From NCBI GenBank assembly GCA_009784765.1, contig WQXP01000001.1, forward strand, positions 1 to 26,904: 26,904 nt of DNA. Reading direction: 5' to 3'. The notes beneath the pieces are model-generated. The model did no database searches. It saw nothing but the letters and a program-made list of their open reading frames with translations, and had not been told where the DNA came from. Made by a program: the position numbers and the translations under genes. How positions within the stretch are numbered: the first letter of the stretch is position 1; the number at the start of each line of letters is the position of its first letter. Source of the stretch: Oscillospiraceae bacterium. Lineage in GTDB: Bacteria > Bacillota > Clostridia > Oscillospirales > Ruminococcaceae. Positions 1-26,904 of the stretch are shown one piece after another.

Positions 1-171
1 AAATACTTCATTGGCTCTGTAGATATTCTCGATTACGTCCATTGCCAAGTTTTGCAACCTCGTAACAAACGTAAATCGAAACTGTTTAGGTGATTTTTGC
101 GTAACCGTGATGATGTAAGTGCATAATTCTTTGGCTTTCATAATCACGGTTAGCTCTTTTTGCACGGACAT
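1..171 (-). CDS. Avd-like four-helix-bundle protein, N-terminal 57 residues (runs off window)
   Basis: This short reading frame starts at the ATG at 171 and continues leftward off the window edge. It begins MSVQKELTVIMKAKELCTYI, then continues with QKSPKQFRFTFVTRLQNLA and ENIYRANEVF. The pattern 'KAKELC..I..VT.KSPK.FRF(T)..RLQN.A...IE.IYRAN' matches what I know of the Avd / S23-like four-helix-bundle family. In Clostridia this family is the usual accessory protein of diversity-generating retroelements, where Avd binds the reverse transcriptase and template RNA. The start is supported by a GAGG ribosome-binding site a few bases upstream. An in-frame ATG at 210 is possible but lacks a good RBS. 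A consensus promoter at 376-404 points at the gene. Only the N-terminus is visible and the reverse transcriptase would lie outside, so a stand-alone four-helix-bundle protein cannot be excluded. Confidence 0.62.
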   Translation of the reverse strand, partial: MSVQKELTVIMKAKELCTYIITVTQKSPKQFRFTFVTRLQNLAMDVIENIYRANEVF

Positions 172-375
172 AGAGTACCTCGAAAATAAGAACCGCACGC
201 CGTTATCCATTCGCTACGCTCATGGACGGCTGAGCGAACCTTGAAATCTGCGATTATAAAAAATCGCGTCCGCCGCTACGCGGCAAGATTGGTCTTCTGC
301 TAATTTATAAGTTTCTGCAATTTATCTATATTCTTCTAACCTCTGCCCGCCCCAACCTCCGTCTTCATCTCCCCA
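172..375 (-). other. ~200-nt structured leader upstream of the Avd-like gene
   Basis: No convincing gene lies between the promoter at 376-404 and the Avd-like start. Read leftward, the leader holds two perfect hairpins: GCCGC-GTA-GCGGC (272-284) and GCGATT-TTTTAT-AATCGC (250-267). A looser imperfect inverted repeat surrounds CCATTCGCTACGCTCATGG (about 206-224). A tiny possible peptide frame (MKTEV..., about 336-368) follows a purine-rich stretch but is not supported enough to call. The leader could be a structured 5' UTR or merely contain short palindromic repeats. It shows no obvious similarity to the 3' end of the DUF6273 gene, so I do not call it a template repeat. Confidence 0.4.
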
Positions 376-404
376 ATCATACCACAAAACAGCGCGAATG
401 TCAA
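376..404 (-). promoter_or_regulatory. Sigma-A promoter for the Avd-like gene
   Basis: Read on the minus strand there is TTGACA (399-404), a 17-bp spacer and TATGAT (376-381). That is a perfect -35 and a one-mismatch -10. It lies downstream of the PEPCK terminator and points toward the partial gene at 1-171, so that gene appears to be transcribed separately from the PEPCK operon. Confidence 0.72.
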
Positions 405-426
405 TACCATTGACATGAGTCTTTTT

Positions 427-442
427 GCAAAGTTTTTCAAGT
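427..442 (-). repeat. 16-bp element shared with the pfkA promoter region
   Basis: On the minus strand this reads ACTTGAAAAACTTTGC, identical to 17270-17285. In both places it lies between a GC-rich terminator and a TTGACA/TATAAT-type promoter in the same orientation. Here the element ends 22 bp before the -35; at pfkA it ends 9 bp before. It may be an activator or repressor site, or part of a dispersed terminator-promoter cassette. Confidence 0.5.
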
Positions 443-463
443 CCGCGCAACGCAAGCCCCAAT

Positions 464-505
464 CTCCTCCTTTGGAGGGGTGCGCCCGCAGGCGCGGGGT
501 GGTTC
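464..505. repeat. Palindromic intergenic repeat with two hairpins
   Basis: The segment has two adjacent perfect hairpins. One is CCTCC-TTT-GGAGG (466-478, extendable by two pairs). The other is GCGCC-CGCA-GGCGC (482-495). It then continues as GGGGTGGTTCT. This layout resembles the CCTCC...GGAGGGGTG...GGGGTGGTT intergenic repeats I know from many gut bacterial genomes. No second copy is present in this window, so its dispersed nature is inferred. Confidence 0.5.
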
Positions 506-522
506 TCATACCGCACAAAAAT

Positions 523-553
523 CCCCCCGCCCATCGTCAAGACAGGCGGGGGG
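523..553 (-). terminator. Intrinsic terminator of the PEPCK operon
   Basis: A perfect 9-bp GC stem, CCCCCCGCC (523-531) with GGCGGGGGG (545-553), has a 13-nt loop. On the minus strand it is followed by ATTTTTGTG. It begins 10 bases after the PEPCK stop codon, as expected for the end of the leftward operon. Confidence 0.85.
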
Positions 554-563
554 AGTTTGTGTT

Positions 564-2621
564 TCATGAGTTCAGCAGACGTTTCTCAAAATCCATGAGC
601 TGGTCGCGGAGTTGTTCGGGGATTTTGTCGCCGAACTTCGCGAAGAACTGTTTAACTGCGTTAATGTCTTCTTTCCAGTGGTTTTTCTCGAGGCGAAAAA
701 CCCGTTCGAGGGTTTCAGCGGTGAAGCCGTACTGCTCTTCAAGGCCCGAGATGTCTATATCCTCAAGTTTGGGCAGATAGCCCATGGGGGCTTCGATACT
801 GCCGGGGCGTTCATCGCCTGTTTTGGTAACGCGGTTGATTACCCAATCAAGAACGCGGATATTTTCGCCGAATCCGGGCCAAAGAATGCCGCCGTCTCCG
901 ACTTTGAACCAGTTGACATTGAAGATTTTCGGAGCATTACGCCCGAGCTTCTTGCCGAGCTTTAGCCAATGCCGCCAGTAGTCTGTGGTGTTGTATCCGC
1001 ACAGCGAAAGCATAGCCATAGGGTTTCTCCGCACGACGGTGCTGCCGCCGATTCCCGTTTCGCTGCCGAGGATTGCTCCGACGAAAACACCGTGTTCCCA
1101 ATCAAAAGTTTGATACACAAGGGGAACGGCTTTCGAGCGACGACCGCCGAATATTATCGCGGATATAGGCACGCCGTCAGGATTGTTCCAACTCTCCGAG
1201 AGATTGGGGCAGTTGATGAGCGGCGCAGTCACGCGGCTGTTCGAGTGTGAGCCGCGAGAGGGCACTTTGCTCCCGTACAGTGTTTCGCCCGCGCAGCCCT
1301 CACTGTCGGGAACATCAGAAGCGTCGGCGTTTTCGCCCGCTTCATCAAAATCAGAGGTTGGCGCGTCAATAGCGAACTCTTCGCCCGGCTCTTCCGGCAC
1401 GTAGCCCTCCGCGAACTCTGAATCAGGGTCGTCTTCATCGTCTTCATCAGCGAAATCATCGTCCGCGCTTGTACTAACAAGAACCGGCGGCGGTTCGTCG
1501 GGCGCTGTCCAGTATTCGCCCTTCCAGTTTATGAGGCTTTCATCAGTGAGTTCTGATTTGTCAAGTGAAGCCATTCCCTCCCACCAGACTGTGTTGTTGT
1601 CTGTGTTGTGAACTACGTTGGCGAAAATCGCGTTTTCGCTGAAAGTTGCGAAAACATTCGGATTGCTCTCTTCGTTGAGCCCCGACGCCAATCCAAAAAC
1701 GCCGATTTCAGGATTAGTCGCCCACAATCGCCCGTCGCTGCCTTTTTTGAGCCACGCAACGTCATCACCGATACAGCGAACAGCGTAACCGCGCTGAGCG
1801 TATTCGGGGCAGACTTCGAGCATAGCAAGGCTCGTTTTGCCGCACCCCTGCGGAAACGCCGCCGCAATGTAGAAGGGTTCGTCAGAGTCGGGCGTGATTA
1901 CCTCAAGAATCGCCATATGCTCCGCGAGCCAGCCCTCACGCTGCGCCGCACATGAGGCTAATCGGAGGGCAAATGCCTCTTTGCTCAAAACCGCGTTCGC
2001 GCCGAAGCCTGTGTTAATCGCCCAGACGGCGTTATCCTGCGGGAAATTGCAAATATAGCGATTGTCTTCTTTCGGGACTGTGTCTGTTCCCGACCCGTGA
2101 ACCCCGAAAAACCAATCAGGGATTTCGCCCTCCTGCGCTTTCGCCGCCCCTTTAGAAAGGGCGTTAAGCATTTTCGCGGCAGAAGTTCCGCATATGTTTA
2201 TTGTAACCATGTTCAAAACAACACAGAGGTTATCGGTAATCTGAACTCCCGCTCTGTCCCCTAAACAAAAAGGAACAATGTACATGGTTTTCCCTGCGAA
2301 AAAGTTCGTGAACTTCTCGCGCAGTGTTTCATACATTTGCGACGGCTCTTGCCAATTTGCGTCAGGGTCAGCGTCAGCGCGATTTTCGCAGCAGATGAAA
2401 AGCCGTGTATCCGCACGCGCCGCCCCCCCGATGCTCGTTCTGTGCAGAACACAACCCGGGAATCGCTCGTCGCACAGCGGCGTTACTAATTCCAAGTCAA
2501 GTGCTGCTGCTTTCAGCACGCCGATTTGTTCTTCACTGCCGTCAATCCATATTTCTTTTTCGGGATTGGCTAAGCTTCTGATTTCGTCAATCCTTTTGAG
2601 AACGGCTGAGTTGGTTATCAT
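564..2621 (-). CDS. pckG: Phosphoenolpyruvate carboxykinase (GTP) with acidic insertion
   Basis: This is the GTP-dependent PEP carboxykinase, which interconverts oxaloacetate + GTP and PEP + CO2 + GDP in the cytoplasm. The protein has 685 residues. Visible motifs are the P-loop with the mobile-loop cysteine, FPQGCGKTSLAM (256-267), the kinase-2 motif IGDDVAW (284-290), SNPN (319-322), NSRVTAP (461-467), and ISAIIFGGRR (486-495) followed by VPLVY. Known family members are about 600 residues. The excess is an Asp/Glu-rich segment at about residues 376-456 (1254-1496), between WKGEYWTAP and HSNSRVTAP. The ATG at 2621 has AAGGAG 9 bases upstream. It is the last gene of the leftward operon, 53 bp after the aminotransferase. 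Together they handle oxaloacetate/aspartate. The enzyme assignment is firm; the role of the insertion is unknown. Confidence 0.95.
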   Translation of the reverse strand: MITNSAVLKRIDEIRSLANPEKEIWIDGSEEQIGVLKAAALDLELVTPLCDERFPGCVLHRTSIGGAARADTRLFICCENRADADPDANWQEPSQMYETLREKFTNFFAGKTMYIVPFCLGDRAGVQITDNLCVVLNMVTINICGTSAAKMLNALSKGAAKAQEGEIPDWFFGVHGSGTDTVPKEDNRYICNFPQDNAVWAINTGFGANAVLSKEAFALRLASCAAQREGWLAEHMAILEVITPDSDEPFYIAAAFPQGCGKTSLAMLEVCPEYAQRGYAVRCIGDDVAWLKKGSDGRLWATNPEIGVFGLASGLNEESNPNVFATFSENAIFANVVHNTDNNTVWWEGMASLDKSELTDESLINWKGEYWTAPDEPPPVLVSTSADDDFADEDDEDDPDSEFAEGYVPEEPGEEFAIDAPTSDFDEAGENADASDVPDSEGCAGETLYGSKVPSRGSHSNSRVTAPLINCPNLSESWNNPDGVPISAIIFGGRRSKAVPLVYQTFDWEHGVFVGAILGSETGIGGSTVVRRNPMAMLSLCGYNTTDYWRHWLKLGKKLGRNAPKIFNVNWFKVGDGGILWPGFGENIRVLDWVINRVTKTGDERPGSIEAPMGYLPKLEDIDISGLEEQYGFTAETLERVFRLEKNHWKEDINAVKQFFAKFGDKIPEQLRDQLMDFEKRLLNS

Positions 2622-2674
2622 TATTTAATGCTCCTTGATTTTTTTGTTGGCGTAGCTCTTCTTTTGCTTAGTGT

Positions 2675-3979
2675 TTACACATTCGCTAATTTTACACTCA
2701 CACAAAAAACTTCCATTGCTTCGCGGAGTTCGTTCAAACTCGGGAATGTCGGTGCGATTCTGATGTTCGCGTCGTCCGGGTCTTTGCCGTATGGAAAAGT
2801 CGCGCCTGCGTTTGTCAAGATTACTCCTGCATCTTTGCAGAGCTGCACTGTCCGCTTGGCAGTATTCGCGTTCCCCGTGAACGAGATGAAATACCCGCCT
2901 TTCGGTGAGTGCCACGCACCGTATTCGCCGCCGCTTGCTCCTAACTCTCTCACAAGAATTTCGATAACTGCGTTAAACTTAGGTCGCAGAACTTCCTCGA
3001 TTTTCGCCATATGCGCGACAATCCCCTCAAAGCTTCCGAAAAAGCGAAGGTGCCTGAGTTGGTTAAGCTTATCCGAACCGATGGTCTGGAATGCCATCTG
3101 CTCGCGAATGAAGGCGGCGTTTTTAGCAGACGCCCCCATAATCGCTAATCCTGCGCCGGGGAAAGTCATCTTCGAAGTTGACGCAAACCCGTACACACGC
3201 TCAGGATTGCCTGCTATTTCGCACTCGGCGAATATGTTAGTAAGTTTATCTTGTTCTGCCGCCAAGGAAGTCGGGCTTTGCCCGACGACGCGGAGGGCGC
3301 CGGAGGCTTCAGCCGTAGGACGACCGGAGTTCAAGTGATGTATACCATAGGCATTGTCCCAAAATATGCGGAAATCTTTCGCCGCAGTCTTCATATTCGC
3401 GAGCCGCCGCACTACCTCATCAGAGTAAGTAATCCCTGTCGGATTGGCGTACATCGGAACACACCATATGCCTTTTATATTCTCATCATCGGCGGCTGCT
3501 TTTTCGACTGCGTCCATGTTCGGCCCGTTTTCGTCAGTGGGAATGCTCAACATTTCAATGCCGAAAGCCTCACAAATCGCGAAATGCCTATCATACCCGG
3601 GAACAGGGCAGAGAAATCGCGGGGCAGTGCCTTGTCCGAAAAGCGCCCCCCACGGGCAACAGCCCTCTTCTCCGACACCAACAAGCATTGCCCGAGCGAC
3701 TGTGTCATACATCATCTGTAAGCTTGAGTTGCCGCCAATGATTATATTGTCGGGGTTAATCCCGTGAAGCGGCGCGAAAAGCTCTTTCGCTTCAGGAAGC
3801 CCGTCGAGAATACCGTAGTTGCGACAGTCAAACCCGTTCGCGGCCTTGAAGTCGCCCTCTGCGGGAAGCGCGAGCATACCGTTCGCGAGTGAAATTACAT
3901 CTGCCCCCGGTTTTCCGCGAGACATATCGAGGCTCAACCCGCGAGAGCAAATCTGCTCATATTGTTGTTGCAAGCTCAT
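2675..3979 (-). CDS. Aspartate aminotransferase, type Ic (PLP-dependent)
   Basis: This fold-type I aminotransferase probably interconverts aspartate and 2-oxoglutarate with oxaloacetate and glutamate. Visible motifs are LSLDMSRGKP near the N-terminus, the NPTG motif at 179-182, DNAY at 208-211, the PLP-binding lysine K270 in FASTSKMTFPGAG, and the substrate-carboxylate arginine in NIRIAP (about R407). The 434-residue length and these motifs fit subgroup Ic (PF12897). An insertion of about 27 residues (217-243) separates YGIHHL from DKLTNIFAECEIAGNP; most relatives pass between these in a few residues. The insertion contains a perfect DNA hairpin. The start at 3979 has AAGGAG 11 bases upstream. 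The neighbour PEPCK shares oxaloacetate as substrate. Exact amino-acid specificity is inferred. Confidence 0.9.
   Translation of the reverse strand: MSLQQQYEQICSRGLSLDMSRGKPGADVISLANGMLALPAEGDFKAANGFDCRNYGILDGLPEAKELFAPLHGINPDNIIIGGNSSLQMMYDTVARAMLVGVGEEGCCPWGALFGQGTAPRFLCPVPGYDRHFAICEAFGIEMLSIPTDENGPNMDAVEKAAADDENIKGIWCVPMYANPTGITYSDEVVRRLANMKTAAKDFRIFWDNAYGIHHLNSGRPTAEASGALRVVGQSPTSLAAEQDKLTNIFAECEIAGNPERVYGFASTSKMTFPGAGLAIMGASAKNAAFIREQMAFQTIGSDKLNQLRHLRFFGSFEGIVAHMAKIEEVLRPKFNAVIEILVRELGASGGEYGAWHSPKGGYFISFTGNANTAKRTVQLCKDAGVILTNAGATFPYGKDPDDANIRIAPTFPSLNELREAMEVFCVSVKLANV
3251..3331 (-). repeat. Palindromic insertion inside the aminotransferase gene
   Basis: An in-frame segment of about 81 bp encodes residues 217-243 of the aminotransferase. 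It includes a perfect hairpin GTCGGGC-TTT-GCCCGAC (3270-3286) and the GC-rich string GGCGCCGGAGGCTTCAGCC. The coded peptide (SGRPTAEASGALRVVGQSPT) is low in conserved character and lies exactly where relatives have a short loop. This looks like a palindromic repeat inserted without breaking the frame. The boundaries are approximate. Confidence 0.5.
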
Positions 3980-4010
3980 TATAGCTTCTACTCCTTAATC
4001 AAGTGTGAGT

Positions 4011-5408
4011 TTACGCTTGTGTACTAATCCACATAGCGGGGCGAATGCCCTCAAACCGCCAGTAACCGCTTCTGAGTTCTTCAAAGCCGATTCCTGACAA
4101 TCTCCAGGGGGCGCGTTCGCCGCGAAGATTAAGGCTTCCGTCGAAGTTGACATAAGCGTTGCCGTAGTTAGAAAACCCTGCCCCGGGGGAACGGAGCGCC
4201 CACGAGACGTTCCTGTCCTCTTCGCGCCATTGTGCCATTCGGCGTTCGTTATAGTCGTCGTCGATTATATCGCCGCTGTGAAGCTGTTCCCTGTCACCCA
4301 TATACTGCAAAACCTCATTTATACTGAGCAGGAAAACTCTATCCGTTGTTTCATCACCTCCTGCTGTTCCGAAGTTTTGGTTATCATAATTCGCGAGTGT
4401 CGTTTCTAAAATCCACGCTCTCTCTGCGTCTGTGAAGGTGGTTTCATAAAACTCACCGTTCAGATAATTTCGCATACTGCTGCTGAGCCATCTTTGCCCG
4501 GACATAAAACCCATGTTCGACAGAACACGCCGGCTGAGAACCAACATTCTGTCGCTTTCCTCATCGTTTTCAAGAACAATCCAGTCAAGCCCGCCGAGTT
4601 CTACCGTTTCCCACGGGAAAGGCGCAGGAGGTTCGTCGTCTTCAGAATTTCCGGAGGTTTCGCCGTTCACGCGAACGCACTCTTCCATGCAGCAGTATGG
4701 CTCGACGATAAAGTCACAGACTATTCTGCCGATTTCGTTGCGGGAAATAAGCACATGAACATGAAGTGTTCGCTCTTCTTTTACCGTAAGTACCAAAGGT
4801 GTCTGCACATCAACATTGTAAACAAACTGCAGTGAGAGCATTCCGCCCTCCCCGCTCATTGCCACGCGAAAAGACGCCGCGTCGGTTATTTCGAACGCCG
4901 CTTGGCTGTCGTTGGAAATCCGCACGACTGTATGCTCATCTTTGTCGGGGCGGCTGTAAATTTCCACACGCCTGAGAGCCAAATCGCCTTGAGCAATCGC
5001 CTCGACGCTTGTTTTCCCCATGCGGAAACGCCTCTCTGTTTGCCCCTCCACAAGCCCCACTGCTATATGCCCGTTAATCCAAATCTCGTCGCTGTTCTGT
5101 GAGGGCATAATTTCCCCGCTTATGTTAAAGCTCGGAAAAAATGCAGGTCTACCCGCCTCAATCGCAGCCTGAATTTTTTCTTCCTCAGTGTAGCGGGTGT
5201 AATAAGTCAGGTCATTGAGGGATTTTTCATAAGCCTCCCTGTCGATTTGAGCAGAGTAAAGCCTGTGAACGCGCAGATAGTTATTGGTGGGGGCAACAAT
5301 CTCGTCCGACACGTAGTTAATTTCGGGAACGTGGAACTCTCTCCACCCGAAAATCCCGATAATCGCGAGTACTGCTACTGAAAGCCCGATAAATACTATT
5401 TTTCTCAT
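4011..5408 (-). CDS. Membrane-anchored DUF6273-type protein (possible DGR target)
   Basis: The 465-residue protein starts with a short basic end and one hydrophobic segment (about 4-21), consistent with a membrane anchor or uncleaved signal and an extracytoplasmic body. Residues 25-260 are not recognised. From about 264 the sequence has the DUF6273 pattern: WIVLENDEESDRMLVLS, MRNYLNGEFYETTF, RVFLLSINEVLQYMG, then VSWALRSPG (401-409) and, at the extreme C-terminus, GIRPAMWI (454-461). This C-type-lectin-like form (W.LRSPG ... GVRPALW) is one I associate with variable proteins of diversity-generating retroelements. Codons between the two motifs are rich in NNC triplets, as expected if AAC template codons were mutated at A. 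The RBS is AAGGAA. It sits 18 bp after the FkbM gene. Function and DGR link are inferred. Confidence 0.65.
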   Translation of the reverse strand: MRKIVFIGLSVAVLAIIGIFGWREFHVPEINYVSDEIVAPTNNYLRVHRLYSAQIDREAYEKSLNDLTYYTRYTEEEKIQAAIEAGRPAFFPSFNISGEIMPSQNSDEIWINGHIAVGLVEGQTERRFRMGKTSVEAIAQGDLALRRVEIYSRPDKDEHTVVRISNDSQAAFEITDAASFRVAMSGEGGMLSLQFVYNVDVQTPLVLTVKEERTLHVHVLISRNEIGRIVCDFIVEPYCCMEECVRVNGETSGNSEDDEPPAPFPWETVELGGLDWIVLENDEESDRMLVLSRRVLSNMGFMSGQRWLSSSMRNYLNGEFYETTFTDAERAWILETTLANYDNQNFGTAGGDETTDRVFLLSINEVLQYMGDREQLHSGDIIDDDYNERRMAQWREEDRNVSWALRSPGAGFSNYGNAYVNFDGSLNLRGERAPWRLSGIGFEELRSGYWRFEGIRPAMWISTQA

Positions 5409-5425
5409 GATTGTATTTTCCTTAT

Positions 5426-6556
5426 TTATTTAGTAACGATTAACTGAAACTCCCACCCCGGGAGACAGCGCGTTTTGCGAAGTGCGAACTTATATCCGCT
5501 GTACATTTCGTGAACAAGAAGGGGCAGTTTGAACAAATCCGCGCTTCTGTGATACAGCGACAGGAGCATTCGCGGGCGGTGTTTCGCGATTGTTTCCCTG
5601 CCCCCGAGAAGCACCTGCTCCTCTGCCCCCTCAACGTCGATTTTGATATACGTCGGCTTCAGGTCAGGAGTACGTGCCGCCAATGAGTCTACTGTAACCC
5701 CTTGGACAGAAACCGTTCGCCCTGCGACTTCCTTGCCCATAACTGCCAACTGTACAAAACCCGCTTTGCCTGATTTCACCGCGAAAGTCAACATTTCGTC
5801 GGTGTTCCATGCTGCCCCGTGAACAGGTACGAACAGCTCGCTGCCGTAGGCGTAGAACTTGCGGCGCAAAAGAGTATAGTTGCTGATGTCGGGTTCGATT
5901 GCGACTACTCTGGCGAATTTGCCTTGTGTAAGCGCGATAAACTCCTCGACGGTGTCCCCTTTGAACGCACCTGCGTCAATAAAGAACTCACCCTCCGCGA
6001 TTTTGTCCCCCGCCTTGAGTTTCAGCATAGCGAGAAGTTCTTCGCGCGGAGTTGCGATTTGCTCAAGAATGTCCGCTTTTCCCGAAAGGCGATACTGTAA
6101 CCAGCCGTCGAAAACTTGTAACGACTTCTTGTCCCCGCTTCTTTCGAACAGTTTACGCGCTTTCGCGATTTGCTCTGCGTGTTCGCTCATATAATCGGGA
6201 GTGTAAATTTCCGTCGGTTCGCCGGTTACAGGCAGGTCAGGGACATACAGCTCAAACCCGGTGGCGGCTTCTGCGATTTTGTCAAGCACTTCCGGTTTAT
6301 CGCTCCCGAAACACAGCAAAAGCACAGCGTCGGGATACTTTTCGCGAACTGTCGCAACAGGCAAAACTTCATAACCGCGAAATGCAGGTTTGAGTCCGAA
6401 ATCCCCCGTTGCGGTGAAACAAGCGGGTGTCAGCCCGTATCTGCCCATAACAGCGAGAACTTTGTCCGCTCCGTCGCCTGTCCCGAAAAGGATTATGGGT
6501 TTATTGCAGCTCTGCAAATATTCCCACAGAAAGAATGTGTTGTGATTATCTTGCAT
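5426..6556 (-). CDS. FkbM family SAM-dependent methyltransferase
   Basis: The protein has 376 residues in two parts. The N-terminal ~110 residues have a Rossmann-like motif IILFGTGDGADKVLA (21-35), resembling the small nucleotide-binding domain often fused to sugar-modifying enzymes. The C-terminal methyltransferase has motif I FFIDAGAFKGDTVEEF (191-206), the acidic loop VVAIEPD (217-223), and YIKIDVEGAEEQVL (303-316), which is diagnostic of the FkbM family (Methyltransf_21). Such enzymes O-methylate sugars or polyketides; the substrate here is unknown. The ATG at 6556 lies within the end of the glycosidase gene (11-bp overlap) and is preceded by GAAGGA, suggesting translational coupling. Confidence 0.88.
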   Translation of the reverse strand: MQDNHNTFFLWEYLQSCNKPIILFGTGDGADKVLAVMGRYGLTPACFTATGDFGLKPAFRGYEVLPVATVREKYPDAVLLLCFGSDKPEVLDKIAEAATGFELYVPDLPVTGEPTEIYTPDYMSEHAEQIAKARKLFERSGDKKSLQVFDGWLQYRLSGKADILEQIATPREELLAMLKLKAGDKIAEGEFFIDAGAFKGDTVEEFIALTQGKFARVVAIEPDISNYTLLRRKFYAYGSELFVPVHGAAWNTDEMLTFAVKSGKAGFVQLAVMGKEVAGRTVSVQGVTVDSLAARTPDLKPTYIKIDVEGAEEQVLLGGRETIAKHRPRMLLSLYHRSADLFKLPLLVHEMYSGYKFALRKTRCLPGWEFQLIVTK

Positions 6557-7568
6557 AATATTCCTTCAAAATCTTTTCTGCTTTTTTGAGGTGGATATTA
6601 AATCCTATGTCTTTGGCAGCCTCTTCGGGGGTGTCATAGACAAATGTAGACCAGTCCCACCAGAAGACCCCTGCGAATTGCGGTTCCTCTGCGAATGTTT
6701 CCAAGCAAGTTTCGTAGAACGCCGCCTGCTCATCTTCACTCTGGGGGAGGTCGCGGTGATAAAAGTCCCAGGGCATGGCAGAACACCCCGCCGCACTGCG
6801 GCAACCTATTTCCATGAAGATGTACTTTTTACCGAGTTTCGCGGCGACCCCGTTGACACGCTCTCGGATTTTTTCCCACTCGGCTTTCATGGCGGCTTTA
6901 TCAACAGGCTTGTCGAAATCGCCCTTGCCGTCTGCGGTGCAAGTTCCGCCGATTCGCGCCTTTCCGACGGAGTAATACGCCGATGTTCCGAGGTAGTCCA
7001 ACGCATCGAACCACTTCGCTTCGTCTTCTTTGCCGTGATTGGTGTTATACACCATCTTGCCCGAATAAATTCCGCGCAGTTTAGCTATAAGAGTACGCCA
7101 GTGCTGTTCTTTTCGCTCTGAGCCGAGCATTTCACAGCCTATGCAGAGCATCTCACACTTTAAGTCCTCCGCGAGTTCTGCGTAATGCACCATGAACGCC
7201 GTGTAACTCTTGAACCACTCTTCCCAGTAGCCGTCTTTTTCGCCCATGTTCCTGTCGGGAAAGTCGATATAAGCCCTCCACATATGGTCGTCAGAGTTCA
7301 GCATAGGTTTAAGACAGACTTTTACACCCTTCTCGTGTGCTTTCGCAACCGCGAACGCCACGTCTTTGTCGGTAGGCGTGCGAGTAAAGTCAAACTTAAT
7401 CTTGGTTGAGTAAAAAGTGTCTTGATAATTAACGACGGCAAGGCAGACCCAGTTATTGCCGAGTTCGTGAAGCAAATCCTGCGACCGAGCGCCGCGTTCG
7501 CTGCGCCAGTCGTTACGGTTCGCGCCGTATCCGTATGTGTAGCCTCTGATTTCGAAGTTGTTTTCCAT
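6546..7568 (-). CDS. Glycoside hydrolase, GH113 (beta-mannanase-like) family
   Basis: This is a TIM-barrel glycosidase of 340 residues with no signal peptide, so it probably acts in the cytoplasm on imported oligosaccharides. The GH113 pattern is seen in order: HEKGVKVCLKPML (78-90), FMVHYAELAE (125-134), the proposed acid/base E146 in CIGCEMLGSE, WFDALDYLGTSAYY (186-199), the proposed nucleophile E253 in IFMEIGCRS, and FAGVFWWDW (298-306). Known GH113 members hydrolyse beta-1,4-mannans; substrate specificity here is inferred. The start at 7568 has GAGGAG about 11 bases upstream. It is the first gene of the leftward operon, driven by the consensus promoter at 7631-7659, and overlaps the FkbM gene by 11 bp. 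Confidence 0.85.
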   Translation of the reverse strand: MENNFEIRGYTYGYGANRNDWRSERGARSQDLLHELGNNWVCLAVVNYQDTFYSTKIKFDFTRTPTDKDVAFAVAKAHEKGVKVCLKPMLNSDDHMWRAYIDFPDRNMGEKDGYWEEWFKSYTAFMVHYAELAEDLKCEMLCIGCEMLGSERKEQHWRTLIAKLRGIYSGKMVYNTNHGKEDEAKWFDALDYLGTSAYYSVGKARIGGTCTADGKGDFDKPVDKAAMKAEWEKIRERVNGVAAKLGKKYIFMEIGCRSAAGCSAMPWDFYHRDLPQSEDEQAAFYETCLETFAEEPQFAGVFWWDWSTFVYDTPEEAAKDIGFNIHLKKAEKILKEYYAR

Positions 7569-7630
7569 ATGTTTGCCACTCTCCTCGTGTTTTTAAGAAT
7601 TGATAGTAAGAATATATAATTATTTTCTTG

Positions 7631-7659
7631 ATTATATCATATTTGTTTTCCTTTGTCAA
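7631..7659 (-). promoter_or_regulatory. Consensus sigma-A promoter of the leftward operon
   Basis: On the minus strand, TTGACA (7654-7659), a 17-bp spacer and TATAAT (7631-7636) form a perfect consensus promoter about 60 bp upstream of the GH113-like start. The full operon to the PEPCK terminator could be driven from here. Confidence 0.85.
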
Positions 7660-7714
7660 GCCTTTTTTGCAATACTATTTTATCCCTATGAAATCTTGTT
7701 TTGATGGCTTTGTG

Positions 7715-7742
7715 AAAATTTTATAAAATTTTATAAAATTTT
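7715..7742. promoter_or_regulatory. Phased A4T4 tract (predicted curved DNA / UP element)
   Basis: AAAATTTT occurs three times with an exact 10-bp period (7715-7722, 7725-7732, 7735-7742). It ends 13 bp upstream of the aconitase -35 box. A4T4 blocks phased with the helix turn are known to produce strong intrinsic curvature, and AT-rich DNA here can act as an UP element. The tract sits between the two divergent promoters. Confidence 0.6.
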
Positions 7743-7755
7743 CTTCAAAAACCTA

Positions 7756-7785
7756 TTGACAATTGGTATATATGTATAGTATAAT
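7756..7785 (+). promoter_or_regulatory. Sigma-A promoter of the aconitase operon
   Basis: TTGACA (7756-7761), an 18-bp spacer and TATAAT (7780-7785) lie about 80 bp before the aconitase start. Both hexamers are perfect consensus. The leader from about 7792 to 7866 has no obvious terminator or riboswitch. Confidence 0.83.
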
Positions 7786-7866
7786 TAAAATACATATCTA
7801 TAGAAAACGTAAAGTAAGGACAGCGAAAGTAAAGTTTATGTAAAGAAAAGGAGAACAGAAGCAGAA

Positions 7867-9801
7867 ATGTTGACACTCGTACAGACTCTGGCGGAGAAGA
7901 TAATTAACGCGCATTTAGTAGAAGGAGAACCGATTCGCGGGGCGAATGCGGCAATCAAAATCGACCAGACCCTCACCCAGGACGCAACGGGTACCATGGC
8001 ATACTTACAATTCGAGACCATGGGAGTAGGGCGTGTTCGGACGGAGCGGAGCGTCGCGTATATTGACCATAACACCCTGCAGTCGGGATTTGAGAACGCA
8101 GACGACCACCGTTATATAGGAAGCGTCGCGAAAAAATACGGCATTTATTTCTCCCGCCCCGGTAACGGGATTTGCCACCAAGTTCATCTTGAGCGCTTCG
8201 GGAAACCCGGGAAGACCCTAATCGGCTCTGATTCACACACGCCGACTTGCGGCGGAATCGGAATGATAGCCATAGGTGCAGGAGGGCTTGACGTAGCAGT
8301 CGCTATGGCGGGCGGCGCGTATCATATCACCTACCCCGAAATCGTGGGAATAAAGCTCACGGGCAAACTCCACGATTGGGTTTCCGCGAAAGACGTAATC
8401 TTAGAAGTGTTGAGGCAGCTTTCGGTAAAAGGCGGAGTCGGCAAAGTCATGGAGTATTTCGGTGAAGGAGTCAAGACGCTGTCTGTTCCCGAGCGTGCGA
8501 CGATTACTAATATGGGTGCGGAACTCGGCGCGACTACGAGCGTTTTCCCCTCTGATGAGCTGACGCGGCAATTTCTCAAAGCTCAAGGGCGTGAAGAGGA
8601 CTATGTTGAGTTGTCTGCAGACGAAGGTGCAAAGTATGACAAAGTGATTGAAATAAACCTGTCGGAGTTAGCTCCTCTTGCGGCTTGCCCTCACAGCCCC
8701 GATAATATCAAACCGGTCGCGCAGTTGAGCGACATTGTTGTGAACCAAGTTTGCATAGGCAGTTGCACTAACGGCTCTCTGCAAGATTTGCTGAAAGTCG
8801 CTCATATCCTCAAAGGCAAGACGGTTCATGAAAAGGTAGACCTTTCGATTGCACCGGGGAGCAAGCAGGTGTTTAATATGCTCGCCGAATGCGGTGCATT
8901 AAGCGACCTCATAGACGCAGGGGCAAGAATCCTTGAGTGTACCTGCGGCCCGTGTATAGGAATGGGGCAGTCGCCCGTATCTGCGGGGGTTTCACTGAGG
9001 ACTTTCAATCGAAACTTTGTGGGGCGTTCGGGAACAAAAGACGCGCAAGTGTATCTTGTTTCCCCCGAAACGGCGGCGGCAAGCGCGATTACAGGGGTTT
9101 TCACCGACCCGATGAGCTTAGGCGCAATGCCCGAGTATGTCATGCCGAAAGAGTTTAAGGTGAATGATAACATGGTAACTCTTCCCGCAAGCGAAGCAGA
9201 CGCAGACAAAGTCGAGATTTTGCAGGGCCCGAATATCAAGCCTTTTCCGAGCAATTCGGCACTGCCCGATAAGATTTGGGCGGAGTTAGTCCTCAAAGTC
9301 GGCGATAATATCACCACCGACCACATCATGCCCGCCGGGGCGAAGATTTTGCCTCTGCGTTCGAATGTACCTGCAATCAGCGAACATTGTTTCGTGGTGG
9401 TTGACGAAACTTTCCCGAAACGTGCAAAAGCGGCGAAAGAACACGGCGGTTCGATTATAGTCGGCGGCGCGAACTACGGGCAGGGGAGTTCCCGCGAACA
9501 CGCGGCACTCGCGCCGGTGTATCTCGGGGTGAGGGCAGTAATCTGCAAGAGTTTTGCGCGGATTCACAGGCAGAACTTAGTCAACAACGGGATTTTACCG
9601 CTGGTTTTCGCGAACGAGAGCGATTATGACAAACTTCACCAAGGCGAATTTATTTCACTGCCTTTCGTGAAACGCGAACTTGAAGCGGGTGATGACATAA
9701 CCCTCAAATCAGGCGAATTTGAAACAAAGCTTAAAAATGACTTCAGTGAACGTGACAGAAATATGATTGTAGCAGGCGGTCTGCTGAATATGTTTGCGTA
9801 G
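7867..9801 (+). CDS. acnA: Aconitate hydratase
   Basis: Aconitase isomerises citrate to isocitrate through a [4Fe-4S] cluster in the cytoplasm. The 644-residue protein carries the cluster ligands C300 (in CIGSCTNGS) and C360/C363 (in CTCGPCIGMG). It also has DSHTPTCGGIGM (122-133), and the swivel-domain motif GGANYGQGSSREHAAL (533-548). Its length and form fit the short bacterial type (TIGR01342-like) rather than the ~890-residue AcnA, so the symbol is provisional. AAAGGAG lies about 13 bases before the ATG, slightly far. It is first in an operon with isocitrate dehydrogenase (38-bp gap) and rex. No citrate synthase is present in this window. Confidence 0.95.
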   Translation: MLTLVQTLAEKIINAHLVEGEPIRGANAAIKIDQTLTQDATGTMAYLQFETMGVGRVRTERSVAYIDHNTLQSGFENADDHRYIGSVAKKYGIYFSRPGNGICHQVHLERFGKPGKTLIGSDSHTPTCGGIGMIAIGAGGLDVAVAMAGGAYHITYPEIVGIKLTGKLHDWVSAKDVILEVLRQLSVKGGVGKVMEYFGEGVKTLSVPERATITNMGAELGATTSVFPSDELTRQFLKAQGREEDYVELSADEGAKYDKVIEINLSELAPLAACPHSPDNIKPVAQLSDIVVNQVCIGSCTNGSLQDLLKVAHILKGKTVHEKVDLSIAPGSKQVFNMLAECGALSDLIDAGARILECTCGPCIGMGQSPVSAGVSLRTFNRNFVGRSGTKDAQVYLVSPETAAASAITGVFTDPMSLGAMPEYVMPKEFKVNDNMVTLPASEADADKVEILQGPNIKPFPSNSALPDKIWAELVLKVGDNITTDHIMPAGAKILPLRSNVPAISEHCFVVVDETFPKRAKAAKEHGGSIIVGGANYGQGSSREHAALAPVYLGVRAVICKSFARIHRQNLVNNGILPLVFANESDYDKLHQGEFISLPFVKRELEAGDDITLKSGEFETKLKNDFSERDRNMIVAGGLLNMFA

Positions 9802-9839
9802 GGGCGCATTTATGCGTTCTGCGAAAAGGGAGTTAAAAA

Positions 9840-11060
9840 ATGTCGAAAATTAAAATGGCTACCCCCATTGTCGAGATGGACGGGGACGAAATGACGAGAA
9901 TAATCTGGCAGTTAATCAAAGATGAGCTGATTCTGCCACACGTAGAACTCAAGAGCGAGTATTATGACCTCGGGCTTGAGAACCGCAATGCCACAGACGA
10001 CCAAGTAACGGTCGATTCTGCGAAAGCGACACTCAAGCACGGAGTCGCAGTTAAATGCGCGACGATTACGCCGAATGCTCAGCGAATGAGTGAGTATGAA
10101 CTCAAGGAAATGTGGAAATCGCCTAACGGGACTATTCGGGCGATTTTAGACGGAACGGTGTTCCGCGCCCCGATTATAGTCAAAGGCGTTGAACCCCTTG
10201 TACCGGGGTGGAAAAAGCCAATCACAATCGGGAGGCACGCTTACGGGGATATGTACAGGAATGTCGAAATGAAAGTTCCTGCCGGCTCAAAAGCAGAGCT
10301 GATTATATTCGACAAAGACTGGAACCCCACAGACAAAGCGGTTATTCACGATTTTGGCGGCGGCGCGGGAATAGTTCAAGGAATACACAACACAGACGAG
10401 AGTATCGCCAGCTTCGCGAGAGCGTGTTTTGAGTACGCACTTACAATCAAGCAAGACTTGTGGTTCGCGACGAAAGATACTATTTCGAAAACTTATGACC
10501 ACCACTTCAAGGACATATATGACGAAATTTACGTCAACGAGTATGATTTCAAGTTCAAGCAGGCGGGTATAGAATACTTCTATACGCTGATTGACGATGC
10601 TGTTGCGCGTGTAATGCGGTCGGAGGGCGGGTTCATATGGGCTTGCAAGAACTATGACGGCGATGTAATGAGCGATATGGTAGCGGCGGCATTCGGAAGC
10701 CTCGGAATGATGACTTCTGTGCTGGTTTCTCCGCCGAAAGACGGCAAATCGGCTTATGAGTATGAAGCGGCCCACGGAACTGTAACACGCCATTACTACA
10801 AGCATATGCAGGGCGAAGAAACGTCTACAAATTCAGTTGCGACGATTTTCGCGTGGAGCGGCGGCCTGAAAAAGCGCGGCGAGTTAGACGGGAACGCAGA
10901 GTTAGCCGCATTCGCCGAAAAACTCGAAAAGGCGACAATTGCAACAATCGAAAGCGGAGTTATGACAGGGGATTTATACTGCATTTCGACACTGCCTGAA
11001 GGGCAAAAGCGCGAGGTCAACACTCAGGATTTTATTCGCGAAATCGCGAAAAGATTATAA
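9840..11060 (+). CDS. icd: Isocitrate dehydrogenase (NADP type, homodimeric eukaryote-like class)
   Basis: This enzyme oxidises isocitrate to 2-oxoglutarate + CO2 with NADP+. The 406-residue protein shows [17 protein letters not shown] at the N-terminus, CATITPN (78-84), the substrate-binding [19 protein letters not shown] region, [10 protein letters not shown], and the cofactor segment [14 protein letters not shown]. These are the signatures of the type II (mitochondrial/cytosolic-like) NADP-IDH class rather than the E. coli Icd class. The start is preceded by AAGGGAG 7 bases upstream. It follows aconitase by 38 bp and precedes rex by 22 bp, so three genes for citrate-to-2-oxoglutarate flow and NADH sensing are probably co-transcribed. 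Confidence 0.95.
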
Positions 11061-11082
11061 TAAAAGCAGGGGGTATACCATC

Positions 11083-11826
11083 ATGAAGAAAGACTATGTA
11101 TCATCCTATGTGATTAAGCGATTGCCACGCTACTATCGCTTTTTAGGCGATTTGATTGACGAGGGAAGAGACAGAATCTCGTCAAGCGAGTTAGGGGGGC
11201 GTCTCAAACTCACCGCAAGCCAAGTGCGGCAAGACCTCAACTGTTTCGGCGAATTCGGGCAGCAAGGCTATGGCTATAATGTCGAGCTTTTGAGAGAAGA
11301 AATCGGGCGGATTATCGGGATTAACGGCGATAAATCCAACACCGTTATTATTCTCGGCGCCGGAAAGCTCGGTTCTGCCATTTGCGACAATCCCAGCTTC
11401 GAGAAGCGCGGGTGTAAGATTATCGGGATTTTCGACAAAGACCCTGCTCTGAAAGGCAAAGACGCAGGGGGTCACAAAATCCGCTTTGCAGGAGAACTTG
11501 AAAACTTCTGCCGCAGATATTCGCCCGATATTGCTGTTCTGTGCGTTCCTAAAGAGAGTGCCAAGTTAGTCTGCGAAGAACTGATTGGGCTTGGGGTAAC
11601 GAATTTCTGGAACTTTACTCATTTTGACATAAATTTGCATTTCGACGACGTGAATGTCGAAAACGTACATCTCGGCGACGGGCTTCTGACGCTGGTTTAC
11701 AATCTTAATGCCGCAAAAGATGATGCACAGGCGCAAATCTTAGGGCCTTCTGCACGGAAAGCGGAAGCTGAGAGACAGGCGGCAGAACTCAGAGTAAGAA
11801 GGCTGAAAAAGCAAAAAGGTGAGTGA
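11083..11826 (+). CDS. rex: Redox-sensing transcriptional repressor Rex
   Basis: Rex represses fermentation and respiration genes and leaves DNA when NADH binds. The N-terminal winged helix includes IKRLPRYYRFLGDLIDEG (11-28) and LKLTASQVRQDLNCFGEFG (41-59), as in known Rex proteins. The Rossmann domain has GAGKLGSAI (92-100) and the acidic IFDKDP (116-121) for NADH. NFWNFTH and NVHLGDGLL follow. The usual length is about 210 residues. Here a charged, Ala/Arg/Lys-rich tail of about 35 residues (211-247) is added. It is the third gene after aconitase and IDH. The stop codon is within a few bases of the CotH gene start. I found no complete Rex operator (TTGTTAANNNNTTAACAA type) upstream of the operon. 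Confidence 0.95.
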   Translation: MKKDYVSSYVIKRLPRYYRFLGDLIDEGRDRISSSELGGRLKLTASQVRQDLNCFGEFGQQGYGYNVELLREEIGRIIGINGDKSNTVIILGAGKLGSAICDNPSFEKRGCKIIGIFDKDPALKGKDAGGHKIRFAGELENFCRRYSPDIAVLCVPKESAKLVCEELIGLGVTNFWNFTHFDINLHFDDVNVENVHLGDGLLTLVYNLNAAKDDAQAQILGPSARKAEAERQAAELRVRRLKKQKGE

Positions 11827-11831
11827 GCGGT

Positions 11832-13631
11832 ATGAGCGAAAAAGCCGTCAAGGGTGTTCTCCTCGCTTTGATGTGGGTGGCGGCAGTAGTCGGGGCATTC
11901 GCTGCAATCAGCATTCCCGTATCAGTAGCACCGACTGTTCCTGAGCCGTTAGTCGCCCCCATGTCTGTGAGGTTTTCCCACGCTGCAGGATTCTATGATG
12001 AAGACTTCACCCTTACACTTACATCAAATCATGAGAACGCCGTGTTTTATTACACGACGGACGGGCGGCCGCCTCGGATACCCGGGAGCGGCAGCGAAAA
12101 CTGCGAGTTCACCAAACGCACCGACGGAGCAATCAAGGCGGAAGTTTTACCCGCACACCCGCGTCAATTGCGATTACACGTATTGAGTATCAACGCAGTC
12201 GCGGTGGCGGTTGACGAAAATCAGCAGGTGCAAATATCACAGATTTTTACACGCAACTTCGTCATGAGTTCGCGGGTGTGGCAGCGATTCAGCGAAAACA
12301 CACTGATTTTCGCGCTTAATTCTGACCCCCACGGGCTTTATGACCATCATGACGGGATTTTTGTTCCCGGGATTGACAGAGAACTCTACATCGCCGAATC
12401 GGGCAGACGCAATCCTGACCCGCCCGCCCCCGCGAATTACAATCGGCGCGGCGCAGAGGCAGAGCGTGAAGTTTATGTTGAGGTGTTCAACAGCGCGGGG
12501 GAAATGCTGCTGTCTCAGAATGCGGGAATGCGCGTTCGCGGCGGCTGGTCCCGGGCGAGTACCCAGAAGTCTCTCGAGTTATATGCGCGTAACCGCTACA
12601 GCCCGGGAACGAACATCTTCGCGTTTGATTTCTTTGGAGGGCGTAGTCTTGACGAATGGGGTGAGCCGATTACTGAATTTCGGCGAGTGCGGCTTCGTAA
12701 CAACGGAAACGACCGTGAGTTCGGGAATGTCCGCGATGAACTCGGGCATATGCTCTTCGCGCAGGCAGGGTTTCCCGATACTCAGCAACATACCCCTGCT
12801 GCGATTTTCCTCAATGGGGAGCTGTACGGGTTTTCGTGGCTCAAAACTCCGCGAACGGAAGACCACTGGCAGCGCAGGTACGGCGGCAGAGTCGCGGGGT
12901 TTGAACACATCGGCGACGGTGAGGGGGAAGACCGCACAGAAGCCGAGCATTTCAGTGGGAACGACCGCGCAACCATGGACTGGTTGGAAGTCGTCAATCT
13001 TGCGCGAGGGGGGTTCACGGGAAGTGCAGGCGAACGCCGCTGGAGTGAGTTCAAGGAGCGGGTTTGCATTGATAACTTGATTTTGTACTACGCGCTGCAA
13101 ATTTATATCAGCAACGTAGACTGGCCCGGCGGAAACATAGAAATGTGGCGATATTTTCCCGACGCTGATGAAGACTTGAGCGAATTACACCCCTTCTTGG
13201 CGGACGGAAAGTGGAGGTTCATAGCCCAAGACGTAGAGTTCGCGTGGAACTTGTACGGGCGCGGCATGATGAACCGCAATACCCTTGCCGACGTTCTTAA
13301 CGGAACAGGGGAAATGGGGGCAAAGTCTGAGCTGCTCGGGGCGATTTTAGAACGCGAGGAAATGAAAGCCAAATTCGCCGACGTTATGTTTGAGCTTATG
13401 GACACAGTTTTCTTACCCGCGAACGTCAACGCGGTGCTTGATGAGCTAATCGAGCTGAACTTTGACGAAATAAGCTGGGCATTGTCGGCAGGGCTGTATG
13501 AGCCGCACAATCCCCACTGGCCCTCAGAGGGCAGTATGCGCGAGAGCCAGACCCACATTCGCAACTTCGCAAGAGGCCGCCCCGAACGCATGGTGCGGAT
13601 TCTTGAGGAAACACTCGGCATAACACGTTAG
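11832..13631 (+). CDS. Secreted/membrane-anchored CotH kinase family protein (first copy)
   Basis: The 599-residue protein has an N-terminal hydrophobic segment (about 9-30), then a chitobiase/hexosaminidase C-terminal-like Ig domain (VRFSHAAGFYDEDFTLTLT, FYYTTDGRPP, 46-82), then a CotH kinase domain. Kinase-family hallmarks are RVRGGWSRASTQKSLELYAR (234-253), RNNGNDREF (289-297), IFLNGELYGF (325-334) and WRFIAQDVEF (461-470), where D467 probably corresponds to the metal-binding aspartate. CotH kinases are atypical protein kinases first known from spore-coat proteins; the target here is unknown. I prefer the ATG at 11832, with AAGGTGAG upstream, over the GTG at 11823 that would overlap rex. 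It is co-transcribed with rex and is a paralogue of the next gene. Confidence 0.85.
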   Translation: MSEKAVKGVLLALMWVAAVVGAFAAISIPVSVAPTVPEPLVAPMSVRFSHAAGFYDEDFTLTLTSNHENAVFYYTTDGRPPRIPGSGSENCEFTKRTDGAIKAEVLPAHPRQLRLHVLSINAVAVAVDENQQVQISQIFTRNFVMSSRVWQRFSENTLIFALNSDPHGLYDHHDGIFVPGIDRELYIAESGRRNPDPPAPANYNRRGAEAEREVYVEVFNSAGEMLLSQNAGMRVRGGWSRASTQKSLELYARNRYSPGTNIFAFDFFGGRSLDEWGEPITEFRRVRLRNNGNDREFGNVRDELGHMLFAQAGFPDTQQHTPAAIFLNGELYGFSWLKTPRTEDHWQRRYGGRVAGFEHIGDGEGEDRTEAEHFSGNDRATMDWLEVVNLARGGFTGSAGERRWSEFKERVCIDNLILYYALQIYISNVDWPGGNIEMWRYFPDADEDLSELHPFLADGKWRFIAQDVEFAWNLYGRGMMNRNTLADVLNGTGEMGAKSELLGAILEREEMKAKFADVMFELMDTVFLPANVNAVLDELIELNFDEISWALSAGLYEPHNPHWPSEGSMRESQTHIRNFARGRPERMVRILEETLGITR

Positions 13632-13663
13632 CCGCCCCAAAGGGAGCGGAGTAATATAGTCAT

Positions 13664-13681
13664 AATTTGTTCATGCAAATT
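13664..13681. promoter_or_regulatory. Inverted repeat between the two CotH genes
   Basis: AATTTG-TTCATG-CAAATT is a perfect 6-bp inverted repeat in the 83-bp gap before the second CotH gene. The flanking sequence is AT-rich, but I see no clear -35/-10 pair, so the second gene is probably read through from upstream. It could be an operator or a small hairpin. Confidence 0.25.
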
Positions 13682-13714
13682 AAAATAAACAAAATCTTAT
13701 GGAGGTAAACCACA

Positions 13715-16700
13715 ATGACAACAACCCAAAAAAGCAGAAGGCTCAAAACCTTGGTCAGTTTCGCGGTTATGTTTGCGATGATACTGTCCATGGTCGTTGA
13801 GTTGCCGACTTCAGCACCGGCACCAATCGTGAGTGAACTCGCAGGGGCTTCTTACGCGAGTGAGAACCCCAACGATGATGACGACGATGACGGCGCAAAC
13901 GTCAGGCGTGTGCAATTTAACGACGCGAGCGGAAACTCAATCCCGGCGGGGTTCGTTTCCGGGCCGTTTTCGGTAACACTCGGGCATCGCCCGCGTGAGG
14001 GGCAGAATGTAACGATTTACTACACCACGAGCCAAACCTCAGCGGAATGGTCTCCGAATGGTTTCCAGTTCCCTTACATTGAATCAAATGACCCCGTTTC
14101 GATGGCACGCCAAATGCGCGAACGCCACGACGGCGGTGTAGACCCTATGGGTTATGACATTGCAGGACGCGCCGAAAGGTATAACTTCACTTGGCACCAA
14201 GGCGTTCAAACGGCGCAACCGGGGGCGACTGTTCAGGTGTCGCCTAACCCCGGCGCAGGCAACTACGCGAGTGTGTTTACAATCAGCGCAATGGCGGTGA
14301 TTCAAACACCCCATGGGCATGAAACATCAAGAGTGAGAACCCGTTCTTGGATTCTCGGCCCGAACCGCTGGCAAGGAACTGATTTCATGGTGTTCTCTGT
14401 TTATGCAGGGGCTGATGAACTTTTCGGCTGGAACGACGGTATTCTTATCCCGGGGCTTGACCGCGGCGATATGGGGCGGGAGTTAGTCCGCCTTAATCCC
14501 GGGCGTTACCGCGACTTAGATGCTTTCAACCAGCAACTCAACAACCTTCTGCTTCAAGGGGCGTACCCCCCCACTTGGCCCGCGAACTTCACGCGGCGCG
14601 GACGTGGCGCAGAGGTTCTCGGCAATGTGGAAATGTTCGACCCTAACGCACCTGTCGGCGAACAACGCCTGATTAACCAGCGCGTCGGTATTCGTATGAA
14701 GGGCGGTTGGTCTCGCGGAACTTATTCTTACGAGCAAAGAACCTTTGAGTTCTATGCCCGTGATGAGTTAGGCGACAGAAACAACTTCCTCTTCCCCCTC
14801 TTTGAAGAAGAGCATATGCATGACGGCAACCTCATGCACCGCTATCGCCGCTTCCGCGTGCGTAACGGCGGTACTGACCGTGAGCAGCTTTATATGCGCG
14901 ACGAGTTAGGCTCAGAGCTTGCGAAACAATCGGGCTTCGAGAATGCGCAAAGATATCGCCCCGCAGTTGTTTTCCTTAACGGCGGTTACTACGGAATGAC
15001 TTTCATGAAATCCCCGAGAACGGAAGACCACTGGCAACGCCTCTATGGCGGGCGCCGTAACGGATTCCACCTCAGCGGTTCGAACGAGAACGGCGCAGAT
15101 ACTTGCTTCAGCAACTATTGCGGCCGTGTAATCCCCGGCTCAAGCGGCGGAACTGAAATCAGCGACCTCAACCGCCAAATTCCCCGCATTTGCGGTGAAG
15201 GCGTTGAGCGTTGCTCTCGTGCAGCCGGTGGAAATACCCGCCCTTGTGCTGACTTCTGGAGCGAACCTAACTCCGGCTGTGAAATCGGGCGGTGTCGTGC
15301 GTCTTCAGGGCGCGGTTCGTGGCGTGAGGTACGCTCGGTAATCACAGGTGAGGGGCATAACTCCGGGGGAGTGGCTGTCGCACCGGGAACTCGCCGTGAA
15401 CCTAACGGGCTTCAGAACGACGCGAACTGGGCAAGGCTTAATGAACTTGTTTGCCTTGACAACCTGTTCCATTACTATGCACTGCAAATCTTCGGCGCCA
15501 ACGTAGACTGGCCTTCAAACAACGTGGAAATGTGGAAATACTTCACGAGATGCGGAAACGGTTCAGGGGGATTGGCTTCTCCTCCCGTTGATTGTGAGAA
15601 CCGCCAATGCACTGTGGAAGGTTGCGAAAACCTCATGGTTCGCCGCGGCGAGCTTCACCCGCACTTAGACGGCAGATGGCGTTTCATCGCGCAAGACTTA
15701 GAGTATGGCTGGGGGCTTTTCGCTAACGGCGTTGAGGCTTCGGCGACTCACCACACAAGCAACACACTCCACGCGCTGATTGTAAGGACAGGGACACGCA
15801 ACCACGTCCCCGGTGAACCTCCTGAACACGGCGAATGGGAAGTTGAAAACACACCTAACCCGCGAATCAGGCATCACTTCAACGCTTCGGCGCAGTCGTT
15901 CATTATGCCTGCTATGCTTAACCCTGCACACTCGACCGCTGCAAGGGCACAGCAAAATCGCGAAAGATTAGCTAACGCATTGGCTGACATTATCCAGGGT
16001 TCACACTCAGCGGCTAATATGGCTTCTGTAGCCAACAGAATCTGGACGATGAAGGAAAACGAGCATCGACACATGATTGGTCACGGCAATGTGAGAATGG
16101 TTAATGACAATTATCAAGTAACGACGACTCAGCACAGCCAAGGGCAACGCCGCATTTCGGAGTTCCCCCGCGGTAATCCTTGGGGCGAAATTCCGCCGAC
16201 CCCTTACTGGGCACCCACTAACAGACCTTGGGACCCCGACACGACTGTGAGAATCGACCCGAACTCGATTTCTACAGGGGCGCGTCAAATGCTCACAGAC
16301 TTCTTGCAACATCGCGGAACGCAAATGCAAAACATGATGGGGCGTACCGCTCCTTCGGCGGTGATTGCACCTCCGAGTAACTCAAGGCCCAACGCAACCC
16401 CGACGGGGGACTTCGGGCTCGGGCTTTCATGGGCGAGCGGGCGTGATGTCCAAATCTCGGTAACTGCGGGGGGCTGGGCACAAATCAACACCCGCGTAAT
16501 CGGAATGGAAGGTGTTGCTACAGGCGACCCTCGCGGCGCGAAAAGCGCGACTGTCAAACATTTCGGGACTGCTCCCGTTCGCGTAATCGCAAATCCTTGG
16601 CCGGGGTACCGCGTGGCGAGTGTCAGTGGCGGAACGCCTTGTCCGACGGGGCTGCCGAACTACTTCATCACCACAGGCGCGACGAGCATTGCGGTATCTT

Positions 16701-17191
16701 TTGAGCGGGACACGACTGCACGCTATCCCGAAATCACTGCTCTGCAGGCGCGGGCACAAGGCACGCAAGGTAACTGGATTGAAATTACCAACAACACTGC
16801 TTCTGCAATTACCACTCGCGGGCTGTATATGTCGGACAACTGGGAAGACAGAAACGAAGAGTCCAGCTCTCGCCCGCAAGACAGAGATTTTGACTTCCGT
16901 TGGAGAATGCCTGCATTCATTATTCGCCCTGGCGAAACTGTGTTCCTGCGCACAACAGGCACGAACTTAGATTCCCACCGCGCACTCAAACGTGCGGAAA
17001 CCAACTTTGGGGTTGCTTTCGGAGAGCGTCTGCGTTTGGCAGACAGCCGCGGGAATGTAATCCAAAAAGTCGAAGTTTCGCTGATGACTAACGGACAGAT
17101 GCAGCGACGGGGTGTCGGCGCGAACGGCGTTGACGACGGTAACTGGCGGATTGTTGACTGGAACGGGCAACGGGGTCAAGGGATTCGCTAA
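13715..17191 (+). CDS. Large secreted CotH kinase protein with Cys-rich insertions and lamin-tail domain
   Basis: The 1158-residue protein has a signal peptide (basic start, hydrophobic 12-30) and an Asp run (54-59). An Ig-like chitobiase-type domain follows (about 65-215). The CotH kinase domain spans about 300-790. Its hallmarks are RMKGGWSRG (327-335), RNGGTDRE (383-390), VVFLNGGYYGM (418-428), VDWPSNNVEMW (597-607) and WRFIAQDLEYGW (655-666). Two insertions absent from the first CotH protein are Cys-rich: C464, C468, C493, C500, C511, C522 and C527, then C613, C627, C632 and C637. The tail has a beta-rich region (about 895-1000) and a lamin-tail-like domain (about 1003-1150, with NWIEITNNTAS). 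GGAGG lies 9 bases before the ATG. Substrate and partner are unknown. Confidence 0.85.
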   Translation: MTTTQKSRRLKTLVSFAVMFAMILSMVVELPTSAPAPIVSELAGASYASENPNDDDDDDGANVRRVQFNDASGNSIPAGFVSGPFSVTLGHRPREGQNVTIYYTTSQTSAEWSPNGFQFPYIESNDPVSMARQMRERHDGGVDPMGYDIAGRAERYNFTWHQGVQTAQPGATVQVSPNPGAGNYASVFTISAMAVIQTPHGHETSRVRTRSWILGPNRWQGTDFMVFSVYAGADELFGWNDGILIPGLDRGDMGRELVRLNPGRYRDLDAFNQQLNNLLLQGAYPPTWPANFTRRGRGAEVLGNVEMFDPNAPVGEQRLINQRVGIRMKGGWSRGTYSYEQRTFEFYARDELGDRNNFLFPLFEEEHMHDGNLMHRYRRFRVRNGGTDREQLYMRDELGSELAKQSGFENAQRYRPAVVFLNGGYYGMTFMKSPRTEDHWQRLYGGRRNGFHLSGSNENGADTCFSNYCGRVIPGSSGGTEISDLNRQIPRICGEGVERCSRAAGGNTRPCADFWSEPNSGCEIGRCRASSGRGSWREVRSVITGEGHNSGGVAVAPGTRREPNGLQNDANWARLNELVCLDNLFHYYALQIFGANVDWPSNNVEMWKYFTRCGNGSGGLASPPVDCENRQCTVEGCENLMVRRGELHPHLDGRWRFIAQDLEYGWGLFANGVEASATHHTSNTLHALIVRTGTRNHVPGEPPEHGEWEVENTPNPRIRHHFNASAQSFIMPAMLNPAHSTAARAQQNRERLANALADIIQGSHSAANMASVANRIWTMKENEHRHMIGHGNVRMVNDNYQVTTTQHSQGQRRISEFPRGNPWGEIPPTPYWAPTNRPWDPDTTVRIDPNSISTGARQMLTDFLQHRGTQMQNMMGRTAPSAVIAPPSNSRPNATPTGDFGLGLSWASGRDVQISVTAGGWAQINTRVIGMEGVATGDPRGAKSATVKHFGTAPVRVIANPWPGYRVASVSGGTPCPTGLPNYFITTGATSIAVSFERDTTARYPEITALQARAQGTQGNWIEITNNTASAITTRGLYMSDNWEDRNEESSSRPQDRDFDFRWRMPAFIIRPGETVFLRTTGTNLDSHRALKRAETNFGVAFGERLRLADSRGNVIQKVEVSLMTNGQMQRRGVGANGVDDGNWRIVDWNGQRGQGIR

Positions 17192-17203
17192 GCATAACTG
17201 AAA

Positions 17204-17219
17204 ATGAGGCTCGCCTCAT
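17204..17219. terminator. Short hairpin after the CotH operon
   Basis: ATGAGGC-TC-GCCTCAT is a perfect 7-bp inverted repeat 12 bases after the CotH stop codon. The two-base loop means the real stem is probably shorter. No T-run follows, so it may assist the stronger hairpin next to it. Confidence 0.4.
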
Positions 17220-17229
17220 GTGAAAACCT

Positions 17230-17254
17230 CCCCTGCCGTCATGAACGGCGGGGG
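17230..17254 (+). terminator. GC-rich terminator of the aconitase-CotH operon
   Basis: CCCC-T-GCCGT (17230-17239) pairs with ACGGC-G-GGGG (17245-17254), with one U-G pair and a 5-nt loop. ATTGTTGCTT follows, a weak U-tract. Its form resembles the PEPCK terminator at 523-553. Confidence 0.65.
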
Positions 17255-17269
17255 ATTGTTGCTTATCGA

Positions 17270-17285
17270 ACTTGAAAAACTTTGC
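17270..17285 (+). repeat. 16-bp element shared with the Avd-gene promoter region
   Basis: ACTTGAAAAACTTTGC is identical to the minus strand of 427-442. It lies 9 bp upstream of the pfkA -35 box and immediately after a GC-rich terminator. Confidence 0.5.
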
Positions 17286-17294
17286 GAAAACCCC

Positions 17295-17323
17295 TTGACA
17301 TATTTGAGCAAAGGGTGTATAAT
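17295..17323 (+). promoter_or_regulatory. Consensus sigma-A promoter of the pfkA operon
   Basis: TTGACA (17295-17300), 17-bp spacer, TATAAT (17318-17323). All twelve bases match the consensus, which predicts strong expression. It lies about 50 bp before the pfkA start. Confidence 0.88.
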
Positions 17324-17371
17324 AAGAGTAATTGTAGGCAAAAATCCGCAAAAATACAGGAGGTAAATTTC

Positions 17372-18346
17372 ATGAAAACCATAGGAGTATTAACGAGCGG
17401 CGGGGACGCCCCGGGTATGAACGCGGCGATTCGTTCCGTAACCCGCACGGCAATCGGCAAAGGCATGACAGTTAAAGGAGTCTACAGAGGGTTCAACGGG
17501 CTGTTGAACAAACACATAGAAGACCTCGGCGTAAGAAGCGTATCCAACATAATCGAACGGGGCGGAACAACGCTCTACACTGCACGGTGCCCGGAATTTG
17601 TCCCTCTTGAGGGCGTTCGCAAGGGCGTAAAAACCTGCATTGATGAGGGAATCGAAGGCATTGTTGTCATCGGTGGCGACGGTTCTTTCAGAGGGGCGAA
17701 AGACCTCTCTAACGAAGGCATTCCCTGTGTGGGAATCCCTGCGACAATCGACAACGACATAGCGGCAACCGATTACACAATCGGCTTTGATACGGCTATG
17801 AACACCGCCATGGAGTTGATTGACAAACTCCGCGATACGGCGCAATCACACGACCGTTGCTCAGTAGTCGAGGTTATGGGGCGCAGAGCGGGCGACATTG
17901 CTCTTTACACGGGCATCGCTTGCGGGGCGACGACAATTCTTGTTATGGAGAGCGACTACACTGTCGCCCATGCGATTGAACGCATTAACAGCACCCGCAC
18001 GAGCCGCAAGCACCACTTCATCATTGTTGTGTCGGAGGGATTCACGGCGGGTAACAAGATTTCTGCTGACGAAATCTCGCGGCAAATCGAGAGCGAAACA
18101 GGGGTGGAAACGCGCGCCACCATTCTCGGGCACGTTCAGCGCGGCGGCACACCGACTCTGCGTGACCGCCTTGTCGCGAGCCGCTTGGGTTTCCGCGCAG
18201 TCGAATTGCTCAGCGAAGGCAAGGGCAATCGCGTTGTCGGGATTAAAGGCGCGGCGATTGTTGATTATGAAATCAACGAGGCTCTCGCAATGAAGAAAAC
18301 TTTCGATGATGAAATGTACAAAATAGCGGAGGCGATTAGTTTTTGA
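17372..18346 (+). CDS. pfkA: ATP-dependent 6-phosphofructokinase
   Basis: PfkA phosphorylates fructose 6-phosphate to fructose 1,6-bisphosphate, a committed step of glycolysis. The 324-residue protein has TSGGDAPGMNAAIRSVTR (8-25), GGDGSFRGA (101-109), TIDNDIA (125-131) with the catalytic aspartate D127, MGRRAGDIA (169-177) and LGHVQRGG (252-259). Glycine at position 104 (GGDGS rather than GGDDS) points to ATP, not pyrophosphate, as donor. The start at 17372 has AGGAGG 8 bases upstream; an upstream in-frame ATG at 17282 overlaps the promoter and is rejected. The stop overlaps the next start (TGATG). It heads an operon with the ECF transporter, the toxin-antitoxin pair and proC. Confidence 0.96.
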   Translation: MKTIGVLTSGGDAPGMNAAIRSVTRTAIGKGMTVKGVYRGFNGLLNKHIEDLGVRSVSNIIERGGTTLYTARCPEFVPLEGVRKGVKTCIDEGIEGIVVIGGDGSFRGAKDLSNEGIPCVGIPATIDNDIAATDYTIGFDTAMNTAMELIDKLRDTAQSHDRCSVVEVMGRRAGDIALYTGIACGATTILVMESDYTVAHAIERINSTRTSRKHHFIIVVSEGFTAGNKISADEISRQIESETGVETRATILGHVQRGGTPTLRDRLVASRLGFRAVELLSEGKGNRVVGIKGAAIVDYEINEALAMKKTFDDEMYKIAEAISF

Positions 18347-18993
18347 TGCAAATTTTCTCAATGTTCCGCCGCAGTGCTGCTAATCTCAAGAGCGTTCAGT
18401 GCCTCGCAGTTACCGGGGTGCTGTCCGCGCTTTATATCGTCTTGAACGCTTATGTGGGCCTTAATATCACCTCGCCTTTAGGGCCGCTGAGGATAACTTT
18501 CGGCTACCTTGCACTCGCGATGATTGCTATGCTCTACGGGCCTGTAGTCGCGGTGCTTGCGGCGATTCCCTGCGACTTGCTCGCCGCTACCCTCGACCCG
18601 CACAACGCTATGAACCCTGTGTTCACCCCCAACCGAATGCTTGAGGGGCTGATTTACGGGATTATGCTCTACGGGCTTTTGCGCAAGGACTATCGCGGCT
18701 CAATCCTGAACATGGTGGGATTTGTTCTGCGGATTGCCATGGCGCGGCTTGTTGTGATGTTCGTGTGTTATATCGTGCTGAACAATTTCTTGATTTTCAA
18801 TTTTTCGCTCCCGCCGGGCAGGCCGCAGGAAATCCTCAGCAATGGGACGTTCTGGGCATGGGCGTGGGCAAGAAATGGCTGGAAGAACCTCATTCAGTTC
18901 CCCGCCGATTTGGCTCTGATGTATATTATGCTCCCCTCCGCGGGGTTGGCGTATATCAAGACTGTAGGTAAGCATAGGAGGAAAGAAGCATGA
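18346..18993 (+). CDS. folT: ECF transporter S component, folate family
   Basis: The 215-residue membrane protein binds a vitamin and delivers it with the shared EcfA/A'/T energising module, which is not in this window. It has about six hydrophobic segments (for example CLAVTGVLSALYIVLNAYV and FGYLALAMIAMLYGPVVAVLA). The pattern RITFGYLALAMIAMLYGP...DLLAATLDP resembles folate-family S components (FolT), with the usual LR-I/S-F core and an acidic residue after the glycine-rich helix. Substrate is therefore inferred as folate but could be another vitamin. The start is taken as ATG 18346, overlapping the pfkA stop; TTG at 18343 is an alternative. GGAGG lies about 13 bases upstream. Confidence 0.75.
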   Translation: MQIFSMFRRSAANLKSVQCLAVTGVLSALYIVLNAYVGLNITSPLGPLRITFGYLALAMIAMLYGPVVAVLAAIPCDLLAATLDPHNAMNPVFTPNRMLEGLIYGIMLYGLLRKDYRGSILNMVGFVLRIAMARLVVMFVCYIVLNNFLIFNFSLPPGRPQEILSNGTFWAWAWARNGWKNLIQFPADLALMYIMLPSAGLAYIKTVGKHRRKEA

Positions 18994-19007
18994 AAGGAGT
19001 AAACCAT

Positions 19008-19256
19008 ATGCAAACTTATGAGGGTTATATCGAAAACGGCTACTTTACTCCAATCGGAACGCCGTTAGGTATCGTCGGACGTAGACGTGCTGTTTTGAAT
19101 TTGGTAGAAGACTCAAATTCCGACTATGACAATCTTTCTCACAACGAGTATTTAATTCTCCTTAACCAGTTACGTGGTTGTATTGATGACCCGACTTTCG
19201 TTGAGCCGCCTGAAATTCCTTGGGAGTATTACTCAAAAATCGAGGATTTAGAGTGA
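19008..19256 (+). CDS. Putative antitoxin of a VapBC-type module
   Basis: This small acidic protein of 82 residues begins MQTYEGYIENGYFTPIGTP and ends EIPWEYYSKIEDLE. I do not recognise a defined DNA-binding fold. Its place directly before a PIN-domain toxin, with a TGATG stop-start overlap, marks it as the antitoxin. ATG 19008 has AAAGGAG 8 bases upstream; the in-frame ATG at 18990, overlapping the ECF stop and preceded by AGGAGG, would add six residues and is a real alternative. Homologues I recall begin with the MxxxEGxxENGxFxPxG form, which favours 19008. Confidence 0.65.
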   Translation: MQTYEGYIENGYFTPIGTPLGIVGRRRAVLNLVEDSNSDYDNLSHNEYLILLNQLRGCIDDPTFVEPPEIPWEYYSKIEDLE

Positions 19257-19669
19257 TGTATTTTCTTGATACTAATACTTGCGTTTTTTTGTTGAGCAAT
19301 AAGTTCAAAGAAAAAAGTAAAATAACATGGGAACACATACGGACTGTGCCACGCAACAGTATTAAAATTCCGTCTGTTGTTTTAGCAGAACTGTGTCATG
19401 GTGCTGCAAAAAGCAAATTTCGTGAAAAAACCTTTGAAAAAAATCATCGTTTCCTTGCTTTTTATGAAGTTGTCCCCTTTGACGAACACGCCGCCCGAGT
19501 ATATGGCGATATTCGTGCGGGACTTGAAACAAAAGGGCAAATTATCGGTGGTAACGATTTAATGATTGCGGCAATTGCATTAACTCACAACGCAATCTTG
19601 GTAACGAATAACACTCGCGAATTTTCCCGCATTGAGGGATTATTACTCGAAGACTGGAGCGTAACATGA
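19256..19669 (+). CDS. vapC: PIN-domain toxin ribonuclease, VapC family
   Basis: The 137-residue protein is a PIN-domain endoribonuclease that probably cleaves tRNA or rRNA when its antitoxin is lost. The metal-binding acidic residues are D5 (MYFLDTNTCVFLL), E45 (VLAELCHGA) and D101 (GGNDLMIAA), followed by VTNNTREFSRIEGL (116-129), all typical of VapC. The start overlaps the antitoxin stop and the stop overlaps the proC start (ATGA). Base composition is visibly more AT-rich than in pfkA (about 35% GC in a sample at 19381-19440 against about 62% at 18181-18240), which suggests it was acquired. Confidence 0.9.
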   Translation: MYFLDTNTCVFLLSNKFKEKSKITWEHIRTVPRNSIKIPSVVLAELCHGAAKSKFREKTFEKNHRFLAFYEVVPFDEHAARVYGDIRAGLETKGQIIGGNDLMIAAIALTHNAILVTNNTREFSRIEGLLLEDWSVT

Positions 19670-20457
19670 ACCCTAACACACTCGGATTTATCGGGCTCGG
19701 GAATATGGGGGCGGCGTTGTTGAGAGGTTTTTTCAAATCAAAAGCGGCACAAGAAGCCAAAATCTATGCCTACGACCCGTTTTCCTCTTCAGAAAAGGCG
19801 ACTATGCTTGACAGTGAAGTCGAAATAGCGAAGCACTGCAAGTACGTGTTACTCGCAGTCAAGCCGCAGATTGTCGGTGATGTTTTAACGAAAATCGCGC
19901 CTGTGTTGACTGATGAACACGTTCTTGTTTCGATTTGCGCGGGCATTTCTGTTGATTATATTCGAGCAAGAACGTCGCGAGGGCAGAAGGTTGTTTGTGT
20001 CATGCCGAATACAGCGGCAATGATTGGTTATGGGGCGAGTGCAATGTCGGACGTTGATGAAATTTCTAATGAGGAAAGAGAATTTGTTTTCGAAATATTT
20101 ACTGCCGAGGAATCAGACGGACAATTTATTTCTGCTGATAAAATGAATGAAATCATCTGTGTGAATGCAAGCTCTCCTGCATGGATTTTCTTGTTTGCAA
20201 AATGTATCGCAGATTATGCTGACAGTCAACGAATAGACAGAGAAACGGCAATACAGCTTTTTGCGCAAACTCTTGTCGGAGCAGGTAAAATGATTCAAGA
20301 ATCAAAAATGACCCTCGACGCCCTCATCGCCCAAGTAACCTCTCCCGGCGGAACAACGGAAGCGGGATTAAAAGCACTTCGCGAAAACGGGTTTGAGGCG
20401 GCAATCAGAGCCGCTTGTGAGGCTTGTACTGCGAAAGCATACGAATTAGGCAAATAA
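19666..20457 (+). CDS. proC: Pyrroline-5-carboxylate reductase
   Basis: ProC reduces 1-pyrroline-5-carboxylate to proline with NAD(P)H, the last step of proline synthesis. The 263-residue protein has the N-terminal dinucleotide motif GFIGLGNMGAALL (7-19), LLAVKPQ (the P5CR-type VKPQ motif), and the C-terminal family signature VTSPGGTTEAGLKAL. The length is usual. The ATG overlaps the vapC stop (ATGA) and GGAG lies upstream. It is the last gene of the pfkA operon and is followed directly by a strong hairpin. No proA or proB is visible in the window. Confidence 0.94.
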   Translation: MNPNTLGFIGLGNMGAALLRGFFKSKAAQEAKIYAYDPFSSSEKATMLDSEVEIAKHCKYVLLAVKPQIVGDVLTKIAPVLTDEHVLVSICAGISVDYIRARTSRGQKVVCVMPNTAAMIGYGASAMSDVDEISNEEREFVFEIFTAEESDGQFISADKMNEIICVNASSPAWIFLFAKCIADYADSQRIDRETAIQLFAQTLVGAGKMIQESKMTLDALIAQVTSPGGTTEAGLKALRENGFEAAIRAACEACTAKAYELGK

Positions 20458-20458
20458 A

Positions 20459-20486
20459 CAGGCACTTCATAATGGCGAAGTGCCTG
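20459..20486. terminator. Convergent terminator between proC and the SpoIIQ-like gene
   Basis: CAGGCACTTC (20459-20468) and GAAGTGCCTG (20477-20486) form a perfect 10-bp stem with an 8-nt loop. The T-tail is modest on the plus strand (CATTGTAATCTTAT) and TTTATTTG on the minus strand. The position between converging genes suggests bidirectional use. Confidence 0.75.
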
Positions 20487-20503
20487 CATTGTAATCTTAT
20501 CTG

Positions 20504-20524
20504 ACTGTCAACTGTCAATTGTCA
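20504..20524 (-). repeat. Dispersed TTGACAATTGACAGTTG-type repeat, copy 1
   Basis: This 21-bp core is the exact reverse complement of 25703-25723. On the minus strand it starts 8 bases past the stop codon of the SpoIIQ-like gene. A related unit (GGCAGTTGAC) precedes it and supplies that gene's final serine and stop. Confidence 0.7.
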
Positions 20525-20531
20525 ACTGCCG

Positions 20532-21329
20532 TCAACTGCCGATATACTCGATGGGGTCAACCCATTCGTCATTTACGCGGACTGCGAAGTGCAGGCTCGG
20601 CGGGTCAGCGATTTCTGCTTCGGCAGTATTGCCGACAAGCCCGATGATATGCCCCGCTTCTATTTCTTGCCCTTGAGTAACTTTAACGTCCTTCGCCAAG
20701 CTCATATAACTGCTGAAAACACCGTCGCCGTGGTCGATTACCACGCAGACACCCCACATGGGGTTGGTGTAGACTTCGCTGACTGTTCCGCGCTGCATGG
20801 CTTTGACTTCTGTTCCGAGTGCCGCGCCGATGTCAACTGCGTCGTGAGTCCTCCAAACGCCGAGTGTGTTGGAACGTACTAACTCACCGTTGCTGAAAGG
20901 CTTGATGATACTGCCCTCAACGGGCATGATTCGCGGAGTTTCGGGGCGAACGAAGTGTCCTGCCTGAACGCCGTCAACGCACAGCACGCAAGGGAGGTTG
21001 CAGGGCGAGTTCGGTTCGCAAGCTCCGGGCAAATTTGCGGAGGCAGCAGTGTTAGGGAGCGAAGACGCGGGGGCGTTGGCGTGAGTGGCGGGTTCTGTGT
21101 GCTCATTACGCCCGATTCCTGTTGCGGGATTGTTTACGGCGGCGGCGGGTTCGGAGGCTAAGGAGGAACTCGCGTCGTTCGTGCCGCCACCGTTACCGAG
21201 TTGGTCAACCGCCGAGTTGTAGGCGATATAAGCCGATACACCGACTGCGCTTATGCTCAGAACGAGAGCGGCGGCGAAACCTCTACCTTTGAACAGCTTT
21301 CTAATCCCGTGAAATTTGATTTTCTTCAT
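20532..21329 (-). CDS. SpoIIQ-like M23/LytM-domain membrane protein
   Basis: The 265-residue protein has a basic N-terminus, one transmembrane segment (about 18-37), a Ser/Ala/Pro-rich linker with four cysteines (C104, C110, C114, C117), and a LytM (peptidase M23) domain from about 135. The stretch LVRSNTLGVWRTHDAVDIG (150-168) resembles SpoIIQ, the forespore protein that pairs with SpoIIIAH during engulfment. Zinc ligands H162 and D166 are present. The usual HxH is SLH (245-247), so the first histidine is replaced by serine, as in B. subtilis SpoIIQ, which is inactive as a peptidase. AAAGGA lies 10 bases before the ATG. It is transcribed opposite to cheC. An ordinary cell-wall LytM protein is the alternative. 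Confidence 0.75.
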   Translation of the reverse strand: MKKIKFHGIRKLFKGRGFAAALVLSISAVGVSAYIAYNSAVDQLGNGGGTNDASSSLASEPAAAVNNPATGIGRNEHTEPATHANAPASSLPNTAASANLPGACEPNSPCNLPCVLCVDGVQAGHFVRPETPRIMPVEGSIIKPFSNGELVRSNTLGVWRTHDAVDIGAALGTEVKAMQRGTVSEVYTNPMWGVCVVIDHGDGVFSSYMSLAKDVKVTQGQEIEAGHIIGLVGNTAEAEIADPPSLHFAVRVNDEWVDPIEYIGS

Positions 21330-21438
21330 GTTATTAGTCCTTTCTTTTCAGAAAATGTAGCTTTGTTTTGAACTCATAAACAGTATTAACCGCTGCAGGC
21401 TTTATTATACAGTTATTTCGAAAAAATTTTACCACCTA

Positions 21439-21467
21439 TTGAAATTATGGCTTTTATATGATATAAT
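21439..21467 (+). promoter_or_regulatory. Sigma-A promoter for cheC
   Basis: TTGAAA (21439-21444), 17-bp spacer, TATAAT (21462-21467), about 47 bp upstream of the cheC start. It lies in the divergent region with the SpoIIQ-like gene. Confidence 0.75.
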
Positions 21468-21514
21468 AGTAAGAGCAAGATAAACAAAGAGATAAAAAGC
21501 AAGGAAAGAATGCT

Positions 21515-22177
21515 ATGATAAACAATCCAACAGAAAAAGGCAATGTATTGGCGTTTTTGGCGCGAAACCCCGACTTATTCAAAGAGATGGGCAACATCGG
21601 AATGGGACACGCTTGCACCGCGCTTTCTAATATAATCGGAATGAAAGTCAATCGTTCGATTCCGTCGGTCTGGTCGCTGACAAAAGAAGAGGCGGCAGGT
21701 TACTTGGATTTGTTCGAGGGCGGCGCAATTGGTGTAATTCTCACGTTGCACGAAGACATGAAGGGCAAAATCGTACATATCGTGAATTTGCCTTTCACAT
21801 CTAAGTTATCAGAGACTTTCTTTAAGAGAAGTATAGCCTCTTTCGACGATATTGACGAAATGAGCCTTTCGGTGGTTCAAGAAATGACGAATATCACAAC
21901 TGCGTCGTTTGTCAACTCAATTTCGTCTATGACGGGGCTTTTCATTGACATTTCTACCCCTAATTTCTGTGTGGAACTCAAGGAAGAAGTTCTTGCGGAA
22001 GCACCCGAAAAGATGCTCGTTGTTGAGAATCGTTTCTTGGTTGATATGGGCAGTATCAGCAGTGAATTGCTGTTCATGCCCGACGAAGAGTCTCTCGCGT
22101 TGATTGCCGAAAGGCTCTGTCACCGCTATAATATCGACATCCCCGATAACTTGCAATTGACAATTGACAGTTGCTAA
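21515..22177 (+). CDS. cheC: CheC-type CheY-P phosphatase
   Basis: CheC dephosphorylates CheY-P and binds CheD in Firmicutes chemotaxis. The family active-site pattern D/S-x3-E-x2-N-x22-P occurs twice with exact spacing: D20, E24, N27, P50, and S119, E123, N126, P149. Both catalytic centres therefore look intact. The 220-residue length is similar to B. subtilis CheC (209). AAGGAAAG precedes the ATG. Its last residues (LQLTIDSC) are encoded by a dispersed repeat, so the natural C-terminus may have been altered. No other chemotaxis or flagellar gene is in the window, so its partners must be elsewhere. A CheX-type or general response-regulator phosphatase role is an alternative. Confidence 0.88.
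   Translation: MINNPTEKGNVLAFLARNPDLFKEMGNIGMGHACTALSNIIGMKVNRSIPSVWSLTKEEAAGYLDLFEGGAIGVILTLHEDMKGKIVHIVNLPFTSKLSETFFKRSIASFDDIDEMSLSVVQEMTNITTASFVNSISSMTGLFIDISTPNFCVELKEEVLAEAPEKMLVVENRFLVDMGSISSELLFMPDEESLALIAERLCHRYNIDIPDNLQLTIDSC
22158..22173 (+). repeat. Dispersed TTGACAATTGACAGTTG-type repeat, copy 2 (inside cheC end)
   Basis: TGACAATTGACAGTTG matches the first 16 bases of the other two copies. Here it is in frame within the last codons of cheC, just before its stop. Confidence 0.6.
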
Positions 22178-22199
22178 AAATCGCAGATAAGGTAAAAAT

Positions 22200-23240
22200 A
22201 TGGGAACTCAATTTTTCTGGTTTTATGATGTGCTTTTGGTGGCGGTTTTCTTAGCCTTCACCTACACTTGCACGAGAAAAGGATTCGCTTCCGGCGTGGT
22301 GAACTTCGTCGGGACTCTGTTAGGTTTTACCCTCGCGCTTTTTATCAGCGCACCTGCCGCCTCACAGATTTACGACAGCTTTGTTTCCCCGAATGTAGTC
22401 GCGCAAATCACCTATACAGCGGAGCGTAATCTCCCTGAAAACGCAGCGCGAACTGCTTTCGATACGCTCCGCAGCACCGATATGTCATCAGCCTTTGTCA
22501 ACGATGTTCTCTTGCATGATTTCTTGAGGGATAATCGCGCTGTCGAGGGTGAAACGATGAAGCTCAATCTTATGGGGGTGAATCTGGAAAGCACGGGAAT
22601 AGCCGATGGCGACCTTGCTTTTTTCGGATTAGACACGCAGTTCGATTTTCGGTTTATTGACGTGGGATATATCGACATATCTGCCGCTGAACGTGCGTCT
22701 TATGAACTCGATGATATTATTCTTGCGCGAATAATTTCTTACTGCATATCCGACAAAGCCGCCGCAAAGCATGATTTGCTCACGAAAAACTTGATTGACA
22801 CACTCCCGGGGGTTACACGGGTATCACGCGGAACGGTTGACTTAGTCGGCAATTTCCTGCTTGTAGGAATGCAGCACGACACCGAAAACATCGCGTCGTT
22901 GGTAGACACGCACATGGTTCGCCCTGTTACGATTGTGCCGTTTCGAATGCTCGTTTTCGGGATTATATTCGCGACAATCAGCATTGTTGTTTCGGCAGTG
23001 GCAAAAGCACAGGATTTCGCGGAACGCTTTACTTTGGTCGAGCGAGTGAATAAAACCCTCGGATTTTTCATGGGGGTTGCATTCTCGGTTGTGGTTGCCG
23101 CAGTGTTTGTTGTTTCGGTAAGCATAATCGTGGCAATGACGGGGGATACGGTCATCTTCCTGAACACGATGACGATTGCGAAAACTTATATCTTCAAGCA
23201 CTTGTACGGCTTAGAGTTTCTCAATTTTGAGATTATGTAG
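22200..23240 (+). CDS. CvpA family membrane protein
   Basis: The 346-residue protein has hydrophobic segments at about 8-24 and 32-52, then a long polar region (about 60-235), then segments at about 245-265 and 283-312. The first part, DVLLVAVFLAFTYTCTRKGFASGVVNFVGTLLGF, has the G-f-...-G form of CvpA (colicin V production/YqfA-like) proteins. The known family is about 160-180 residues. The extra central part is probably extracytoplasmic. Function of CvpA proteins is poorly defined. It follows cheC by 22 bp and precedes clpE by 9 bp, so it is in the same operon. Confidence 0.65.
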   Translation: MGTQFFWFYDVLLVAVFLAFTYTCTRKGFASGVVNFVGTLLGFTLALFISAPAASQIYDSFVSPNVVAQITYTAERNLPENAARTAFDTLRSTDMSSAFVNDVLLHDFLRDNRAVEGETMKLNLMGVNLESTGIADGDLAFFGLDTQFDFRFIDVGYIDISAAERASYELDDIILARIISYCISDKAAAKHDLLTKNLIDTLPGVTRVSRGTVDLVGNFLLVGMQHDTENIASLVDTHMVRPVTIVPFRMLVFGIIFATISIVVSAVAKAQDFAERFTLVERVNKTLGFFMGVAFSVVVAAVFVVSVSIIVAMTGDTVIFLNTMTIAKTYIFKHLYGLEFLNFEIM

Positions 23241-23249
23241 GAGAACAAC

Positions 23250-25688
23250 ATGAAATGTAATAAATGCAAAAAAGGAACGGCAGTCGTATTTATCACGACT
23301 ATGCAGGGCAACGAGAAGCGCAACGAGGGGTTGTGCGAAGTCTGCGCGAAAAAGCTTGGGATTCCGCAAGTGGGCGACTATACGAAGCAAATGGGAATCA
23401 CAGAGATGAAGCAGACGGAGTTTCCTGAAAATGAACTTAAAGCCGCAATCGAAGAGAGCTGTAAAGCTATTTTCGGAGACGGCGGCTTGTTTGAGAACAT
23501 TGTTGCGGAACACGGCGAAGAATCCGAAGCAGACGACGAGCAAATTGATGCTTTCAAGATGGGCGGAACAGATGTTTTGCCGGACTTTTTGCAAAACATC
23601 TTCAAAGATATTTTCGGCGAAGACACACCTGTGCCGACACCGATTGTTGTGTCGTCAAGCACTCACCCCCGCGGATTTCCGGGGCTGATTACCGCGAGCA
23701 TCAGTAGGGATAAATCGCCGCGTGAAGCGAAGAAAGCGAAGAAAGCGCAAATCAAAGAAAACCCCAAGCGCAAGTTTTTAGACGCTTACTGTACCAATGT
23801 TACCGCGAAAGCTCAGCGGGGGGAACTTGATAAAGTAATCGGGCGGGAAAAAGAAATCGAGCGTGTGATTCAGATTTTGTCGCGCCGCACCAAGAACAAT
23901 CCTTGTTTAATCGGCGAACCCGGAGTCGGCAAAACAGCAATTGCTGAAGGAATTGCGCAGAAGTTAGTCGCGGGGGAAGTGCCTTTCAGATTGCAAAAGA
24001 AAGAGATTTACTTGCTTGATTTAACCGTGCTTATTGCAGGGACGCAGTTTCGCGGGCAGTTCGAACAGCGGGTTAAATCCCTTTTGGAAGAAATCAAGAA
24101 CGACGGCAATATCATCGTTTTTATCGACGAAGTCCACGGTTTAGTCGGAACAGGGGATTCGGACGGAACCATGAACGCCGCGAATATGTTCAAACCTGCG
24201 CTTTCACGTGGGGAAATGCAGGTAATCGGCGCGACGACTTTCAAAGAGTATCGCAAGCATATCGAAAAAGACGGCGCACTCGAGCGGCGATTCCAGCCCG
24301 TAACAGTCGCGGAGCCGACCCTTGCCGAAACGGTGGAGCTTCTTAAAGGCATTAAGAAGTATTATGAAGAGCATCACAAAATCCGCGTACCTGACGCTAT
24401 TTTGCGTTCCTGTGCGACGCTTTCGGAGCGTTATATAACCGACAGGTTTCTGCCTGACAAAGCAATCGACTTGCTTGATGAGGCGGCAGCGTGTGCGAGC
24501 ATTCGAAACAAAGATTTAGGGGTTTATGAAAAGCTCAAGACAGAGAACTTCAAACTTGCGAAAAGAGAAAGCGAGCTTGTGACTGTGGCGCGATTCCCTG
24601 AAGATGTGGATTACGCCAAAATCGCGGAGTTGAAAACGCTGATTGCACAGAACAATGAACGCTTAGCAGAGCTTGAGCCGATTGTCGGCAATCTTGAAGT
24701 TACTGAAAACGACCTCTCCACGGTGATTGAACTGTGGACGGGTGTTCCTGCAGCGAAAATCTTGGAAGCGGAGTTCCGCAAAATCATGAATATTGAGAGC
24801 GTTCTCAAGAGCAAAGTGATTGGGCAAGACAGTGCCTGCGAATTAGTCGCCACTGCTATTCGCCGCTCACGTGTGCGGCTCTCTGCCCGTAAACGCCCCG
24901 CGTCGTTCATATTCGTCGGCCCGACCGGGGTCGGCAAAACAGAGCTTGTTAAAATCCTTGCAGGGGAGCTGTTTGACTCGGTAGACCCACTCATTCGCCT
25001 TGATATGTCCGAGTTCATGGAAAAGCACAGCGTTTCGCGGATTATCGGTTCGCCGCCGGGGTATATCGGATATGATGAGGCAGGGCAACTCACCGAAAAA
25101 GTCCGTCGTAAGCCTTATTCGGTAGTTTTGTTCGACGAAATCGAAAAAGCACACCCCGATGTTATGAATATACTTTTGCAAATCTTGGACGAAGGCAAAG
25201 TCAACGACGCCCACGGGCGGACTGTTTCCTTCGAGAACACTGTAATCGCCATGACAAGCAATGCAGGTTCGACAGACAAATCCACAGGGCTTGGGTTCGC
25301 GAAAACAGACGGCGATGTTTCACAGGAAAAAGTAATGAAAGCACTCAAAGAGTTTCTGCGTCCTGAGTTTCTGAGCCGTGTAGATGAAGTTGTCGTGTTC
25401 AAGCCGCTGACTAAGGAGCATTACGCAGGTATTGCGCGGCTCATGGTGGAAGAAATGCGCGAGCCCCTTGGCGAAAAGAACATTAAACTCCGCATAGCAG
25501 AAGAAGTGTATGAATATATTGCAGGTAAAGCATTCGGGAACAAATACGGCGGACGGGATATTCGCCGCGTAATTCGCGACGAAGTCGAAAATGCAGTCGC
25601 GACACTCATAGTCCGCAAAAGTGGGGAGGGTAAGCCCATTCGCTCCGTAGGAATCGCTGTTAAAGGAGAGAAGATTAGCGTCAGATGA
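23250..25688 (+). CDS. clpE: ClpE-type Clp ATPase with N-terminal zinc finger
   Basis: This 812-residue HSP100 unfoldase feeds proteins to ClpP. The N-terminal C4 zinc finger has C3, C6, C29 and C32, as in ClpE/McsA. An acidic, unconserved linker leads to AAA1: Walker A GEPGVGKT (222-229), Walker B FIDEVH (291-296). A short middle coiled coil (about 425-480) follows. AAA2 has Walker A GPTGVGKT (557-564), Walker [10 protein letters not shown] (627-635), sensor TSNAG (669-673) and the ClpP-binding loop LGF (681-683). A typical Clp_N repeat domain is absent. AGGAGA precedes the ATG, 9 bp after the CvpA-like gene. No CtsR, McsA or McsB gene is adjacent, and I see no CtsR operator in the immediate upstream sequence, which is coding. 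Confidence 0.9.
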
Positions 25689-25702
25689 TGACAGTTGATA
25701 AT

Positions 25703-25723
25703 TGACAATTGACAGTTGACAGT
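25703..25723 (+). repeat. Dispersed TTGACAATTGACAGTTG-type repeat, copy 3
   Basis: The 21-bp core is identical (reverse complement) to 20504-20524. A weaker unit (GACAGTTGATAA) precedes it at 25689-25701. The block begins directly after the clpE stop codon. Confidence 0.7.
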
Positions 25724-25778
25724 TACGCGCCGAACAGCGCGTTTGTATCAACGAGTTTGTGCAAGGAGTACAGTTCAT

Positions 25779-26486
25779 ATGACAACAGCAAAACGCAAGA
25801 CCGCCGTAATCACAGGCGGCACCGGAACAATCGGGCGGGCAATGGTGGAAATTATCTCGAAACGCTATGACGTTGTTTTCACCTATAATCATAACAAGAA
25901 AAAAGCAGATGAACTTGAGCGGCTCTACTCTGCGAAGGCTTATCGCGGCGATATTACCGACATTAACGTCGCCCAGAGGCTTGCCGCACGCCATGAGTGC
26001 GACTTGCTGATTAACAATGCGGGAATCTCGCAAATCAAACCTTTTGCAGACCTCACGGAGCTTGACTGGTACAAGATGATGGACGTGCATTTGACAGGCT
26101 CATTCTATATCACACAGGCGTTTCTGCCCGCAATGGTCACGAAGAAAAGCGGGTGCATACTTAACATATCGTCGATTTGGGGGCAAGTCGGTGCATCGTG
26201 TGAGGTGCATTACTCCACCGCAAAAGCAGGGTTAATCGGGTTCACCAAAGCGTTGGCGAAAGAATACGGGCCGTCGGGTATTCGCGTGAACTGCATTGCC
26301 CCCGGGGTAATCGAAGGCGGAATGAACGCAGATTTGCCTGCCGATGTCCTCCGCGAACTTAAAGAACAGTCGCCACTCGGGCGGCTCGGCACAGCGAAAG
26401 ACGTGGCAGTCGCGGCTCTGTACTTAGCCGGCGCGGAGTTCGTTACAGGGCAGGTGTTGGGAATAGACGGCGGATTTTTGTTGTAA
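25779..26486 (+). CDS. SDR oxidoreductase, probably EF-P 5-aminopentanone reductase
   Basis: The 235-residue short-chain dehydrogenase has TGGTGTIG (12-19) for NADP(H), NNAGISQ, the catalytic serine in LNISSIWG, and the YxxxK in HYSTAKAGLIGFTKAL. The stretch GASCEVHYS...AKEYGPSGIRVNCIAPGVI resembles YmfI (EfpI), which reduces the 5-aminopentanone attached to a lysine of elongation factor P in B. subtilis. A general 3-oxoacyl-ACP reductase (FabG) is the alternative. The start at 25779 is chosen for AAGGAG about 10 bases upstream; an upstream in-frame start at 25716 would fall inside the dispersed repeat. No efp gene is visible here. Confidence 0.85.
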   Translation: MTTAKRKTAVITGGTGTIGRAMVEIISKRYDVVFTYNHNKKKADELERLYSAKAYRGDITDINVAQRLAARHECDLLINNAGISQIKPFADLTELDWYKMMDVHLTGSFYITQAFLPAMVTKKSGCILNISSIWGQVGASCEVHYSTAKAGLIGFTKALAKEYGPSGIRVNCIAPGVIEGGMNADLPADVLRELKEQSPLGRLGTAKDVAVAALYLAGAEFVTGQVLGIDGGFLL

Positions 26487-26523
26487 TCCCCCTAACCGCA
26501 CACAATCAGAAGGAGAAAAACCT

Positions 26524-26757
26524 ATGGAATTACTAATAGTTTTCGTGAGCATATTTTTGTCGTCGATTGCTCTTTACTACATCATAAAGTATGCTGTGCG
26601 AAACGGCATTAACGAGTCCATGCTCGCCAGCGATGAGCAAAGAGAAGAAAGCGATGACGATACTCCGCAAAAAGAGTGCCCTCAATGCGAAAAGGCGCAC
26701 GATTTTGATTACCCAAAATGCCCGCATTGCGCACATGAATACGAAACGCTTAAATAA
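26524..26757 (+). CDS. Small membrane protein with C-terminal zinc ribbon
   Basis: The 77-residue protein has one N-terminal hydrophobic helix (about 3-24), a charged linker, and a C4 zinc ribbon (ECPQCEKAHDF ... KCPHCAHEYETL). No family is recognised. AAGGAG lies 9 bases before the ATG. It sits between the SDR and dihydroorotase genes in the same direction, 37 bp after the former. Confidence 0.75.
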   Translation: MELLIVFVSIFLSSIALYYIIKYAVRNGINESMLASDEQREESDDDTPQKECPQCEKAHDFDYPKCPHCAHEYETLK

Positions 26758-26768
26758 CGGAGCAAAAC

Positions 26769-26904
26769 ATGACAACACTACTCAAAAACGGTACTGTAAT
26801 CGAAAGCAAAGCAGACGTGCTAATCACGGACGGTAAAATCGCGGCAATCGCGCCTGAAATTACCGACTCTGCCGGAGTTGTGATAGACTGCACAGGGCTG
26901 ACTA
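26769..26904 (+). CDS. pyrC: Dihydroorotase, N-terminal fragment (runs off window)
   Basis: Forty-five residues are visible, beginning MTTLLKNGTVIE, then ADVLITDGKIAAIAPEI and VVIDCTGLT. The layout 'LLKNG.V......DVLI.DGKIAAI.....VIDC.GL' is the beta-sandwich start of the cyclic amidohydrolase superfamily and fits Gram-positive dihydroorotase (PyrC), which makes dihydroorotate in pyrimidine synthesis. The metal-binding HxH would lie outside the window, so dihydropyrimidinase or another amidohydrolase cannot be fully excluded. CGGAG precedes the ATG, 11 bp after the small zinc-ribbon gene. Confidence 0.75.
   Translation, partial: MTTLLKNGTVIESKADVLITDGKIAAIAPEITDSAGVVIDCTGLT

Follow-up and report, generated by a model that had tools for sequence, protein, structure and literature searches.

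In intact diversity-generating retroelements (DGRs), Avd is the partner of the reverse transcriptase (RT) for copying a mutated template repeat (TR) into a variable repeat (VR), and the motifs LGNQxSQW and YMDD are typical of the RTs of these elements. The closest systems to the locus described here are clostridial DGRs with DUF6273 targets (L011, L012, L015, L019 and others), whose Avd heads share 63-85% identity with ours. A DGR target may also bear its variable region in a DUF6273 domain in Faecalibacterium phages, as stated in PMC11792537. For the DGR of BPP-1, PMC3240598 describes inverted repeats right after VR, which is where the relatives analyzed below carry them, between VR and avd; the loops are different, being 4-base GRNA in the BPP-1-type hairpins and 3-base, by eye, in the relatives. 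In Treponema denticola, according to PMC4891356, target genes remain without the DGR core (RT and TR).

We analyzed a window of 26,904 nucleotides, which is the entire contig C1 of an Oscillospiraceae bacterium, so that the left window edge is also the contig end. The first 171 bases encode the beginning of an avd gene, hereafter the avd head. The locus resembles the remnants of T. denticola in that DGR parts persist without RT and TR, whereas the leftovers there are target genes and the leftover here is an avd head (PMC4891356). We consider it reasonably probable that the window begins in an orphan truncated avd head, derived from DGR decay or from the copying of a target cassette.

The avd head and its family

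The avd head (1-171, minus strand) comprises codons 1-57 of avd from a DGR and is still open where the contig ends. Its likely start is the ATG at 171, and a GAGG located 6 bases 5' of this ATG (178-181, minus strand) would, by our reading of the bases, be the ribosome-binding site. A complete Avd has about 120 residues in four helices, while the window frame holds 57 before the contig ends. The first-pass annotation had described these residues as Avd-like and proposed a search against the Avd profile families, and the outcome agreed with it. The 57 residues matched phrog_3206 of PHROGs ("Avd protein of DGR", E 1e-12) and NF033474 of NCBIfam (Avd, 4.2e-8), and the 70-residue frame matched bAvd of Pfam (PF22296, 6.3e-5). 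The alignments to the Pfam and NCBIfam profiles covered the first half only, and both matches were below the curated whole-protein cut-offs. The NCBIfam cut-off was also missed by all six full-length relatives scanned. Among solved structures, no match was found for alignment A1 at E 0.001.

The codons of the avd head were compared with those of its relatives. Against L011, 29 of 52 codons differed silently and 5 of 52 altered the residue, and against L027, the most distant of the 11 compared, there were 20 silent and 18 residue-changing differences. The silent excess relative to L011 indicates that the avd head was under coding constraint until recently, or that an intact sister copy exists.

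The head also gave a weak match to PF05635 (E 0.0042; 17.7 bits versus a cut-off of 33.8), as would be expected if it encoded a four-helix protein of the 23S rRNA intervening-sequence family with no part in a DGR. This reading is extremely improbable in our view, as the Avd models outscored PF05635, the relatives are located in DGRs, and no Rfam family reached the gathering threshold in the window or in contig C169 of the same assembly. A PF05635 search of the own genome returned no match and shows nothing, since none of the 14 control genomes was positive.

VR-avd-TR-RT cassettes in related genomes

In a scan of genome_contigs, 21 of 64 stretches encoded a relative of the avd head with 63-85% identity. 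Most of these were from Clostridia MAGs; two belonged to Succinimonas (L030) and Ruminobacter (L031), both of the Gammaproteobacteria and distant from the other, clostridial loci. In these two, avd is broken or truncated and comes after a VR end. An RT frame was present on the same strand, 1-542 bases past the avd stop, in 16 of the 21 relatives, counting L020, where it was shorter (about 220 residues), and L021, where it was in pieces. The RT profile was built from 12 rows, seven of which were wrong-strand scraps of 5-80 residues, and was carried by five real RTs; Pfam RVT_1 agreed with it. LGNQxSQW and YMDD were common to the 14 RTs that were aligned. As for the loci counted without RT, the sequence of L013 stops 342 bases past avd and that of L029 stops 87 bases past the matched head, while L023, L030 and L031 had truncated or broken heads and no RT within the sequence covered.

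A TR/VR partner differing almost only at adenines was found in 14 of the 16 RT loci by comparing 60-base windows around the avd-RT gap. There were 241 adenine-specific windows; with C, G or T as the mutable base instead, the counts were 0, 0 and 0. The same scan found no adenine-specific window pair in L021 and L027. The intact relatives shared one layout, in which a target gene ending in VR is followed by hairpins, avd, TR and RT, and the target genes ended in DUF6273 in all four cases scanned. The avd head truly belongs to a DGR Avd gene: the 21 relatives and the codon differences from L011 speak against a chance resemblance, and the family is secure, with an RT downstream in 16 of 21 related loci and an adenine-specific TR/VR in 14 of those 16. 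The first-pass annotation had thus named the right gene family, its relatives being the Avd of VR-avd-TR-RT cassettes.

Only 4 of 149 related genomes searched contained an avd match, the own genome included. One of the other three was of the same family and two were of the same order, and no avd match occurred in any of 20 same-genus genomes among the matches listed. The DGR element is patchy and was perhaps acquired. In two contigs, G018:C108 and G013:C79, Avd pieces were present in both orientations, which resembles palindromic assembly artefacts. A viral origin was considered and set aside: alignment A1 matched 24 stretches of viral_contigs, and a check with just two peptide patterns confirmed none of them. 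A 37% relative of L011's full-length Avd occurs in two phage records.

Sequences upstream of the avd head

Using a VR-end pattern derived from the same loci after inspection, and distances counted from the start of the tblastn match rather than a checked start codon, we located a VR end in 20 of the 21 relatives, 118-460 bases ahead of the avd match, the exception being L029. VR was upstream of avd in 16 of the 16 RT-bearing relatives. No VR-end motif was found near the avd head of the window; the nearest one upstream lay 3872 bases away, where a DUF6273 protein gene (4011-5408, minus strand) ends, with the PEPCK and aminotransferase genes lying in between. The window differs from the clostridial DGRs in this missing upstream VR and in that the second half of avd, TR and RT were not found. 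It resembles them in the hairpin-like spacer before avd, which is partly common. A GC-rich hairpin followed by a T run is located at 258-282 (minus strand), and 17 bases of it (258-274) are identical to the VR-avd spacer of L012, in both copies there. The DUF6273 protein gene has the same domain as the VR-bearing DGR targets of the relatives. No TR was found for it, and this includes an adenine-pair scan of the window and C169.

Further upstream, the segment at 347-425 (minus strand) is a scrap of a repeat with copies on C9 (79 bases, 96%), C23 (69 bases, 94%) and C31 (48 bases, 96%), as seen in the best 40 of 48 candidates. On these three contigs the repeat reads as the protein start MKQRRFKRLMSMVLTFALFCGMIG (...LTFALFCGM...), which looks like a signal peptide by eye and opens frames of 108, >200 and 50 residues, respectively; the window copy is without the first codons. 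It was also observed that this signal-peptide-like start is repeated, at 94-96% DNA identity, ahead of different proteins on C9, C23 and C31.

The scrap contains the promoter-like string TTGACA-17-TATGAT (376-404, minus strand), an 11/12 match. The first-pass annotation had proposed that the avd-like gene is transcribed alone from a strong promoter. The string is indeed present, but a strong promoter for the avd head does not follow from it: it lies in a coding repeat, the 2 promoter-like sites in 800 bases compare with an expectation of 1.0 (sd 1.0), and between the string and the avd head there is a weak terminator-like hairpin of 5 pairs (265-282). Most plausibly the string arose by accident within coding sequence, although it may still be active.

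The position of the VR-bearing target gene of the relatives is occupied here by a PEPCK (GTP) gene (564-2621, minus strand; PF00821 and PF17297), and past this gene there is a terminator-like hairpin (522-554, minus strand) with 14 pairs, 10 of them G-C, and then a T run. The PEPCK has an extra acidic stretch, and most same-genus matches break at about query residues 374-452, with that of G066 unbroken. A survey of PEPCK gave a match in 43 of 60 genomes and 30 loci including the own one. The gene tex, which is found on C169, did not appear in the 29 same-genus PEPCK loci; this says nothing about PEPCK-tex synteny, because many of the loci extend for under 1 kb beyond PEPCK, and the neighboring aminotransferase is missing there too. 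Elsewhere in the window, two adjacent CotH-like kinase genes (11823-17191, plus strand) encode 602 and 1158 residues, and the larger product matches a lamin-tail domain weakly; a small gene followed by a putative PIN-domain (VapC-like) toxin gene, recognized by eye, occupies 18990-19669 (plus strand).

The left edge, truncated heads and the origin of the fragment

At the left edge, positions 1-123 of the window are exactly identical to the terminal 123 bases of C169 (3196 bases), an end-to-end overlap within the same assembly (best 40 of 48 candidates). When the avd frame was read into C169, 15 more codons unlike Avd were followed by a stop, and past the stop came a short lipoprotein-like frame (by eye) and then tex. 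We infer that C169 is the physical neighbor of the window edge, and with C169 as the true neighbor the avd gene is cut. The assembler did not join the two contigs here, which hints at a second, perhaps intact, copy of the overlapping sequence. When 14 other contig starts were examined, one exact overlap was found, between the C13 start and C163 (99 bases, opposite strand), and the C13 start had weaker copies elsewhere too (best 40 of 96 candidates for both).

The first-pass annotation had raised the possibility of a DGR to the left, to be recognized by an RT gene and an adenine-specific repeat pair; neither these nor the second half of avd nor an upstream VR could be found. The searches for RT were made in the own assembly, which is 61% complete, comprises 219 contigs and is broken inside avd; unbinned contigs fall outside them. 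There was no RVT_1 match (Pfam) in this assembly, the same search being positive in 3 of 14 control genomes, and no match to an alignment of 14 DGR-type RTs, an alignment that has no positive control. Avd matches in the assembly were confined to C1 and the overlapping C169. The scan for adenine-specific repeats, which finds pairs in 14 of 16 RT relatives, covered the window and C169 and returned none. The C169 flank was also tried as a TR or VR and rejected, its local alignments to 13 TRs failing to outscore the top one of 100 shuffles in each case. C169 also shares 15 bases with the two VR ends of L012 and with that of L013, a match that is suggestive through its position alone.

An intact DGR with full avd, TR and RT could lie just to the left, unassembled or unbinned, in which case C169 would hold a further, truncated copy, and the identity between the copies would have broken the assembly. 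The unjoined overlap at the contig edge and the coding constraint on the head are in keeping with it, as are the RT downstream of avd in 16 of 21 relatives and the case of G018, where the second avd part and an RT are on contig C121, apart from the heads on other contigs. But VR is upstream in all 16 RT-bearing relatives and absent in the window, and no RT was found in the own assembly, and we regard an intact element as unlikely. It is far less likely still that a short Avd of about 57-72 residues works as a protein, for example by binding an RT encoded by a DGR at another place in the genome. The coding constraint would suit such a protein, and there are 55 short relatives from a search limited to 31-99 residues, one of which (P0018, 60 residues) is on 17 contigs. 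Such a size-limited search returns short proteins only, however, and many are possibly cut by contig ends. Moreover, truncation points vary among the relatives, the C169 tail is unlike the other short proteins among the matches listed, and an RT to bind was not found in the own assembly.

Truncated heads also occur among the relatives. In L012, a second copy of the VR 3' flank accompanies the full DGR (6020-6375): an accessory VR (6020-6160) leads into the same hairpins and then into a cut-off avd head, with divergence after about 32 codons and a stop after 35. The window and this accessory copy are alike in having a truncated avd head behind a hairpin spacer; they differ in that the L012 head stands behind a VR and diverges at about 32 codons, while the window head has no VR and extends for at least 57 codons. 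Heads that stop early or diverge were also seen in L021, L023, L029, L031 and G018:C36, with different truncation points, and the head of L030 is broken. A VR precedes the truncated or broken heads of L021, L023, L030 and L031, and none precedes that of L029. These heads fit either DGR decay or the copying of a cassette made up of VR, hairpins and the avd 5' end.

The orphan truncated head is favored for the window because the VR motif is 3872 bases away instead of 118-460, because of the stop in C169, because no RT, avd remainder or repeat pair was found, because truncated or broken heads exist in the L012 accessory copy, L021, L023, L029, L030, L031 and G018:C36, and because target genes stranded without a DGR core are reported for T. 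denticola (PMC4891356). It is weakened by the 61% completeness of an assembly in 219 contigs, by the unjoined C169 overlap, and by the 29 silent versus 5 residue-changing codons relative to L011. On this explanation the pieces normally surrounding avd would be gone; the scrap of a protein gene and then PEPCK lie upstream, and downstream, with C169 as the neighbor, the 15 foreign codons would close the avd frame. The fragment would yield a stump of no more than about 72 residues, which by itself would diversify nothing. As to its origin, we infer that a DGR decayed or that a VR-hairpin-avd 5' cassette like the one in L012 was copied.

The second of these routes can be taken one step further, in a proposal that is tentative and on balance rather doubtful: the avd 5' end of this clade may ride a portable cassette (VR, downstream hairpins and the first 30-90 avd codons, copied together) to new targets. 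Stray avd heads would then be footprints of spreading targets, and the window head may be one such footprint from which VR was lost. Being one route to an orphan head, this proposal overlaps in probability with the favored explanation. In the portions of the DGR literature that were searched, no account of avd heads traveling with VRs was found.

The fragment would be what is left of an element of a known kind, and avd heads without RT would mark the former sites of DGRs or of target cassettes. Where heads are repeated, assemblies may break inside avd, and surveys that require a nearby RT would then miss such heads. If the heads do travel with VRs, they would reveal the origin of accessory DGR targets.
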